From Lacinutrix sp. 5H-3-7-4 (GTDB lineage Bacteria > Bacteroidota > Bacteroidia > Flavobacteriales > Flavobacteriaceae): 64,000 nt of DNA. The position numbers were made by a program, and so were the translations under genes. The stretch covers positions 992,001-1,056,000 of the forward strand of contig NC_015638.1 in assembly GCF_000211855.2 (NCBI RefSeq), in the 5' to 3' direction. Shown in pieces: positions 1-64,000 of the stretch. The notes below the pieces were generated by a model, which was given only the letters and a program-made list of their open reading frames with translations, searched no databases and was not told where the DNA came from. Numbering within the stretch: position 1 is the stretch's first letter; each line of letters starts with the position of its first letter.

Positions 1-172
1 TCTACCATTACATAAAAAAATTAAAAATTACACCTCAACATTAAATCCAGATTCATATAAATATAAAGGAGCTAAAATTTTAAGAGTGACTTCTCTTTTT
101 TGTTTATTAATTATTAGCTACACATACATTGCAACAGATTCTTATAACCCATTTATATATTTTAGATTCTAA
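1..172 (+). CDS. C-terminal end of an AlgI-like MBOAT O-acyltransferase (partial)
   Basis: An open frame of 56 codons enters from the left edge and stops with TAA at 170-172. Its last residues are YNPFIYFRF, which resembles the conserved C-terminus of the AlgI/DltB-like membrane-bound O-acyltransferases, and a hydrophobic helix (about SLFCLLIISYTYIA) precedes it. These enzymes pass acetyl groups across the inner membrane to modify exported polysaccharide. The stop codon overlaps the start of the next gene (TAATG at 170-174), and that gene is AlgJ/AlgX-like, the usual partner, which strengthens the call. Only the tail is visible, so the catalytic His cannot be checked. The polysaccharide substrate is unknown; flavobacteria use such pairs outside alginate synthesis. 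Confidence 0.75.
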   Translation, partial: LPLHKKIKNYTSTLNPDSYKYKGAKILRVTSLFCLLIISYTYIATDSYNPFIYFRF

Positions 173-1266
173 TGAGCGAGCAAAAAAGTATATATAAAAC
201 AACTATAACCATTGGTTTTTTACTTGCCTTAATATTACCTAATATTATTTTGTTTTCTGGAGCAGAAAAAAACCTAACTAATAATGAAAATAGAGCACAA
301 GCTAATGTGCCAAAATTTAACACAAAACAGCCCATACAATCTATAGGAAAGTTTAAAAATTATTACCTACAAAACTTTGGTTTAAAAACAGTTTTAGTTA
401 ATAATTATATTAAGCTAAAAACAAATTATCTAAATGAAAACCCAATACCTAATCGAACTTTAAAAGGTAAAGATGGATGGCACTTTTTAGGTAATGAAAA
501 TAATAATGTTTTAAACAATAGCTTTGGTAATGATATATTTAAAACTCAAGAGCTTAATAATACTGTTAACTACCTAGTAACAATTAATAATTATTTTAAA
601 TCTCAAAACATTGCATTTTACTTTGTTATCGCTCCAGATAAAAACAATATTTATCAAGAGTTTTTGCCATATAAACTTAAACAAAATGCAACTAAACTTG
701 ATGTTTTAAAAAAAGAAATAAAAAAGAAAAGTAACCTAACAGTAATAGATCTTACACAACCATTGCTTAACAATAAAAGCTTAAAACAACTTTACTTTAA
801 AACCGATACACATTGGAATTTTGATGGTGCATTTATTGGGTATAATTATACAATAGATGTTATAAATAAAGATTTTAATATTGAAAAAACTAAAATACAA
901 GATTATAAAATTGAACAAGAAAATTATACTGAAGGTGATTTAATAAAAATGATAAATCAGGTTAAAGCAGAAACTTATAATAAATATGCAAAAATTAAAA
1001 AAACTCAGGTAAAAGAAATTTATTCTGAAAAAAATAAAATGAGATTTAAAAATGAAACTAAACAATATAAAATGTTACAGTTTAGAGATTCGTTTGCAAA
1101 TTACTGGTATTCTTTTTTTAATGAAAGTTTTGCTGAAAGCCTATATCTAAAAAAATATACATTTACTAAAGCCGAAATTGAAAGTTTTAAACCAGATATT
1201 GTGATTTTAGAAATTGTAGAACGTAATATAAATTTACTAAGCGAATTAAAACCTTTCAAAAACTAA
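172..1266 (+). CDS. AlgJ/AlgX-like SGNH-type O-acetyltransferase partner protein
   Basis: This 364-residue protein has one N-terminal membrane helix (about residues 11-29) followed by a periplasmic domain. It carries the AlgJ/AlgX signature: GKDGWHFLG near residue 100, the Asp-x-His pair in TDTHWN (D212, H214), and a late FRDSF motif whose Ser307 fits the catalytic serine of the SGNH fold. Family knowledge says such proteins accept an acetyl group from the AlgI-type membrane protein and move it to a polysaccharide. Translation is probably coupled to the upstream AlgI-like gene through the TAATG overlap. It is followed directly by a strong bidirectional terminator. The family call is secure; the polymer that is acetylated is not known. 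Confidence 0.85.
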   Translation: MSEQKSIYKTTITIGFLLALILPNIILFSGAEKNLTNNENRAQANVPKFNTKQPIQSIGKFKNYYLQNFGLKTVLVNNYIKLKTNYLNENPIPNRTLKGKDGWHFLGNENNNVLNNSFGNDIFKTQELNNTVNYLVTINNYFKSQNIAFYFVIAPDKNNIYQEFLPYKLKQNATKLDVLKKEIKKKSNLTVIDLTQPLLNNKSLKQLYFKTDTHWNFDGAFIGYNYTIDVINKDFNIEKTKIQDYKIEQENYTEGDLIKMINQVKAETYNKYAKIKKTQVKEIYSEKNKMRFKNETKQYKMLQFRDSFANYWYSFFNESFAESLYLKKYTFTKAEIESFKPDIVILEIVERNINLLSELKPFKN

Positions 1267-1294
1267 AAAAGCTTCCAAAAATGGAAGCTTTTTT
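1265..1294. terminator. Bidirectional rho-independent terminator
   Basis: AAAAAAGCTTCC, a six-base loop, then GGAAGCTTTTTT form a 12-bp perfect stem with T-runs on both strands. It sits between the convergent AlgJ-like gene and gdhA and can serve both. Confidence 0.92.
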
Positions 1295-1314
1295 ATATAA
1301 ATAAGTTGTAATTA

Positions 1315-2658
1315 TTAAACTACACCTTGCGCTAACATAGCATCTGCAACTTTTACAAAACCTGCAATATTTGCACCTTTTACATAATCTACATTACCAT
1401 CTTTATCTGTACCATACTTTACACAAGAAGCATGAATATCATTCATTATTTGGTTTAATTTAGCATCAACCTCTTCTCTCGTCCAGTTATAACGTAACGA
1501 GTTTTGACTCATTTCTAGTCCAGAAGTAGCAACACCACCAGCATTAGATGCTTTACCAGGAGAGAATAATACTTTTGCTTTTTGTAATACTTCAATAGCT
1601 TCTGGAGTTGTAGGCATATTTGCACCTTCTGCAACAGCTATAACTTTATTACTTACTAAAGCTTCAGCTTCTTCTTTATTTAATTCATTTTGAGTTGCAC
1701 ATGGCATAGCCACATCACAATCAACACTCCAAGGTCTTTCACCTTCATGAAAAGTAGCCGAAGAATATTCATTAACATATTCGCTAATTCTTCCTCTTTT
1801 CACATTTTTAAGCTCCATAATAAATGCTAATTTATCTGCATCTATTCCATCTTTATCATGTATATATCCAGAAGAATCAGACATTGTTACAACTTTACCA
1901 CCAAGCTCTGTTGCTTTTTGGCAAGCATATTGCGCAACATTACCAGATCCAGAAATAACAACTGTTTTTCCTTCAAAAGTATCTCCAATTGTTGCTAACA
2001 TATTTTTTGCAAAATATACGCAACCATATCCTGTAGCTTCTGGTCTAATTAAAGAACCTCCATAACTTAAACCTTTACCAGTTAATACACCTGTAAATTC
2101 GTTTCTAAGTCTTTTATATTGACCAAACATATAACCTATTTCACGGCCACCAACTCCTATATCTCCAGCAGGTACATCTGTATTTGCTCCTATATGGCGA
2201 AATAACTCAGACATGAAAGATTGGCAAAAACGCATCACTTCATTATCACTTTTTCCTTTTGGGTTAAAATCACTTCCACCTTTTCCACCACCCATTGGTA
2301 ATGTTGTTAAAGCATTTTTAAACACTTGCTCGAACCCTAAAAACTTAAGAATACTTAAATTTACAGAAGGATGAAAACGTAAACCTCCTTTATAAGGACC
2401 AATTGCAGAGTTAAACTCTACTCTAAAGGCTCTATTAACTTGAGTATTACCTTTATCATCAATCCAAGGTACTCTAAAAATTATTGTACGCTCTGGCTCA
2501 ACCATGCGCTCTAATAACATTTTATTTTGATATTGTGGATTCTCTTCTATAAATGGGATTACGGTCTCGGCAACCTCATGAACAGCTTGTAAAAATTCTG
2601 GTTCATGATTATTTTTTTCTTTTACCAGATCTAAGAATGCTTGAATTTTGCTTTCCAT
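1315..2658 (-). CDS. gdhA: NADP-type glutamate dehydrogenase
   Basis: At 447 residues this matches the hexameric bacterial glutamate dehydrogenase, which makes glutamate from 2-oxoglutarate and ammonium. Visible motifs are YKGGLRF (K90), the PMGGGKGG signature with the catalytic lysine (K126), PAGDIGVG with the active-site aspartate (D166), and the Rossmann dinucleotide loop GSGNVA near residues 237-242. Length and the RPEATGYG motif fit the NADP-linked assimilatory class, although coenzyme specificity is inferred from family. The ATG lies after a leader with a perfect -7 element TATATTTG at 2704-2711 on the minus strand; I could not find a good -33 box. The gene is monocistronic, facing the AlgJ-like gene and divergent from a beta-barrel protein gene. 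Confidence 0.95.
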
Positions 2659-2806
2659 GTATTTAAAATTATGACATTAATATTATATAAATAATTATGA
2701 GTACAAATATACGTTATCTTTAAAAATTAAGTACATTTATTTTGAAATTCGCAAAAATAATAATTCGCCTAATCGAAAATTAATTACTGCATTTTATCTG
2801 TAATAG

Positions 2807-2836
2807 TTGCTAGTTTATCGGATTTTTTTATATTTG
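2807..2836 (+). promoter_or_regulatory. Bacteroidota-type promoter for the beta-barrel gene
   Basis: TTG at 2807-2809, a 19-bp spacer and TATATTTG at 2829-2836 match the -33/-7 pattern of the Bacteroidota primary sigma factor. The predicted start near 2842 leaves about 25 nt before the ATG at 2867. Confidence 0.7.
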
Positions 2837-2866
2837 CTATCATAAAGAAGCCTCTAATATTAAATC

Positions 2867-3688
2867 ATGAATAAGCTTAAAGTTAAACATTTAGCACAGA
2901 TACTTTTTATTTTAGTTGCTTCGCAAACCGTCGCAGCTCAATTAGGTTTTTCTCATGAAATTGGTGTAATTACTGGTCCTACTGCATTTAAGTCTGATTT
3001 TGGTGAACGTTTTGACCTTGAAACCAATGCTGGAAATAGCGGTGTAGGAATAGGTTTAGTTCACTATATAAACTTCGCTTACAGAGCAGATTGTAATTGC
3101 TATACTACAGATAATTATTTTAATGACCACTTTAAATTAAGAACCGAAATTTCTTACAACACTGCTAAATTAGAGCACATTGGTGAGTATGTTCAACCTT
3201 ATAGAACCTCTACTAATGCAGATAAATTAAGAGCACATACTGGAACTGCAAACAATTTAGACATTGGTATGCAAATTGAGTATTTTCCTTTAAGTATTAG
3301 ATCTTTTCAAGCTTTTGGATATAAATTTGCTCCTTTTGTTAGTTTTGGTGCCCATTACGTATCGTACAACCCTAAAGTAAGTACAGGCTATGCTAATGGA
3401 GACACTACTAATATGAGCAATTTTTATGCGCCTTGGTATACTAGCAACCCAAACTTAAGTCCTAATTTTCCAGAACCTATAGATGTTACTTCTGGCACAA
3501 CGTGGTCTCTAGTTAGTAGTATTGGTGTACGTTATAAACTCTCTCCTTTAGCAGATTTAATGTTAGATCTTAGAGGTCAATATTATTTTAGTGATTGGGT
3601 AGATGGTTTAAACCACACATTAGACAGCAACAAGCATAACGATTGGTTAGTTTGGTTAAACTTTGGCTACATTTATTACTTAGATTAA
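2867..3688 (+). CDS. Outer-membrane beta-barrel protein, flavobacterial family of unknown function
   Basis: This 273-residue protein starts with a cleavable signal peptide (hydrophobic stretch about residues 9-24, cleavage near VAAQ). The rest alternates aromatic and polar residues and ends YIYYLD, in the style of a small outer-membrane barrel. Four cysteines cannot be assigned; one pair lies in DCNCYT. It resembles conserved flavobacterial proteins that sit beside gdhA (possibly the group labelled THC0290_0291), but I assign no function. It has its own promoter just upstream and a terminator just downstream, so it is probably transcribed alone. An alternative is a periplasmic beta protein that is not a true barrel. 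Confidence 0.75.
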   Translation: MNKLKVKHLAQILFILVASQTVAAQLGFSHEIGVITGPTAFKSDFGERFDLETNAGNSGVGIGLVHYINFAYRADCNCYTTDNYFNDHFKLRTEISYNTAKLEHIGEYVQPYRTSTNADKLRAHTGTANNLDIGMQIEYFPLSIRSFQAFGYKFAPFVSFGAHYVSYNPKVSTGYANGDTTNMSNFYAPWYTSNPNLSPNFPEPIDVTSGTTWSLVSSIGVRYKLSPLADLMLDLRGQYYFSDWVDGLNHTLDSNKHNDWLVWLNFGYIYYLD

Positions 3689-3704
3689 AAACATATTTAT
3701 ACAT

Positions 3705-3740
3705 AAAAAAAAGCTCATGTTTTTAACATGAGCTTTTTTT
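3705..3740. terminator. Bidirectional rho-independent terminator
   Basis: A run of A then AGCTCATGT, a 5-base loop, and ACATGAGCT followed by seven T form a long perfect hairpin between convergent genes. Confidence 0.92.
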
Positions 3741-3746
3741 ATAAAA

Positions 3747-4886
3747 TTACCCTAATGCTTGTTTTAAATCATTAATTAAATCTTCTTCATCTTCTATACC
3801 AACGCTCAACCTAATTAAAGAATCTACAACACCTGTTTTTTCGCGTTCTTCTTTTGGTATGCTAGCATGCGTCATGCTTGCAGGATGTCCTGCTAAAGAC
3901 TCTACACCACCAAGAGACTCTGCCAAAGTGAAAATTTTAAGATTTTCTATAAGTTTTATAGACGTATTATAATCATTCCCTTTTGTTGTAAAAGATATCA
4001 TGCCTCCAAAATCCTTCATTTGTTTTTTTGCTATATCATGATTAGGGTGACTTTCAAATCCTGGCCAATATACATTTTCTACTTTGGGATGTGACGCTAA
4101 ATACAGTGCTATAGCTTTACCATTTTCACAATGACGTTGCATTCTAACGTGTAGTGTTTTTATTCCGCGAAGCGCTAAAAAAGCATCTTGTGGACCACAA
4201 ATTGCTCCACTTGCATTTTGTATAAAATACAATCTTTCTGCAAGTGATTTTTCTTTTACTATTAATGCTCCCATAACTAAATCGCTATGTCCTCCAATAT
4301 ATTTTGTTACAGAATGCATAACAATATCTGCTCCAAGATCTAAAGGTTGTTGCAAATATGGTGTTGCAAAGGTATTATCTACCGCCAATAATATATTATG
4401 CTTTTTAGCTATTGTAGCTGTAGCTTCAATATCTATAATATTTAACATTGGATTTGTAGGTGTTTCTACCCAAATTAATTTTGTGTCATCGTTAATATAA
4501 GCTTCAATGGCATCTGGATTATCCATATTTACAAAATGAAATGTAATGCCAAAGTTTTTAAAAACCGAAGTAAATAGCCTATATGTGCCACCATATAAAT
4601 CATTATTACAAATTACTTCGTCTCCAGATTTTAATAATTTTAATACCGCATCTATAGCAGCTAATCCAGAACCAAAAGCCAAGCCAAAATCACCATTTTC
4701 AATACTTGCAAATGCATTTTCTAAAGCGTCTCGTGTTGGATTTTTAGATCTAGAGTACTCATAACCCTTATGTCCGCCAGGTGTAGATTGTGCATAAGTT
4801 GAAGTTTGATATATTGGTGGCATTACAGCACCATATGCTAAATCTGGCTGCTGTTTTCCATGTATGGTTTTTGTATTAAATTTCAT
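3747..4886 (-). CDS. metB: Cystathionine gamma-synthase family PLP enzyme (trans-sulfuration)
   Basis: The 379-residue sequence belongs to the Cys/Met metabolism PLP-dependent family. The cofactor lysine is K195 in HSVTKYIGGH; the substrate loop TPTNPML and the C-terminal GGVESLAGHPASMTH motif are present. Family members catalyse gamma-replacement (synthase) or gamma-elimination (lyase) on cystathionine or O-acyl-homoserine, and sequence reading cannot fully separate them. Length and motifs favour a cystathionine gamma-synthase in methionine synthesis. No other methionine gene is nearby. A near-ideal promoter lies upstream on the minus strand. The end faces a shared terminator. Confidence is high for the family and moderate for the exact reaction. 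Confidence 0.82.
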   Translation of the reverse strand: MKFNTKTIHGKQQPDLAYGAVMPPIYQTSTYAQSTPGGHKGYEYSRSKNPTRDALENAFASIENGDFGLAFGSGLAAIDAVLKLLKSGDEVICNNDLYGGTYRLFTSVFKNFGITFHFVNMDNPDAIEAYINDDTKLIWVETPTNPMLNIIDIEATATIAKKHNILLAVDNTFATPYLQQPLDLGADIVMHSVTKYIGGHSDLVMGALIVKEKSLAERLYFIQNASGAICGPQDAFLALRGIKTLHVRMQRHCENGKAIALYLASHPKVENVYWPGFESHPNHDIAKKQMKDFGGMISFTTKGNDYNTSIKLIENLKIFTLAESLGGVESLAGHPASMTHASIPKEEREKTGVVDSLIRLSVGIEDEEDLINDLKQALG

Positions 4887-4938
4887 TAATGTCTATTTAA
4901 ATTAATTTAAAAAACAACTTTTGGTTTTTTGATTATAC

Positions 4939-4969
4939 CAAAAATAGCCTTTAATTCGTTGTATTCAAA
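4939..4969 (-). promoter_or_regulatory. Promoter for the cystathionine gamma-synthase gene
   Basis: On the minus strand TTTG (4966-4969), a 19-bp spacer and TATTTTTG (4939-4946) match both consensus boxes exactly. It lies in the short divergent region shared with the lipoprotein gene at 4991. Confidence 0.75.
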
Positions 4970-4990
4970 TTGAATTAAAACCTTTAGTTT

Positions 4991-5734
4991 ATGCTTAACA
5001 CTTCCTTTCTAAAACTAACAAAGCTTTTTGCTGTACTGTTATTTCTTAACATTTGTTTATCGTGTAAAGAAGAAGTGTCTCTAAATTTTTCAGAAATTAG
5101 TATTGTTGAAGATACAGATGCCACTATTGAAATTAATATTCCTAAAGCTGAAGGAGCTACAAATGCTGCAAAACAAATTAATAATACTTTAAATCAATTT
5201 GTAAACAATGCTTTAGATATTAATAATTTAAAAACCAATGAAACCAATACAACAAATAGCATTGCGGTATTTAAAAAAGCATATTTAGATTTTAAATCTC
5301 AAATTGGAAAAACCTTGTATACAGACTTACCTGCTTGGGAAGTTTTAGTTGATGGCGAAATTATTTACAAAAGTGAAACACTGGTTTCTATAGCCATGAA
5401 CTCTAGTATAAATACGGGTGGCGCTCACAGTAATTTAATATTTAAATTTTTTAATTTTAATATTAAAACGGGAAAAACTTTACAAACTAAAGACTTAATT
5501 AATGATATTCCAGCTTTTACAGCATTAGCAAAAAAATATTACGACAAAGAAATACTTTCTGCTACAGACGATCGTATTTCGGCATTTAATAATAATGACT
5601 TTAAACTTCCAGAAAACTTAGGTTTTAATGAAGAAGGCGTAATTATTTTTTACGATACGTTTATAACAGGAAGCAATAATGTAATAGAGTTTATTGTACC
5701 ATATACTCTTGCGAATGATTATTTAAACTTTTAA
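4991..5734 (+). CDS. Lipoprotein with DUF4163/DUF3298 (PdaC-like, RsiV-like) domains
   Basis: The 247-residue product begins with a lipoprotein signal peptide ending in the lipobox LSC (Cys25), so it should be an anchored periplasmic or outer-membrane lipoprotein. The middle part (about residues 40-130) is like DUF4163. The motif NTGGAHSN with the following FNIKTGKTLQTKDL (about 137-165) is the hallmark of DUF3298. Related domains occur in PdaC-type deacetylases and in the anti-sigma factor RsiV, but here no deacetylase domain is present, so the function is open. The last 12 nt overlap the 3' end of the convergent DinB-like gene. Confidence 0.8.
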   Translation: MLNTSFLKLTKLFAVLLFLNICLSCKEEVSLNFSEISIVEDTDATIEINIPKAEGATNAAKQINNTLNQFVNNALDINNLKTNETNTTNSIAVFKKAYLDFKSQIGKTLYTDLPAWEVLVDGEIIYKSETLVSIAMNSSINTGGAHSNLIFKFFNFNIKTGKTLQTKDLINDIPAFTALAKKYYDKEILSATDDRISAFNNNDFKLPENLGFNEEGVIIFYDTFITGSNNVIEFIVPYTLANDYLNF

Positions 5735-6187
5735 AGCTCTTAATAACGCCAAAATATATCCTGCATGCATACCTTCGTGTACTAAAGCAAACTGTATTGC
5801 CTGTGTAACATTTGTTAACGTGTTACCTGTAGTGGATAATGTATATTCATTAAAAGTGCTAAATACTTGAGAACCAAAATCTGCTTTTGTATGTTCTATT
5901 GTAGAAAAAGCCAGTAATTTTAATTCATCTACATCTGCTTGAGTAGCTTTACCATCTGGTTTTGTGCCTTTTTTATATTTTTCAATAAGCGCCTCACTAA
6001 CATTTGGTTTTAAACCAGATAATTTATAAACTAATATTTGCTCGGTAACAATACTATGCCCAATATTCCATATAATATTATTATTAAAACCATTAGGTAT
6101 AGCATTAAGTTGTGCTAATGAAAGCTCTTCTAAATAAGCTTTAAAAAAGCCTCTTGTTTTTGCAAAAACGTCAAAAGTAAAATCCAT
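5723..6187 (-). CDS. DinB-superfamily metal-binding protein
   Basis: This 154-residue all-helical protein carries the three histidines that bind a divalent metal in the DinB/YfiT four-helix bundle: H44 in NIGHS, then H137 and H141 in VHEGMHAGY. Family members act as thiol-dependent transferases or have no known role; none of that can be chosen here. The 3' end overlaps the convergent lipoprotein gene by 12 nt. The nearest promoter-like element upstream, TATATTTA, misses the consensus by one base. Confidence 0.85.
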   Translation of the reverse strand: MDFTFDVFAKTRGFFKAYLEELSLAQLNAIPNGFNNNIIWNIGHSIVTEQILVYKLSGLKPNVSEALIEKYKKGTKPDGKATQADVDELKLLAFSTIEHTKADFGSQVFSTFNEYTLSTTGNTLTNVTQAIQFALVHEGMHAGYILALLRALKV

Positions 6188-6292
6188 AATTCTTTTTTTT
6201 TATAAATATAATAGAATCTAACACAAATGAATTTACTTTGTAATGTTAAAAATTAGCTTTTCGTATTCACGAAAATAAATTCAAATTTTAAA

Positions 6293-6652
6293 ATGATTGA
6301 TAAAGTATATTATTTAAAATCATGTAGTACGTGTATTCGTATTTTAAAAGAACTTGATTTACCAGAATCTGTAGTGCTTCAAAACATTAAAAATGAAGCT
6401 ATAACAGAATCTCAAATAGACGAAATGAAAACGCTTTCTGGAAGTTACGAATCTCTTTTTAGTAAAAGAGCAACGCTTTACAAGCAGCGGGATTTAAAAA
6501 ATAAAAATTTATCAGAAACAGATTTTAGAAATCTTATTTTAGAACATTATACTTTTTTAAGTAGGCCTGTTTTTATTTTAAATAATAAAATTTTTATTGG
6601 CAACTCTAAGGGTAATGTAGAAGCTGTTAAAAAAGAATTGAATGAAAACTAG
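6293..6652 (+). CDS. ArsC/Spx/YffB-family thioredoxin-fold protein
   Basis: The 119-residue protein has the N-terminal CSTC motif (C11, C14) on a thioredoxin-like fold, plus the RPVFILNNKIFIG segment with the family cis-proline (P92) near the end. This is the layout of ArsC-related reductases, in which Cys11 would be the reactive cysteine. True arsenate reduction is not supported: no ars genes are nearby, and the family includes Spx regulators and YffB-like glutathione-linked proteins. It shares 11 nt with the following EamA transporter gene, so the two are very probably co-transcribed and translationally coupled. Confidence 0.82.
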   Translation: MIDKVYYLKSCSTCIRILKELDLPESVVLQNIKNEAITESQIDEMKTLSGSYESLFSKRATLYKQRDLKNKNLSETDFRNLILEHYTFLSRPVFILNNKIFIGNSKGNVEAVKKELNEN

Positions 6653-7535
6653 ATACTGGGCGCTTATTGCCGCGTTTTTTGTACAACTTTTTTATGGCTT
6701 AAACTTTACTTTTGCTAAAGATGTACTTACTGGTGGATTTTTAAAACCATCTGGTTTTATTGTTGTAAGAGTAGCCGGAGCAACAATTTTATTTTGGTTA
6801 TTTAGTTTTTTAGGTCCTAAAGAAAAAATAGAGAAAAAAGATTATTTAACTTTTTTCTACGCTGCAATATTTGGTGTAGCCCTAAATATGCTTTTGTTTT
6901 TTAAAGGCTTATCATTCACATCACCTATACACGCATCTGTGATAATGATTACTGCACCAATTATAGTATTAATACTTTCGGCTGTATATTTAAAAGAGCG
7001 CATTACTAATTTAAAGGTTTTTGGTGTAATTTTAGGGTTTCTTGGCGCTGTAGTACTTAGTGTTTACGGTCGTTCTAACTTAGATGGCGACAATATTCTT
7101 TTAGGTAATACCTTGGTTTTTATTAACGCTGTATCTTACAGTATTTACATTATTATTATAAAAAAATTAACTGGTAAATATCACCCATTTACGTTTATAA
7201 AGTGGTTGTTTTTATTTGGTTTGTTTTTAGTAATACCGTTTGGATATAACGATTTATTAGCCGTAGATATAAGTACATTTACACCATATATTTATTTTTC
7301 TATTGCTTTTGTAGTATTGGCAGCAACCTTTGGAACCTACATACTAAACCCATTAGCCCTAAGACACTTAAGAGCATCAACCGTTACAACATTTATATAT
7401 TTACAACCTGTAATCGCAGGAATATTTGCTATAATTATGGGTAGTGATACTATAACACCTGTAAAACTAATAGCTTCTGCTTTAATATTTGCAGGTGTAT
7501 ATTTAGTAACTAAAAAACCTAAAGCTAAATTATAG
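6642..7535 (+). CDS. EamA/DMT-family membrane transporter
   Basis: The 297-residue protein shows about ten hydrophobic helices arranged as two EamA repeats (roughly residues 1-140 and 150-292), the drug/metabolite transporter topology. Typical motifs include the proline-containing helix ITAPIIVLILSAVYLKERI at the end of the first repeat and ATFGTYILNPLALRHL in the second. Substrates in this family range from amino acids to purines, so none is assigned. The start overlaps the ArsC-like gene by 11 nt and the end overlaps the convergent thioesterase gene by 6 nt. Confidence 0.88.
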   Translation: MKTRYWALIAAFFVQLFYGLNFTFAKDVLTGGFLKPSGFIVVRVAGATILFWLFSFLGPKEKIEKKDYLTFFYAAIFGVALNMLLFFKGLSFTSPIHASVIMITAPIIVLILSAVYLKERITNLKVFGVILGFLGAVVLSVYGRSNLDGDNILLGNTLVFINAVSYSIYIIIIKKLTGKYHPFTFIKWLFLFGLFLVIPFGYNDLLAVDISTFTPYIYFSIAFVVLAATFGTYILNPLALRHLRASTVTTFIYLQPVIAGIFAIIMGSDTITPVKLIASALIFAGVYLVTKKPKAKL

Positions 7536-8015
7536 CTCTAGGTTTTTTGGTACACGACCATTAGCTCGGGTATCTTCTTTTGTAAGAATCTTATAAGCTT
7601 CAGATTTTGGAAACTTATCTGCTAAATCCATTAAAACCTTTGGTAGATTGGTCATTTTTCTAGCTTTTAAATCTATCCAAGCACCAAGCATTTCACAAAA
7701 GGCAATATTTTCTCCTTTATGGTTATAAAAGTTATGGTCAAACTTAAAAAAAGTACCATCTTCACTTAAACCAGACACTTCTAAAGAGACTGTTATTGGT
7801 TGTCCCATAAACGCTTCTTTAAAATAATGCATATGCTCGTAAAAGACAACTGGCCCAATATTATGCATAGCTAATTCTTTCATGGTAAAACCATGCTCTA
7901 TTAAAAAAGCCATTCTAGTATGACTCATAAAATTAGTATATGCAGAATTGGCTAAGTGTCTATTTGCATCGACATCACTCCAACGAATTTCAAACTGTTT
8001 TTTGTACATTTTCAT
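7530..8015 (-). CDS. 4HBT hot-dog thioesterase (YbgC/FadM-like)
   Basis: The product has the 4HBT signature near its N-terminus, IRWSDVDANRHLANSAYTNF, with Asp16 in the position of the catalytic aspartate, and the usual length of about 160 residues. Such enzymes hydrolyse acyl-CoA or acyl-ACP thioesters. An in-frame TTG at 8030 would lengthen it by five residues, but that TTG is the last part of a perfect -7 element (TATTTTTG, 8028-8035 minus strand). I therefore start at the ATG at 8015; the ATG at 8009 is also possible. Substrate chain length cannot be read. Confidence 0.85.
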   Translation of the reverse strand: MKMYKKQFEIRWSDVDANRHLANSAYTNFMSHTRMAFLIEHGFTMKELAMHNIGPVVFYEHMHYFKEAFMGQPITVSLEVSGLSEDGTFFKFDHNFYNHKGENIAFCEMLGAWIDLKARKMTNLPKVLMDLADKFPKSEAYKILTKEDTRANGRVPKNLEL

Positions 8016-8145
8016 TATTTTAGATTTCAAAAATACTATTTTATACTAATACTGTTTTTATTAATTATTATAATAAACCGTAATTTAAAACACAAAATAT
8101 ATAGCATAATAAGCCATAACATGGTAAGTATAAGGTTGGTTTTTA

Positions 8146-8177
8146 TTTGCCTACTGTGTTTACAACACTTATTTTTG
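8146..8177 (+). promoter_or_regulatory. Promoter of the yicC-gmk-nadD cluster
   Basis: TTTG at 8146-8149, 20 bp, then TATTTTTG at 8170-8177 match consensus. The expected start near 8184 leaves a leader of only about 14 nt. The promoter lies inside the longer possible reading frame that starts at 8147, which supports the later ATG at 8198. Confidence 0.75.
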
Positions 8178-8197
8178 CTCAACTTTACAATTTAGTT

Positions 8198-9055
8198 ATG
8201 ATTCACTCAATGACAGGTTACGGTAAGTCTGTTTTACAATTACCTACAAAAAAAATTACAATAGAGTTAAAATCTCTAAATAGCAAAAACCTGGATTTAA
8301 ATGCCAGGATGCCTTCAATTTATAGAGAAAAAGAGCTTTACTTACGTAAATTAATGGCAAAAGAATTAAATAGAGGTAAAATAGATTTTTCTATTTATGT
8401 TGAAGCCACTGCCGAGGATACATCGACTAAAATAAATACACCTGTTGTAAAGCAATACATGCAACAACTTAAAAATGTAGTTGCGGGAGACGAAATAGAG
8501 CTTTTAAAAATGGCCGTACGTTTTCCAGACGCTTTAAATACAGAGCGAGAAGAAATTGATGAAAATGAATGGAAACACATTGAAGCCGAAATTAAAACAG
8601 CTATTTCTGCCATAAACGACTATAGACTTAACGAAGGTCAAGTACTTGAAACCGATTTTAAAAACCGCGTTGCAACCATAGAAAACTTACTACAACAAGT
8701 AATTATTATGGATCCAGAACGTGTTGAAGGCGTTAGAGAAAGACTTAAAAAAGGTGTTGAAGAACTTCGCGAAAAATACGATGAAAATAGATTTGAACAA
8801 GAACTTGTTTACTATATAGAAAAGTTTGATATCACCGAAGAAAAAGTACGTTTACAAAACCATTTACAATACTTTATAAAAACCTTAAACTCTAAAGATT
8901 CTAATGGAAAAAAATTAGGCTTTATTGGTCAAGAAATGGGTAGAGAAATTAACACTATAGGCTCTAAAAGTAATTATGCACCAATGCAACAACTTGTTGT
9001 GCAAATGAAAGATGAGTTAGAAAAAATTAAAGAACAATTACTAAATGTTCTTTAA
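8198..9055 (+). CDS. YicC-family endoribonuclease-like protein
   Basis: I start at 8198 because the protein then begins MIHSMTGYGKS, the almost invariant YicC N-terminus, whereas an upstream in-frame ATG at 8147 would lie within the promoter. The resulting 285 residues contain the YicC N domain (about 1-150) and the DUF1732 C domain, ending with FIGQEMGREINTIGSKSN. Members of the family act as stress-linked endoribonucleases in enterobacteria. The gene is followed 52 nt later by gmk, an association that is common across bacteria. Confidence 0.93.
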   Translation: MIHSMTGYGKSVLQLPTKKITIELKSLNSKNLDLNARMPSIYREKELYLRKLMAKELNRGKIDFSIYVEATAEDTSTKINTPVVKQYMQQLKNVVAGDEIELLKMAVRFPDALNTEREEIDENEWKHIEAEIKTAISAINDYRLNEGQVLETDFKNRVATIENLLQQVIIMDPERVEGVRERLKKGVEELREKYDENRFEQELVYYIEKFDITEEKVRLQNHLQYFIKTLNSKDSNGKKLGFIGQEMGREINTIGSKSNYAPMQQLVVQMKDELEKIKEQLLNVL

Positions 9056-9107
9056 AAACAATACAAAAACATGCTTAACACAGTTGAAGCACAATTAAAA
9101 AAAGGAA

Positions 9108-9695
9108 ATGAAACAAGGTAAACTAATTGTATTTTCAGCACCATCTGGCTCTGGTAAAACAACCATTGTTAGGCATTTATTAAAACAAAAAGAATTAAAT
9201 CTAGCCTTTTCAATCTCTGCAACATCACGCGAAAAAAGAGGTACAGAAGTTCATGCAGAAGATTACTATTTTATGTCTGCAAAAGAATTTAAACAACACA
9301 TAAAAGAAGACAATTTTTTAGAGTGGGAAGAAGTTTATAGAGATAATTTTTATGGCACTTTAAAAACCGAAGTAGAACGTCTTTGGGCGTTAGGAAAAAA
9401 TGTAATTTTCGATATAGATGTTTCTGGAGGTTTGCGTATAAAACGAAAATTCCCAGAACAAACCTTAGCTGTTTTTGTAAAACCACCAAGCATAGACGAA
9501 CTTAAAATAAGGTTAAAAAACAGAAAAACAGAAAGTGATGAGAAAATAAGTATGCGCGTAGCAAAAGCAAGTGCAGAATTAGCTACAGCACCACTTTTTG
9601 ATACAATTATAGAAAATGATAATTTAGAAAAAGCACTACATGAAGCTGAAGCTGTAGTTGGTCATTTTTTAATTTCAGAAATAAAAAAAGAATAA
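9108..9695 (+). CDS. gmk: Guanylate kinase
   Basis: The 195-residue protein phosphorylates GMP to GDP with ATP. The P-loop APSGSGKTT (K17) is at the N-terminus, and the GMP-binding segment SATSREKRGTEVHAEDYYF follows at about residues 36-54, with the arginines and tyrosines expected to bind the GMP phosphate. The FDIDVSGGLRIK stretch fits the Walker B-like core. Length is normal for bacterial Gmk. It lies between yicC and nadD on the same strand, 52 nt and 39 nt away, and probably shares their promoter. Confidence 0.97.
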   Translation: MKQGKLIVFSAPSGSGKTTIVRHLLKQKELNLAFSISATSREKRGTEVHAEDYYFMSAKEFKQHIKEDNFLEWEEVYRDNFYGTLKTEVERLWALGKNVIFDIDVSGGLRIKRKFPEQTLAVFVKPPSIDELKIRLKNRKTESDEKISMRVAKASAELATAPLFDTIIENDNLEKALHEAEAVVGHFLISEIKKE

Positions 9696-9734
9696 GACCT
9701 ATACCAGTTTAAACTTTATTAAAATATTACAAGT

Positions 9735-10316
9735 ATGAAAATTGGTCTATATTTTGGCTCTTTCAACCCAATACATATTGGTCACTTAATTATTGCTAAC
9801 CAACTAGTAGAAAATAGTGATTTAGACCAAATTTGGTTTGTAGTTACACCACATAATCCTTTTAAAAAGAAAAGCACTTTACTAGACAACCACCAACGCT
9901 TAGAAATGGTTTATCTAGCCACTAAAGATTACGACAAGCTAAAAGAAAGTAATATAGAATTTAACTTACCACAACCTAATTATACCATAAATACGCTTAC
10001 CTATTTACAAGAAAAATACGAAAATCATGAATTTTCGTTAATAATGGGAGAAGACAATTTAAAAAGTTTTCATAAATGGAAAAACTACGAAGTTATCCTA
10101 GAAAACCATAATATTTATGTCTATCCAAGAATTTCGGAAGGTAAAATTGACACGCAATTTAATAATCACAAAAAAATACATCGTGTTGATGCTCCAATAA
10201 TGGAAATTTCATCTACAATGATTAGAAAGGCTATAAAAGAAGCCAAAAACGTAAAACCCCTAATACCACAAAATGTATGGGAATACTTAGATGAGATGAA
10301 TTTTTACAAAAAATAA
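9735..10316 (+). CDS. nadD: Nicotinate-nucleotide adenylyltransferase
   Basis: The 193-residue product carries the nucleotidyltransferase motif GSFNPIHIGH (HxGH at residues 14-17) and the distal ISSTMIR motif (about 158-164). The pair is diagnostic of NadD, which converts nicotinate mononucleotide and ATP to deamido-NAD. It is the third gene of the yicC-gmk-nadD cluster. I see no clear terminator after it; an A+T-rich gap of 87 bp precedes the large kinase gene. Confidence 0.96.
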   Translation: MKIGLYFGSFNPIHIGHLIIANQLVENSDLDQIWFVVTPHNPFKKKSTLLDNHQRLEMVYLATKDYDKLKESNIEFNLPQPNYTINTLTYLQEKYENHEFSLIMGEDNLKSFHKWKNYEVILENHNIYVYPRISEGKIDTQFNNHKKIHRVDAPIMEISSTMIRKAIKEAKNVKPLIPQNVWEYLDEMNFYKK

Positions 10317-10403
10317 ATTAACATATGTTTATATTAAACTAAAATTTAATAAATTTATTTCCTTAAGTAAATTCCTACACAAAATACTATCAATAATACT
10401 AGA

Positions 10404-13400
10404 ATGAAAAACAAAAGCCCTAAGTTTCATGTCGTTGGTATTGGAGCGTCTGCTGGTGGTTTAGATGCTATTCAAACATTGTTTGACCACATACCGCCTA
10501 ATACAGGAATGGCATTTATAATTATACAGCACCTTTCTCCAGATTTTAAAAGCCTAATGCCAGAGCTACTAAGTAAGCATACAGAAATGCCTATTTATAC
10601 AGCAGAAGACAAACTAAAAATAAAACCAAATTGCGTTTATTTAAACCAACGTAGCAAAAACCTACACATAAAAGGGTCTCAATTATACCTATTAGACAAA
10701 GGCCCAAAAAATAATCTAAACTTACCAATAGACATTTTTTTTCATACGCTTGGAGAAGAATTTAAAGAAAAATCTATTGGTGTAATATTATCTGGAACAG
10801 GATCTGATGGATCCAGAGGTATAAAAACAATAAAAGAAGGTCGAGGCACAATTATTGTTCAAGACCCAACATCTGCCCAATTTGATGGAATGCCAAACTC
10901 TGCAATTTCAACAAATATTGTAGACTACATTTTGAACCCAAAAAAAATAGCAGAAATCATACATAAAAATCCAACAAGCAGGTCTCTAGCTCTTAATGAT
11001 TTTGAAAAAAATCCATCTAACGAATCCTTGATAAATGACATATTAACTGTTGTTTATAAACACTCTGGCATAGATTTTAGAGAATATAAAAAAAATACAC
11101 TTTTAAGACGTATAGAAAAAAGAATGAATATAAAAAATATTCAACACCTATACGATTACACTACATTTGTTTCAAGTAATATAGAAGAGCAGCAAGCTCT
11201 ACAAGAAGATTTTTTAATAGGTGTTACACGCTTTTTTAGAGACAGTGAAGCCTTCAAAAATTTAAAAGAAAAAGTAATTCCAGAGTTATGTAAAAATAAA
11301 GACAACTCTGAAATTATAAGGGTTTGGATAGCAGGTTGCTCTACAGGAGAAGAAGTCTATACATTAGCAATATTAATAGACAATTATATAAGATCTCACC
11401 AACTAAATCTTGATTTTAAAATATTTGCAACAGATATAGATCCTACAGCATTAAACATTGCTGGTAAAGGCATGTATCATGTAAATATTATAAATGAAAT
11501 TGATAAAATATACTTAGACCAATATTTTATAAAAACAGGAAATAAAATACAAATTATTAAACGTATTAGAGAAAAAATAGTGTTCTCTTACCATAATTTA
11601 ATTAAAGACCCTCCATTTATAAGAATGGATCTTATTTCTTGTAGAAATCTACTTATTTATTTTGATAGTAAGATACAGAAAAAAGTAATGATGAATTTTC
11701 AGTTTGCCTTAAATAAATATTCTTATTTATTTTTAGGTAATAGCGAATCTTTAGGCGAAGTTTCAAAGTATTTTAAAACAATAGATGTAAAATGGAAAAT
11801 TTTTCAAAATATATCCTCTACAAAACAAATACCATCACAAAATTCAAGTATAGATAAAATATCGGCAATAGCATACAAGTACCCTGAACGCAAAAACACA
11901 TACAGCTCTTTAAATATAAAGGAAAGTCCAGAGTTAATTTTTCATAAATATTTAAGTCAAAAATTTAGTCCTGCCTCTATTTTTATTGATAAAGATTTCA
12001 ATATTCTATTTATTAATGGTGATGCAGGAAAACGCTTATCTCACAATTCAGGAATTTTTCAAAACAACTTATTGCAAATGGTAAGCCCAGACATTTCTGT
12101 AGTTATAAGAAGTGGAATAAGAAGACTTGAAGCACAAAAGCAAGATGTTATTATTAAAGGCATTCAAAACAAAACAGAAAAAGAAAATTTCTCTTTCGAT
12201 TTAAAATTTCACGAACCCAAAAATTTTGATAATTTACAAGACTGTTATTTAATAGAATTTAGTAACGATAAGGTTATAAATTATAACCAACCATTAATTG
12301 TTAATAACATTGATATTGATGAGGCATCCGTACAACGCCTTGAGGATTTAGAAAGCGATCTTAAAATAGCAAAAACCGAATTACAAAATGTAGTCGAGGA
12401 ATTAGAAACCAGTAACGAGGAGTTACAATCTTCTAACGAAGAACTAATGGCTTCTAATGAAGAACTTCAAAGTACAAACGAAGAGCTACAATCTGTAAAC
12501 GAAGAACTGTATACCGTAAATACAGAAATGCAGGAAAAAAATAAAGAGCTCACAAACTTAAATAACGACATTACAAACCTGCTAGACAACACAGATATAG
12601 CAACATTATTTTTAGATACAGATTTAAGAATAAGAAAGTTTACACCAGCGCTTCAAGATGTATTTAATTTACAAGAAATAGATCATGGTAGACCTTTATC
12701 TAGTTTTACATCTAACTTTGAAGAGCAAACAAGAAACCTAATAATTAAAGACTCTAAAAACGTATTAGATAAATTAACGGTTATTGAAAAACAAGTAAAA
12801 GACAAGGACGATAACTTTTATTTACTACGTATAAGCCCATTTATTACTTCAGATAAGGTTATAAACGGAGTAGTTATTACACTCGATAACATTAATAAGC
12901 TTAAAGAAATTGAAAATGAATTAGCAGATACAGATTTAAAATATCACAAATTATTCGAAAATTTAAACGAAGCTTTTATTCATGCTAAAATTGTTAAAGA
13001 CAAAAACGGCAATCCTACAGATTGGGAATATATAGATGTTAATCCTGCTTACGAAAAATTATTTAATTTAAAAGCTAAAGCTATAATTGGTAAAAAAGCA
13101 TCTACCGTTTTACCAGTTATAAAAAATGAGTTAACAAATTGGATTAAAAAATATGGCGAAACTGCCATGACAGGCATAGACCAAACTATAGAAGGCTACA
13201 TAAAATCTTTAGATAAATACTTTTTAGTAAACGTATTCTCACCTAAAAATGGTGAATTTGCAGGAACAATAACAGATTTTACTGAGCTTAAAAGTAAAGA
13301 GCAAGCTCTTAAAAAAAGTGAAGCAGAGTTAAATAGAATTCAAGAACTCACAGTTGTTGGCGGCTGGTATTTAGACCTTAAAACAGATAAAGTATACTGG

Positions 13401-14837
13401 ACAGAGCAACTTTTTAAAATGTATGGACTAGACCCTAACTCTACGCCTCCAGACTATTCAAAACAACGAAAATTGTTTACAAAACAAAGCTGGCTAAACC
13501 TTAATAAAGCTGTAGAGAAAACCCAAAAATACGGCATACCTTACGTTATAGAATTAAACCTTATAAAAGAAGATGGCGAAAAAGGATGGCTTAGAGCACA
13601 AGGAGAAGCTGTAAAGGACGAAAAAGGAAACATTATAGCTTTAAGAGGTGCTGCTCAAGATATTACAAAACAAAAATTAATTGAAGAAGAAATAATAAAT
13701 GCAAAAAAAGCAGCAGAATCTGCAAACCTGCACAAAAACTATTTCTTAGCAAATATGAGTCATGAAATTAGAACACCAATGAATGGTGTCTTAGGCTTTT
13801 CAGAATTATTAAAAAAAGATAGTCTATCTAAAACCGATAGATTAAAATATCTTGAAATTATAGATAGTAACTCCAAACAGCTATTAAATTTAATTGACGA
13901 CATTATTGATATTGCCAAAATTGAGTCAAACGAATTAAAAATAAATTATACAGAATGTAATGTACCAAAGCTTATTCAAAACTTACAAATTACCTACAAC
14001 CAATTAAAAATTGTAAAACTTAAAAAGAACATAACATTTACAACTTACATCCCAGAAAACTATAAAGACTTACAAATAATTACAGATGAGCAAAGACTGC
14101 AACAAGTCATATCTAACCTTTTAAACAATTCATTAAAATTTTCTGAAAAAGGTAATATCTCATTTGGCTTTACAGTAATTGGAAAATTTCTAAAGTTCTT
14201 TGTAAAAGATCAAGGTATAGGAATTAACAAAAACAAGCAACTTGAAATATTTGAAAGATTTAAACAGCTAAACTATAAAAGTAACGCAAAATATGGCGGT
14301 ACAGGATTAGGGCTTTCTATAAGTAAAGGAATTGTAACACTATTAGGTGGTGATATTACAGTTACATCTCAAGAAAATAAAGGTTCTATGTTTGAGTTTA
14401 CAATACCTTTAAAAGAAGCAAATACAAAACATAAAAGTATAGAAAAAAACCAAAAGCTTAAAAACAAGTTTTTGCTAAATAAAAATATACTAATTGCAGA
14501 AGACGACTCTTTAATTAGACTTTTATTTAAAATTGTACTTAAAGATACAGGTGTAAATGTGCTATTTGCAAAAAATGGAAAAGAAGCTGTAGAGCTATAT
14601 AAAAGTACGCCTAATATAGATGTTGTGCTTTTAGACATTAGAATGCCAGAAATGAGTGGTATTGAAGCCATGGAAATAATATTAAAATTAAATCCTGAGG
14701 CTAAAATTATTATGCAAACAGCTTATGCTATGCAAGATGAAAAAGAAAAATGCTACCATAAAGGTTGTGTAGATTTCCTATCTAAACCTATTGTAAAAGA
14801 AGAATTGTTTACAAAGCTAAGTAAATGGATTAATTAA
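10404..14837 (+). CDS. CheB-CheR-PAS hybrid histidine kinase with C-terminal receiver
   Basis: This 1477-residue protein joins several signalling modules. Residues about 8-190 form a CheB methylesterase domain with its triad intact (S16 in GASAGG, H43 in IQHLSP, D135 in GTGSDGS) but without the usual CheB receiver. About 205-480 is a CheR methyltransferase, with the SAM loop AGCSTGEEVYT and SCRNLLIYF. A coiled coil rich in SNEEL repeats (about 650-720) leads to about three PAS-type sensor segments (about 725-1095). The kinase core follows: HisKA with H1120 in NMSHEIRTPMNG, HATPase with DQGIGI and GGTGLGLSI, and a receiver with phosphoacceptor D1411. No MCP receptor, CheA or CheW lies nearby, so the methylation substrate is unknown. 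It lacks a recognisable signal peptide or membrane helix, so it should be cytoplasmic. The tandem ncRNA cassettes lie directly downstream. Confidence 0.93.
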   Translation: MKNKSPKFHVVGIGASAGGLDAIQTLFDHIPPNTGMAFIIIQHLSPDFKSLMPELLSKHTEMPIYTAEDKLKIKPNCVYLNQRSKNLHIKGSQLYLLDKGPKNNLNLPIDIFFHTLGEEFKEKSIGVILSGTGSDGSRGIKTIKEGRGTIIVQDPTSAQFDGMPNSAISTNIVDYILNPKKIAEIIHKNPTSRSLALNDFEKNPSNESLINDILTVVYKHSGIDFREYKKNTLLRRIEKRMNIKNIQHLYDYTTFVSSNIEEQQALQEDFLIGVTRFFRDSEAFKNLKEKVIPELCKNKDNSEIIRVWIAGCSTGEEVYTLAILIDNYIRSHQLNLDFKIFATDIDPTALNIAGKGMYHVNIINEIDKIYLDQYFIKTGNKIQIIKRIREKIVFSYHNLIKDPPFIRMDLISCRNLLIYFDSKIQKKVMMNFQFALNKYSYLFLGNSESLGEVSKYFKTIDVKWKIFQNISSTKQIPSQNSSIDKISAIAYKYPERKNTYSSLNIKESPELIFHKYLSQKFSPASIFIDKDFNILFINGDAGKRLSHNSGIFQNNLLQMVSPDISVVIRSGIRRLEAQKQDVIIKGIQNKTEKENFSFDLKFHEPKNFDNLQDCYLIEFSNDKVINYNQPLIVNNIDIDEASVQRLEDLESDLKIAKTELQNVVEELETSNEELQSSNEELMASNEELQSTNEELQSVNEELYTVNTEMQEKNKELTNLNNDITNLLDNTDIATLFLDTDLRIRKFTPALQDVFNLQEIDHGRPLSSFTSNFEEQTRNLIIKDSKNVLDKLTVIEKQVKDKDDNFYLLRISPFITSDKVINGVVITLDNINKLKEIENELADTDLKYHKLFENLNEAFIHAKIVKDKNGNPTDWEYIDVNPAYEKLFNLKAKAIIGKKASTVLPVIKNELTNWIKKYGETAMTGIDQTIEGYIKSLDKYFLVNVFSPKNGEFAGTITDFTELKSKEQALKKSEAELNRIQELTVVGGWYLDLKTDKVYWTEQLFKMYGLDPNSTPPDYSKQRKLFTKQSWLNLNKAVEKTQKYGIPYVIELNLIKEDGEKGWLRAQGEAVKDEKGNIIALRGAAQDITKQKLIEEEIINAKKAAESANLHKNYFLANMSHEIRTPMNGVLGFSELLKKDSLSKTDRLKYLEIIDSNSKQLLNLIDDIIDIAKIESNELKINYTECNVPKLIQNLQITYNQLKIVKLKKNITFTTYIPENYKDLQIITDEQRLQQVISNLLNNSLKFSEKGNISFGFTVIGKFLKFFVKDQGIGINKNKQLEIFERFKQLNYKSNAKYGGTGLGLSISKGIVTLLGGDITVTSQENKGSMFEFTIPLKEANTKHKSIEKNQKLKNKFLLNKNILIAEDDSLIRLLFKIVLKDTGVNVLFAKNGKEAVELYKSTPNIDVVLLDIRMPEMSGIEAMEIILKLNPEAKIIMQTAYAMQDEKEKCYHKGCVDFLSKPIVKEELFTKLSKWIN

Positions 14838-14849
14838 AGTATTACTAAA

Positions 14850-14893
14850 GGAATTTGTTACCATACAATGGTAATTTTAAAGTAACAAATTCC
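14850..14893 (+). repeat. Nested inverted repeat downstream of the CheB-CheR kinase gene
   Basis: GGAATTTGTTAC (14850-14861) and GTAACAAATTCC (14882-14893) are perfect 12-bp complements. Inside them TTACCAT-ACA-ATGGTAA forms a second perfect hairpin that reuses part of the left arm, so the two structures compete. No T-run follows, so it is not a classic terminator; it may mark the mRNA 3' end or bind a protein. Confidence 0.6.
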
Positions 14894-14997
14894 ACAGTGC
14901 TACATAAAAATCTTCTACTTCTATAATTATTAAAAAACTAATAATTATTAATCGACTAAAAACGCATTAACAAGATTAAGACTTAAAAATACTGTTG

Positions 14998-15127
14998 TTT
15001 TTTCTTACAAATATCGGTTTTACGGTTTTTCCCGTAAGATGAAATGCACAAATGCACATTTTTTCGATGAAATACACATAAATAAAACAAAAAATTTTGC
15101 GAGGTTCTTTTTATTCCAATAATTTTG
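14998..15127 (+). promoter_or_regulatory. Upstream control region and promoter, ncRNA copy A
   Basis: The region holds TTACGG-N6-CCGTAA (15020-15037), an AAATG/CATTT inverted pair (about 15042-15061), TTCGATGAA (15063-15071), then a promoter: TTTG 15096-15099, 20 bp, TAATTTTG 15120-15127. Every element recurs exactly 341 bp downstream in copy B. The likely start is near 15133. The identity of the binding protein is unknown. Confidence 0.75.
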
Positions 15128-15132
15128 AAAAC

Positions 15133-15303
15133 AATCAATCAGCAAAAGGAATTTTACTTCCTTTTTGATTAAAACTTTTTACTTAACTATTTCATTATTC
15201 TACAAAAATGATATTAAGTAAAATTCTAGATAATAAAGTAGGTCTTATTATACTAGATTGGGTTAATAGCGGAAAAAGCCAACTCGTAAGAGTTGGCTTT
15301 TTT
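15133..15303 (+). ncRNA. Structured non-coding RNA, copy A
   Basis: About 171 nt from predicted start to terminator, with no meaningful open frame. Three hairpins precede the terminator. H1 has the outer stem AATCA/TGATT and inner stem AAAAGGAA/TTCCTTTT. H2 pairs TTTTACTTAA with TTAAGTAAAA and carries the apical loop ATTCTACA. H3 pairs TCTAG-ATAATAA with TTATTAT-A-CTAGA and has the loop AGTAGGTC. Then comes the single-stranded GGTTAATAGCGGAAAA. Loop H2 (UCUAC) can pair with loop H3 (GUAGG). The fold does not bring the two ends together as 6S RNA does. I cannot place it in a named Rfam family; the Flavo-1 and 6S-Flavo motifs should be compared. Ends are predicted, not measured. Confidence 0.72.
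15273..15303 (+). terminator. Terminator of ncRNA copy A
   Basis: AAAAAGCCAACTC-GTAA-GAGTTGGCTTTTTT is a 13-bp perfect stem with a T-run on the plus strand. Confidence 0.93.
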
Positions 15304-15340
15304 ATTTTAAAACAATTTTTCTCCTATATTTTTAGTTATG

Positions 15341-15468
15341 TTTTCTTACAAAAAAAAATTTTACGGTTTTTACCGTAAGCCAAAATGTTAATTATTGGCA
15401 TTTTTCGACGAAATACATCATTTTCTAAAAAATAAAATTGTGAAACTCTTAACATTGCAATAGTTTTG
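15341..15468 (+). promoter_or_regulatory. Upstream control region and promoter, ncRNA copy B
   Basis: It repeats the copy A layout at a gapless 341-bp offset: TTACGG-N6-CCGTAA (15361-15378), an AAATG/CATT pair, TTCGACGAA (15404-15412), ATTG (15437-15440), 20 bp, TAGTTTTG (15461-15468). The filler sequence between these elements differs widely from copy A. Confidence 0.75.
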
Positions 15469-15473
15469 AAAGA

Positions 15474-15650
15474 GACAAATCAAACAATAGAGTTATTAGT
15501 TCCTTTATTTGATTTAAACCTTTTACTTTAATTAATCATTATTCTACACAATGATATAAAAGTAAAGTTCTAGTTAATAAAGTAGGCCTTATTATACTAG
15601 AATTGGTTAATAGCGGAAAAAAAGCCAACTCATATGAGTTGGCTTTTTTT
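15474..15650 (+). ncRNA. Structured non-coding RNA, copy B
   Basis: About 177 nt, a diverged tandem copy of the RNA at 15133. H1 is now closed by AAATCAAA/TTTGATTT, so the sequence changed while pairing was kept. H2 pairs TTTACTTT with AAAGTAAA and ATCATT with AATGAT around the same ATTCTACA loop. H3 is TTCTAG-TTAATAA against TTATTA-CTAGAA with the loop AGTAGGCC. GGTTAATAGCGGAAAA is unchanged. Pairing is retained with changed bases in the stems while loops and linker stay fixed, which is the pattern of a functional RNA. The role is unknown. Confidence 0.72.
15617..15650. terminator. Terminator of ncRNA copy B
   Basis: AAAAAAAGCCAACTCAT followed directly by its complement gives a perfect 34-base palindrome with seven T at each strand's 3' side. 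It can also stop the convergent LysM gene transcript. Confidence 0.93.
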
Positions 15651-15668
15651 TATTCTATATATTAATAT

Positions 15669-16154
15669 TTACTCTTTTGTAGGAATACGTAATACTTGAC
15701 CTGGGTAAATTTTATCTGGGTGTTCAAGCATTGGTTTATTAGCTTCAAAAATGGTTGGGTATTCCATAGCATTTCCATAAAACTTCTTTGCGATTTTTCC
15801 TAAAGTGTCACCACTTACAACTGTATGAAATTGAGCTTCTGGTTCTTTATGCTCAACCGTCATTTGGTCGTCTACAGTAGCAATACCAATACTGTTTCCT
15901 ACTACTAAAATTGCTTTCTCTTTTGTTGCTTGGTCTTGAGCCATACCAGAGATTGTAGCGGCATCATCATCAATATGTATGCTTAATCCATCAACTTGTA
16001 AGTCTAGATCTCTAATTGTTTCTTCTAGTTTTCTAGCAGCAGCAGCTTCTTCTTTAAGTTCTGCGGCAGCAGCTTCTGCAGCTTCTTCTTTATCTGTTTT
16101 TCCTATGCCAAATACTTTAGCGCCTGCATTTTTAATAAATGAAAATAATCCCAT
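15669..16154 (-). CDS. BON-LysM protein (Kbp/YgaU-like)
   Basis: The 161-residue product has the same order as E. coli Kbp (YgaU): an N-terminal segment with an alanine/glutamate-rich helix (about residues 22-45), a BON domain (about 48-103) and a C-terminal LysM domain (about 107-158, HTVVSGDTLGKIAKKFYG to IYPGQVLRIP). There is no signal peptide, so like Kbp it may stay in the cytoplasm, where the E. coli protein binds potassium. That role is known for the homolog and only inferred here. The stop lies 18 nt from the terminator of ncRNA copy B, which faces it. Confidence 0.88.
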   Translation of the reverse strand: MGLFSFIKNAGAKVFGIGKTDKEEAAEAAAAELKEEAAAARKLEETIRDLDLQVDGLSIHIDDDAATISGMAQDQATKEKAILVVGNSIGIATVDDQMTVEHKEPEAQFHTVVSGDTLGKIAKKFYGNAMEYPTIFEANKPMLEHPDKIYPGQVLRIPTKE

Positions 16155-16267
16155 AATTGTATTTTATTTTTAGTTGTTAATATTTTAATGTCTTGTAAAG
16201 TTGGATAAAAACTATTTCAATTGCAACTTATCACTCTTATTATTCTCTTAAATTTCGATAAATAACA

Positions 16268-16306
16268 TAAAAAAACTGCTCTAATTATACTTTTAAAGCA
16301 GTTTTA
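16268..16306 (-). terminator. Terminator of the lipoprotein gene at 16323
   Basis: On the minus strand AAAACTGCT and AGCAGTTTT enclose a 16-base loop and are followed by seven T. Confidence 0.75.
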
Positions 16307-16322
16307 TTATCACTTCATTGTT

Positions 16323-17276
16323 TTATACCTTGTCTCTAGTATTCTCTCTATTGTTTTCTACTTTTGGTGTACGCTGTACTCGTTTTTTATCACCAGAAGA
16401 TTTACTTTTATTTACTGTAGTACCTTCTTTTAAATACTCTATATAACCACGTCCAGTAAACTCGTAAACTGTACCAGAATCTGGATGTAGCAACTCTACT
16501 CTTTGATCATTAATTACACTTAGTTCAAAATATTCATTATCAAAATAGTCGTAATCTAAAATAAGGTTTTTAAGGTAAAAGTTTCCGCTAATATCCTGTA
16601 CAGCATAATCTCCTGTAAAATCCCAATATATATTATTAGGGTTCGTAGCTGCTGGGTCTTGTGAGCTTCTAAATGTAGAGTCGTTTCCACCGGCTAAAAA
16701 CTGTAACCAATTTTCATTATCAAACTCATTTAATGCTCCAAACTCACTAGTATATGTTTTTTCCCATGCTTCGTATTCTTGCAAAAAGTATTGAATATTA
16801 TCATAAAAAACATAATCGTAATCAAAATTAGAACGTTGGTACCCATTTAAAAAATATGATGTGTCATTAAACGGGTTATACAACTCTATAGTATTATAAT
16901 CTACTTGGTAAACATCAAAACTATCATAACCATCTATATCATGATCTGTATCTAATATCATATTATAAGCATCATAATAACCAATTGGGATACCAAAGCC
17001 ATTACCTTGACTACCAATACCAACCAAATTGTTATTAGCATATAAAGTACCATTTCTAAACGATACGGTAAAAGCAATTTGTAAAAATGGTGTTTCGCCT
17101 GTACCAATGGTTTCGTTTATATCTACGTACCACAATTCGTAAGAATTAAGTAATTGATTTACGCTTATACCTGGTGCTGGCCCGTTGTTAAAATCGTCTA
17201 CAACCACTTCTGTTACACAAGAGGTAAATAATGTTGCTATTAAAGCAAAACCTGTGAGTAATTTTAATGTTTTCAT
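16323..17276 (-). CDS. Flavobacterial lipoprotein of unknown function
   Basis: The 317-residue protein starts with a lipoprotein signal peptide ending LFTSC (Cys20). The body is acidic and rich in Tyr, Asp and Asn, with two similar halves: a block around residues 30-125 and another around 150-270, each built of short beta strands with motifs such as YELWYVDIN and NNIYWDFTGDYAV. The last 45 residues are basic and low in complexity (TTVNKSKSSGDKKRVQRT). I know similar hypothetical proteins from flavobacteria but no function. It is divergent from gpsA and has its own terminator. Confidence 0.75.
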   Translation of the reverse strand: MKTLKLLTGFALIATLFTSCVTEVVVDDFNNGPAPGISVNQLLNSYELWYVDINETIGTGETPFLQIAFTVSFRNGTLYANNNLVGIGSQGNGFGIPIGYYDAYNMILDTDHDIDGYDSFDVYQVDYNTIELYNPFNDTSYFLNGYQRSNFDYDYVFYDNIQYFLQEYEAWEKTYTSEFGALNEFDNENWLQFLAGGNDSTFRSSQDPAATNPNNIYWDFTGDYAVQDISGNFYLKNLILDYDYFDNEYFELSVINDQRVELLHPDSGTVYEFTGRGYIEYLKEGTTVNKSKSSGDKKRVQRTPKVENNRENTRDKV

Positions 17277-17375
17277 AATTGTTGTTTTAAGGATTGATAT
17301 TAATAAGATTTCAAAAGCTGTGCCAAAATTGGAATTTTCTTATTACAAGCCATTTATCAACTGTTATTAATTATG

Positions 17376-17383
17376 TATTTTTG
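17376..17383 (+). promoter_or_regulatory. -7 promoter element for gpsA
   Basis: TATTTTTG matches the -7 consensus 22 bp before the ATG. A TTTA about 19 bp upstream is a weak -33 candidate. Confidence 0.5.
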
Positions 17384-17404
17384 AATTATAATTGAAACTA
17401 AAAT

Positions 17405-18406
17405 ATGTCTAAAAAATTAAAATTTGCTGTCTTTGGTTCTGGAAGTTGGGCTACAGCTATTGTAAAAATGCTGTGCGAAAACGAAGAGAAAGTAGGTTGG
17501 TATATGCGAAGCATTTATACTAAAGAGCATTTACTTAAAGAGCAACATAACCCAAGTTATTTAAGTTCGGTAGAATTTCATTTAGAGCAATTAACCATTA
17601 CTAACGATATTAACGAAATGGTAGAACTTGCAGATGTTTTAATTTTTGTTATACCATCTGCCTTTATAAATGATGAATTAAAAAAACTACAATTACCATT
17701 AACCAATAAAATAGTAGTAAGTGCTGTTAAAGGTATAATACCAGAAACAGGTAAATTATTAGGAGAACATTTTCATGATAATTACAATGTCCCTTTTGAA
17801 AACATTGGTGTTATTGCCGGCCCATGTCACGCAGAGGAAGTTGCGCTTGAGCGTTTATCGTACCTTACAATATCATGTGTAGACGCTAATAAAGCGCAAT
17901 TAATTGCAGATGCTTTATCAAGCGACTACATAAAAACTAAAATTAGTGACGATGTTATAGGCACAGAATATGCCGTAATGCTTAAAAACGTGTATGCTGT
18001 AGCAGCCGGAATTGCGCATGGTTTAGGTTACGGAGACAATTTCCAGAGTGTTTTAATGAGTAATGCTATACGTGAAATGAAGCGTTTTATTAAAAAAATG
18101 CATAAAATGAAACGTAACATTAACAACTCGGCTTATTTGGGAGATTTGCTAGTAACCGGTTATTCTGTATTTTCAAGAAACCGTATGTTTGGAAACATGA
18201 TAGGTAAAGGTTACACCGTAAAATCTGCACAAATGGAAATGAATATGGTTGCCGAAGGATATTATGCCACAAAAAGCGCCTATTTATTAAACGAGAAAAA
18301 CAAAAAGAAAACAAGATTACCTATAATAAATGCTGTTCACGCTGTACTTTACGAAGGTAAAGACGCCAAAAAGGTCTTTAAAAAACTAACCGATAAATTA
18401 GATTAA
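17405..18406 (+). CDS. gpsA: Glycerol-3-phosphate dehydrogenase [NAD(P)+]
   Basis: The 333-residue enzyme reduces dihydroxyacetone phosphate to sn-glycerol-3-phosphate for phospholipid synthesis. It shows the Rossmann loop FGSGSWATAI (residues 10-19), the IAGPCHAEEVA motif that follows the first domain, and the catalytic lysine K194 in MLKNVYAVAAGIAHGLGYGDN. Length is standard. It is flanked by a -7 element upstream and a strong terminator 1 nt downstream, so it is probably monocistronic. Confidence 0.95.
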   Translation: MSKKLKFAVFGSGSWATAIVKMLCENEEKVGWYMRSIYTKEHLLKEQHNPSYLSSVEFHLEQLTITNDINEMVELADVLIFVIPSAFINDELKKLQLPLTNKIVVSAVKGIIPETGKLLGEHFHDNYNVPFENIGVIAGPCHAEEVALERLSYLTISCVDANKAQLIADALSSDYIKTKISDDVIGTEYAVMLKNVYAVAAGIAHGLGYGDNFQSVLMSNAIREMKRFIKKMHKMKRNINNSAYLGDLLVTGYSVFSRNRMFGNMIGKGYTVKSAQMEMNMVAEGYYATKSAYLLNEKNKKKTRLPIINAVHAVLYEGKDAKKVFKKLTDKLD

Positions 18407-18436
18407 AAAAAATCCCTTTAGCTAAAGGGATTTTTT
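18407..18436. terminator. Terminator of gpsA
   Basis: AAAAAATCCCTTTA-GC-TAAAGGGATTTTTT is a 14-bp perfect stem with a two-base turn and T-runs on both strands. Confidence 0.92.
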
Positions 18437-18453
18437 AATTTATATATTTATTT

Positions 18454-18537
18454 GGGCGTTACCTAAAGGTCGCGCTTTACGTTACAATCTTTTTAATCGT
18501 GCCTCATAAAAAGGATTTCTACTGCAATCGCTAACGC
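18454..18537 (+). repeat. Flavobacterial dispersed palindromic repeat, copy 1
   Basis: The 84-bp element begins GGGCGTTACC-AAAGGTCGCGC and ends ATCGCTAACGC, so its ends (GCGTTA/TAACGC) are inverted repeats; the centre AATCTTTTTA...TAAAAAGGATT forms a hairpin. A second copy lies in reverse orientation at 35928-36020. The design resembles the short REP-like repeats scattered in flavobacterial genomes. Confidence 0.72.
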
Positions 18538-18554
18538 ACACCAAGTGAGATTAG

Positions 18555-18950
18555 TTACTTAACCAAAATACCTTTTAATTGCATTAATGGTACACGTTGC
18601 AAAGCCTTATCGTTTATCGTATTTTTTCTAAACAAATACGTTTTATCGTACATTGTATTACCTTCAAAAAAAGTAATTTTAAAAGTATTATTTAAAGCTA
18701 GCACCTTAGTTTGCAAGTATTCTATTTTAGCATAACTTCTTGCTGGAAGTTTAGCTATTGTATGACGCATTGGTGGTGTCATTTTAGTATCATTATAACC
18801 TTGAGACACTATGATTACAGTATCTAAATCTTGATCGCTATTATTTATAATGTAAGCATTCCAATCTAAAGTTTTATATTCTATATGTTCCTCCTGTACA
18901 ACAGCAACATGTATATCTTTTACCTCAGGAATAGTAATGTCTTTTTTCAT
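18555..18950 (-). CDS. Conserved flavobacterial protein of unknown function
   Basis: The 131-residue protein has no signal peptide, membrane helix or cysteine. It is predicted to be mostly beta strands, with the block YKTLDWNAYIINNSDQDLD near residues 25-43 and a basic C-terminus. It is the last gene of the heme/iron minus-strand cluster, but a 62-nt gap separates it from the gene before, so its membership is not certain. I recognise it only as a type of hypothetical protein common in the family. Confidence 0.7.
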   Translation of the reverse strand: MKKDITIPEVKDIHVAVVQEEHIEYKTLDWNAYIINNSDQDLDTVIIVSQGYNDTKMTPPMRHTIAKLPARSYAKIEYLQTKVLALNNTFKITFFEGNTMYDKTYLFRKNTINDKALQRVPLMQLKGILVK

Positions 18951-19012
18951 GTATTCAAATCTCTTAAAATTTAATTTTGTGCAAATTTACACAATATTAA
19001 AGTCTCTTATCC

Positions 19013-19369
19013 TTAATTAATAATAAAGGTATAATCTATATCATCAACATTTAAAATACTATTAAAAACAGCCTCTTTTTTATTACTAATTAAAGCTTTA
19101 AGCTCTGCAACTTCTTGCCTATTAAACATTAAAACTAAATTTTCTTGTAATGTTGGAATAGGAATTTTGCGTCTAACATTAGCATTTGCATACTTTCTTT
19201 CCCAAAACTCAGACTCGATTAACAACACGTATTTTTTGAACTGTTTATACTCTACAGGCGTAAACTCAAAATAAATATTATTAAATTCTAAATGAAACTG
19301 CTGGCAATTTCTACAAAAATTTAATTCGCCTTTAGATGTTTTATTAATCGCTTCTATTCCTTTACACAT
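19013..19369 (-). CDS. Small CxxC-containing protein, perhaps DUF6686-like
   Basis: The 118-residue protein has Cys2 and a Cys-x-x-Cys pair in FCRNCQQFHLEFNNIYFEF (C19, C22) followed by a histidine, a pattern that could bind metal. There is no signal peptide. It starts 16 nt after the PepSY-reductase gene, so the two are very probably in one transcript. I believe it corresponds to the DUF6686 group but cannot confirm that by eye. A role as an iron-related accessory protein is inference from the neighbours only. Confidence 0.7.
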   Translation of the reverse strand: MCKGIEAINKTSKGELNFCRNCQQFHLEFNNIYFEFTPVEYKQFKKYVLLIESEFWERKYANANVRRKIPIPTLQENLVLMFNRQEVAELKALISNKKEAVFNSILNVDDIDYTFIIN

Positions 19370-19385
19370 AATATTGTTTTATAGG

Positions 19386-21578
19386 TTAATAACAGTCAGT
19401 TAATATTTGATTGTTTTGCTCAAAAACGCTTAACGGTTGTTGTAGTGTTTCAGTTGTTATAGTATTTAAAACCTCTAACACTTGGTTTTGCATAGCAATT
19501 GAACCACAAATCATTATTACACCTTTAGTTTTTAAAACTTCAGCTATAATAGTGTGTTGTTTTTCTAGAATATCCTGTACATAAATTTTATCGCTAGTGT
19601 CTTGAGATAAAGCCACATTAAAACTAGTTAATGTGTCACTTTTTAAACTACTATCTACAATGTTTTTATAAAGAGATAACGACTGCTGTGTTCTGCCTCC
19701 CCAAAACAAATGCTTTGTAATAGGTTTAGAGTGTTGCATCATACCCAAAAACGGTCCTATTCCTGTGCCATTTGCTATAAAAACTGCATTATGTATATTT
19801 TTAGGTAAATTAAAGCTTGGGTTATGATTTATAACTGCCTTTATTTGAGTATTACTTTTTAAATTATAAAAATAATTTGAGCACACACCAAATTCATGTT
19901 TTTTTACACTTATAACAATATTACCATCTATTTTACCAATAGAATAAAGCCTTTCTATTTTATCCTTTTTAGGAATTACAGATAGTAAATCTCCAGACTT
20001 AAATTTAAGTTTTTTATTAGGTTTTAAAGTAATTAAAAACGTGTTATCTATATTAACATCGGTTTTATTTACAACTGTAAAAACCTGTTCTTTTCTTGGC
20101 TTATTAGACACTTTTAAATTGGTTACATCTAAACCAGAAGCAACAATATTATTCCATTTTGTAGCCCAATTTTTAAATTCCAATTCTGATTGGTTATGGA
20201 TTTTAAACAATTCCATATTGGGTTGAAATTGTGAATGCACTTGTAAATTAGCATCTACTAATTGTGCGTATTTGCAGTATTCTGGATATTGTAGCGAGCC
20301 AAAACCTACAACTGCATAACGTATTAAACGCTCTTGCTTTACACTTTGTAATAGCGTTAAAAACTTTTTAGCATTTATTGGAGCTTCACCTTCGCCATAA
20401 GTTGATGTTAACACAATAAGTTGCGTGGCACTTTTATAACTAGTATAACTGTTTAAATCTGAAATAAAAACACGATTACCTTTATCTAACAAACCTTTAA
20501 AAAAGGCTGTTGCCAAATGGTAAGTACTACCAGTTTCTGATCCTACAAGAATTATAATATCTGCATTATCCTTGTTGAATTTATTTTTTGGGATTACCGT
20601 TTTTTTACGCCTATCTATAGTCATTTTAAAACCAGAATAGATAAAAAACAAAATGTTTATACAAGCTATTAATAATATAACAGACCAAAGTATACTGCCT
20701 TTTCCTGTATGTAAAACTAAACTCCAGTTTGATAAAAAAGTGACTAGCGGGTTTTTAACTTCACTTAAAACTTTTCCAGAATATTGGTGTACAAGAAGTT
20801 CTTTATTTTTTAGTTTTAAGATGAAATAATCTTCTTCATCTTCAGAAAACGGAAACTCTAAAGTTTCAACATTATTTAAACTAATGGTTTCAAAAACAGA
20901 CGTTTCAGGCTTTATTTCTGCTTCAGTTATAGTTTCAAAATTTATATTGTGCTTTTCTTTTTTTTCTTCAATTATGTCAAATTTTAATAACGATAAGTAG
21001 ACACCTGTAAGCGTTATAATAATTATTGGTATTAAAGATAATCGACCTAATATAACATGCCAGTATTGGGCAAAATCTTCATTTATAACTTTTGAGAAAA
21101 ACTTTTTAATGCCGCTTTGGCGCTTAATAATTAAAATGGAACCTGTAAATGCAATTAGAAATAATAAAAATGAACCTAAGCCAACAAAAAAACGACCAAC
21201 GCCTTTTAAAAATAACGAGCGGTGTAAATTGGTTGTAAATTTAAAGAGGTTTGATACTTCGGGTTTTTCGCCTAAAAAAGCAGCGGTTCTAGGGTTAAAA
21301 TAACCGTTTAAAGATTCGCCGTCTTTTGTTATTACAGAAGCAGATACAAATTGATTTGCATCTACTTCTATTGTAATAATTTCTGGATATTGTTTTTTAA
21401 ATGTAGCAACGGTTTGCTCTACATTTAACTGCTCTATACCATCTATTTTAAAAGGTTGTATTTGCTCTGAAATTGGCTGAAAAGCGAGTACAATTCCTGT
21501 AATTGTGGCTAAAAAGACAAATACAAAAGAAGTTATAGCTAATGCTAAGTGACTATACCTCCAAATAGAAATGATCAT
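19386..21578 (-). CDS. PepSY membrane protein fused to flavodoxin and FAD/NAD(P)H reductase domains
   Basis: The 730-residue protein joins an N-terminal PepSY-associated membrane region (helices near residues 12-33, 130-152, 180-200 and 300-318, with histidines in RYSHLAL, TNLHRSL, YWHVILG and VLHTGKG that could hold heme) to a cytoplasmic reductase. The reductase consists of flavodoxin (about 340-480, GSETGSTYHLA and STYGEGEAP), an FAD domain (about 500-590, RLYSIGKI) and an NAD(P)H domain (about 595-730, ANGTGIGPFLG, WGGR). The arrangement suggests electron transfer from NAD(P)H through FAD, FMN and membrane heme to a periplasmic acceptor, most likely ferric siderophore or heme iron. That acceptor is inferred from the TonB/HmuY neighbours. 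Confidence 0.9.
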   Translation of the reverse strand: MIISIWRYSHLALAITSFVFVFLATITGIVLAFQPISEQIQPFKIDGIEQLNVEQTVATFKKQYPEIITIEVDANQFVSASVITKDGESLNGYFNPRTAAFLGEKPEVSNLFKFTTNLHRSLFLKGVGRFFVGLGSFLLFLIAFTGSILIIKRQSGIKKFFSKVINEDFAQYWHVILGRLSLIPIIIITLTGVYLSLLKFDIIEEKKEKHNINFETITEAEIKPETSVFETISLNNVETLEFPFSEDEEDYFILKLKNKELLVHQYSGKVLSEVKNPLVTFLSNWSLVLHTGKGSILWSVILLIACINILFFIYSGFKMTIDRRKKTVIPKNKFNKDNADIIILVGSETGSTYHLATAFFKGLLDKGNRVFISDLNSYTSYKSATQLIVLTSTYGEGEAPINAKKFLTLLQSVKQERLIRYAVVGFGSLQYPEYCKYAQLVDANLQVHSQFQPNMELFKIHNQSELEFKNWATKWNNIVASGLDVTNLKVSNKPRKEQVFTVVNKTDVNIDNTFLITLKPNKKLKFKSGDLLSVIPKKDKIERLYSIGKIDGNIVISVKKHEFGVCSNYFYNLKSNTQIKAVINHNPSFNLPKNIHNAVFIANGTGIGPFLGMMQHSKPITKHLFWGGRTQQSLSLYKNIVDSSLKSDTLTSFNVALSQDTSDKIYVQDILEKQHTIIAEVLKTKGVIMICGSIAMQNQVLEVLNTITTETLQQPLSVFEQNNQILTDCY

Positions 21579-21588
21579 AGATACGTGT

Positions 21589-22074
21589 TTAGTTAGGCAT
21601 TAAACGTATATAACGAATAAATCCTGTGCCTTCCTTTTTGCTTTTCACACTCTCTGATGTTAGTAAAAACTCTACATCTTTTGTGTAATATTCTTGATCT
21701 TCTACAGCGGTTTCAAAACGTATGCTGTAACCAGAATCTATTTTAGAGTCTTCTATTTCTATAACGCTAATGGCACGTTCACCTCCAGAAATTGTTGCGC
21801 CTGTTAAAGCATCAATATCTGTACGAACTTTACCTTGAAATTTCCACCATTGTGTAATATCATGATACCATTCTTCATCATCACCTTGTACATAAAGTGT
21901 TTTTTCGTACTCACCTTCTGGATTAATTAATGAAATAGCAATGTATGCGCCTTCGCCAGTATAATTGGTCATTTGCACCATACATTTGTATTTAGTTGAC
22001 GGCGCAATTGTTGAAAAAGAAAACAAGGCCAGACTTAGTATTGCCAGGCTAAAAATTAGTTTAAAATTTTTCAT
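21589..22074 (-). CDS. DUF2271 periplasmic protein
   Basis: The 161-residue protein has a signal peptide (hydrophobic residues 5-22, cleavage near STIAPS) and a body that fits DUF2271: KYKCMVQMTNYTGEGAYIAI near the start, WWKFQGKVRTDIDALTGATISGG in the middle and a final GFIRYIRLMPN. Family members are found next to PepSY flavoproteins in iron-responsive clusters; no activity is known. It lies 10 nt before the PepSY-reductase start and 9 nt after the ankyrin gene, so all three are one operon. Confidence 0.85.
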   Translation of the reverse strand: MKNFKLIFSLAILSLALFSFSTIAPSTKYKCMVQMTNYTGEGAYIAISLINPEGEYEKTLYVQGDDEEWYHDITQWWKFQGKVRTDIDALTGATISGGERAISVIEIEDSKIDSGYSIRFETAVEDQEYYTKDVEFLLTSESVKSKKEGTGFIRYIRLMPN

Positions 22075-22083
22075 TTGTAATAA

Positions 22084-23547
22084 TTATTTTAAAAAGTTTA
22101 TTGAAATGTCTTTTTTAGATAAAATTTCATTTTCTGAAGCCAAATCAAAAGCAGTTTCTTCAAAAGTAGTTTTAGCTTCTTTATTGGCACCTATAGCTAA
22201 TAAATGCTTTAATAATTTAACATCTGTAGCTTTCATTGCTGCTAAGTGTAATGCTGTATAACCATCTTTATTTACTGCATTTACATCTATTTCAAACTGT
22301 GCTATTTGTTTTAAAAACTTAGCGTTATTTTTATCTAAAGCTAAATGTATTAATGTGTTACCATTATCTTGAGGTTTAGTAAATTCTAAACCATTGTTTT
22401 GTAAAAGTTGTAATTTATTTTCAAAGTCATTTTCATTTCTAGGACTATAAGACTCTATTAAATAATAAGATAAATTATTTCCTTTTGCATCTTTTGCTTT
22501 TATGCTAGCTTCCTTAGATAATAATAATTCTACAACTTCTGCACTATTATTTTGTACAGCAAGCATTAAAGCTGTTTCTCCTTTTTTATTGGCTTGTTCA
22601 ATATTTTCAACTTGGCTTAAAAGGCTTTCTATTACCTCAATCGAGTTACTTTTTACAGCGTTTAAAAATGGTGTGCTTCCGTTTTTATCGGCAGCATTTA
22701 TATTGTTTCCGTTTTCAATAAAATAGTGAATTACCTTAAGGTCTTTGCTTCTTGAAGCAACATTGTGTAATGGTGTAAGACCTTCATTAGTTTTTACATC
22801 TGGATTTAAACCAATATTTTCTAAATATTGATATACATCAATACCGTTTGTGTTACCTCGTGTACCTTGACTTGCAAAAATAAATGCTTGGTCGTTTCCT
22901 TTTAAGCCTTTTTCATCTAAGCTTTTTAAAATTTCAATGTTTGCTTTTTTTGCGACGTAATTAAAAATACCGTTACCATTTTTATCTGTACTCTTAATAT
23001 CTAAGCCTTTATCTTGAAAATACTCAACTAATTCAAAATTACTTGGCGCAGCTAATAATAATGCATTAGCTCCATCGTGATTAACATCATTTTTTAAATC
23101 AGCTCCATTTTCTAAACAAATGTTATAAACCTCTGTATTGGCTTGTCCCGCATTTGCAGCAAAATTTAATGCTGTAAAGCCATGGTCATCTAATACATCT
23201 GTTTTTGCGCCTTTGCTAATAAGGTATTTCATTATAGTATCGTTACCTGCATAAGCTGCCCAAAAGATATAAGTACGACCATCGTGTGTTAACTTATTTA
23301 CATCGTTTCCTTCTTGAGATAACATAAACTTTAAAACGTCGTTTGGTGCCGACTGTAATATCGCATATACCATAGGATCAAAGCTATTATTGTTTAATTG
23401 CGATGGGTTATTACCTTTTGCAATTGCGTTTTCTACATCTTCAATAGAAACAGTTGGACTCCAAAATTTTCGGTTTAATAATGCGTTGTCTTGTGCTGTA
23501 ATTTGTATACTTATAAAAAGTATAGCTACTGTGATTAAATTTTTCAT
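22084..23547 (-). CDS. Secreted ankyrin-repeat protein
   Basis: The 487-residue protein carries a signal peptide (residues 1-18, cleavage after ITAQ) and then about ten to twelve ankyrin repeats running to the C-terminus. Repeats such as KGETALMLAVQNNSAEVVELLLSKE and DGYTALHLAAMKATDVKLLKHLL are textbook; a few in the middle are degenerate. Ankyrin proteins are binding scaffolds, and with a signal peptide this one should work in the periplasm. Its stop codon and the preceding DUF6607-like stop are directly adjacent to the neighbouring reading frames (1 nt junction at 23547/23548), so translation is probably coupled. The partner is unknown. Confidence 0.9.
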   Translation of the reverse strand: MKNLITVAILFISIQITAQDNALLNRKFWSPTVSIEDVENAIAKGNNPSQLNNNSFDPMVYAILQSAPNDVLKFMLSQEGNDVNKLTHDGRTYIFWAAYAGNDTIMKYLISKGAKTDVLDDHGFTALNFAANAGQANTEVYNICLENGADLKNDVNHDGANALLLAAPSNFELVEYFQDKGLDIKSTDKNGNGIFNYVAKKANIEILKSLDEKGLKGNDQAFIFASQGTRGNTNGIDVYQYLENIGLNPDVKTNEGLTPLHNVASRSKDLKVIHYFIENGNNINAADKNGSTPFLNAVKSNSIEVIESLLSQVENIEQANKKGETALMLAVQNNSAEVVELLLSKEASIKAKDAKGNNLSYYLIESYSPRNENDFENKLQLLQNNGLEFTKPQDNGNTLIHLALDKNNAKFLKQIAQFEIDVNAVNKDGYTALHLAAMKATDVKLLKHLLAIGANKEAKTTFEETAFDLASENEILSKKDISINFLK

Positions 23548-24456
23548 TTATTTTACTATAAAGCTTTCAATTAATGGGTTTATTTGTTCTTTTGTTGCGT
23601 AATTTTCGTCATCAAATAAGTATTTAAATAATACTTTATTATCTACTTTAGCGTGTAATTCTAGGTTTTGGTTTCTTGCAAAAACCTCATCCCATTTAGT
23701 ACGAACTTTAGCCCATTTTTCTTGACTATTTTTCCACCAGTCTTGAGATGCTTTACAACGACTATCATCTACTTTAACATAAGTATTGTACCCTTTTTCT
23801 TTTGCCAAAACTACATCATCTTTTCCTGTTTCTCTAATAACTTTTTCGTTATCCTGGTCATGTAACCAACCGTATTTAGTAATCTCATGTCTATTACCTC
23901 TTACTGTTACATTGTAATCGCTTCTTTTTGTGTACTCACGTCTTGGTAATGGTGCTGTTGTTGTGTTTTCCCAAAAGCTTTTTCCATCTACATGTACCCA
24001 TGTTGCAGAACCTTCGTAACGCGGACTATCGTCTACTTGATATACTTTTTGTGTCCATTGATTTTTAACTTCTTTTTTAGGCTTAGATTGGTACGTCCAT
24101 TTATTATCTCCATTAAACATATAAAAGTCTGTATTCTCAAATAACCAATCTTGTCTCCAGTGTTTAACAATATGTGGCGCATCTGGGCTACCAACCTGTA
24201 ATAAATGCTGAATTGAAATTTTATTATCACTGTCTTCTACTAATTGAGCCCATTCTAAACCAGAAGCTATCTTAGTTTCTGATGGTTTGTATAAAGAGTC
24301 TTGGCTATAGTTAAATGTTTCGGTGAAATTAAACGTAACCTCATAACAACCACACATGCTTTTTATCGCTTCTTGGTCTTTTTTCTTTTTGCTTTGAGCT
24401 GTTACAGATAGTGAAAACACTATTAATAATAATGGTAAAATTGTTAATCTTTTCAT
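23548..24456 (-). CDS. DUF6607-like secreted protein
   Basis: The 302-residue protein begins with a signal peptide (cleavage near VTAQ) and a short lysine-rich segment. Its body starts with MCGCYEVTFNFTETFNYS and is rich in tryptophan, with repeated aromatic motifs (HWRQDWLFENTDFYMFNGDNKW). I take it as the DUF6607 family; its function is unknown. It is the first gene of the minus-strand cluster and shares a 93-bp divergent control region with the TonB receptor gene, including the Fur-like operator. Confidence 0.82.
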   Translation of the reverse strand: MKRLTILPLLLIVFSLSVTAQSKKKKDQEAIKSMCGCYEVTFNFTETFNYSQDSLYKPSETKIASGLEWAQLVEDSDNKISIQHLLQVGSPDAPHIVKHWRQDWLFENTDFYMFNGDNKWTYQSKPKKEVKNQWTQKVYQVDDSPRYEGSATWVHVDGKSFWENTTTAPLPRREYTKRSDYNVTVRGNRHEITKYGWLHDQDNEKVIRETGKDDVVLAKEKGYNTYVKVDDSRCKASQDWWKNSQEKWAKVRTKWDEVFARNQNLELHAKVDNKVLFKYLFDDENYATKEQINPLIESFIVK

Positions 24457-24494
24457 TTTTAAATGTTTGTGATTTTTGTTTTAAAAAATATCAT

Positions 24495-24531
24495 TCTTAT
24501 TTAGACTGAATTAAAATAAGATATATATTTG
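24495..24531 (+). promoter_or_regulatory. Fur-like operator overlapping the TonB receptor promoter
   Basis: TCTTATTT (24495-24502), an 11-bp centre and AAATAAGA (24514-24521) form an inverted repeat of the A+T-rich Fur-box type; TTATTTAGACT resembles half-sites seen before Bacteroidota iron genes. It covers the spacer of a promoter whose -7 element is TATATTTG (24524-24531), so binding would block transcription. The Fur assignment is inference. Confidence 0.6.
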
Positions 24532-24549
24532 CAACAAATTTAATCAAGA

Positions 24550-26691
24550 ATGATTCTAAATAAAAACTATTTAACGGTTTATTTTTCTTTTTTTTTAATT
24601 ACGAGTTTAATCGCACAAAAAGATAAGATGATTGTTAAAGATTCTACATCTGTAACAGATCTTGACGAAGTAGTTATTACAGGACAGTACAACCCTCAAT
24701 CTATAAAGAAATCTGTACATAATGTAATTGTTATAGACAGAAAAAAAATTGATCAGCAAGCTGCAAATAATCTAGCAGACTTACTAAACTTTAACCTAAA
24801 TTTAAACATTATTCCAAGTGCATCTACAGGTCGTTCTACAATTTCATTTTTTGGATTAGATGCTCAATATTTTAATATTTTGGTCGATAATATTCCTTTA
24901 GTTAGCGATAACGGATTAGGTAATAATATAGATTTAACACAAATAAATCTTGATGATATTGAGCGTATAGAAATAGTTGAAGGCGCTATGGGAGTAGATT
25001 ATGGTGCCAATGCTGTATCTGGTGTAATTAATATAATTACCAAAAAAACTATTGACCACGATTGGCAAATACAAACTTTTGTACAAGAAGAAACAGTTAG
25101 CGATGAGTATGCCTGGTTTGACGAAGGAAGGCATATACAAGCTTTAAATATTGGTCATAATTTTAACGATAAATGGTCTGCTAAAATTGGTTTTAATCGC
25201 AATCAATTTGCTGGTTTTTTTAACGAAAGACAAGGTGAAGATTATTATTTTAATGATGGTTTACGTGGTTACGATTGGTTACCAAAAACACAACTTACAA
25301 CTAAAGCAAACCTTAACTATAATACAGATAATTTTAAACTTTTTTACAAGTTTGAGTATTTTAATGAAGAGTTAAATTATTATGATGCTGCAGTAAGAGC
25401 AAATATTAATGTTTCTAACCAAACCAGTAATCCATCTGCTACAGATAGGGTTTACACTACAAATAGATTTGTAAATAATTTAAGTTTAAATGGTCGTTTA
25501 AATTCTGGAGCTAATTATAATGCTTCATTATCATACCAAACACAAAAAAGAGATTTAAACGAGTATAATTATTATATAGTTACCGAAGAAAAATCTGATG
25601 AAACCAATGAGGAGTACCAATCTAGTGATGTATTCTTCTCTAAAGGAACTATAAATAATCTTTCTAATAGTGAAAATTTTAACTACCAATTAGGTTACGA
25701 AACCAGATTTATATCCGGTTTTGATACGCAAGCATCTGGTGATGTTACACAACAAGACAAAACATTAAAACAGAATAATTTTGCAGCATTCTCTTCTTCT
25801 GAAATTAATTTAACTAAAAAATTCTCATTACGTCCAGGTATTAGATATGAGTATAATTCAAAATTCAAATCAAAACTACTAGGTTCATTAAGTGCTAGAT
25901 ATTTATTAAACAAAGGTTATGAGCTTCGTGCAAGTATTGGATCGTCTTACAGAACTCCAAATTTTGAAGAATTATACTACTACTTTGTAGATTCTAATCA
26001 TGATGTTAGAGGAAATGAAAACTTAAATCCAGAAACAGGTTTTTCAGCATTTTTAAACCTAAAAAAACGCAGTTGGTTTAACAATACATCTATGACCAAC
26101 AATATAAAATTAAGCTATATCAACTTAGAAGATAAAATTGAATTAGCCATTGTTAATCCAACACCATTACAATACCAATATATAAATATTGATGCCTATA
26201 GATTGGTTGGTTTTACTTCTGAAAACGTAATAAAGCAAAACAATTGGACCTTTAATTTAGGTGCTACAGTACAAGGTATTTCTAGAGTGATGAATGATGA
26301 AGTTAATGCCGAAAATGACTTTTTATACGCCTTTCAACTTAACACAAGCGCAACCTATTTAATTGAAAAATGGGATACCGCTTTAACTGTACTTTTTAAG
26401 CACAACGGAAAACAACAAAATTACATTGCAGAAGGCAGTGATGCTAACGGAAACAGCACCTTTAAAAAATACAATACCGATGCTTATAGCTGGATGGATG
26501 CTTCTATAAAAAAATCGTTTTTTAAAAATAAACTTCAAGCTACAGTAGGCGTTAGAAACCTTTTAGATGTTACTAGTGTAGATGTCAATGGCGCTTCTAC
26601 AACTGGTGTACACAGCACAAATAACAGCAGCCTTTTATTAGGTTACGGACGATCATATTACCTAAAACTATTATATAATTTAAATTTTTAA
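24550..26691 (+). CDS. TonB-dependent outer-membrane receptor (heme/iron type)
   Basis: The 713-residue protein has a signal peptide (cleavage near SLIAQ), a plug domain (about residues 35-155, from DLDEVVITGQYN through IERIEIVEGAMGVDYGANAVSGVINIITKK) and a 22-strand-type barrel ending in an aromatic residue (LLYNLNF). It lacks the N-terminal carboxypeptidase-like domain and SusD partner of sugar receptors. The downstream HmuY gene, only 11 nt away, and the Fur-like operator upstream point to heme uptake. The exact ligand is inferred from context. Confidence 0.92.
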   Translation: MILNKNYLTVYFSFFLITSLIAQKDKMIVKDSTSVTDLDEVVITGQYNPQSIKKSVHNVIVIDRKKIDQQAANNLADLLNFNLNLNIIPSASTGRSTISFFGLDAQYFNILVDNIPLVSDNGLGNNIDLTQINLDDIERIEIVEGAMGVDYGANAVSGVINIITKKTIDHDWQIQTFVQEETVSDEYAWFDEGRHIQALNIGHNFNDKWSAKIGFNRNQFAGFFNERQGEDYYFNDGLRGYDWLPKTQLTTKANLNYNTDNFKLFYKFEYFNEELNYYDAAVRANINVSNQTSNPSATDRVYTTNRFVNNLSLNGRLNSGANYNASLSYQTQKRDLNEYNYYIVTEEKSDETNEEYQSSDVFFSKGTINNLSNSENFNYQLGYETRFISGFDTQASGDVTQQDKTLKQNNFAAFSSSEINLTKKFSLRPGIRYEYNSKFKSKLLGSLSARYLLNKGYELRASIGSSYRTPNFEELYYYFVDSNHDVRGNENLNPETGFSAFLNLKKRSWFNNTSMTNNIKLSYINLEDKIELAIVNPTPLQYQYINIDAYRLVGFTSENVIKQNNWTFNLGATVQGISRVMNDEVNAENDFLYAFQLNTSATYLIEKWDTALTVLFKHNGKQQNYIAEGSDANGNSTFKKYNTDAYSWMDASIKKSFFKNKLQATVGVRNLLDVTSVDVNGASTTGVHSTNNSSLLLGYGRSYYLKLLYNLNF

Positions 26692-26702
26692 ACAACAATA
26701 AC

Positions 26703-27797
26703 ATGAAAAACAAACTTTTTACTTTAGCTCTATGTATAACTGCTTTAGTTTTTACTAATTGCAGCAGTGACGATGATAATAACACAACATCACAACCTTT
26801 AAATATAGTAATAGAAGGTGCTGCAGTAGCACCAACTGTTGGTGGACCAAATCAACAAAACCAAGTATATGTAGATTTAAGTACAAATACAATAACAAGC
26901 GTACAACGTGATTCTTGGGATTTAGCATTCTACTCTGGAACAAATTTTAGAGTTGTTATAAATGGCTCTATTTATATGGCTACAGCACAATTAACAGCTA
27001 CAGATATTGATGCTGTATCTTCTACAGATCAAGAAGTACAAGATTTACAACCTCAAGTTGCTGTGGGAACATTTGATGCTGCAAACACTGCTTATGTTGA
27101 TGCGCCAAATGGAGATATTACCACTACTGCAATTGCAGAAATTGATGCGACAAATGCAAACAACCACGTATACTTAGTTAACCTTGGATATGAAGTTGGA
27201 ACAGAAACTCCAGAAACTGGATCTGTAGATATAACTGGAGACAGCAGAGGTTGGAAAAAAATTAAAGTAACACAAAACAATGGAGATTATGTATTACAAT
27301 ATGCAGATTTAGATGCTACAACACACCAAGAAGTTACTATCTCTAAAAATACAGATTACAATTTTACTTTTTTTAGCTTTGATGCTAACTCAGAAGTAAA
27401 TATCGAACCAACAAAATCTGAATGGGATTTAAACTTTACTGTTTTTACAAATGAAATACCAGGTTATGGATCGTATGGTTATTCAGATTACGTAGTTAAC
27501 AATGCAAAACAAGAAGCATCTGCCTATATGATTGATACAGAAGTTGAAACTGAATTAACTTACGACAACTTTACCATAGACGATATTAATAATGATAATT
27601 TTGGTACAGATCAACGCGCAATTGGAAGCAGCTGGAGAAATGGTGGCGGACCAGGCGCTTTACCGTCATTAAAAGACAATGTTTTTTATATTATTAACGA
27701 TACAGATGGAAACTTATATAAATTAAAGTTTTTAGCAATAACAAACGAAGCTGGAGAACGTGGTTACCCAGAGTTTGTATATAGCTTATTACAATAA
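26703..27797 (+). CDS. HmuY-family heme-binding lipoprotein
   Basis: The 364-residue protein begins with a lipoprotein signal peptide ending FTNC (Cys20), then an acidic linker. The fold marker of HmuY, DSWDLAFYSGTNFRVVINGS, lies at about residues 70-90, and the related block SEWDLNFTVF at about 240. HmuY proteins bind heme outside the cell and pass it to a TonB receptor; the heme ligands vary between species and I cannot assign them here. It is longer than the classic Porphyromonas protein. The TonB receptor gene ends 11 nt upstream. Confidence 0.9.
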   Translation: MKNKLFTLALCITALVFTNCSSDDDNNTTSQPLNIVIEGAAVAPTVGGPNQQNQVYVDLSTNTITSVQRDSWDLAFYSGTNFRVVINGSIYMATAQLTATDIDAVSSTDQEVQDLQPQVAVGTFDAANTAYVDAPNGDITTTAIAEIDATNANNHVYLVNLGYEVGTETPETGSVDITGDSRGWKKIKVTQNNGDYVLQYADLDATTHQEVTISKNTDYNFTFFSFDANSEVNIEPTKSEWDLNFTVFTNEIPGYGSYGYSDYVVNNAKQEASAYMIDTEVETELTYDNFTIDDINNDNFGTDQRAIGSSWRNGGGPGALPSLKDNVFYIINDTDGNLYKLKFLAITNEAGERGYPEFVYSLLQ

Positions 27798-27815
27798 ATA
27801 AAATTCTTATAGTCT

Positions 27816-27850
27816 AAAAAAAGCCTTAACAGTCATGTTAAGGCTTTTTT
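27816..27850. terminator. Bidirectional terminator between hmuY and the TetR gene
   Basis: AAAAAAAGCCTTAAC, six-base loop, GTTAAGGCTTTTTT. It serves the HmuY gene on plus and the efflux operon on minus. Confidence 0.92.
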
Positions 27851-27860
27851 ATTATAAATT

Positions 27861-28454
27861 TTAATTTAAATATGAATTAGTATAATTATCACTTACTATA
27901 CCTTTTAAATTGTAAAGTACTAGATGCTTAAACAACTCATCTTTAGTATAAATTTCAAATAAATTATTCTCTTTAAACACAAGATTATCTATTCTAAAAA
28001 AATAGATTCTAACTATTAATTCAATATCAATTTCGGGTCTTATATCTCCTTTTAATTGTGCTTCAATAAGTAAATCTTGTATGATTTTATGCGCTAATTC
28101 TTCAGAAAAACTATCGAATAATAAACCAGCTTTTGGATAGTATTTGTGTATACCAAAAATAAAAGAGGGTTTAAAATATTTTAAATACTCAAACCCTCTA
28201 CGGTAAATTAAAATAACACACAAAACAGGATCTTTACCATTGCTATTAACAATCCTATTTATATCGGTTTTATACTCGTTTAATAAACTTTCTAGACTTG
28301 ATTTCACCAAGTCTTCTTTGTTTTTAAAAAAAGAATAAATTGTTTTTTTAGATATGCCAAGCTCAGTTGCTAAATCGTCTAAAGTAACGTGTTTACTACC
28401 AAATCGAGTAAACTTAGTTATAGCACATTGTAACAATTGAGCTTTGGTTATCAT
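27861..28454 (-). CDS. TetR/AcrR-family transcriptional regulator
   Basis: The 197-residue protein has a TetR DNA-binding domain in its first 50 residues, with the helix-turn-helix LDDLATELGISKKTIYSFFKNKEDLV, and a variable all-helical ligand domain after it. It is the last gene of the RND efflux cluster, 18 nt after the outer-membrane factor gene on the same strand, so it probably controls or senses the same substrates. The 28-bp palindrome at the head of the operon could be its target instead of that of the GbsR-type protein. Confidence 0.9.
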   Translation of the reverse strand: MITKAQLLQCAITKFTRFGSKHVTLDDLATELGISKKTIYSFFKNKEDLVKSSLESLLNEYKTDINRIVNSNGKDPVLCVILIYRRGFEYLKYFKPSFIFGIHKYYPKAGLLFDSFSEELAHKIIQDLLIEAQLKGDIRPEIDIELIVRIYFFRIDNLVFKENNLFEIYTKDELFKHLVLYNLKGIVSDNYTNSYLN

Positions 28455-28472
28455 TTCATTTCTATTAAATTA

Positions 28473-29891
28473 TTATCTCCATCCACCACCAAGCGCTTCA
28501 TATAAATCTACAATAGAAACTAATTGTTGTAATTGACTATCTATAATATTAAGTTCGGCATTTAAAGCGCTTTCTCTTGCTGTTAATAAGTCTAAGTAAT
28601 TAGCGTAACCATTTTTAAGTAACTCGTTAGAATTAGCTTCGGCTGTACGTAACGCTTCCACTTCATTTTTTCTAAATTCAAACTTTTTAGTTTCAGCTTT
28701 ATATGTATATAACGCATTAGACACTTCACTTCCTGCGACTAACAAAGTCTTTTTAAACTCAAGCAAAGCTTGCTCTTGTTGTGCAAGCGCAACTTCTTTT
28801 TGTGTTTTAATTTTTCTTTGATTAAAAATTGGTTGCGTTAATCCGCCAATAATGGTAGCAAATAATGAATTTGCATTTAATAATTTATCCAATTCCAAAC
28901 TCTGAAATCCGCCTGAAGCTGTTAAAGTTAACGACGGATAAAAATTACTTCTCGCAACATTTGTTAACTCAAATGAATTAATTAAACCATATTCTGCAGC
29001 CATAACATCTGGTCTGTTGCTTAATAAAGTAGCAGGAACACCCAATACGATATTTTGATCTATATTTTGAATGTCTAAACTGCTTCTTTCAAACGTTTGT
29101 GGTGTTTTACCTAATAAAATGCTTAGCGTATTTTCTGTTTTAAAAATAGCGACTTCAATATCTACCTGTAAAGCTTTAGCACTATTGTACTGTGCGATAT
29201 TTTGGTCTACAGCAACTTGTGTTACTTGTCCAGCGTCTTTTAAAGCTTTTATTGTAGTAACACTACTATCTCTAGTTATAATAGTTTGTTTGGTTACTTC
29301 TAATTGCGCATCTAAAGCTAATAAATTATAGTATGTATTCGCAATGCTAGATACCAGTTGCGTTTTTACTGCTTGATGTCCTGCGACGCTTTGTAAATAA
29401 GCAGCTTGTGTTGCACGTTTGTTACTTCTAATTTTTCCCCAAATATCTGCTTCCCAAGATAAGTTTGCTGTAATATCATAGGTATCAATAGCGCCACTAA
29501 ATAAAGCTCCAAATTGACTGTTTTCTGATAATTCCTGATGCGTTGCATTTGCACCAACGCTTACAGATGGTAAATAACCTGCTTTACCTTGTTTCGCATA
29601 AGCTTGTGCTGCTAAAATTTGCTGCAAAGCTATACGTACATCCATATTATTTTGCAAACCTTCTTCTATGTATTGCTGAAGGTATTGGTCTGTAAATAAA
29701 TTTTTCCAAGAGACATCTGCAATAGAGACGCTATCTGTTGGTAAATTATCGGTTCTGTAAAGTGCTTCTGTTTCAGCATTTACATCTGGTCTCACATAAT
29801 CTTGAGCTACAAAACAACTTTGTAGTGTTAATGCTACAACTAATATTAATGCGCCTTTACTAAGGTTTCTATGTTTTATTATTGATTTCAT
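28473..29891 (-). CDS. RND efflux outer-membrane factor (NodT/OprM-type lipoprotein)
   Basis: I start at 29891 because the product then begins MKSIIKHRN and has a lipoprotein signal ending LQSC (Cys26); a longer frame from 29981 would add 30 residues without a plausible signal and overlap the pump gene. The 472-residue protein has two OEP repeats (about 60-260 and 270-465), with typical motifs SLSWEADIWGKIRSNKRAT and NRPDVMAAEYGL. It should form the trimeric TolC-like exit duct. Its start lies 4 nt after the stop of the pump gene. Confidence 0.92.
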   Translation of the reverse strand: MKSIIKHRNLSKGALILVVALTLQSCFVAQDYVRPDVNAETEALYRTDNLPTDSVSIADVSWKNLFTDQYLQQYIEEGLQNNMDVRIALQQILAAQAYAKQGKAGYLPSVSVGANATHQELSENSQFGALFSGAIDTYDITANLSWEADIWGKIRSNKRATQAAYLQSVAGHQAVKTQLVSSIANTYYNLLALDAQLEVTKQTIITRDSSVTTIKALKDAGQVTQVAVDQNIAQYNSAKALQVDIEVAIFKTENTLSILLGKTPQTFERSSLDIQNIDQNIVLGVPATLLSNRPDVMAAEYGLINSFELTNVARSNFYPSLTLTASGGFQSLELDKLLNANSLFATIIGGLTQPIFNQRKIKTQKEVALAQQEQALLEFKKTLLVAGSEVSNALYTYKAETKKFEFRKNEVEALRTAEANSNELLKNGYANYLDLLTARESALNAELNIIDSQLQQLVSIVDLYEALGGGWR

Positions 29892-29895
29892 TGTT

Positions 29896-32800
29896 TTAAT
29901 CTTCAATAGTTTGTACTGCTGGTTTTCCCGAAACTTTTTCTTGTAACCATTGGAATAATATAAATAAGATAGGAATAACAAAGACTCCTAAAATGGTACC
30001 AATAAGCATTCCGCCTGCTGCACCAGAACCAATAGAGTTGTTTCCTTCTGACCCAACACCTGAAGCTAATGCTAAAGGCATTAATCCCAAGATAAAGGCA
30101 AACGATGTCATTAAAATTGGACGTAAACGTGACTTAGCACCATCTATCGCTGCATCAACAATGCTCTCGCCTTGTTTTCTTCGCTGTAAAGCAAACTCAA
30201 CTATAAGTATAGCATTTTTAGCCAACAGACCAATAAGCATGATTAAGGCAATCTGGAAATATATATTGTTTTCTAACCCTAAGAATTTAGTACTTATATA
30301 GGCACCAAATACACCAAATGGTAATGATAATACTACAGCAAATGGTAGCAAGTAACTTTCGTATTGTGCACTTAATAAAAAGTAAACAAATAAGATACTT
30401 AGTATAAATATAAACGTTGTTTGGTTTCCAGCGTTTACCTCTTCACGTGTTAAACCTGAGTAAGCAACTGTATAATTACTTGGTAGTTTTGCTACCTCTT
30501 CCTCAATAACTCTAATGGCATCACCTGTACTATAACCATCGTTAGTAGCACCAGAAATCATGGTAGAATTAAAAAGGTTAAAACGTGTTACCGATTGTGG
30601 TCCATAAACTCTTTCAAGCGTAACAAACTGTGTAATAGGAGTCATCTCGCCAGAATCTGTACGCACATACATGCTGTTTAAAGCATTCTCGTCTGCTCTA
30701 TCTTCTGGTAATGCTTGAATATATACTCTATACTGTTTTCCGAATCTAGAAAAATCTGATGCATAAATTCCACCTATATAACCTTGTAATGTTGAAAATA
30801 TACTATTTACAGAGACACCTTTTTCCTTTGCTAATGGTACATTAACTTCCATTTCATATTGCGGATAATTAGTACTAAAAGAAGATTGTGCATATTTAAT
30901 TTCTGGATGACTCATTAAAGCCATAGAAAAGTCTTTATTAGCTTGATCTAAATCTGTAAACTCACCACCAAATTTATCTAATAAATTAATTTCGAAACCT
31001 GATGAGTTACCAAAACCACGAATACTAGGAGGTGAAAAGAATATAATATTGGCATCTGGTATTCCTGCTGCTACACCAAATAATTTTCCCGTAATAGCTT
31101 GCGCTGATAACGACTCGTCTTCACGTTCATCCCAGTTTTTAAGTTTTATAATTCCAAAACCATAATTACTACCTGCGCCACTTATTAAACTTCTACCTTT
31201 AATAAAGTTAACAGCTTCAATACCTTCTATGCCTTCAATTTGAGCATATAATTTTCTTGAAACAGCATCTGTTCTATCCAATGATGCTCCTGGAGGTAAT
31301 TCGATGTTTGCAAAAACAATTCCTCTATCTTCATTAGGTACAAAACCTGTAGGAGTTGTCATTGAAGCCCAATAAATACCAACACCTGCAATAATTAATA
31401 GTAATACTGAAACAAATTTTCTTTTGTATAAAAACTGTAATGATTTACCGTATCTATTAATGGTTGCATTAAATCCACGATTGAATAAGGTATAAAAACG
31501 TTTTAATGGTCCTTTTCCTTTTAGCTCTTCGTCTTCTTTATGTTCTTTTAATAATAAAGCACATAATGCAGGACTTAAGGTTAATGCATTTACAGCAGAA
31601 ATTAAAATGGCAATAATTAAAGTAACACCAAATTGCTCATAAAAAACACCTGTTGGTCCAGTAATAAAGGTTACTGGAATAAATACCGCTGCCATTACCA
31701 AAGTAATTGAAATTATGGCTCCAGAAATTTCGTTCATAGCGGTTAATGTTGCCTTTTTCGGGTTGTGTTCTCCTTCGTCCATTTTAGCATGAACAGCTTC
31801 TACAACAACAATAGCATCATCTACTACAATACCAATAGCAAGTACTAAGGCAAATAATGTTAGTAAGTTAATAGAATAGCCAAAAACATTTAAGAAGAAG
31901 AAGGTACCAATAATAGAAACCGGTACTGCAATTGCAGGAATTAATGTAGAACGGAAATCTTGTAAAAAGATAAATACTACTAAGAATACCAGTAAAAAGG
32001 CTTCTAATAATGTGCTAATTACTTTTTCTATTGAAGCGTTTAAGAATAAACTGGTATCGTATGGTACAAAAATGTCTAGACCTTCAGGAAGATCTGCTTT
32101 TACATCTTCTAAAGTCACTTTAATGTTTTCAATAATTTCTTGTGCGTTAGATCCTTTAGTTTGGAAAATTCCCATAAAAACTGCTGGATTACCCATACTC
32201 ATGGCATTAGATGAGTATGATTGTGCATCTAACTCTATAGTTGCCACATCTTTTAAGCGTAAAAACTCTCCGTTTCCTAAAGCTTTAATTACAATATCGC
32301 TGTATTGCGCTTCGTCTTTAAAACGACCACTATAGGTTAATGTATATGAAAATGATTCACCATTATTTTCACCTAAAGAACCTGCTGCTGCTTCTAAATT
32401 TTGCTCTGCTAAAGCTGCAGTAATATCTGAAGGTATTAAGTTATAAGACGCTAATTTTTCTGGATTTAACCAAACACGCATAGCGTAATCTTGTTGTGAA
32501 AATACACTAACATCTCCAACACCACTAATACGTTGCATTGCTGGAATAACGTTAATTTTTAAGTAATTCTGAATGAATGTAGCGTCGTAATTTTCACTTT
32601 CAGAATACATGGAGATAAACATTAGCGCACTAGTTTCCTGCTTTTGTGTTACAACTCCTGTTTGCGTTACCTCTTGTGGTAATAATGGTGTGGCTCTAGC
32701 TACACGATTTTGAACATTAACAGCTGCAATATCGGCATCTGTTTCTTGATCAAAATATACCGTAATTTCAGCAGTACCATTATTTGATGCTGTAGAGGTA

Positions 32801-33033
32801 ATGTACGTCATACCTTCTACACCATTAATTTGCTCCTCGATAGGTACAATAACGCTCTCTAAAACGGTCTCTGCATTTGCACCTGTATAATTTGCAGTTA
32901 CTTTAATAGTTGGTGGTGCAATATCTGGATATTCCTCTATTGGTAAGGTAGTTATACTAATAACACCTAGCATAACTATGATAATAGAGATTACTGTTGA
33001 AAGTACTGGTCTTTCAATAAATGTTTTTAACAT
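29896..33033 (-). CDS. RND efflux pump, inner-membrane transporter (HAE1/AcrB-like)
   Basis: The 1045-residue protein has the RND plan: twelve membrane helices and two large periplasmic loops. Landmarks are the N-terminal FIERPVLSTVISIIIVMLGV, PIEEYPDIAPPTIKV, and the proton-relay helix GIVVDDAIVVVEAV near residues 400-412 with its two aspartates. The LPPGASLDRTD block opens the second half. It belongs to the hydrophobe/amphiphile exporter group, so drugs, dyes or bile-like compounds are likely substrates, not metals. It lies between adaptor and duct genes with gaps of 22 and 4 nt. Confidence 0.95.
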   Translation of the reverse strand: MLKTFIERPVLSTVISIIIVMLGVISITTLPIEEYPDIAPPTIKVTANYTGANAETVLESVIVPIEEQINGVEGMTYITSTASNNGTAEITVYFDQETDADIAAVNVQNRVARATPLLPQEVTQTGVVTQKQETSALMFISMYSESENYDATFIQNYLKINVIPAMQRISGVGDVSVFSQQDYAMRVWLNPEKLASYNLIPSDITAALAEQNLEAAAGSLGENNGESFSYTLTYSGRFKDEAQYSDIVIKALGNGEFLRLKDVATIELDAQSYSSNAMSMGNPAVFMGIFQTKGSNAQEIIENIKVTLEDVKADLPEGLDIFVPYDTSLFLNASIEKVISTLLEAFLLVFLVVFIFLQDFRSTLIPAIAVPVSIIGTFFFLNVFGYSINLLTLFALVLAIGIVVDDAIVVVEAVHAKMDEGEHNPKKATLTAMNEISGAIISITLVMAAVFIPVTFITGPTGVFYEQFGVTLIIAILISAVNALTLSPALCALLLKEHKEDEELKGKGPLKRFYTLFNRGFNATINRYGKSLQFLYKRKFVSVLLLIIAGVGIYWASMTTPTGFVPNEDRGIVFANIELPPGASLDRTDAVSRKLYAQIEGIEGIEAVNFIKGRSLISGAGSNYGFGIIKLKNWDEREDESLSAQAITGKLFGVAAGIPDANIIFFSPPSIRGFGNSSGFEINLLDKFGGEFTDLDQANKDFSMALMSHPEIKYAQSSFSTNYPQYEMEVNVPLAKEKGVSVNSIFSTLQGYIGGIYASDFSRFGKQYRVYIQALPEDRADENALNSMYVRTDSGEMTPITQFVTLERVYGPQSVTRFNLFNSTMISGATNDGYSTGDAIRVIEEEVAKLPSNYTVAYSGLTREEVNAGNQTTFIFILSILFVYFLLSAQYESYLLPFAVVLSLPFGVFGAYISTKFLGLENNIYFQIALIMLIGLLAKNAILIVEFALQRRKQGESIVDAAIDGAKSRLRPILMTSFAFILGLMPLALASGVGSEGNNSIGSGAAGGMLIGTILGVFVIPILFILFQWLQEKVSGKPAVQTIED

Positions 33034-33055
33034 GATAAATATGTTTGGTGGTTAT

Positions 33056-34195
33056 CTAATTTCTAAATAATGTTGCAACCGGCTTAATAGCTTCTTCAAA
33101 TGAAGTTTCTTGAGGCGCAATTGCCATACCGCTTCTTAGTTTTCCAATACCAGATACTACAATCTTGTCGTTTGGTGCTACACCAGACTCTACAACATAT
33201 AAGTTATCTACAGTACCTTTTACTTTTAAAATAGAAGTCTCTACTTTATTGTTTTCTCCTAATTTGAAAATCATAATATTACCTTGCTGCTCAAAAGTTG
33301 CAGTTTGTGGTACAACAATAGCGTCTTTATACTCTATTGGAAATTTAATTTTTCCACTGTTTCCGTTGGTTAAAATTTCGTTTGGATTATCAAAAGCTGC
33401 TCTAATTTGAATAGTACCTGTACTTTGGTTAATCTGTCCTGTACTGGTTTGAATACGTCCTTTTTCAGAATACTCCTTACCATTTGCTAAAACTAAAGTT
33501 AAGTCTGGCGAATTTTTAATACGCTCTGCTTTGTTTTGACCTTCTGCACGTTGTAAGTGATCAATGTATTGTGCTTCATTAAAACTAAAAAAAGCATAGA
33601 CTTCGTCTATTTGACTTACAGTTGTGAGTGGTGTTGCATCACTTGGGCTAATTAAAGCACCTTCTCTAAAATTAATGGCTCCAACAAAACCATCAATTGG
33701 ACTTTTAATGGTAGCGTAACCGATATTTGCAGTTACACCACTATAATTAGCTTTAGCTTGTGCTAAATTTGCTTTTGCAGTTTCTAACTGCACTGGACTA
33801 ATAATGTTTTTTTCTACTAAAGGAATTAGTTTATCAACCTCAACTTGTGCTACATTTACTTGTGCTTTTGCTGCACCAGCATCTTGACTTAACGATTGTG
33901 TTTCTAGTTTAAATAACACTTGTCCTTTGCGTACTTTTTGACCTTCATCTACATATACTTTTTCTACATAGCCAGAAGTTTTTGCTCTAACATCACTATT
34001 TACTTTTCCCTCAATAGTTGTTGGATACTCTGTATAACCAGTAACGGTTTTTGTTTGTAATTGTGTAACAGGAAACGGTAAAGCTTGTTGCTGTTTTGCT
34101 GCGGCAGCTTGTGCATTTTTATTGTCGGCACAGCTGGCTAAAGCTAGAAAGACACTAGCTATGGTTAATATTGAAATTATTCTATTTGTTTTCAT
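33056..34195 (-). CDS. RND efflux periplasmic adaptor (AcrA/MexA-like lipoprotein)
   Basis: The 379-residue protein begins with a lipoprotein signal ending LASC (Cys22). It then shows the membrane-fusion layout: lipoyl-like halves (VRAKTSGYVEKVYVDEGQKVRKGQVLF and SPIDGFVGAINFREGALIS) enclosing a helical hairpin (about 100-160), followed by beta-barrel and membrane-proximal domains. It links the pump to the outer-membrane duct. The GbsR/MarR gene stops 4 nt upstream, so the five genes form one transcript. Confidence 0.93.
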   Translation of the reverse strand: MKTNRIISILTIASVFLALASCADNKNAQAAAAKQQQALPFPVTQLQTKTVTGYTEYPTTIEGKVNSDVRAKTSGYVEKVYVDEGQKVRKGQVLFKLETQSLSQDAGAAKAQVNVAQVEVDKLIPLVEKNIISPVQLETAKANLAQAKANYSGVTANIGYATIKSPIDGFVGAINFREGALISPSDATPLTTVSQIDEVYAFFSFNEAQYIDHLQRAEGQNKAERIKNSPDLTLVLANGKEYSEKGRIQTSTGQINQSTGTIQIRAAFDNPNEILTNGNSGKIKFPIEYKDAIVVPQTATFEQQGNIMIFKLGENNKVETSILKVKGTVDNLYVVESGVAPNDKIVVSGIGKLRSGMAIAPQETSFEEAIKPVATLFRN

Positions 34196-34199
34196 TATT

Positions 34200-34700
34200 T
34201 TAAAGGTTGAATTTGTTTTTTATTAGGTTTTCTTTTAGTTCTTTCATAGATGCCGAAGCACTTGCAATAAATTTGAGATAATTTATATGAAAGGTTAGAT
34301 CAAATTTTTCTTCTTCATCTGTTGCCTGCTCATTAATAGCTTCTTTATAAGCTTTCATTTCAAGATGAAGCGCCTTAACAGATTCCCATTCTTCAATCAT
34401 TGTATCTATATGGTTGAATACAGAATCTTTATTTACTACAAAGTATTTTTTTCGGTCACCTGTTTTAGTGAAGTATTCTATTTTTTTTAAATCTTGTAAA
34501 TGATTTAAATGCGTAGAAATGGTGCTTTTACTTGCGCATAAAACTTCAACCATCTCATCGAAAGTTGTACCTCGTCTTCCTGTTAAAATTACGTAAGCCA
34601 TTATACGGGCTGCAACAGGTGCTAAATTATTTCTATTTTCTAAATGGACGCCAAGCTTTTCTACAAGTGCCATTTTTTTACTGCATATTTCTTTCGTCAT
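34200..34700 (-). CDS. GbsR/MarR-family transcriptional regulator
   Basis: The 166-residue protein has the winged-helix domain of the GbsR type (about residues 10-90): a helix-turn-helix with TFDEMVEVLCASKSTISTHLNHLQDLKKI and a wing YFTKTGDRKKYFVV. The C-terminal half is helical and probably dimerises. It is the first gene of the efflux operon. A perfect palindrome covers its promoter, so self-repression is the simplest model; the TetR protein at the end of the operon is the competing candidate. Confidence 0.9.
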   Translation of the reverse strand: MTKEICSKKMALVEKLGVHLENRNNLAPVAARIMAYVILTGRRGTTFDEMVEVLCASKSTISTHLNHLQDLKKIEYFTKTGDRKKYFVVNKDSVFNHIDTMIEEWESVKALHLEMKAYKEAINEQATDEEEKFDLTFHINYLKFIASASASMKELKENLIKNKFNL

Positions 34701-34726
34701 TATTACTTATTTTAATAATTACATGG

Positions 34727-34764
34727 CAAAAATAGAGTTTAGTTCGGAACAAACCGAACTAAAC
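34727..34764 (-). promoter_or_regulatory. Promoter and 28-bp palindromic operator of the efflux operon
   Basis: GTTTAGTTCGG (34737-34747), six bases, and CCGAACTAAAC (34754-34764) are perfect complements. On the minus strand the -7 element TATTTTTG is at 34727-34734 and a TTCG that fits the -33 box lies 20 bp upstream at 34755-34758, so the palindrome fills the promoter spacer and the -33 box. Confidence 0.78.
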
Positions 34765-34785
34765 GAAGTTAAAGTGTTGTTAAAT

Positions 34786-34815
34786 AAAAAAGCCAACTGT
34801 TAACAGTTGGCTTTT
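34786..34815 (-). terminator. Terminator of pheS
   Basis: On the minus strand AAAAGCCAACTGT pairs with ACAGTTGGCTTTT and is followed by six T in all. Its stem core AAAAAGCCAACT is the same as in the two ncRNA terminators. Confidence 0.88.
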
Positions 34816-34840
34816 AATTGTATGTACCTAATATAGAGTT

Positions 34841-35860
34841 TTATAAAGCAGATTTAAATTGCTCTAAAAATCTAATATTATTTTCACTTAATAATCTAAT
34901 ATCTCCTATTTGGTGTAAAAGCATTGCAATACGATCTATTCCCATACCAAAAGCAAAACCAGAGTATTCTTTAGAATCGATACCACAGTTTTCTAATACA
35001 TTAGGGTCTACCATACCACAGCCCATTATTTCTAACCAACCTGTGCCTTTAGTAATTTTATAATCTACTTCGGTTTCTAATCCCCAATAAACATCGACCT
35101 CTGCACTTGGTTCTGTAAATGGGAAATATGAAGGACGTAAACGTATTTTAGATTTCCCAAAAAGCTCGGTTGTAAAATATTGAAGTGTTTGTTTTAAATC
35201 TGCAAAACTTACGTCTTTATCTATATATAATCCTTCTACTTGGTGGAAAAAACAGTGAGAACGTGCTGATATTGCTTCGTTTCTATATACTCTACCTGGT
35301 GATATTGTTCGAATTGGTGGTTGGTTATTTTCCATATAACGCACTTGTACAGAACTTGTATGGGTACGTAATAAAATATCTGGATCGGTTTGAATAAAAA
35401 AGGTATCCTGCATATCTCTTGCCGGATGATATTCTGGTAAGTTTAGTGCTGTAAAATTATGCCAATCGTCTTCTATTTCTGGTCCTTCGCTTACGTTAAA
35501 ACCTATTTGAGAAAAGATATTTATAATTTGATTTTTTACTAAAGAAATTGGGTGACGCGCTCCTATTTCTACAGGTGCTCCAGGCTTAGATAAATCGCCA
35601 TAATCACTTACATCTTGAGTAGTATTCTCTAGCTCACTTTTTAGAGTATTTACTTTTTCTTGAGCTGTAGTTTTTAACTGGTTTATTGCTTGTCCAAATT
35701 CCTTTTTCTGGTCATTGGCTACATTTTTAAACTCTGCAAAAAAATCGTTTAATAAGCCTTTTTTTCCTAAATATTGAATTCTAAAAGCTTCTACTTCTTC
35801 TATTGTTTGTGCTTTAAAAGCCTCTGCTTCTGCTATGAGCTCTTTTATCTTATCTATCAT
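34841..35860 (-). CDS. pheS: Phenylalanyl-tRNA synthetase alpha subunit
   Basis: At 339 residues this is the class II catalytic alpha subunit of bacterial PheRS. The N-terminal 90 residues form the coiled-coil tRNA-binding arm ([15 protein letters not shown]). The catalytic core shows [11 protein letters not shown], the motif 2 region around [22 protein letters not shown], and motif 3 [16 protein letters not shown]. pheT is not adjacent, which is usual in this phylum. A -7 element TAAATTTG (35902-35909, minus strand) lies upstream, next to the dispersed repeat. Confidence 0.97.
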
Positions 35861-35927
35861 AATCTTTTATGCTGAATTTATTTCAGTATCTAAATGATTG
35901 GCAAATTTATGAATTTTATCGTGATTT

Positions 35928-36020
35928 GCGTTAGCGATGGAGGCATTTGTTGAAGCTCTTTTATTTGCCTTAAAGCAAATTAAAAGCGACTGCCGAGAGC
36001 GCGACCTTTGGGTAACGCCC
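35928..36020 (-). repeat. Flavobacterial dispersed palindromic repeat, copy 2
   Basis: Read on the minus strand it starts GGGCGTTACCCAAAGGTCGCGC and ends ATCGCTAACGC like copy 1 at 18454, but its central hairpin differs (TTTGC...GCAAA with flanking CTTTTA/TAAAAG). Conserved ends with a variable hairpin centre are typical of this repeat class. Confidence 0.72.
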
Positions 36021-36024
36021 TAAT

Positions 36025-36381
36025 TTATTGAATATATTCTGTTTCTATAAAGTAATTAACTATAGCTTCTTTCATTAAAACACTTTGTTCTCCTGCTTTT
36101 AGGCTTGGTAACTGTTCTTTTACTTTGTAGTGTGGCCAGCCGTCTTTATCTACAAAATCGAATTCATAATAGCCGTAAGGTGTTAATAGTTTGCATATTG
36201 CTATATGCATTAAGTCTAATTTATGGTCTTTTTTAAATTTACGGTCTAGTTGCCCTAGTTCTTGCACACCTATAAGATAAATTATAGCGTCTAAATCTAG
36301 AGTTTCTCCATCTGCAAATTGGTTAGAGAGTTTTTCTACTACCAGGCTCCATCGTTCTTTTAATTCTTGATCTCTTGACAT
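36025..36381 (-). CDS. Conserved flavobacterial protein of unknown function
   Basis: The 118-residue protein is acidic and mostly helical, with no signal peptide. It contains LDLDAIIYLIGVQELGQ and the aromatic block YGYYEFDFVDKDGWPHYKV. I recognise it as a small conserved hypothetical of the family with no known role. It is divergent from cvpA and its stop lies directly beside the dispersed repeat. The start ATG at 36381 is the only good one. Confidence 0.75.
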   Translation of the reverse strand: MSRDQELKERWSLVVEKLSNQFADGETLDLDAIIYLIGVQELGQLDRKFKKDHKLDLMHIAICKLLTPYGYYEFDFVDKDGWPHYKVKEQLPSLKAGEQSVLMKEAIVNYFIETEYIQ

Positions 36382-36402
36382 GTGTAAGTTAAAAGTATAA
36401 AG

Positions 36403-36432
36403 TTTGAAAGTTGCAAAGTTAGTTTATATTTG
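36403..36432 (+). promoter_or_regulatory. Promoter of the cvpA-like gene
   Basis: TTTG at 36403-36406, 18 bp, TATATTTG at 36425-36432; the ATG is only 17 bp further, giving a very short leader. Confidence 0.65.
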
Positions 36433-36448
36433 TTGAAATTGTATTATT

Positions 36449-36979
36449 ATGGCTGTTATTGATATTGTTTTAGGTGCTTTGCTTTTGTTTGGCTTAGTTC
36501 GTGGTTTTTTAAAAGGTCTTTTTGTTGAAGTTGCTTCTTTGGTTGCTTTAGTTGCTGGTGTTTATGGTGCCATTCACTTTAGTTATTTTGTTGCTGAATT
36601 TCTTGAAGAAGGTACAGAATGGACAGAAAAAACAATTAATATTACTGCTTTTGCTATTACTTTTGTAATTATAATAGTTGTTATTTCTTTAGCTGGAAAA
36701 GCCCTTACTAAACTTGCAGATTTTGCTGCTTTAGGTATTTTAAATAAGCTTTTAGGTGGTGTTTTTGGTGCGCTTAAAATTGGGCTAATTTTAAGTATTT
36801 TATTAATTGTGTTTAATAAAATGAACAATACAATTACGTTTATAGATGAAGAGCATATTGAGGATTCTATACTTTATGAGCCTGTAAAATCTATTGCTCC
36901 TATATTATTCCCTAATATTATTAAGGCTGAAACTGAAGATTCTATAAATGAAGATTTAGAAACTGAAACTGAGGCATAA
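36449..36979 (+). CDS. cvpA: CvpA-family membrane protein
   Basis: The 176-residue protein has four hydrophobic helices (about residues 4-20, 23-45, 65-88 and 100-123) and the family opening IDIVLGALLLFGLVRGFLKGLFVEVASL. CvpA proteins affect colicin V export, purF expression or envelope stress in other bacteria; the molecular role is not settled. The C-terminal 40 residues are acidic and cytoplasmic. It is a single-gene unit with its own promoter and a terminator just downstream. Confidence 0.88.
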   Translation: MAVIDIVLGALLLFGLVRGFLKGLFVEVASLVALVAGVYGAIHFSYFVAEFLEEGTEWTEKTINITAFAITFVIIIVVISLAGKALTKLADFAALGILNKLLGGVFGALKIGLILSILLIVFNKMNNTITFIDEEHIEDSILYEPVKSIAPILFPNIIKAETEDSINEDLETETEA

Positions 36980-36982
36980 AAA

Positions 36983-37016
36983 AACCTGCACCGTTTTTAT
37001 TAAACAAATGCAGGTT
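36983..37016. terminator. Terminator between cvpA and the carbonic anhydrase gene
   Basis: AACCTGCA and TGCAGGTT enclose an 18-base loop. The minus strand reads into seven T, so it serves the carbonic anhydrase transcript best. Confidence 0.75.
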
Positions 37017-37036
37017 ATATTTTTAGTTTAATTTTA

Positions 37037-37666
37037 TTAAAGCATTTCTACTTTTCCAGATTGTAAACTGTAAACACCTCCTACAATTTTAATTTCGCCA
37101 TTATCTTCCATTTCTTTTAAGATTGGGCTTTTTTCTCTTATGCGGTTTATTGTTAATTGTACATTGTTTTCTACGGTTTTAGCTACAAATGCTTTATTTG
37201 ATGAGTTTGCTTCACCTTCAACTTCTTCTGCACTTTTATGTACTGCTGGTAAAATGTTGCTTAGTAAGTGTGTAATGTTTCCTAATTCTACACCATCGCA
37301 AGCTGCTTTTACTGCTCCACAAGCTTCATGCCCTAAAACTAGTACTAATTTACTTCCTGCTACTTTACATGAGTATTCTAAGCTTCCTAAAATGTCTGTG
37401 TTTTCAAAGTTTCCGGCTACTCTAGACACAAATATATCTCCTATTGCTTGGTCTAAAACTGTTTCTACCGGAACACGAGAATCTATACAAGAAAGTACTA
37501 CTGCTTTTGGGTGCTGACCTCCTGTAGTTTGTGATATTAATGCTGAGTTATCTACTGCTTGAGAATCTCCTGCTGTAAATCTCTTGTTTCCTTCTAATAA
37601 ATCTTGTAATACGTTATCTGGTGTTAATGTGTCTTGTACTTGTTTTGTTATTGCTGTATTTTTCAT
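37037..37666 (-). CDS. Beta-class carbonic anhydrase
   Basis: The 209-residue enzyme interconverts CO2 and bicarbonate. The zinc ligands of beta carbonic anhydrases are present: C60 with the dyad D62/R64 in SCIDSRVP, then H113 and C116 in LGHEACGAV. It is cytoplasmic, with no signal peptide. The gene is the last of a minus-strand set with two SulP transporters, so it likely handles imported bicarbonate for carboxylation reactions. Confidence 0.95.
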   Translation of the reverse strand: MKNTAITKQVQDTLTPDNVLQDLLEGNKRFTAGDSQAVDNSALISQTTGGQHPKAVVLSCIDSRVPVETVLDQAIGDIFVSRVAGNFENTDILGSLEYSCKVAGSKLVLVLGHEACGAVKAACDGVELGNITHLLSNILPAVHKSAEEVEGEANSSNKAFVAKTVENNVQLTINRIREKSPILKEMEDNGEIKIVGGVYSLQSGKVEML

Positions 37667-37682
37667 TTTAATTAATATTTTT

Positions 37683-37696
37683 CTTCCGCGAAAGCG
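37683..37696. repeat. Iterated palindrome variant
   Basis: CTTCCGCGAAAGCG lies between the SulP and carbonic anhydrase genes. It is an imperfect form of the CGCTTCCGCGGAAGCG palindrome found at 46715. Confidence 0.45.
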
Positions 37697-37720
37697 AAAA
37701 ATTGATTTAACTTATTTTTT

Positions 37721-39583
37721 TTAATATTTATCTTCTACATTGTTTTTAACCCAATGTAAGCAAGAATCAAAATCTTTAAATATATGTTTTGCTGGTACTA
37801 AATTTGGTATTATTTCTATTCGCTCCATCATATAGCGTGGTTGTTTTAGTAAATTTACAAAGAGTACATTCATGTTTTGCTTTTTTAAATCTACTATAAC
37901 ATCTTCCATTGCGTATAATCCTGATTGATCCATATACTGCATTCTGCCCAAGCGTATTACTACTGTTTTTGCTGTATTAGGTATTTGTTTAGATAATGCT
38001 TGAAACTCGCTTGTTGAGCCAAAAAACAATGGTCCTTTTACGTGTTTTATAAACACTTCTTCTTTTAGCCTTACTGGAAACCCAACTTCGTCTGCCCAAG
38101 CTTCTTCTTTAAGAGACTTAACATCGCTTCTTTTAGCTGTTAAATCTCCTATTTTTTTCATAAACAATAAAGATGCAATTACTAAACCAATACCAACGGC
38201 GTAAACTAAGTTCCAAAATGTTGATAATACTAATACAACTAGCATTACTAATACTTCTGAGCTTAATTTTATAGGCCCGATTTTCATATCTTTTGGTAAA
38301 ACAGGTATTGCTTTTAAGCCTTTATAATCCATAACACCAATACCAACTGTTATTAGAATTCCTGCTAATACTGCTGCTGGAATTTTTGATGCTATTGGAC
38401 CTAGAGCTAATAAAATTACTAATAGCATTACGCCTGCAATCATACCAGATAGTTTTGTTTTACCTCCAGCATTAATGTTTACAACGGTTCTAATAGTTGC
38501 TCCTGCTCCTGGAATGCCTCCAAAAATTGCTCCTATACTATTACCAATTCCTTGACCTACCAATTCTTTATTTGGTTTGTGTTTGGTTTTAGTCATATTA
38601 TCTGCAACTACACTTGTTAAAAGCGAATCTATAGCACCTAATAATGCTAATGTGATTGCTGTAAAAATATATGGTGTAATCGCTCCTAATGAAAAGCTTG
38701 TAAATATTTCTAAATTTGGAATTGGTAAACCTGATGGAATTTCTTCTATTGGTCTGTAATCTAATCCGAAACCAAAAGCTATACCAGATACTACAACTAA
38801 TGCGACCAAAGCACTTGGTATTTTTGTTGTTATACGTTTAAAGCCATACACTATAAAAATGGTTGATAGTGCTAAAATAAGCTCTAACCAGTTAATATTT
38901 TGTATTGCTCTTGGTAACGATTTTAGTGTTCCCATAACTCCAGATGTAGCAGATTTTGCAAGTGTTTGAGACTCTTTTGCTATATCTTCTTGAGTTAAGG
39001 CTTTTGCTCTTTTTATAGTTTCTTGAAAATCTTCTAACACTAAAATACCTTCTCCAGCTTCTTCTTTAAGTATATTCTCAAGAATAAGTTCTTGGGCTTG
39101 TGGTTTGAATTGGCTTACTAGTTCTACATCTTCTTTTGGGTAGTACCCAATAGCAGGTAAAATTTGTGTTACCAATATTATTACACCAATTGCCGTCATG
39201 AAACCAGAAACTACAGGATATGGTATGTATTTTATGTATTTACCAAAGCCTAATGCGCCAAGTCCAATTTGTATTAAACCTGCTAATAAAAAAACGGTTA
39301 ATATTGCTGGTAATGCTTTTTCCACACTACCGTCGTTTGCTGCAATTATTCCTGCAATTACAACCATACTTACCGCCGTCATTGGAGCAGTTGGACCAGA
39401 TATTTGTGTGTTTGTACCACCAAATAAAGCGGCAAAAAAGCTAATAAAAATAGCACCGTATAAACCTGCACTTGGTCCTAACCCAGAAGAAACTCCAAAG
39501 GCTAAAGCTAAAGGCAAGGCAACAATACCTGCTGTAATTCCGCCAAAAGCATCTCCTTTGAGGTTTGAAAAAAAGTTTTTCAT
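37721..39583 (-). CDS. SulP-family anion transporter with STAS domain (probable bicarbonate transporter)
   Basis: The 620-residue protein has the SulP membrane domain (about residues 10-470; GGITAGIVALPLALAFGVSSGLGPSAGLYGAI at the start and the GIPGAGATIRTVVNINAGGKTKLSG region) and a C-terminal STAS domain (about 505-615, VVIRLGRMQYMDQSGLYAMEDVI). An unusual insert of about 90 residues (roughly 150-230) sits between early helices. SulP proteins carry sulfate, bicarbonate or other anions. Bicarbonate is the best guess because the carbonic anhydrase gene follows 54 nt later. Confidence 0.88.
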   Translation of the reverse strand: MKNFFSNLKGDAFGGITAGIVALPLALAFGVSSGLGPSAGLYGAIFISFFAALFGGTNTQISGPTAPMTAVSMVVIAGIIAANDGSVEKALPAILTVFLLAGLIQIGLGALGFGKYIKYIPYPVVSGFMTAIGVIILVTQILPAIGYYPKEDVELVSQFKPQAQELILENILKEEAGEGILVLEDFQETIKRAKALTQEDIAKESQTLAKSATSGVMGTLKSLPRAIQNINWLELILALSTIFIVYGFKRITTKIPSALVALVVVSGIAFGFGLDYRPIEEIPSGLPIPNLEIFTSFSLGAITPYIFTAITLALLGAIDSLLTSVVADNMTKTKHKPNKELVGQGIGNSIGAIFGGIPGAGATIRTVVNINAGGKTKLSGMIAGVMLLVILLALGPIASKIPAAVLAGILITVGIGVMDYKGLKAIPVLPKDMKIGPIKLSSEVLVMLVVLVLSTFWNLVYAVGIGLVIASLLFMKKIGDLTAKRSDVKSLKEEAWADEVGFPVRLKEEVFIKHVKGPLFFGSTSEFQALSKQIPNTAKTVVIRLGRMQYMDQSGLYAMEDVIVDLKKQNMNVLFVNLLKQPRYMMERIEIIPNLVPAKHIFKDFDSCLHWVKNNVEDKY

Positions 39584-39663
39584 TTTTATTTAAGGTTAGG
39601 TTTCTAAAGTTACTTTTAATATACTTATTTTAAAAGTATTATCTATTAATATAATATTATTTA

Positions 39664-40329
39664 TTAAAAGTTAACAAAGGCTATTAGGTTTATTTGATCT
39701 CTTCCTGATGTTTCAAAAAATTGATTCATATAACCTAATTCTAATTTTAAAGATTTTGAAAATTTATAGCCTAAACCACCATACAATCTATTTCTATCGA
39801 AAACAGAAGATTCTGTATTTAAAAAGATTTCGTTATATGCTGAAAGGTATAATGGGTTGTTGCCATCTTCTTTATATTGTAATGGAATATTTATCCCTAA
39901 AAAATACCTGAAACGCATTTTAAAATCGTCTTCTACAAAACGTTGTTCAAAACGGTAACGATGGCTTAAACCTACTTTTCCTACTTTTTGTTTGGTTGTA
40001 AATTGTTGAAAAATTCTGTGTTCATTTACAGAAACTTTCTCGTTAGTATCACCTACATAATTTTCAGATAAAATATAACCATAGCCCAATAAAATATTGT
40101 TGTTATTTTCGGTTAAATTATAACCTAATCCGGTTCTTAATAACAACTGTTCTAAGTCTCCAACAGCATCGTAATTTCTGTATTGTATTTCGTTATGGAT
40201 ATTCCATTTACTATTAAGCTTTTTATTTCCTATATAAATAAGCCAATTACCTAAATTACTATCTTGAGCTGTTGATAAAAATGGCACAAATAGAACAGCT
40301 AATAGTACTATGGTTAATTTGTTTTTCAT
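39664..40329 (-). CDS. DUF2490 outer-membrane protein
   Basis: The 221-residue protein has a signal peptide (cleavage near LSTAQ) and a DUF2490 barrel: the opening GNWLIYIGNKKLNSKWNIHNEIQYRNY, amphipathic strands throughout and a final aromatic residue (AFVNF). The function of the family is unknown. It lies in the carbon module, 14 nt after the universal stress protein gene and 80 nt before the SulP gene, and might form an outer-membrane path for the same ions; that is speculation. Confidence 0.85.
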   Translation of the reverse strand: MKNKLTIVLLAVLFVPFLSTAQDSNLGNWLIYIGNKKLNSKWNIHNEIQYRNYDAVGDLEQLLLRTGLGYNLTENNNNILLGYGYILSENYVGDTNEKVSVNEHRIFQQFTTKQKVGKVGLSHRYRFEQRFVEDDFKMRFRYFLGINIPLQYKEDGNNPLYLSAYNEIFLNTESSVFDRNRLYGGLGYKFSKSLKLELGYMNQFFETSGRDQINLIAFVNF

Positions 40330-40343
40330 CTATTTTAATTTAT

Positions 40344-41159
40344 TTAATTTCTTGAATCTGCAAATAATAAAGGAACTTCTATTTTATCTATTAGGTTTTT
40401 TATGTCCTTTTTTGCTAATACAGTTTTTTCCTTTTTGCTAGTTTGTTCTCTATTGACACAAAATAGATTTATATTATTTTGAACAATATAGTTTGACAAG
40501 TTTTTTATAGCGTTTTCGTTTTGATTTAAAACTAATGGTGTACCGTCACTATTAACAAGAGGTTCTGGTTCTATAGAGCCATTACTGTTTTTAATAAACG
40601 TAAACGATTTTATTTTTTGTGTTGTATGTTCCTGTAAAATACTTGGGTACAACACATTTTTATTTTCGTTATTAGCATTTAAAACACCTATTGTCAACTC
40701 TTTACTAGTCTCTAAAACATTGTTTTTAGGAGCTATCATTACTAAACCTTTAAATGTATTTATAATATGGTTTGTAATTTTATCTCCAATAAAATTTACT
40801 GCTTTAGCTTTCCTTTTTCCTAAAACAATTGTGTCTGGTTTAATTTCCTCTATGTGTCTAGTAATCTCATTTTTCACATTTCCATAACTAAAATTATAAT
40901 TAATAGTAATGTTGTGTTTTTTTGAAATAGACTCGATAGCATTTTTTATTTCAGATTCAACTAAAGTATAATCTTCGTTAATTCCACGAATAGCAGATAA
41001 TTGGTTATCTACATTTACAACCTCGGTTGGTTTCTTTACATAAAAAAGGGTAATCTCACCTTTTATAATATTAGCTAAAGCTATAGTGCTTTTTAAGGTA
41101 CTTTCGATGTTTTTTTTAACATCGATAAGTACCAAAATTTTGTTTTTGTTATTTTTCAT
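40344..41159 (-). CDS. Universal stress protein (tandem UspA domains)
   Basis: The 271-residue protein has an N-terminal UspA domain (about residues 6-142, ILVLIDVKKNIEST to DTIVLGKRKAKAVNFIGDKITNHIIN) and a second, more diverged Usp-like half (about 148-270). The ATP-binding glycine pattern G-x2-G-x9-G is only partly kept in the first half, so nucleotide binding is uncertain. It starts 6 nt after the second SulP gene, so the two are certainly co-transcribed; it may regulate the transporter, as Usp proteins do for some other carriers. Confidence 0.85.
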   Translation of the reverse strand: MKNNKNKILVLIDVKKNIESTLKSTIALANIIKGEITLFYVKKPTEVVNVDNQLSAIRGINEDYTLVESEIKNAIESISKKHNITINYNFSYGNVKNEITRHIEEIKPDTIVLGKRKAKAVNFIGDKITNHIINTFKGLVMIAPKNNVLETSKELTIGVLNANNENKNVLYPSILQEHTTQKIKSFTFIKNSNGSIEPEPLVNSDGTPLVLNQNENAIKNLSNYIVQNNINLFCVNREQTSKKEKTVLAKKDIKNLIDKIEVPLLFADSRN

Positions 41160-41165
41160 AACATT

Positions 41166-42758
41166 TTAGCTTAAACTAATACTAGACTTTGGTCTTAGCT
41201 GGAAGAATTCTATAAAACTTGGTGGATTTTCTACAATACCACGTTTAGAAATTAATTTAATATCGATATTTCTTTCTTTTGCTTTAAAAGCAAAATCTTC
41301 TAATATTTCTACTATATCGTAATCTAGGTATCTTGTTTTTGTAACATCAAATTCTAAATATGTATCTCTTGGTAAGCTGTCTAATTCTTTTAAAATTGCA
41401 CCTTTGTTAAAGAATGTTACTTCTTCGGCTAATTCCATTTTTATTCTATTTTTTCCATTGCTTTTGTCCTCAATATGAAGAAAGTGAGAGTTCTGGTAAC
41501 TTTTTAATAAAATAACCACGATACCAACTGCTAAACCTAAACCAATACCTACTAATAAATCTGTAAAAACAATTCCTGCTACAGTAACAAAAAATGGTAC
41601 AGATTGTTTCCATCCTAATTTGTACATTTTCATAAATAATGCTGGTTTTGCTAATTTATATCCTACAATTAATAAAATTGCAGCCAATACAGATAAAGGA
41701 ATTTTATTTAGTAATGTTGGAATTAAGATTACTGATATTAATAATAAAAAACCATGAATAATAGTAGATAATTTACTCTTTCCTCCTGATTGGATATTAG
41801 CAGAACTTCTTACAATTACTTGTGTTATTGGAAGTCCACCAACTAATCCAGATAGTATATTACCTGCTCCTTGTGCTAATAACTCTCTATTTGTTGGTGT
41901 TACGTTTTTATCTGGATCTAACTTATCTGTCGCTTCTACACATAATAACGTTTCTAAACTTGCTACAAGTGCAATTGTGAATGCTATAACCCAAACTTCT
42001 GGATTTGTTATTGCTGAAAAATTAGGGAAGCTAAATTGCCCAATAAAAGAATCTAAACTATCTGGAACAGGTACGCTTACTAAATGAGAATCTGCAATAG
42101 CAAGAGTTTCGCTCGATTGTGTGATAACGTAAAAAACAATACCAACTACAACAGCTACTAATGGTCCTTGAATAATCTCAAAAATCTTTCCTTTTTTAAC
42201 TAATACATTGCTCCATAATAGTAAAATACCTAAGGCTATAAAGCCTACTACCATTGAGCCTATAATTAGGTTATCGAAAATATTAAATAATGCAGAAAAT
42301 GTATTCTCTCCTGAAGCTTCTACGAAGCTATCTGCTCCTTCTGGTTCTGCATCGTAACCAAAAAAGTGTGGAATTTGCTTTAAAATAATAATAATTCCAA
42401 TACCGGTAAGCATTCCTTTAATTACTGAAGAGGGAAAATAATACCCAATAATTCCAGCTTTTAATACTCCAAAAAGCAATTGAATTGCTCCTCCTAATAC
42501 TACAGCAACTAAAAAGTTTTCATAACCACCTAAAGTTCCTATGGCTGTTAATACAATAGCTGCTAAACCTGCTGCAGGTCCGCTAACTCCAATTTTAGAA
42601 CCACTTAAGGCTCCAACTACAATTCCTCCAATAATTCCTGCTATTAATCCTGAAAAAAGTGGCGCTCCACTTGCTAATGCGATACCTAAACATAAAGGTA
42701 AGGCAACGAAAAATACTACGACACTTGCAGGCAAGTCGCTTTTTAATGTTTTAAACAT
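41166..42758 (-). CDS. Second SulP-family transporter with STAS domain
   Basis: The 530-residue protein has the SulP membrane core (about residues 8-425; DLPASVVVFFVALPLCLGIALASGAPLFSG at the start) and a short STAS domain (about 435-525, YLEFDVTKTRYLDYDIVEILEDF). It is only distantly similar to the other SulP here and lacks its long insert. Such compact SulP proteins beside carbonic anhydrase are proposed bicarbonate importers in marine flavobacteria. A perfect palindrome sits 18 bp before the start codon. Confidence 0.88.
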   Translation of the reverse strand: MFKTLKSDLPASVVVFFVALPLCLGIALASGAPLFSGLIAGIIGGIVVGALSGSKIGVSGPAAGLAAIVLTAIGTLGGYENFLVAVVLGGAIQLLFGVLKAGIIGYYFPSSVIKGMLTGIGIIIILKQIPHFFGYDAEPEGADSFVEASGENTFSALFNIFDNLIIGSMVVGFIALGILLLWSNVLVKKGKIFEIIQGPLVAVVVGIVFYVITQSSETLAIADSHLVSVPVPDSLDSFIGQFSFPNFSAITNPEVWVIAFTIALVASLETLLCVEATDKLDPDKNVTPTNRELLAQGAGNILSGLVGGLPITQVIVRSSANIQSGGKSKLSTIIHGFLLLISVILIPTLLNKIPLSVLAAILLIVGYKLAKPALFMKMYKLGWKQSVPFFVTVAGIVFTDLLVGIGLGLAVGIVVILLKSYQNSHFLHIEDKSNGKNRIKMELAEEVTFFNKGAILKELDSLPRDTYLEFDVTKTRYLDYDIVEILEDFAFKAKERNIDIKLISKRGIVENPPSFIEFFQLRPKSSISLS

Positions 42759-42776
42759 TTTTTTAATTGATTTTTT

Positions 42777-42799
42777 ACTATTGAAAGTATTTCAATAGT
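42777..42799 (-). promoter_or_regulatory. Palindromic operator-like site before the SulP-Usp genes
   Basis: ACTATTGAAA-N3-TTTCAATAGT is a perfect 10-3-10 palindrome ending 18 bp before the SulP ATG. No T-run follows on the minus strand, which argues against a terminator and for a protein-binding site or leader hairpin. Confidence 0.6.
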
Positions 42800-42849
42800 G
42801 TTTACTAAATAATAATTTTATGGGACTATAAAGTCTAACGAATTAATAC

Positions 42850-43131
42850 TTAGATAAAATCGGGTGGTGGAAATATGAGATTTAAATGTGGTTTAGGATA
42901 GTTTTTGTAGTAATACCCTAAGTTTTCATTTTGTAAAGAGTTAAAAAAAGAACTGTTATCTTCATTTGTTTTGGTAAAGATTAACTTAATACAAGCGTGT
43001 TCTTCTTCTTCTTCAGAAAGACTATAGAAAACAGAAACATCTGCAGTGTCATCAATAATTGTAATTATTGATGGAGCTGTTATAATTGCTAAAAACAGCA
43101 CTGTAAAAAATATAGATATATTTATTTTCAA
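42850..43131 (-). CDS. Small secreted or membrane protein with TTG start
   Basis: The 93-residue frame has an N-terminal hydrophobic segment (about residues 5-27), a run of five glutamates (SEEEEEHA) and the ending YPKPHLNLIFPPPDFI, which I recognise as a conserved tail in flavobacterial small proteins. It contains no ATG at all; an in-frame stop lies three codons before the TTG at 43131, so TTG is the only reasonable start. A perfect -7 element (TATATTTG, 43152-43159 minus strand) is placed correctly upstream. It sits between batE and the carbon module; its function is unknown. Confidence 0.7.
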   Translation of the reverse strand: MKINISIFFTVLFLAIITAPSIITIIDDTADVSVFYSLSEEEEEHACIKLIFTKTNEDNSSFFNSLQNENLGYYYKNYPKPHLNLIFPPPDFI

Positions 43132-43151
43132 ACTTTCTTAAAATTGAAAAG

Positions 43152-43192
43152 CAAATATAAATCTTGATTCTTAAATAATAGTTAAACTATTA
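43152..43192 (-). promoter_or_regulatory. Promoter with palindrome for the TTG-start gene
   Basis: The -7 element TATATTTG (43152-43159) lies 17 bp downstream of the perfect palindrome TAATAGTTTAACTATTA (43176-43192), which covers the -33 position and the last bases of batE. It may act as operator or as a weak batE terminator. Confidence 0.5.
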
Positions 43193-43948
43193 ATAAAAAA
43201 TGTCTAATAATTTTATATCGCTATTTGGAATCCAACCTGTTTTACCATCACTAAGTTTTATTTTTTTCCAATTGTTTACTGTATCAAGTACCTGCACTTT
43301 AGTTCCTTCATGCAAAACAAAAGCTTCGTCACTTCTTAAATTAGGCTCGCTTTTTACTTGTGCTTCTTGTGCAAAAACTATTGCAGGATTATTTTGTCTA
43401 GTTAAATTGTAATTATAAAAGGTAAAGGCTAATGCTATAAAGGCTAAAAATATACTTAATGTACTACTTATAAAAAGCAAACGTTTTTTTCCTGTTGTAT
43501 ATGTAAAATAGTATGCTAAATACAATAATACAAATAACACTACCAAACCTATAGATACTTTTGCCCAAGCATCAAAAGACATAATATTTGCAAAGTTTTT
43601 TACAAATTTAGATAAGCCAACTTCTGGTAAATTATGTATAGCATCTACACGCATGTTGTTAGCAAACGACAAATTATTTTTTATATCCTTGTCGTTTGGT
43701 TTTAAAGCTAAAGCTTTTTCATAATAATATACACTTGGTGCTATATGATTTAATTTATAATGCGCATTTGCTATATTAAAATAAAGCTCTGCCGAGTGTT
43801 CGTTAGTTTTTAAAATAGCTTGATACCTACTTAAAGCTTCGGCATATTTACCTTGATTATATAATGTATTACCTTGCTCAAAATATTTTTCATTTTGTGC
43901 AGATACGCTTCCTAAGAAGAATAAAAATATGTAGAGTAAGTATTTCAT
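43190..43948 (-). CDS. batE: BatE: TPR-SH3 membrane protein of the Bat operon
   Basis: The 252-residue protein has a signal peptide (cleavage near VSAQ), two to three TPR repeats (about residues 22-95), two membrane helices (about 128-148 and 157-177) and a C-terminal SH3 domain (about 190-250, VKSEPNLRSDEAFVLHEGTKVQVLD to GKTGWIPNSDIKLL). This is the classic BatE layout. Bat proteins were named for aerotolerance in Bacteroides; in related bacteria they are linked to envelope stress. It is the last gene of the operon, 14 nt after batD. Confidence 0.88.
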   Translation of the reverse strand: MKYLLYIFLFFLGSVSAQNEKYFEQGNTLYNQGKYAEALSRYQAILKTNEHSAELYFNIANAHYKLNHIAPSVYYYEKALALKPNDKDIKNNLSFANNMRVDAIHNLPEVGLSKFVKNFANIMSFDAWAKVSIGLVVLFVLLYLAYYFTYTTGKKRLLFISSTLSIFLAFIALAFTFYNYNLTRQNNPAIVFAQEAQVKSEPNLRSDEAFVLHEGTKVQVLDTVNNWKKIKLSDGKTGWIPNSDIKLLDIFY

Positions 43949-43962
43949 TTTTTATTTAAAAC

Positions 43963-45735
43963 TTATCTAATTTGCTTATCTATTAAGTTTATTGTTTTTG
44001 CTGCTTTATCGTAATCTTGTTGCATGGTTACGGTTGTAATTGGCGTATATCTTGCTAATTCACAATTTTCTAGAATACTTATAAAATCGTTAATTACGGT
44101 TTGTTCTACATTTTTTTCGGTTAGTAGAACACTAATCCTGTCTTTACTTAGCTCGCTTGTTTCTATATTTAATTTTGCTTTTAAATAATTATGAAGTGCT
44201 CTTTCTAAAGCTATGTAAAAGGCTTCTTTTTGTCCTAGAGATTTTTTTGCGGCACCTAAATACTTTTTAGCCAAACGGTCTGCTTTTCTAAGTCTGTTTC
44301 CTACAACATCACTTGCGCGCTCGTCTCTTTTTCTTCTAAAAACAATAGCTAACGGTATACATAACAGTGGCGCTAATAAGCTTGTCCAGAATGCTGTTGA
44401 TTTAAAAAACGGCTTTTGAGTTTTAGATATAAAATGAGGCTCGGTTTTAATAAAAGCAAATTGATCATTACTTAAAACCACACGTTGTTTTTCACTACCT
44501 TGAGTGACTAAATTATTATCTGAAGCTCCATAAACCGGACCTTCTAAAACGTTTACAATTTGTTCGTTAGTAGAAAGTCTTTTATAACTTTCTGTTTTTG
44601 GATCGAAATACGAAAATGAAATTGCCGGAATTGGATATTTGCCTTTGTATTGCGGTACAATAGTGTAACTGTCTGAAATACTACCTTGCATCCCATTAAA
44701 TGTTGTACGTACGTTCTCGTTGTGTTCTGGCTCGTAAACCTCTAAAGATCCTGGTAAGTTTAACTTAGGAATTTCGAAAAGTTTTAAGTTTCCTTTTCCT
44801 TCTACCTCAACTTTAGCTTGTAGAGACTCTGATGCATTTAATGCTGTTTTAGAGGTGCTTAAATTAATAGAAAATTCGCCTACTGCTCCATTAAAATCTT
44901 CTGGCTTGTTTTCTTCTGGTAAAGGTTTTACATTTATTGTACGACTTCCTGCTGATACATTTACTAGAACTTTACTCATTAATCGTTGCCCAAAAATATC
45001 GCGTCGTCTTGTTGGAACTTCGGCAGTGACTTCTAATTGTAATGGTTCGATTTCTAATTTACCTGTTTTTTGTGGGTATAAAACTGTACGTCTTAATATT
45101 ACAAACTGGTAATCTTCACCTTTATATTTACCTCGTTCGGCTTTTAAACCTTTAGGATTTATGTTTTGACTCCAAAAATCGTCGAATTCTGGATCTTTAG
45201 TTTCTCTCCAGTTACTAACTCCTGTTGATGGTGAAACATAAAGTTTATAAACTACAGTAACTGCTTCGTTTAAATAAGGGTTTGTTTTAGAGACCTCTGC
45301 TACCAAATGTATATTTTCACTTGCTACAACACTTGGGCTATTAGGGTCTTTAGGCTTATCTATAGCTTTAGTTACTTTTATAACTATTGGTGAGCTTTTA
45401 TAGGTTTTGCCTTCAATTTCTATTGTTGCTTCTTCTATCATAAAATCACCCATGCGTTCTGGAGCTAAAAAATAGCTATAGGTTTTCTCGAATGAGCGTT
45501 TACCATTAATCCATGAGTTACTTACAGATTGGTTTGGACCACCAACAATATTAAAGCCACTAAACTTTGGAGCTTTAAAATTATCTCCATCTTGATTCAT
45601 AGAAAAATCTACACGTAATCGTTCGTTTAAACCTAGTGTTTTTTTACTTACTCTAGCTTTAAATTCTACTTGCGCAGTTACAATACTTGTAGAAAGTATT
45701 ATTAATAAAAATGATATGTATTTTATTAGTTTCAT
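43963..45735 (-). CDS. batD: BatD family protein
   Basis: The 590-residue protein has a signal peptide (cleavage near VTAQ), a periplasmic part of about 420 residues made of Ig-like beta domains (starting FKARVSKKTLGLNERLRVDFSM and including NGKRSFEKTYSYFLAPERMGDF), one membrane helix (about 445-465) and a helical cytoplasmic tail. This is the BatD oxygen-tolerance family. It probably forms a membrane complex with the VWA proteins BatA and BatB. The next gene upstream is batC, 56 nt away. Confidence 0.9.
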   Translation of the reverse strand: MKLIKYISFLLIILSTSIVTAQVEFKARVSKKTLGLNERLRVDFSMNQDGDNFKAPKFSGFNIVGGPNQSVSNSWINGKRSFEKTYSYFLAPERMGDFMIEEATIEIEGKTYKSSPIVIKVTKAIDKPKDPNSPSVVASENIHLVAEVSKTNPYLNEAVTVVYKLYVSPSTGVSNWRETKDPEFDDFWSQNINPKGLKAERGKYKGEDYQFVILRRTVLYPQKTGKLEIEPLQLEVTAEVPTRRRDIFGQRLMSKVLVNVSAGSRTINVKPLPEENKPEDFNGAVGEFSINLSTSKTALNASESLQAKVEVEGKGNLKLFEIPKLNLPGSLEVYEPEHNENVRTTFNGMQGSISDSYTIVPQYKGKYPIPAISFSYFDPKTESYKRLSTNEQIVNVLEGPVYGASDNNLVTQGSEKQRVVLSNDQFAFIKTEPHFISKTQKPFFKSTAFWTSLLAPLLCIPLAIVFRRKRDERASDVVGNRLRKADRLAKKYLGAAKKSLGQKEAFYIALERALHNYLKAKLNIETSELSKDRISVLLTEKNVEQTVINDFISILENCELARYTPITTVTMQQDYDKAAKTINLIDKQIR

Positions 45736-45791
45736 TATTTAAAATAAACATTTTGATATTTCCTGTGTTGCGAAAATAACGAATATGTTAA

Positions 45792-46622
45792 TTACCAATC
45801 TTTTTCTGTTTGAACTTTAGCACCTTTTGCTTTTTCGGCATTTATTTTCTCTTGTACTTTTTGTTCTTGATTATTCATAGCTTCTAACAAGTTTTTAATT
45901 TGTTGAGGCGATAATTGTCCTGGTTGCTGTTGCGGCTTTTGTTGTTCTTTCTTTTCGTCATCTCCTTTTCCGTCTTTTTCTTTTTCTTCGTCTGGCTTAC
46001 CTTTATCTTCTTTGTCGTCTCCTTCTTTTTTATCGTCGTCGCCCTGATCTTTTTTGTCGTCTTTATTTTCGCCTTCGTCTTCTTTCTCCTTTTTATCTTT
46101 ATTTTCTTCGTTTTCTTGGTTATCGTCTTTTTTATCGTCTTCTTCTTGTGGTGGCTCTTGATTTTTAGCACATTCTTTTGCAAGACCTAAATTGTAACGT
46201 GTTTCATCATCTGTTGGATCGCTTCGTAATGCATTTTTGTATGCATCAATAGCTTCTCTACATTTTTTATTTTGCATTAATATGTTACCTATATTATGAT
46301 ATGCTCTGTGTTTTTCGGTTTTATTAGTTGCATTTTTTACTGCTTGTTGATTGCGGTAAAGTGCTTCGTCAAAATTTCCTTTTTTGTAATAAGAATGTCC
46401 TAAATTATATGCTCCCGCTGTATTTGTTGGTTGTGTAGAAAGTGCTTTTCTATATTCCATTTCTGCTAAAACGAAATCGTCTTCACTCACCAAATCATTA
46501 GCATTATAAATTAAATTGTTTGCTGTTTGCTTAATTTTATTAAGCTTTTTAATATTTTCTTCTTCTTGAGCGAAAGAAAATATTGAAACAAATACGAATA
46601 TGTAGGTTATTAAATTTTTCAT
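45792..46622 (-). CDS. batC: BatC: TPR protein with long charged linker
   Basis: I start at the ATG at 46622 (MKNLITYIFVF), which gives a proper signal peptide cleaved near FSFAQ; an in-frame TTG three codons earlier is unlikely. The 276 residues contain three TPR repeats (about 40-150, including GAYNLGHSYYKKGNFDEALY and EAIDAYKNALRSDPTDDETRYNLG), then about 75 residues made almost only of Asp, Glu, Lys and Asn (about 160-235), and a short C-terminal helix with SPQQIKNLLEAM. TPR plus acidic/basic linker is typical of BatC, which binds other Bat proteins. The opposite strand shows a meaningless phenylalanine-rich frame. Confidence 0.9.
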   Translation of the reverse strand: MKNLITYIFVFVSIFSFAQEEENIKKLNKIKQTANNLIYNANDLVSEDDFVLAEMEYRKALSTQPTNTAGAYNLGHSYYKKGNFDEALYRNQQAVKNATNKTEKHRAYHNIGNILMQNKKCREAIDAYKNALRSDPTDDETRYNLGLAKECAKNQEPPQEEDDKKDDNQENEENKDKKEKEDEGENKDDKKDQGDDDKKEGDDKEDKGKPDEEKEKDGKGDDEKKEQQKPQQQPGQLSPQQIKNLLEAMNNQEQKVQEKINAEKAKGAKVQTEKDW

Positions 46623-46714
46623 TTTTTTCAACTTCTAAATATATAAAAGTGTCTCTTTTATATGTGTTAATGATTTTATAAAAATTAACTCATTAACATT
46701 CAGATTGTTTTGCA

Positions 46715-46730
46715 CGCTTCCGCGGAAGCG
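46715..46730. repeat. GC-rich iterated palindrome
   Basis: CGCTTCCGCGGAAGCG is a perfect 16-bp palindrome between batC and batB, strikingly GC-rich in this A+T-rich DNA. Related versions are at 37683 and inside the aldo/keto reductase gene at 53627. Confidence 0.6.
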
Positions 46731-46734
46731 AAAT

Positions 46735-47772
46735 TTATAGATTTTCGTTAAAGAGATTAAGTTTTTTAAGCCATGCTGTTTTTCTTTCTAATAAGAAAAT
46801 ATCTATAATTAAAAACAAAATGGCTAGACCTAAAAACCATTGAAATTGGTCTTTAAATTCTGCAAATTGTTTTGCTTCAAATTCGGTTTTATCCATTTTA
46901 TTTAAGATGTCTCTAATCTCATCTACCACTTCACTTGTAACTCTACCGTTTATGTAGGCGCCATTGGCTTCCTCTGCGATATCAACAAGTGTTTGCTCGT
47001 TTAATCTTGTAATTACGGTTTCGCCTTGTTTGTCTTTTTTATAATTTAAAACAACACCGTTTCTTTTTATTGGAATTGGACCTCCTTTTGCATCTCCAAC
47101 GCCTATTGTAAAAATACGAATACCTTCGTTACTGGCTTCTTCGGCAACATTTGCGGCTGCTTCACTATGGTCTTCTCCATCTGATATTATTACAAGTACG
47201 CGATTTGTTTGCTGGTCATCGTCATAATATGTTTTGGCTAATTCTATGGCTTCGTTTATTGCTGTACCTTGAGATGACAACATATCTGTATTCATGTTTT
47301 GTAAAAACATTTTCGCAGAAGCATAGTCTGTTGTTATTGGTAATTGTGGAAATGCTTTACCGGCGTAAGCTATTATTCCTACGCGGTCACTTGCTAGATT
47401 GTTTATAATTTGCGTAACTAACTGTTTTGATTTCTCTAAACGGTTTGGTGCAATATCTTCAGCAAGCATACTTTTTGATACGTCTATTGCAAATACAATA
47501 TCTACACCTTCACGTTTAATTGTTTCTAGTTTTGAACCCACTTTTGGATTTACTAAAGCAATTGCCAAACTTGCAAATGCTAAACATAAAACGAGAATTT
47601 TTAGTATTGGCTTAAATAACGATTTGTTTGGACTTAAGCGTTTTAATATTGCTTGATTTGCAAATTTGTTTTGTGTGTGACGTTTCCAAAACTGAAGCAT
47701 TAAAAACAGCACTATTATTACTGGAATAACCAATAATGCCCAAAACCATATTTTTTCTTCTAATTGAAACAT
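46735..47772 (-). CDS. batB: BatB: VWA-domain membrane protein
   Basis: The 345-residue protein has two N-terminal membrane helices (about residues 8-28 and 55-75), a von Willebrand A domain (about 88-285) with the metal-binding MIDAS motif AIDVSKSM and a TTD segment, and one C-terminal helix (about 310-328). BatA and BatB are paralogous VWA proteins that work together; this one, downstream of the other, is called BatB by position. It starts 26 nt after the embedded FMN-reductase-like gene. Confidence 0.9.
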   Translation of the reverse strand: MFQLEEKIWFWALLVIPVIIVLFLMLQFWKRHTQNKFANQAILKRLSPNKSLFKPILKILVLCLAFASLAIALVNPKVGSKLETIKREGVDIVFAIDVSKSMLAEDIAPNRLEKSKQLVTQIINNLASDRVGIIAYAGKAFPQLPITTDYASAKMFLQNMNTDMLSSQGTAINEAIELAKTYYDDDQQTNRVLVIISDGEDHSEAAANVAEEASNEGIRIFTIGVGDAKGGPIPIKRNGVVLNYKKDKQGETVITRLNEQTLVDIAEEANGAYINGRVTSEVVDEIRDILNKMDKTEFEAKQFAEFKDQFQWFLGLAILFLIIDIFLLERKTAWLKKLNLFNENL

Positions 47773-47798
47773 CTTTTAATGTTTATTCGTTTTTTTAA

Positions 47799-48311
47799 TT
47801 ATTTTAAAATTTGCTTTTCAACAAAATTCTCTATGCTATTATTTACTTCTTGCGACACTCTTCCTGCTTCTACCCAAGTGTGTAAATGGCCTTTATATTG
47901 CATACCTAAATATTTTGCCGAATTGATGAAAGGCATTTCGAAACCATTATAAAAACGGCTATCGTTACTACTACTTACGCTTGCCATTTGCATGTTTCTT
48001 AACTGGCGACCGTAATCTTTTTCTAATTTTAAAAAATCTGAAATACGATCGAAAAAAACTTTCATTAACCCACTCATTGTATACCAATATATTGGTGTTA
48101 CAAACACTATTATTTTATAATTTGTAACTATGTTTTTAAATAACGGGATAAAATCGTCATCTCTATTATTAAACTCATAGTCAAAATGACCAATGTTTTT
48201 TGTGTTTAAGTCTACTACATCATAGCCTGTTTTTGCTTTTAAAACTTGTACAATTTTACTTGTATCGCCTTCACTTCTAGAACTGCCTTGTATAATTATT
48301 CCTTTATTCAA
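47799..48311 (-). CDS. NAD(P)H-dependent FMN reductase-like flavoprotein (TTG start)
   Basis: The 170-residue protein has the flavodoxin-like fold of the NADPH-dependent FMN reductase family: GIIIQGSSRSEGDTSKIV for the FMN phosphate loop (about residues 4-21) and FVTPIYWYTMSGLMKVFFDRISDF (about 70-93). The start is a TTG at 48311, 4 nt after the batA stop; no ATG is available near the conserved beginning. The gene is inserted between batA and batB with gaps of 4 and 26 nt. It is not a standard member of the bat operon. A redox role for the Bat proteins is possible but unproven. Confidence 0.85.
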   Translation of the reverse strand: MNKGIIIQGSSRSEGDTSKIVQVLKAKTGYDVVDLNTKNIGHFDYEFNNRDDDFIPLFKNIVTNYKIIVFVTPIYWYTMSGLMKVFFDRISDFLKLEKDYGRQLRNMQMASVSSSNDSRFYNGFEMPFINSAKYLGMQYKGHLHTWVEAGRVSQEVNNSIENFVEKQILK

Positions 48312-48315
48312 TTGC

Positions 48316-49320
48316 TTATATAAAACTTCTAAAAATTGTTATTCTTAATAATAATTCAAACAATAATAATATACCTGCAATCCAAACGAACATACGAAAC
48401 TTCTCTTCGTAATTGTAAAACTTAAATTCTTCTATTTCGGTTTTTTCAAGCTTGTTTATTTCATCATATATTTCGGCTAACTTTTTATTGTTTGTTGCTC
48501 TAAAATATTTTCCTCCTGTTACTTGCGCTATTTCTTTTAATAGTGTTTCATCAATTTCTACTTTAACTCTACCATATTGAAATTGCCCATTTTGCTTTAT
48601 TGCAATTGGCGATAACGCCATGCCATTTGTACCTAAACCAATTGTATAGGTTTTTATACCAAACTCTACTGCTAATTCGCTTGCAATTTTTGGATTAATT
48701 GAACCAGAATTGTTTACACCATCTGTTAAAAGTATAATTACTTTGCTTTTTGCCTTACTATCTTTTAACCTATTAACAGCAGTGGCTAAACCCATACCTA
48801 TTGCGGTTCCTCCTTCTATTATGTTATTATATCTTATTTCTTGAAGCGAGCGTAATACAATACTTTTATCGCTTGTTATTGGTGTTTTTGTATAGCTTTC
48901 TCCTGCATATTCTACTAAACCAATACGGTCGTTTGGCCTACCTTTTATAAACTCACTTGCTACATTTTTTAACGCTTCTAAACGATTTGGTTTTAAATCT
49001 TTTGCCAACATACTGGCAGAAACATCTATTGCCATAACAATATCTATACCACGAGTTGTTTTTGTTTTTGTAGACACATCTACTGTTCGTGGTCTAGCAA
49101 TTGCTGTTATTATTAGTGCTAATGCAATAAGTCTTAGTGCAAATAAAAAGTGCTTAAATTTTGGCAACCATGAGCTTGTTACTTTAAAGCCTTTTAAACT
49201 AGATATTTTTAGCTCTGCTGTTTGTTGTTTGTTTTTAAATATATACCATACAATTGCTAATGGTAGTAATAGCAACAACCAAAAGAGTTCTTTATTTAAA
49301 AATTCTATGCCTTCAAACAT
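48316..49320 (-). CDS. batA: BatA: VWA-domain membrane protein
   Basis: The 334-residue protein has the same plan as the neighbouring BatB: N-terminal helices (about residues 11-28 and 58-77), a VWA domain (about 90-280) with MIDAS AIDVSASM and TDGVNNSG, and a C-terminal helix (about 308-330). It shares a TAATG overlap with the preceding gene (1 nt common, at 49320), which implies translational coupling. With BatB it probably forms the metal-dependent protein-binding core of the complex. Confidence 0.9.
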   Translation of the reverse strand: MFEGIEFLNKELFWLLLLLPLAIVWYIFKNKQQTAELKISSLKGFKVTSSWLPKFKHFLFALRLIALALIITAIARPRTVDVSTKTKTTRGIDIVMAIDVSASMLAKDLKPNRLEALKNVASEFIKGRPNDRIGLVEYAGESYTKTPITSDKSIVLRSLQEIRYNNIIEGGTAIGMGLATAVNRLKDSKAKSKVIILLTDGVNNSGSINPKIASELAVEFGIKTYTIGLGTNGMALSPIAIKQNGQFQYGRVKVEIDETLLKEIAQVTGGKYFRATNNKKLAEIYDEINKLEKTEIEEFKFYNYEEKFRMFVWIAGILLLFELLLRITIFRSFI

Positions 49321-51017
49321 TATTCGGTTTTTGGTTTTAATTCTATTGATTCTAGTACTTGTTTTACAACATCGTCTAGATATACATCGTCTTCTTGTGT
49401 TATTATAATTTGCTGTAATATATTACCAACAGTAAATAATAATACGTTATATTTTCCTGTTCTTAACGCATCACTTCCTGAAGTTGGCAAGCTAATAGAA
49501 CCGTAAATTCTTAGTCCTTCTGCTCCATTTGGTGTGGTGAATTTTTCGTTTAACAAAATAATATCTTTAGCACCTTTAGACTCTAAGCTTCTTACAATAG
49601 CTTCGCCTGTTTGTTCTAAATCTATATCTGGAGTATTATCTTGTTGTGATTGTTGTTGTCCAGGTTGAGATGGTTGTAAACTTGCTTGGTTTTGTATTGT
49701 AACAGTTGCTGTTGCAATGCTTAAAATATCTTCTATCGCTCCATAACTAAAACCTGAAGCTTTAACATTTGGATTTTGTGCGGTTGTTTCTGCTTTTTCT
49801 ATACGCTTAAGTACTTTTGGTGTGCTAATAGTAATTGGAGGAAAACCATATTCACTTGTTACCCAATTTTCTTCTAGTAGCTGTTTACTTTCTTTTTGTA
49901 CAATGGTATCTTTTACGTAGTTAAAACCATATTTATAAGCAAAGCCTGCAAAGGTTGCTATTAACAATAAACCTACAATACCTGCTGTTAACAATACTTT
50001 TTTACGTTTTTGTTGTTTTTCTATTTCTTCTTTGTATTGCTGGTCTAAAAGTTTTTCTTCTTCGGTTGGTTCTGGCAAGGCTTCTTTTACATGATCTAAC
50101 TCTAAATCTATTGTGTTTCTATCGATTTCGGCTAAAGCTACATCTGGTTTACCTTTAGCAAATTTTACCAAATCGGCTCTTTTAAGTATCGTTTCAATAT
50201 TATTTATATCTTCTTTACTTAATTCTATTTTATTACCTTCTTTTAGCAAGTTTAGCCTTGCTACCAACTCATCTGTTGTACTCTCTAATGCACGATCGTA
50301 GACTTTCTCGTCTAAATATTTTCTTATTATAAAAGTTAAATCTGAATAGTAATCTTTTAAATTTTCATTTTGAAGATATCCTGTTTCATCTAATTTTTTT
50401 AAAGCTAATTTTGCTCTATCGTACGGTGGCAATAATGCTATTTCTTCTTCTTCGGTTAAAGGTTTTACTCTCCATATAAACCACCATAACAGAAATGCTA
50501 CTAGTGCTAAAGCTACTATTGAAAGCAGAAGATATTTCCACCAATTACCTACACTTTTATCTACTGCTATTATAGGTTTTATATCATACAAACCTTGTTT
50601 TGTTGTATCTACAGCGATTTCTCTTACTTCAATTTTAAGAGAATCTGTAAAAACATTTTTGGCTCCAATTATAATTTTTTGCCTTGGTATTGTATAAGCT
50701 CCAGAATCGAATTGTGTTAAACCGTATTTTTTAATTAGGTTATACTTAGCGTTGTTTCTTGTAGTATCTATTGTGTAATTCTCTATAACCTCTAGTGCGC
50801 CAAACGTTTTACCTTCTGGGAAAATAACAAGTGCTGCTGTGTCTGCCTCAACCTCAACTTTATAGGTAATTTGTTCTCCTATTTTAATAGAATCTACATC
50901 TATTGAAGCTTTTACTTGAGCATAAGATAAAAATGAAAAGATTGCAAAGAAAAAAGACAGAACAAGTGTTCTGTTTTGCGTTATTTTCTTTTTAAAAAGT
51001 GATTTTGTTTTTTTCAT
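49320..51017 (-). CDS. Bat operon membrane protein with BatD-like N-terminus
   Basis: The 565-residue protein has a signal peptide (cleavage near LSYAQ) and an Ig-like periplasmic domain (about 30-150), then a first membrane helix (about 163-183, LLLSIVALALVAFLLWWF), a helical cytoplasmic part of DUF4381-like character (about 185-335), a second helix (about 340-362) and a C-terminal alpha/beta domain (about 385-560) with a glutamine/serine-rich loop (SQPGQQQSQQDN). It takes the slot between the DUF58 and batA genes that is common in this operon. No enzymatic motif is seen. Confidence 0.82.
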   Translation of the reverse strand: MKKTKSLFKKKITQNRTLVLSFFFAIFSFLSYAQVKASIDVDSIKIGEQITYKVEVEADTAALVIFPEGKTFGALEVIENYTIDTTRNNAKYNLIKKYGLTQFDSGAYTIPRQKIIIGAKNVFTDSLKIEVREIAVDTTKQGLYDIKPIIAVDKSVGNWWKYLLLSIVALALVAFLLWWFIWRVKPLTEEEEIALLPPYDRAKLALKKLDETGYLQNENLKDYYSDLTFIIRKYLDEKVYDRALESTTDELVARLNLLKEGNKIELSKEDINNIETILKRADLVKFAKGKPDVALAEIDRNTIDLELDHVKEALPEPTEEEKLLDQQYKEEIEKQQKRKKVLLTAGIVGLLLIATFAGFAYKYGFNYVKDTIVQKESKQLLEENWVTSEYGFPPITISTPKVLKRIEKAETTAQNPNVKASGFSYGAIEDILSIATATVTIQNQASLQPSQPGQQQSQQDNTPDIDLEQTGEAIVRSLESKGAKDIILLNEKFTTPNGAEGLRIYGSISLPTSGSDALRTGKYNVLLFTVGNILQQIIITQEDDVYLDDVVKQVLESIELKPKTE

Positions 51018-51060
51018 TTACTAAAGGTCTTGACTTCGCTTAACCAAATATTATATTTAA

Positions 51061-51924
51061 TTATCTTCTTTTAAAATAACCTAATAGCTTTTTTACATAG
51101 CTTTCATCTACTCTACAATCTATTGTTCCTGCACCTGCTTTAGCAAAACTGTCTTTATAGTAAGCCACTTTTTCATGATAAAACTTACTGTAGTTTGTTC
51201 TTACTTTTTTTGATGCTGTGTTTACTAACATAAGTTCGCCAGATTCTTCATCTTGCATTTGCACCATACCTAAATTTGGTATTTCTTCTTCGCGTTTATC
51301 GTAAACTCTTATACCTGTAACATCATGCTTTCCTGCTGCTATTTTTAAAGTGTGACTATAGTCGTCTGCAATAAAATCACTCAACACAAAAACAATTGCT
51401 TTTTTCTTCATTACATTACGCATAAACTTTAGAGCTTCTGCAACGTTTGTACCTTTACTTTTAGGCTCAAATTCTATTAATTCTCTAATAATTCTAAGTA
51501 CATGTGAGCGGCCTTTTTTAGGCGGAATGTATAATTCAATTTCATCTGAAAACAATATAAGTCCAATTTTATCATTGTTTTGAGTTGCTGAAAAAGCTAA
51601 TGTTGCAGAAATTTCGGTTATAATTTCATTTTTAAATTGTTGGTCTGTACCAAACAACTCTGAACCTGAAATATCTACCATTAATAACATGGTTAGCTCA
51701 CGTTCTTCTTCAAAAACTTTTATATGAGGTTGATTGGTTCTGGCAGTTACATTCCAGTCTATATTTCTTACATCGTCTCCAAATTGATACTGGCGAACTT
51801 CAGAAAAAGTCATACCTCGACCTTTAAAAGTCGAATGGTATTCGCCTCCAAAAACATGATCAGACAAACGACGTGTCTTAATCTCTATTTTACGTACTTT
51901 TTTTAATAATTCTTTAGTATCCAT
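51061..51924 (-). CDS. DUF58 (VWA-like) protein
   Basis: The 287-residue protein has the DUF58 signature SEVRQYQFGDDVRNIDWNVTART (about residues 41-63) followed by a VWA-like fold with MVDISGSE as a MIDAS-type loop and FVLSDFIADD. There is no membrane helix, so it is cytoplasmic. DUF58 proteins are partners of MoxR ATPases. It is 43 nt before the BatD-like gene and separated from moxR by a 164-bp gap that holds a degenerate repeat. Confidence 0.92.
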   Translation of the reverse strand: MDTKELLKKVRKIEIKTRRLSDHVFGGEYHSTFKGRGMTFSEVRQYQFGDDVRNIDWNVTARTNQPHIKVFEEERELTMLLMVDISGSELFGTDQQFKNEIITEISATLAFSATQNNDKIGLILFSDEIELYIPPKKGRSHVLRIIRELIEFEPKSKGTNVAEALKFMRNVMKKKAIVFVLSDFIADDYSHTLKIAAGKHDVTGIRVYDKREEEIPNLGMVQMQDEESGELMLVNTASKKVRTNYSKFYHEKVAYYKDSFAKAGAGTIDCRVDESYVKKLLGYFKRR

Positions 51925-51933
51925 TATTTTTTA

Positions 51934-52086
51934 GTATACAGTTTTTAGTTTGCAGTAAGCAGTTCTAAAAATTGCGAAATCGGTATGTGAAAATTAATTT
52001 TCGATGTTAAATATTAAATGAGCAGTAAAAAAAATTAGACTACAAGTAGATTAATGCCTACTGAGAACTAATTGACTGCTTACTTT
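51934..52086. repeat. Degenerate intergenic repeat between the moxR and DUF58 genes
   Basis: The gap contains AGTAAGCAGT (51954-51963) and its complement ACTGCTTACT (52075-52084), plus fragments such as ATACAGTTTTTAGTTTGCAGT and CTACTGAGAACTAATTGACTG. Stretches of this CAGT/ACTG style recur in intergenic regions of many Bacteroidota. No gene is visible here. Confidence 0.55.
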
Positions 52087-52088
52087 AA

Positions 52089-53090
52089 TTATGGCACCTC
52101 AACTACATTTACAATTTTATTTATTATATCTTCACTAGTAACATTTTCTGCTTCTGCTTCGTAAGTAATACCAATTCTATGACGTAATACATCGTGTACC
52201 ACAGCACGAACATCTTCTGGTATTACATAACCACGACGTTTAATAAAAGCATAACATTTTGCTGCTGTTGCTAAGTTAATACTTCCACGTGGCGAAGCAC
52301 CAAAAGCAATTAAAGGTTTTAAATCTCCTAATTTATATTGTTCTGGGTAGCGTGTTGCGAAAATTATATCAAGTATATATTTCTCTATCTTCTCATCCAT
52401 ATAAACTTCTCTCACAACTTCTTGAGCTCTTAATATTTGCGCTACAGAAACTACAGGATTTACTTTATCCCAAGAACCTTTTAAATTAGCACGCATAATT
52501 AATTGCTCTTCATCTTGTTTAGGGTAATCTATAACCGTTTTTAGCATAAACCTATCAACTTGTGCTTCTGGCAGTGGGTAAGTACCTTCTTGCTCAACTG
52601 GGTTTTGTGTTGCCATAACTAAAAATGGCTTATCTAAAACAAAAGTTTCATCTCCAATAGTTACTTGTTTCTCCTGCATTGCTTCTAATAAAGCAGATTG
52701 TACTTTTGCTGGCGCTCTGTTAATCTCATCGGCCAAAACAAAATTTGCAAAAATTGGACCTTTTTTAATAGAAAAATCATTCTCCTTCATATTAAAAATT
52801 AAAGTACCTACAACATCTGCAGGTAATAAATCTGGAGTAAACTGTATACGGCTAAAACTACCATCAACAGCTTTAGATAAAGTATTAATAGCAAGCGTTT
52901 TTGCTAATCCAGGAACACCTTCAAGTAAAATATGACCACGTCCCAAAAGCCCAATTAATAATCGTTCAACCATATGTTTTTGGCCAACAATTACTTTATT
53001 CATTTCAAGTGTCAATAAATCGACAAAGGCACTTTCCTTTTCAATTTTTTCGTTAATTGATTTAATATCAATAGTACCTGTTTCTTCCAT
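52089..53090 (-). CDS. MoxR-family AAA+ ATPase
   Basis: The 333-residue ATPase has Walker A GVPGLAKT (K64), Walker B FVLADEINRAP (about 130-140), and sensor 1 MATQNPVEQEGTYPLPEAQVDRF. MoxR proteins act as chaperones that load or activate VWA-domain proteins, and here they stand at the head of an operon with four of them. The promoter was not identified; the 227-bp upstream region contains a GCGTTTT/AAAACGC inverted repeat (53260-53286) between it and the divergent aldo/keto reductase gene. Confidence 0.93.
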   Translation of the reverse strand: MEETGTIDIKSINEKIEKESAFVDLLTLEMNKVIVGQKHMVERLLIGLLGRGHILLEGVPGLAKTLAINTLSKAVDGSFSRIQFTPDLLPADVVGTLIFNMKENDFSIKKGPIFANFVLADEINRAPAKVQSALLEAMQEKQVTIGDETFVLDKPFLVMATQNPVEQEGTYPLPEAQVDRFMLKTVIDYPKQDEEQLIMRANLKGSWDKVNPVVSVAQILRAQEVVREVYMDEKIEKYILDIIFATRYPEQYKLGDLKPLIAFGASPRGSINLATAAKCYAFIKRRGYVIPEDVRAVVHDVLRHRIGITYEAEAENVTSEDIINKIVNVVEVP

Positions 53091-53317
53091 CTTTATATAG
53101 TTTTTATAAGTCGAATTTAATATTGGAAATTAAGAACTGCAAATTGTCACTTTTTTTACATATATCTTGTTAATAATTGGTTAAAAATTCAAGCATTTAA
53201 AGCACCTAATAGCAATTAGTTTGGTATTTTTAAAGCATCAAAAAAAAATTAACAATACTGCGTTTTTTAATTTCATCACAAAACGCAAGTTAATTAAACA
53301 CAAATTGAAAAATTATA

Positions 53318-54193
53318 ATGAATAAAAATAAATATTCAAATATCGTAGCCGGCACAATGACTTGGGGAGCTTGGGGAAACAACCTTAACAAAACCGAAAT
53401 GCTTGAACGCATACATCACTGCTTAGAAAACAACATAACAACCTTTGATCACGCCGATATTTATGGAGACTACTCCACAGAAAATGATTTTGGGAACGCA
53501 TTTATAGAAAGTGGCATAGATAGAAACAACGTCCAATTTATAACAAAATGCGGAATTCAATATCTTGGCAAGTCGAGACCAGAACTTAAAGTTAAACACT
53601 ATAACTATACAAAGGACTATATTATCGCTTCCGCGGAACAATCCCTAAAAAACCTAAAAACAGATTATATAGATTTGTTTCTTCTACACAGACCAAGTCC
53701 ATTAATGGAACCAGAAGTTATAGCTGAAGCTTTTGAAACACTTCGCAATACAGGTAAAGTAAAACACTTTGGAGTCTCTAACTTTACTGCTTCCCAAATG
53801 GAATTAGTAAAACAACATGCCGAAATTTCTACAAACCAAATAGAGTTTTCATTAACACAACATACTGCAATGCATGATGGCACATTAGATTATATGCAAA
53901 CTAACAATATTGGCACTATGTCATGGTCGCCTTTAGGAAATGTATTTAAAGAAGATACAGAACAAACAAGACGCATACATAAACAGTTAGGTAATTTGAT
54001 GGACAAATACAATGCCACAGAAGACCAATTACTTTTAGCATGGATTTTAAAACACCCGGCAAATATTCGTCCCGTTATTGGCACAACTAATACTAACAGA
54101 ATGACTAATGCCGTAAAAGCAACTGCTATTAATCTAGATTTAGAAGATTGGTTTTTAATTTTAGTGGCCTGCCAAGGACACAAAGTGCCTTAA
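53318..54193 (+). CDS. Aldo/keto reductase
   Basis: The 291-residue protein is a (beta/alpha)8 aldo/keto reductase. The tetrad is visible: D44 and Y49 in TFDHADIYG, K77 in FITKCGI and H124 in LFLLHRPSP. The NADPH-binding tail GTTNTNRMTNAVKA is near the end. It resembles YdhF-type enzymes that reduce aldehydes or ketones; the substrate is unknown. It starts a three-gene plus-strand group with an SDR and an AlbA_2 protein (gaps 23 and 34 nt). Confidence 0.92.
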   Translation: MNKNKYSNIVAGTMTWGAWGNNLNKTEMLERIHHCLENNITTFDHADIYGDYSTENDFGNAFIESGIDRNNVQFITKCGIQYLGKSRPELKVKHYNYTKDYIIASAEQSLKNLKTDYIDLFLLHRPSPLMEPEVIAEAFETLRNTGKVKHFGVSNFTASQMELVKQHAEISTNQIEFSLTQHTAMHDGTLDYMQTNNIGTMSWSPLGNVFKEDTEQTRRIHKQLGNLMDKYNATEDQLLLAWILKHPANIRPVIGTTNTNRMTNAVKATAINLDLEDWFLILVACQGHKVP

Positions 54194-54216
54194 TAGTGAA
54201 TAGTAAAAAATAAATT

Positions 54217-54975
54217 ATGAGTAGAAATAAAACAGCATTAATTACAGGAGCTACAAGTGGTATTGGTCGAGCTACAGCTCACGAATTTGCTAAACACGGC
54301 ATTAAACTTATAGTTTGCGGCAGACGCCAAGAACGCTTAGAAACCATAAAAAAAGCATTAAGAAAACACACCGAAGTACATATTTTAAACTTTGATGTTC
54401 GAGATAAAAAAGCAGTTTTTACAGCAATAGAATCTTTACCAGAAAACTTTAAAAATATAGACATATTAATTAATAATGCTGGTAATGCACATGGCTTAGA
54501 CCCAATTCACGAAGGCAATATAGACGATTGGGATGCCATGATGGATATTAATGTTAAAGGCTTATTATATGTAAGCAAAGCTATAATACCACAAATGACT
54601 GAGCGTAAATCTGGACACATTATAAACATTGGCTCATCAGCAGGAAAAGAAGTTTACCCAAAAGGCAATGTGTATTGCGCAAGTAAACATGCTGTAATAG
54701 CAATTACAGAAGGTATGAGAATAGACTTAAATCCATACGGTATTAAAGTTGGCGCCATAAATCCTGGTCTTGTAGAAACCGAATTTTCTCAAGTACGTTT
54801 TAAAGGCGAAACACTAGCCGATAATGTTTACAAAGGCTACAAAGCTTTACAACCAGAGGATGTTGCAGATGTAATTTATTTTGCCATTTCAAGACCGCCA
54901 CATGTTAATATTGCAGATGTTTTAATGTTTTGCACTGCGCAGGCAAGTAGCACTATTGTTAAAAAAGAAATATGA
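54217..54975 (+). CDS. Short-chain dehydrogenase/reductase (YdfG-like)
   Basis: The 252-residue SDR has the cofactor motif TGATSGIGRAT (residues 10-20), NNAGNAHG, and the catalytic set with SS in IGSSAG and the YxxxK pair Y153/K157 in YCASKHA. The motif pattern is that of classical SDRs such as the serine/3-hydroxy acid dehydrogenase YdfG. It probably reduces the same class of carbonyl compounds as the adjoining aldo/keto reductase, but this is only inferred from proximity. Confidence 0.93.
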   Translation: MSRNKTALITGATSGIGRATAHEFAKHGIKLIVCGRRQERLETIKKALRKHTEVHILNFDVRDKKAVFTAIESLPENFKNIDILINNAGNAHGLDPIHEGNIDDWDAMMDINVKGLLYVSKAIIPQMTERKSGHIINIGSSAGKEVYPKGNVYCASKHAVIAITEGMRIDLNPYGIKVGAINPGLVETEFSQVRFKGETLADNVYKGYKALQPEDVADVIYFAISRPPHVNIADVLMFCTAQASSTIVKKEI

Positions 54976-55009
54976 ACTAAAAATAAAACTCCTTTAAAAC
55001 AGGAAAAAA

Positions 55010-56143
55010 ATGATTAACAAGCGTCTTTTAATAAAGAACCTACTCGCACATAACGACGAGAACAGTTTTTATGATAAAAAACGCAAAATAGACATTGGAC
55101 AAAAAGAAGGAAAAGCTAAATTTTTAAAACACGTTTGCGCTTTATCTAATAGCAACCCAAAAAATAACTCGTATATAGTAATTGGCGTAGAAGATGAGGA
55201 TAACACTATTGTTGGTGTTGATTTTTTTGACGATTCTAAAATTCAAAATCTTATTAACGCCTACCTTACCAATCCGCCAATAGTACAATACGAAAATATA
55301 CCTTTTCCTCATCTTCCAGATTATAAAGTTGTTGGTTTAGTAACTATTCGTGCCATAGATGGATTAACATCTTTAAAAAAAAATATTTGGAAATATTATG
55401 GCGGTTCTGTGTTTTTTAGAGACGGAAGCATGAGCATGCCGAAGGTTTTTAAAAGTGACATTAAGGATGTAAACTCTAAAATTGTTGAAGCCATAGAAAG
55501 TCACTCACACAATAATATTGAATACACTTTAAGTAGTGTTTTTGATTTTATGAACAAAAGAGAAGACTACAACCCACAATACAAAGTTTTTAAAGAATAT
55601 TTTGTTGTGTGTTGGGCAGGACAAAAAAAACAGGTAAAAAATGAAATATTTTATTCTCGTGTAGATATTGAACTTATTAACGAACAAGTTCGTTTATTTT
55701 ATTCTGCACTTGATGAAGTTTCTATTTCTTTTGATAATGATAGTTTTAAAATTACTGAGTATGTTTCGTTAGGCCTTCAAAGCAACTACAAATACTACCC
55801 ATTAGAAGAAACTATAATCAAATTTAATAACAATGCTAATTATACTATTGATTCTACATTAATATTTCAACCTCCACAATTTGACAAAAAAGTTTTACAC
55901 CATATATACAATGCAAACAATGTCCTACTTGAGAAGCTAAAAAACAATAGCAAGTTAACAACTACCCAGGCTAACGACCTTAATAATTTACCAGCTACAT
56001 ACCTAATTTGCTATTTAAATAATTTTCATGAAGCAATAGATAAATTACATGAAGCTAAACCGTATTTAAAACAATATAATAATACTGTTTACATACGCTA
56101 CAAAGAGTCTATTAGAATATTAAGAAAGGTTAAGTACAGTTAA
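55010..56143 (+). CDS. AlbA_2 (Schlafen-like) domain protein
   Basis: The 377-residue protein has an AlbA_2 domain in its first half (about residues 25-145): DIGQKEGKAKFLKHVCALSNSNP and YIVIGVEDEDNTIVGVDFFDD, the segments typical of this putative nucleic-acid or nucleotide-binding fold. The C-terminal half (about 165-375) is a flavobacterial extension without known motifs. It has no helix-turn-helix tail like the usual AlbA_2 regulators. It lies last in the group with the AKR and SDR genes; a link to them is unproven. Confidence 0.82.
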   Translation: MINKRLLIKNLLAHNDENSFYDKKRKIDIGQKEGKAKFLKHVCALSNSNPKNNSYIVIGVEDEDNTIVGVDFFDDSKIQNLINAYLTNPPIVQYENIPFPHLPDYKVVGLVTIRAIDGLTSLKKNIWKYYGGSVFFRDGSMSMPKVFKSDIKDVNSKIVEAIESHSHNNIEYTLSSVFDFMNKREDYNPQYKVFKEYFVVCWAGQKKQVKNEIFYSRVDIELINEQVRLFYSALDEVSISFDNDSFKITEYVSLGLQSNYKYYPLEETIIKFNNNANYTIDSTLIFQPPQFDKKVLHHIYNANNVLLEKLKNNSKLTTTQANDLNNLPATYLICYLNNFHEAIDKLHEAKPYLKQYNNTVYIRYKESIRILRKVKYS

Positions 56144-56158
56144 TCTCCATTTTAACTT

Positions 56159-56229
56159 ACCATTTACACAAAATTAACTACCATTTATACATTAGATAAT
56201 ATGTTGTAAACTAATAATATATAAGTTTG
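56159..56229 (+). promoter_or_regulatory. Direct repeats (LytTR-like) and -7 element of a possible sRNA promoter
   Basis: ACCATTTACAC (56159-56169) and ACCATTTATAC (56180-56190) repeat with a 21-bp period, the spacing of LytTR-type sites, and a perfect -7 element TAAGTTTG lies at 56222-56229. No good -33 box is present, which would suit an activator-dependent promoter. Confidence 0.5.
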
Positions 56230-56234
56230 CTATG

Positions 56235-56346
56235 CTATTAATCAATTCTAAATAAGTCCTAGAATTCCCAACAAAGATTGGCATTATTCTAAGATTTTCT
56301 TACAAAAAAACCGTTTCACCTATTACTTTTAGGAGAAACGGTTTTA
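56235..56346 (+). ncRNA. Candidate small RNA
   Basis: From the expected start about 56235 to the terminator hairpin lies a stretch of about 110 nt without coding potential, containing the hairpin AATTCTA/TAGAATT (56244-56266) and a short CCAA/TTGG stem. The plus-strand T-run after the terminator is short, so this may simply be the gap between convergent genes. Only the promoter-like element and hairpins support it. Confidence 0.35.
56307..56345. terminator. Bidirectional terminator
   Basis: AAAACCGTTTC pairs with GAAACGGTTTT, with an extra CCT/AGG part inside the loop. Seven T follow on the minus strand, so it mainly ends the HhH gene transcript. Confidence 0.85.
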
Positions 56347-56364
56347 AAGTTTTAATAAGTGATT

Positions 56365-56961
56365 TTATTTTCCACCATCAAGTTTATCTTGCCAATCTTT
56401 TAATTCCTGCCATTGTCCCAAAGCTGCTAAACTTGCTTGTTTTGGCCAGGTTCCTGGTTTATGAATTTCAAAACGCTTACCACCACTTTTTAAAACTTCT
56501 AAACACTTCTCTACAGAACAATCTGCCAATGCCGACCAAGTTGTAACTCCATGATTATGAAACAATTCTTTAATTTTTGGCCCTATACCTTCTACAATAG
56601 TTAAATCGTCTTGCTTAATATTTTTTCCAAATACTGCTTTTGCAGCTACTAGATCGAAAACTACAGCTTTAGTTTCTTCTCTTTTACTTGGTTCAGATAT
56701 TGAATCTCCCGCAAAACTAGATACTGCTCCTAACGAAGAGTTACCTCCGGAATAAGTAGATTTTTTACTTGACTTACAAGCTTCTAAATCTGCTTCAAGT
56801 TTAGATATTCTATTTCTATAAACATCTACATTTACTTTAGCACCATCATCACTACCATTACTAAATAAACGTCCTAAAAGATACCCTAAAATTGCGCATA
56901 TAAGACCTACTAAAATTGGGATTAACCAGCAAGGAATACCACTTATTGCTAATACATTCAT
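56365..56961 (-). CDS. Membrane-anchored helix-hairpin-helix protein
   Basis: The 198-residue protein has one N-terminal membrane helix (about residues 12-33, LIPILVGLICAILGYLLGRLF), a short coiled coil (about 47-63), a Ser/Gly-rich linker and a C-terminal helix-hairpin-helix unit (about 118-165) with DDLTIVEGIGPKIKELFHNHGV, as in DUF4332-type proteins. Such HhH repeats bind DNA in repair proteins but also occur in envelope proteins next to OmpA genes, as here. The OmpA gene precedes it by 20 nt, so both are one transcript. Confidence 0.82.
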   Translation of the reverse strand: MNVLAISGIPCWLIPILVGLICAILGYLLGRLFSNGSDDGAKVNVDVYRNRISKLEADLEACKSSKKSTYSGGNSSLGAVSSFAGDSISEPSKREETKAVVFDLVAAKAVFGKNIKQDDLTIVEGIGPKIKELFHNHGVTTWSALADCSVEKCLEVLKSGGKRFEIHKPGTWPKQASLAALGQWQELKDWQDKLDGGK

Positions 56962-56981
56962 AATTTTTATTTTTTATATAA

Positions 56982-57917
56982 TTAATTAATTGTTACTACT
57001 AATCTTCTATTTTTTGCTTTACCGGCTTCGGTGCTATTATCTGCAATTGGCTCATCTGGACCCTTAGAAAAAGTATTTATTTTATTAGATGTTATACCAT
57101 TTTGCACTAAGTATGATTTTGCAAACTCAGCTCTATTTTTTCCTAAACCAATATTAGTTTCACGGTTTCCTGTATTATCTGTATGACCTGTTATTCTAAT
57201 TTTAGCATTATCAACCTTATCTATATACCTTACAATTTTTGAAACCTTTTCCCTTTGTTGTGTTGTAAGATTTATTGATGCTGCACCAGTATCAAAATAA
57301 AGCATTAAAGAATTTGCTTTTATATCTTCTTTTAAAGCCACTAAAGCTTCTTGCTCACTTGTATCATTAGCATCTATTGTTGCTATACTATACTCTGCCG
57401 GACCAGAAAAAATAGAATTATTATCTGGCACCAAACTATCATTTAATTCTCCATAAGTATTTATTTTCTTGGTAGAAACTCCTATTGAAACAAAATAGTT
57501 TTTAATTGCATTAGCTCTTGCAAGTCCTAAATTTGGAAAAGCAGATTCATTTTTTTCTTCTGCCGTATAGTATCCAGTTACATCTATAGCTTTATCTGGA
57601 TTATCTTTTAAATAAGCAGCAACTCTCTCTAATTGAGTCTTCAATCCATCCGAGACAGGTTCTAAAATAGCAAAGTTTGATACTTTAAAATTAAAATTAT
57701 CACTTGCTGTAAATCTTATACTACTTTTTTCGTCTATAGCAGAAAAAGTATTAAAGGTTGGTGTTTTTACTTCGGGTTTTTCTGCTTCAATTGTTTCGGT
57801 TTCCACAATTGCATTTTGCGCTTCTAAACAAGGTTTACAACACAAATACCAATACAAAACTGTACCAATAATTATGGTTAGCAAAATACCTAGAAGATAG
57901 CTGGTTTTTTTACTCAT
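56982..57917 (-). CDS. OmpA-family protein with two OmpA-like domains
   Basis: I start at 57917 (MSKKTSYLLGILL) because that gives an immediate signal anchor; the longer frame from 57950 adds 11 residues with no support. The 311-residue protein has an N-terminal membrane helix (about 6-24), a first, degenerate OmpA-like domain (about 60-175; GYYTAEEKN and LGLARANAIKNYF) and a canonical C-terminal one (about 205-308; GHTDNTGNRETNIGLGKNRAEFAKSYL), which should bind peptidoglycan. The first domain lost the conserved HTD motif. It is co-transcribed with the HhH protein gene. Confidence 0.88.
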   Translation of the reverse strand: MSKKTSYLLGILLTIIIGTVLYWYLCCKPCLEAQNAIVETETIEAEKPEVKTPTFNTFSAIDEKSSIRFTASDNFNFKVSNFAILEPVSDGLKTQLERVAAYLKDNPDKAIDVTGYYTAEEKNESAFPNLGLARANAIKNYFVSIGVSTKKINTYGELNDSLVPDNNSIFSGPAEYSIATIDANDTSEQEALVALKEDIKANSLMLYFDTGAASINLTTQQREKVSKIVRYIDKVDNAKIRITGHTDNTGNRETNIGLGKNRAEFAKSYLVQNGITSNKINTFSKGPDEPIADNSTEAGKAKNRRLVVTIN

Positions 57918-58077
57918 TATATTGTTGATTTTTAAATTAGTGATTATCAAGTTATTAAAATTTTAGCTAAATTTTAACACTCCCTTAAGCAATTCGATAA
58001 AATCTTAATTAAAAATCGATAAAAACAACAAAATAAGCGATTAACTTACATAAAAAAGTAACATATATCTTTTACAT

Positions 58078-58107
58078 AAAAAAAAGCCACATCTTTCGAT
58101 GTGGCTT
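58078..58107 (-). terminator. Terminator of the aldehyde dehydrogenase gene
   Basis: On the minus strand GCCACATC and GATGTGGC enclose a 4-base loop and eight T follow. Confidence 0.9.
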
Positions 58108-58135
58108 CCTAACTAACAAATAGTTATTTTCTTTT

Positions 58136-59689
58136 CTATAAATCAAACTTAATACCTTGAGCTAAAGGTAACTCGTCTGAATAATTTACTGTATTTGTTT
58201 GGCGTCTCATGTAAACTTTCCAAGCATCAGATCCAGACTCGCGTCCGCCACCTGTTTCTTTTTCACCTCCAAAAGCACCTCCAATTTCAGCACCAGATGT
58301 TCCAATATTTACATTTGCAATTCCACAATCTGATCCTGCAAACGATAAGAATTTTTCTGCTTCTTTCATTTCATTAGTCATAATAGCAGAAGATAATCCT
58401 TGCGCTACTCCATTTTGAGTACCAATTGCATTTTCAACATCTCCAGAGTATTTCATTAAATATAAAATAGGAGCAAAAGTTTCTGTCTGCACAATATCAA
58501 AATCATTTTCTGCTTCAATAATCGCTGGTTTTACATAGCAACCAGACTCGTAACCTTCACCTTCTAAAACACCACCTTCAACCAAAACAGTTCCACCTTC
58601 AGCTTTTGCTTTTTCAATTGCTGCTAAATAAGTGTCTACAGAATCCTTGTCGATTAATGGACCTATGTGATTTTTTTCATCTAAAGGATTACCAATGGTT
58701 AACTGCCCATAAGCACCAACAATAGCGTCACGTACTTTATTGTAAACACTTTCATGAATAATTAATCGTCTTGTAGATGTACAACGTTGTCCACAAGTTC
58801 CTACCGCACCAAATACTGCTCCTGGGACTACTACTTTTAAGTCTGCGGTTGGCGTTATAATAATTGCATTATTTCCACCTAATTCTAATAAAGATTTTCC
58901 AAAACGTTCTGCCACTGTTTTACCAACAATACGTCCCATTCTAGTAGAACCTGTAGCAGATATTAATGGAATTCTAGAGTCTGTAGTCATCATTTCTCCT
59001 ACTTTATAGTCTCCATTAATGATACAAGAAATACCTTCTGGCAAATTATTTTCTTTTAAAATTCCTGCAATTATATTTTGGCAAGCTACTGAGCAAAGTG
59101 GTGTTTTTTCTGATGCTTTCCAAACACAAACGTCTCCACAAACCCAAGCTAAAGCTGTGTTCCAAGCCCAAACGGCTACTGGAAAGTTAAAAGCTGAAAT
59201 TATACCTACAACTCCTAATGAATGCCATTGCTCACGCATTACGTGACCTGGACGTTCAGACGGAATTGTTTGCCCGTTTAATTGTCTAGATAAACCTACA
59301 GCAAAATCACAAATGTCAATCATTTCTTGCACTTCACCATAACCTTCTTGAAGCGATTTACCCATTTCGTAAGACACTAATTTTCCTAAAGGCTCTTTTA
59401 ATTCTCTAAGTTTATTACCAAACTGTCTTACAATTTCACCTCTTTGCGGTGCTGGCATAGCTCTAAAAGTTGTAAAAGCAGAAGTAGCTGCCTCCATAAC
59501 TTTCTCATAATCCTCTTTTGTTGTTGTAGAAACCTTTGCAATTAAAGAACCATCTGTTGGTGAATATGAAGAAATTTCCTCTCCATTTCCAAAGTTATTT
59601 GAACCTGTAGAGGTTCCATGGTTTACATCTTTTATGCCTAATTGCTCTAAGGCTTCTTTTATTCCGAAATCAGTTGAAACTGCTTGCAT
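58136..59689 (-). CDS. ALDH7-like aldehyde dehydrogenase (probable aminoadipate-semialdehyde dehydrogenase)
   Basis: The 517-residue enzyme has catalytic C303 in GTCGQRCTSTRRL and general base E269 in LELGGNN, with the cofactor motif ATGSTRMGRIVG. The QRC motif and the FNFPVAVWAWNTALAWVCGDVCVWKASEKT block point to the ALDH7A1/antiquitin group, which oxidises alpha-aminoadipate semialdehyde in lysine breakdown. No other lysine-degradation gene is in the window, so the substrate is a family inference. It is monocistronic with its own terminator and is divergent from the asparaginase-like gene. Confidence 0.9.
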   Translation of the reverse strand: MQAVSTDFGIKEALEQLGIKDVNHGTSTGSNNFGNGEEISSYSPTDGSLIAKVSTTTKEDYEKVMEAATSAFTTFRAMPAPQRGEIVRQFGNKLRELKEPLGKLVSYEMGKSLQEGYGEVQEMIDICDFAVGLSRQLNGQTIPSERPGHVMREQWHSLGVVGIISAFNFPVAVWAWNTALAWVCGDVCVWKASEKTPLCSVACQNIIAGILKENNLPEGISCIINGDYKVGEMMTTDSRIPLISATGSTRMGRIVGKTVAERFGKSLLELGGNNAIIITPTADLKVVVPGAVFGAVGTCGQRCTSTRRLIIHESVYNKVRDAIVGAYGQLTIGNPLDEKNHIGPLIDKDSVDTYLAAIEKAKAEGGTVLVEGGVLEGEGYESGCYVKPAIIEAENDFDIVQTETFAPILYLMKYSGDVENAIGTQNGVAQGLSSAIMTNEMKEAEKFLSFAGSDCGIANVNIGTSGAEIGGAFGGEKETGGGRESGSDAWKVYMRRQTNTVNYSDELPLAQGIKFDL

Positions 59690-59750
59690 ATATCTCTGTT
59701 TTTTACGAATTATTAAATTTTGAAGCGAATATACTAATAAATATGCGTTT

Positions 59751-59781
59751 TTACAGTTATAGCTTTCTTAAAAAACTGTAA
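59751..59781 (+). promoter_or_regulatory. Inverted repeat before the asparaginase-like gene
   Basis: TTACAGTT (59751-59758) and AACTGTAA (59774-59781) are perfect complements with a 15-bp spacer, ending 29 bp before the chosen ATG. It may be an operator or leader hairpin. Confidence 0.4.
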
Positions 59782-59810
59782 CTTTAATGCTAATAAAAAC
59801 CACCAAAAAA

Positions 59811-60908
59811 ATGAAAAAAATTATCTTCTACATCACACTTTGTTTATTAGCATATAGCTGTGGCGAGCTCGTACCAAACCCAGACAAAAATCCCGAAAAT
59901 ATTACAAGAGAAAATCCAAATCCAAAAAGCACTCTTAATAGCAAACCTAATAAGGTAAACGATTTTGCAATTGTTATTCATGGTGGAGCAGGAACAATTT
60001 TAAAAAAGAATATGACCGATGAAAAAGAAGCCGAATACAAAGCTAAATTAGAAGAAGCCATTAGAACCGGTTATACTATTTTAAAAAATGGTGGAAGCAG
60101 CCTTGATGCGGTTGAAAAAACCATTAATGTTTTAGAAAATTCTCCTCTTTTTAACGCTGGAAAAGGAGCTGTTTTTACAAATGCAGAAACCAATGAGTTA
60201 GATGCTTCTATAATGGATGGAAAAACACTAAATGCTGGTGCTTCAGCAGGTACAAAAACAGTTAAAAACCCTATAAATTTAGCAAGAGCAATCATGGAGA
60301 AATCACCTCACGTAATGATGGCTGGTGAAGGCGCCGAAACCTTTGCAAAAGAGCAGAATTTAGAACTCGTATCTCCAGAATATTTTAAAACTGAAAATAG
60401 ATTAAAAACCTTAAAACGTGTTATTAAAAAAGAGCAAGAAAAATCTTTTGAAAATAAATTGGCTTTTTACGATGCAGATATAAAAGACAGCAAGTTTGGA
60501 ACTGTTGGTTGTGTAGCCTTAGACAAAAACGGCAATTTAGCCGCTGGAACCTCAACCGGAGGCATGACAAATAAACGCTATGGTCGCGTTGGAGATGTGC
60601 CAATTATTGGCGCTGGAAATTACGCTAATAATGCAACGTGTGCAGTTTCTGGAACTGGTTGGGGAGAATTTTTTATTCGTGCCACAGTTGCTCATGATAT
60701 TTCTGCTTTAATGGAATATAAAGGTTTAAGCTTAAAGCTAGCAGCAAAAGAAGTAATACAAAAAAAAGTTCCAGATCTAGGTGGCAATGGAGGCATTATA
60801 GCTGTTGACAAAAACGGAAATATGGTTATGGATTTTAATACTGCTGGAATGTATCGCGCCAGTATGAACGATAAAGGCGAATTAATTGTGAAAATTTACT
60901 CCAAATAA
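59811..60908 (+). CDS. Isoaspartyl peptidase/L-asparaginase (Ntn-hydrolase, lipoprotein)
   Basis: Start 59811 gives MKKIIFYITLCLLAYSC, a lipoprotein signal with Cys17; the frame from 59787 adds eight basic residues before it. The 365-residue product is a type 2 asparaginase: FAIVIHGGAGTILK begins the enzyme, and GTVGCVALDKNGNLAAGTSTGG contains the autocleavage/catalytic threonine T231. It hydrolyses isoaspartyl dipeptides or asparagine after self-processing. The lipoprotein signal suggests work in the periplasm, where it would recycle peptides. Confidence 0.9.
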   Translation: MKKIIFYITLCLLAYSCGELVPNPDKNPENITRENPNPKSTLNSKPNKVNDFAIVIHGGAGTILKKNMTDEKEAEYKAKLEEAIRTGYTILKNGGSSLDAVEKTINVLENSPLFNAGKGAVFTNAETNELDASIMDGKTLNAGASAGTKTVKNPINLARAIMEKSPHVMMAGEGAETFAKEQNLELVSPEYFKTENRLKTLKRVIKKEQEKSFENKLAFYDADIKDSKFGTVGCVALDKNGNLAAGTSTGGMTNKRYGRVGDVPIIGAGNYANNATCAVSGTGWGEFFIRATVAHDISALMEYKGLSLKLAAKEVIQKKVPDLGGNGGIIAVDKNGNMVMDFNTAGMYRASMNDKGELIVKIYSK

Positions 60909-61033
60909 AACTTTAACAAAAATCTAACAACCAACCATAGACTAAATTTAAACAATTGAGCGTAATTATATTAACAAGAATACTCTTACCAGATTTTTCT
61001 TATCACTGTAATTCACTTTTTAAACCAACAACT

Positions 61034-64000
61034 ATGCAAATAAAATCATTTTTTGCCTTGATCCTCTGTATCTTCTTGGCACAGTCTTGTAAGAAAAAAT
61101 CAACCGAAACAGATAACCTTTTTAAGTTTAGAGATTACATAAGCTACACTACTTCTGGTCGGGTTTCTACTACAAGTAATATTCAAATTAGTTTAGCTAA
61201 AGAAGTCGAAGGATGGGAAACTGGCAACGTAATAAACGAGAATTTAATCTCGGTTTCACCAAATGTTTCTGGAAATTTAACCGTAGCGAACAAGCATGCG
61301 TTAGTATTCACTCCAAACGAACCTTTAAAAAGTGATACAGAATACTCTGTTACAGTAAAATTAAAGGAAATATACCCAGATATTTCACAGGAGTTTTCAA
61401 ATTATACGTTTCAATTTAAAACCATAACACCTAATTTTAATATAGTTACTAACGCGTTACAATCGTATAACAAAGAATGGCAATATTTATTAGGCGTAGT
61501 AAAATCTGCAGATAATATTACAATAGACCAAGCAAAGCAATTGGTTGAAGCTTCGCAAGGCGGAAAAGATTTAAAAATTGAATGGAATGAAAGCAGACTT
61601 CCATCAAGACAATTTGAATTTAAAATAGATAGTATAAACCGAAAAATTGAAGACAGCGAAATTCTTATAAAATGGAACGGAAAAGCAATTAAAGCAGATA
61701 ATTCTGGTGAAAACACGGTTGTAATTCCTGGAAAAAACAATTTTACTATTACAAAAATTGATGTTGTACAAAACCCAGAACAATACCTTTCTATAAATTT
61801 TTCCGATCCTATTAAAAAACAACAAAATTTTGATGGATTGGTAACCATTCAAAATAGCAAAAACCCAAAATATATTGTAGATGGCAATGTGTTAAAAGCT
61901 TATCCAGATTCCAAAATCACAGGAAACGTTCAGGTAGATGTATTTCAAGGCATTAAAAATACCGAAGGTTATAAACTTAAAAAACCTTTTTCTGAAACCA
62001 TTTCTTTCGAGGAAGTAAAGCCTCAGGTTCGCTTAGTTAACAGCGGTGTTATTCTTCCTAATTCTCAAGAATTAAAATTCAATTTTGAAGCGGTAAACCT
62101 AAAAAAAGTAGACCTAAAAATTATTAAAATATACGAAGACAATGTACTTCAATTTTTACAAGACAATAATCTTCAAGGAGGCAATGATAATAGTATTAGA
62201 CAAGTAGGAAGACGCATTGCAAAACAAACCATAACCTTAGTAAATGATGGTATAGAAAATGACGGAAAATGGAAAACCTACAGTGCAGATTTATCTAAAT
62301 TCTTAACCGTAGATCCTGGCGCTATCTATCGTGTAGAAGTAAGTTTTAAGAAAGAGTATTCACTTTACGATTGTTCTGTAAATAGAAATATTACAAATTC
62401 TGAAAACAACGAAGACTATTACGAAGATGAATATTATGAAGACGATTATTACTACGATAATTATAACGAAAGTACCACCGAAGACGAAGACCGAAGAGAA
62501 GAAGAATATTGGGACAATGTAACGTACAGATACAGAAATTACAACTATAACTGGAGAGAACGCGACAACCCTTGTCACGATGCATATTACAATCAAGATC
62601 GTGAAATTTCACAAAACCTATTGGCTTCAAATCTTGGTGTAATTGTAAAAAAAGGCGCGAATAACAATTACTATTTTGCAGTGACAAACATATTAAATAC
62701 AAATGTTGAAGCTGCTGCTAAAGTAACGCTATACAATTATCAACAACAAGAAATTTCTAGCACTAGAACAGACCAAGAAGGTTTAGCAAAAATTGAAACA
62801 AACAATCACGCTTCTTTTGCAATAGTTAGCAAAGGTAAAAGCAAAACCTATATAAAATTACGAGATGGCCAAGCTTTATCACTAAGTAAATTTGATGTTT
62901 CTGGAAACCATTTACAACGTGGTTTAAAAGGCTATATTTATGGAGAACGTGGCGTTTGGCGACCTGGAGACTCACTACATCTTACTTTTATTTTAGACGA
63001 TAATGGCAATAAACTACCAAAAGGTCATCCAGTAAAAATGGAAGTTACAGATCCTAACGGAAAATTGGCTTACAAGAAAATTACAGCCAAAAACATTAAT
63101 AACTTTTACTCATTTAAAGTGCCTACTTCAACCGAAAATAAAACAGGAAACTGGAATGCAAAAGTTAGTGTTGGTGGCGCCACTTTTTACAAAGGCTTAA
63201 AAATTGAAACTGTAAAACCAAACCGCTTAAAAATAAAAGTAGATTTTAAAAATGAAGTGCTTTCTGGTAGCGAAGCATTAAACGGAACACTAAACGTAAA
63301 TTGGTTACATGGAGCACCAGCAAAAAATGTAAAAACTGAAATTAAAGCTAAATTTAGTAACGCATACACACCATTTAAAAAATTTAAAAACTATACGTTT
63401 AGAGATCCATCACGCTCTTTTTCTCAAGAAGAATTAAATGTTTTTGAAGGCAATGTAAACCAAGACGGTTTTACCGAAATTAAAAACAAATTAAGTGTTG
63501 GGCAAAATGCTCCTGGAATGTTAAACGTGCAATTTTTAGTACGTGCTTTCGAAAATGGTGGCGATTTTTCAATGGATGCTTTTACCAAACAATATGCACC
63601 TTACAAATCGTTTGTTGGTTTGCGTTCTCCTAAAGGAAAAGCTCATGGTTCGTTTTATACAGACGAGAATCAAACCTTTGATATTGTGGTTGTAGACGAC
63701 CAAGGAAAACCTATAAAACGAAACGGATTAGAAGTAAAAGTTTATAAGGTTGAATGGCGTTGGTGGTGGAATTCATCGTACGATAATTTATCAAAATACA
63801 CCTCAAGTTCTTTTCATAAACCATATATGAATAGTAAAATTAATACTAATGCTAAAGGCAAAGCCAGCTTCAATATTAATGTTCCAGAAAAAGATGGTGG
63901 ACGCTATTTAATTCGTGTTTACGATCCTGAAAGTGGTCACGCCACTGGTCGCACAGCTTATTTCTACAAAAATTGGTGGAAAAAGCAACCAAGCGGAGAC
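61034..64000 (+). CDS. Alpha-2-macroglobulin-family lipoprotein (partial, runs off the window)
   Basis: An open frame of 989 codons from ATG 61034 continues past the right edge. It begins with a lipoprotein signal ending LAQSC (Cys19), followed by macroglobulin-like beta domains; the MG2-type block GYIYGERGVWRPGDSLHLTF (about residues 633-652) is diagnostic. A stretch near residues 455-515 is extremely rich in Glu, Asp and Tyr. Bacterial members trap proteases in the periplasm and often sit beside a penicillin-binding protein 1C gene, which may follow outside the window. Whether the thioester motif is present cannot be seen. Confidence 0.9.
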   Translation, partial: MQIKSFFALILCIFLAQSCKKKSTETDNLFKFRDYISYTTSGRVSTTSNIQISLAKEVEGWETGNVINENLISVSPNVSGNLTVANKHALVFTPNEPLKSDTEYSVTVKLKEIYPDISQEFSNYTFQFKTITPNFNIVTNALQSYNKEWQYLLGVVKSADNITIDQAKQLVEASQGGKDLKIEWNESRLPSRQFEFKIDSINRKIEDSEILIKWNGKAIKADNSGENTVVIPGKNNFTITKIDVVQNPEQYLSINFSDPIKKQQNFDGLVTIQNSKNPKYIVDGNVLKAYPDSKITGNVQVDVFQGIKNTEGYKLKKPFSETISFEEVKPQVRLVNSGVILPNSQELKFNFEAVNLKKVDLKIIKIYEDNVLQFLQDNNLQGGNDNSIRQVGRRIAKQTITLVNDGIENDGKWKTYSADLSKFLTVDPGAIYRVEVSFKKEYSLYDCSVNRNITNSENNEDYYEDEYYEDDYYYDNYNESTTEDEDRREEEYWDNVTYRYRNYNYNWRERDNPCHDAYYNQDREISQNLLASNLGVIVKKGANNNYYFAVTNILNTNVEAAAKVTLYNYQQQEISSTRTDQEGLAKIETNNHASFAIVSKGKSKTYIKLRDGQALSLSKFDVSGNHLQRGLKGYIYGERGVWRPGDSLHLTFILDDNGNKLPKGHPVKMEVTDPNGKLAYKKITAKNINNFYSFKVPTSTENKTGNWNAKVSVGGATFYKGLKIETVKPNRLKIKVDFKNEVLSGSEALNGTLNVNWLHGAPAKNVKTEIKAKFSNAYTPFKKFKNYTFRDPSRSFSQEELNVFEGNVNQDGFTEIKNKLSVGQNAPGMLNVQFLVRAFENGGDFSMDAFTKQYAPYKSFVGLRSPKGKAHGSFYTDENQTFDIVVVDDQGKPIKRNGLEVKVYKVEWRWWWNSSYDNLSKYTSSSFHKPYMNSKINTNAKGKASFNINVPEKDGGRYLIRVYDPESGHATGRTAYFYKNWWKKQPSGD

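Follow-up and report, generated by a model that had tools for sequence, protein, structure and literature searches.

The two small RNAs (sRNAs) predicted in a gene-free part of the window (the whole 64,000-nucleotide stretch of DNA that was analyzed), here called w1 and w2, appear to belong to a set of sRNAs that share a seed, block messages starting with GCUAUUAAYC, and are opposed by an RNA carrying the complementary sequence. We favor this reading, if only by a modest margin. Computation shows the cassettes and their conservation, covariation in a stem, an excess of the word found in the linker of the two RNAs, the placement of that word before terminators, and the placement of its complement after −7 boxes.

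Tandem cassettes and their conservation

Positions 14838–15668 hold two promoter-RNA-terminator cassettes of ~340 bp each, arranged head-to-tail and showing 85% mean column identity when aligned. No ORF of 80 aa or more lies in this interval, which is flanked on one side by a CheB-CheR-histidine kinase-receiver gene (10404–14837, plus strand) and on the other by a LysM/BON gene (15669–16154, minus strand). Each cassette has an upstream element, a −33 TTG, a 20-bp spacer, a −7 box of the form TAnTTTTG, a predicted RNA of 173–180 nt, and an intrinsic terminator (Table 1); the housekeeping −7 consensus of Flavobacterium psychrophilum is TAnnTTTG (PMC9723704). An earlier sequence-only reading had claimed tandem cassettes in a gene-free stretch, each with its own promoter, 20-bp spacer, and strong terminator. 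These claims held, with promoters, bodies, and terminators all found in the sequence, and the stems that it named fold as described in both w1 and w2. It overlooked the upstream element, the family-wide occurrence of the linker word, and the word's complement at likely 5′ ends.

Table 1. Positions of the cassette features in the window
Feature	Position	Strand	Remarks
Upstream element, cassette 1	15020–15071	+	TTACGG-T5-CCCGTAA, 23 bp, TTTTCGATGAA; ungapped in alignment of 18 upstream regions
Promoter 1	15097–15127	+	−33 TTG at 15097–15099, 20-bp spacer, −7 TAATTTTG at 15120–15127
Predicted sRNA w1, ~173 nt	15132–15304	+	Inferred from promoter-to-terminator distance
Hairpin A of w1	15177–15223	+	Folding prediction
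Hairpin B of w1	15226–15256	+	Loop AGTAGGTC; covarying stem
Proposed seed of w1	15261–15271	+	GGTTAATAGCG
Intrinsic terminator of w1	15273–15304	+	GCCAACTC-GTAA-GAGTTGGC and T-run, end ~15304
Upstream element, cassette 2	15361–15412	+	TTACGG-T5-ACCGTAA, 23 bp, TTTTCGACGAA
Promoter 2	15438–15468	+	−33 TTG at 15438–15440, 20-bp spacer, −7 TAGTTTTG at 15461–15468
Predicted sRNA w2, ~180 nt	15473–15652	+	Inferred
Hairpin A of w2	15522–15566	+	Folding prediction
Hairpin B of w2	15570–15600	+	Loop AGTAGGCC
Proposed seed of w2	15605–15615	+	GGTTAATAGCG
Intrinsic terminator of w2	15618–15652	+	End ~15652

The whole 653-bp stretch at this locus is kept in a second genome of the genus, G006, at 77%. All 13 genus genomes match this 653-bp query somewhere, many of the matches being the terminator or the upstream element alone, and 15 sRNA cassettes were located in 10 of the 13: one each in G001, G003, G004, G007, G011, and G012, two each in G000, G006, and G010, and three in G005. 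No cassette was present among the query matches in G002, G008, and G009, of which G008 (78%) and G009 (89%) are incomplete. A gene that we take, by resemblance, to be nadD-like lies on one side of the cassette locus in 10 of 10 genomes, with an extra gene intervening in four loci (the window, L083, L076, and L073), and a LysM gene lies on the other side in 9 of 10. When a covariance model extending from hairpin B to the terminator (R1) was searched in 199 family genomes, strong matches (88–99 bits) were confined to G000 and G006. Matches of 40–55 bits were obtained in 31 further genomes and at one further place in G006, and no homologous cassette was seen in the 28 weak loci inspected. Judged by this search, the w1/w2 pair is likely to be genus-specific. 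A contig scan with GGTTAATAGCGGAAAAA returned 35 stretches, and the sequence surrounding them showed cassettes only in two Lacinutrix records (L049 and L063).

The loop core TAGG of hairpin B, the linker G(A/G)TTAATAGCG, and a terminator following the linker are constant in all 15 copies, and to this extent the earlier claim of a fixed loop and linker held; the seed is invariant in 15 of 15 cassettes except for G or A at its second base. The claim of a fixed loop ATTCTACA held only in part, as this sequence is confined to the two window copies and one of the pair in G006, and hairpin 1 failed as a general feature. It is lineage-specific, being absent from the G004 and G005 copies (~125 nt) and from both G010 copies (~85 nt), which also lack hairpin 2. 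Folding predictions place a hairpin A, differing in sequence, in 13 of the 15 cassettes; both G010 copies lack it.

Covariation was evaluated over hairpin B and the terminator in an alignment of 14 copies, all except the near-duplicate G005c, with 97.4% of cells paired. Changes on both sides occur at 6 of 22 pairs, a number reached by 1 of 500 shuffles, and in 19 cells compared with 4.7 in shuffles, none of the 500 reaching 19. The covariation score is 0.219 compared with 0.123 in shuffles, again reached by none of the 500, and slid versions scored 0.071 at most. Further pair types showed no excess (10 compared with 11.0 in shuffles), and kinship among the rows makes all of these figures optimistic. 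The hairpin B stem thus covaries, which supports the earlier proposal of selection on an RNA.

A 56-aa ORF (MILSKILDNKVGLIILDWVNS..., window positions 15208–15378, plus strand) overlaps w1. A coding role for it is unlikely, and we judge it to be a chance ORF, because the frame is interrupted in w2 (ATG ATA TAA), although one G006 copy keeps a similar ORF open, and because all 5 of the codons that differ from the G006 counterpart among the first 24 change the amino acid.

The sequence-only reading had also described paralogous tandem non-coding RNAs of unknown family whose ends do not pair as in 6S RNA, and had proposed an Rfam comparison and a search of flavobacterial genomes with a model built from the copies. 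Both were run, the second being the R1 search of 199 genomes described above. As far as Rfam can test it, the description held: Rfam 15 gave nothing at gathering score over the cassettes or in 14 loci with related cassettes or RNAs. The best relaxed matches over the stretch reach 29–32 bits against cut-offs of 48–80, the GibS model (RF04182) reaches 20.2 bits on the opposite strand against a cut-off of 115, and the Qrr model reaches 16.7 bits in the relaxed scan against 50. No 6S family appears among the matches of the stretch, strict or relaxed, consistent with the earlier statement. The only Rfam match in the window is elsewhere, a Flavo-1 RNA (RF01705, 51.5 bits) at 18464–18556 on the minus strand; the function of Flavo-1 could not be clarified in the F. 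psychrophilum study (PMC9723704).

In the upstream element, TTACGG-T5-NCCGTAA stands 23 bp from TTTTCGAYGAA in 18 of 18 exact-pattern matches, the spacing being 22 at one inexact match (L070), and across 18 upstream regions, aligned without gaps, the element keeps a constant distance from the −7 box. A profile of the element (R2), run on the 13 genus genomes, returned the 18 training sites and 11 new sites at 49 bits or above, followed by a gap down to 29 bits, with matches in 12 of the 13 genomes. The exact element is present in 3 of 149 family genomes, two of them from this genus and the third (G104, three copies) the only one among the 147 outside it. Three training sites (L073 6079, L074 5750, and L080 6783, in G004, G005, and G010) precede a gene in the sRNA cassette array for a small PLDc_N-like membrane protein, which scores 18.9 bits in Pfam, under the cut-off of 23.3. 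A new site in G000 (L084 6331) precedes an operon for a short exported protein without a Pfam match, a Porph_ging-domain protein, and a CarbopepD_reg outer-membrane protein. It is possible that one unidentified activator links the sRNAs to surface or export functions.

Other sites of the element before exported-protein genes or operons are L085 6791, L069, L072, and L082; Pfam was used only for L084. The remaining new R2 sites were viewed at the sequence level only, and several precede similar-looking exported proteins. Several of the exported-protein leaders share long conserved stretches. These leaders were considered as sRNA targets via TATTAACC and dropped, as only 8 bases pair and the pairing would also be mismatched in genomes whose sRNA reads GATTAATAGC.

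The linker word and its complement

Among the 28 weak R1 loci, 14 carry the linker beside a terminator, with the word before the terminator on the match strand in 10 and on the other strand in 4, and this observation led to a motif search. In 60 family genomes, TTGRTTAATAGC was found 376 times compared with 65 for reversed-pattern controls, the count being higher than the control in 43 genomes, equal in 7, and lower in 10. The excess is weak in other families of the class (162 compared with 97 in 115 genomes). For GRTTAATAGC, the counts and controls are 50 and 8 in G000, 45 and 10 in G006, and 57 and 16 in G005.

To place these sites, we classified all 50 in G000, all 45 in G006, and 54 of the 57 in G005 (three were too near a locus end), together with 12-mer sites in three other genera (20 in G041, 15 in G046, and 15 in G071), for a total of 199 sites in six genomes, 118 of them intergenic. 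The genomes from other genera were picked for a frequent 12-mer and are not representative of the family. Of the 118 intergenic words, 38 have a terminator downstream on the same strand, 26 of them no more than 5 nt away, compared with 7 of 118 random intergenic positions. For the full set of 199 sites, the terminator counts are 38 after the word and 17 after the complement. The opposite orientation has a different association: a −7 box precedes GCTATTAAYC at 21 of 118 intergenic sites, where 2.8 are expected (binomial 6e-13), but precedes GRTTAATAGC at only 1 of 118. This site-level P value is inflated because many sites are orthologous. With related loci counted once, the −7 box is present at 10 of 60 clusters where 2.8 are expected, the maximum in 200 draws being 8. 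A clear terminator and a strict −7 box are both missing at 61 of the 118 intergenic sites. Sites near start codons are antisense in 23 cases and sense in 9 within the genus, and 5 and 5 in the three other genera.

Conservation of the word was compared by site class. Between G000 and G005, the word survives at 10 of 29 intergenic sites, at 1 of 18 sites deep in coding sequence, and at 0 of 3 near start codons; for G006, the numbers are 14 of 19 sites, against 8 of 10 terminator, 1 of 3 start-codon, and 10 of 18 deep coding sites. The first of these G006 counts excludes L190 with L263, a 32-nt chance alignment, and several G006 pairs are >95% identical and carry little weight. A search of the open-access literature, limited to titles and the starts of abstracts, found no flavobacterial paper in which either the word or the complement is named as a regulatory site; one Elizabethkingia paper contains GATTAATAGC a single time.

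Units with the word before a terminator include w1, w2, and an RNA beside a fabH-like gene (G000, G041, and G046). A tandem word-bearing pair lies beside a purE-like gene in G000 and G006, with a single copy in G041 and G071. The units of the tandem pair consist of a hairpin, GATTAATAGCG, and a terminator, and outside the word they have no visible kinship to w1 and w2. The pair is convergent to the gene, at L187 (G000:C1:1711980 and 1712195) and L266 (G006). The word is also found at message ends, such as that of a katG-like message in G071. We take these genes to be fabH-like, purE-like, and katG-like by resemblance.

The published position of the −7 box is −12 to −5 (PMC9723704), which places +1 on the G of GCTATTAAYC. 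A start codon follows the complement at +19 to +37 in curli-like, lipoprotein-like, and other genes (G000, G006, G005, G041, and G071): at +24 for curlin-repeat proteins (assigned by Pfam for L169) and at +23 to +27 for lipoprotein-like genes in G041 and G071. Longer leaders that seem to begin with the complement are found at an nrdA-like gene, a DUF4230 gene, a glutamate-synthase-domain gene, and a gene of 349 aa found in three genera. An lpd-like gene has a weaker −7 box (4.5 of 5.5), and two genes of unknown function, L206 (+23) and L210 (+37), have the complement near the start codon with boxes of only 3–3.5 of 5.5. At L206, L210, and similar near-start sites, GCTATTAAYC has not been shown to be a 5′ end.

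The complement also begins a predicted short RNA of ~70 nt, which starts with GCTATTAATC, ends in a terminator, and lies downstream of a LuxR-type regulator gene on the same strand. G000, G006, and G041 have one copy each, and G005 has three in tandem (sites L277 1505, 1802, and 1947 in G005; L175 1501; L252 1503; and L313). The RNA has no Rfam match, its 5′ tail is predicted to be unpaired in all 5 sequences folded, and the adjoining regulator in G000 has Response_reg and GerE domains (Pfam). A palindrome, ATACGTA-N-TACGTAT, precedes the RNA and is repeated before each G005 copy; it could be an operator or, instead, the terminator of the regulator gene. Elsewhere in G000, an inverted repeat beside a gene that we take by resemblance to be mazG-like reads AAATGACAT...ATGTCATTT with GCTATTAACC in the loop, and similar sequence is present in G006 and G005 (L167 1501, L262, and L240). 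A decoy hairpin is one possibility for this repeat.

Proposed mechanism and alternative explanations

In the mechanism that we propose, w1 and w2 would be trans-acting sRNAs, each made from a housekeeping-type promoter and ending at its own terminator, and an unidentified regulator at the upstream element would probably activate both promoters. The pairing seed would be the stretch between hairpin B and the terminator that contains G(A/G)UUAAUAGCG, and its partners would be messages that open, from the first transcribed base, with GCUAUUAA(U/C)C. With the start codon 19–37 nt after the complement in many putative targets, pairing would mask the site where the ribosome lands and stop translation. 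Flavobacterial mRNAs have no Shine-Dalgarno sequence (PMC9723704), and therefore blocking of the 5′ stretch may suffice. The regulator-adjacent short RNA, a perfect complement at its start, could serve as a sponge or antagonist. Transcription, pairing, repression, the sponge role, and the activator are all inferred from sequence alone.

The predicted duplexes of w2 with seven chosen sites range from −15.8 to −23.3 kcal/mol and lie below all 300 shuffles in 7 of 7 cases; those of w1 lie below every shuffle in only 4 of 7. Because the seven sites were chosen for holding the complement, these energies speak to the strength of pairing and not to discovery. The seed is predicted to be mostly open in w1 (mean unpaired value 0.71) and only partly open in w2 (0.62), where the first four bases are mostly paired (0.10–0.22). 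By inference from the base sequences, the GG form of the seed in w1 and w2 could pair with both UC and CC targets by means of a G-U pair, whereas the GA form of other copies could not pair fully with CC targets. Symmetric complementarity cannot tell regulator from sponge.

A bolder reading can be entertained, although we lean slightly against it: a Flavobacteriaceae-wide RNA-RNA code, in which a ten-base word before the terminators of unrelated sRNAs and message ends would be read by its complement. The complement would form the opening ten bases of messages, and also those of an opposing short RNA that comes in one to three tandem copies. Initiating nucleotides would then themselves be targeted, and sRNA and anti-sRNA would be balanced without an RbpB-type protein.

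The alternative that survives best, although we consider it unlikely, is that the word is a DNA element, with GCTATTAATC at +1 to +10 acting as an operator or initiator for a protein or the polymerase and the association with terminators being separate or incidental. A place directly after the −7 box fits an operator or an initial transcribed element, both features are missing at 61 of the 118 intergenic sites, and the complement also stands before terminators (17 of 199 sites). However, this explanation does not account for the 26 of 118 sites at which the opposite strand of the word stands no more than 5 nt before a terminator, in sRNA-like units otherwise unrelated in sequence, nor for the single fixed orientation used in each role. 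A second alternative, which we regard as very unlikely, is that w1 and w2 are mainly sponges whose seed titrates the regulator-adjacent RNA starting with GCUAUUAAUC, messages with the same start not being direct targets. The two RNA types are perfectly complementary and both occur in tandem copies, but the conserved GCTATTAATC at the likely start of unrelated messages, near start codons, is left unexplained. Still less likely is that w1 and w2 work by way of a small peptide or of a protein on the UAGG loop or the hairpins, with the word as a general 3′-end module, for example for a chaperone: the TAGG loop core is kept in 15 of 15 copies and the word also stands before message terminators, but the w1 ORF is broken in w2 and a chaperone site needs no exact complement at the 5′ ends of other RNAs.

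Relation to known systems

If w1 and w2 act by seed pairing as we propose, the nearest known system in behavior is FopS. The FopS/GibS sRNAs of Bacteroides thetaiotaomicron are multicopy paralogous Bacteroidota sRNAs with a common seed, as are w1 and w2 at the level of sequence (PMC11697453). FopS/GibS members are intergenic, antisense, and in one case derived from a 3′ UTR; they pair near start codons and block translation, and their predicted targets are enriched in outer-membrane proteins (PMC11697453). The predicted sites described here are suitably placed near start codons, with pairing and repression remaining inferences. The differences are several. FopS pairs through its 5′ end and the RNAs are ~65–70 nt (PMC11697453), whereas the seed of w1 and w2 lies before the terminator of a predicted RNA of 173–180 nt. 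FopS has canonical promoters (PMC11697453), whereas w1 and w2 have an upstream element. FopS associates with RbpB (PMC11697453), but no RRM_1 protein was found in G000: a search at an E value of 0.001 gave no match, the control Bacteroides genome being positive.

A precedent for two RNA families with complementary motifs is provided by cyanobacterial Yfr1 and Yfr2 (PMC6778093), although these come from another phylum, and in the present system messages too are likely to begin with the complement. Rfp18 of F. psychrophilum is likewise a conserved flavobacterial sRNA with a structured body (PMC9723704). Protease and adhesin targets were predicted for Rfp18, and two protease mRNAs changed in the deletion mutant (PMC9723704); it is predicted to pair through its third stem-loop (PMC9723704), unlike the linker seed proposed for w1 and w2. 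Tandem or multicopy sRNAs with a common seed are also known in Qrr, PrrF1/F2, and LhrC. The likeness of w1 and w2 to these is one of copy arrangement and proposed common seed, and sequences were compared only through the Rfam scan. Overall, inference from sequence alone makes w1 and w2 multicopy sRNAs of a known general kind in a new arrangement, and members of no named family.

Post-transcriptional control in the Flavobacteriaceae, a large marine family, is little mapped, and a single sRNA was examined in the F. psychrophilum transcriptome study (PMC9723704). If the proposed mechanism is true, w1, w2, and their partners would give the Bacteroidota a second sRNA network next to that of FopS, different in architecture and without an RRM_1 partner in G000. 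Curli-like fibres, lipoprotein-like genes, the nrdA-like gene, and the glutamate-synthase-domain gene would be ready candidate targets, and a clean test by compensatory changes would be available.
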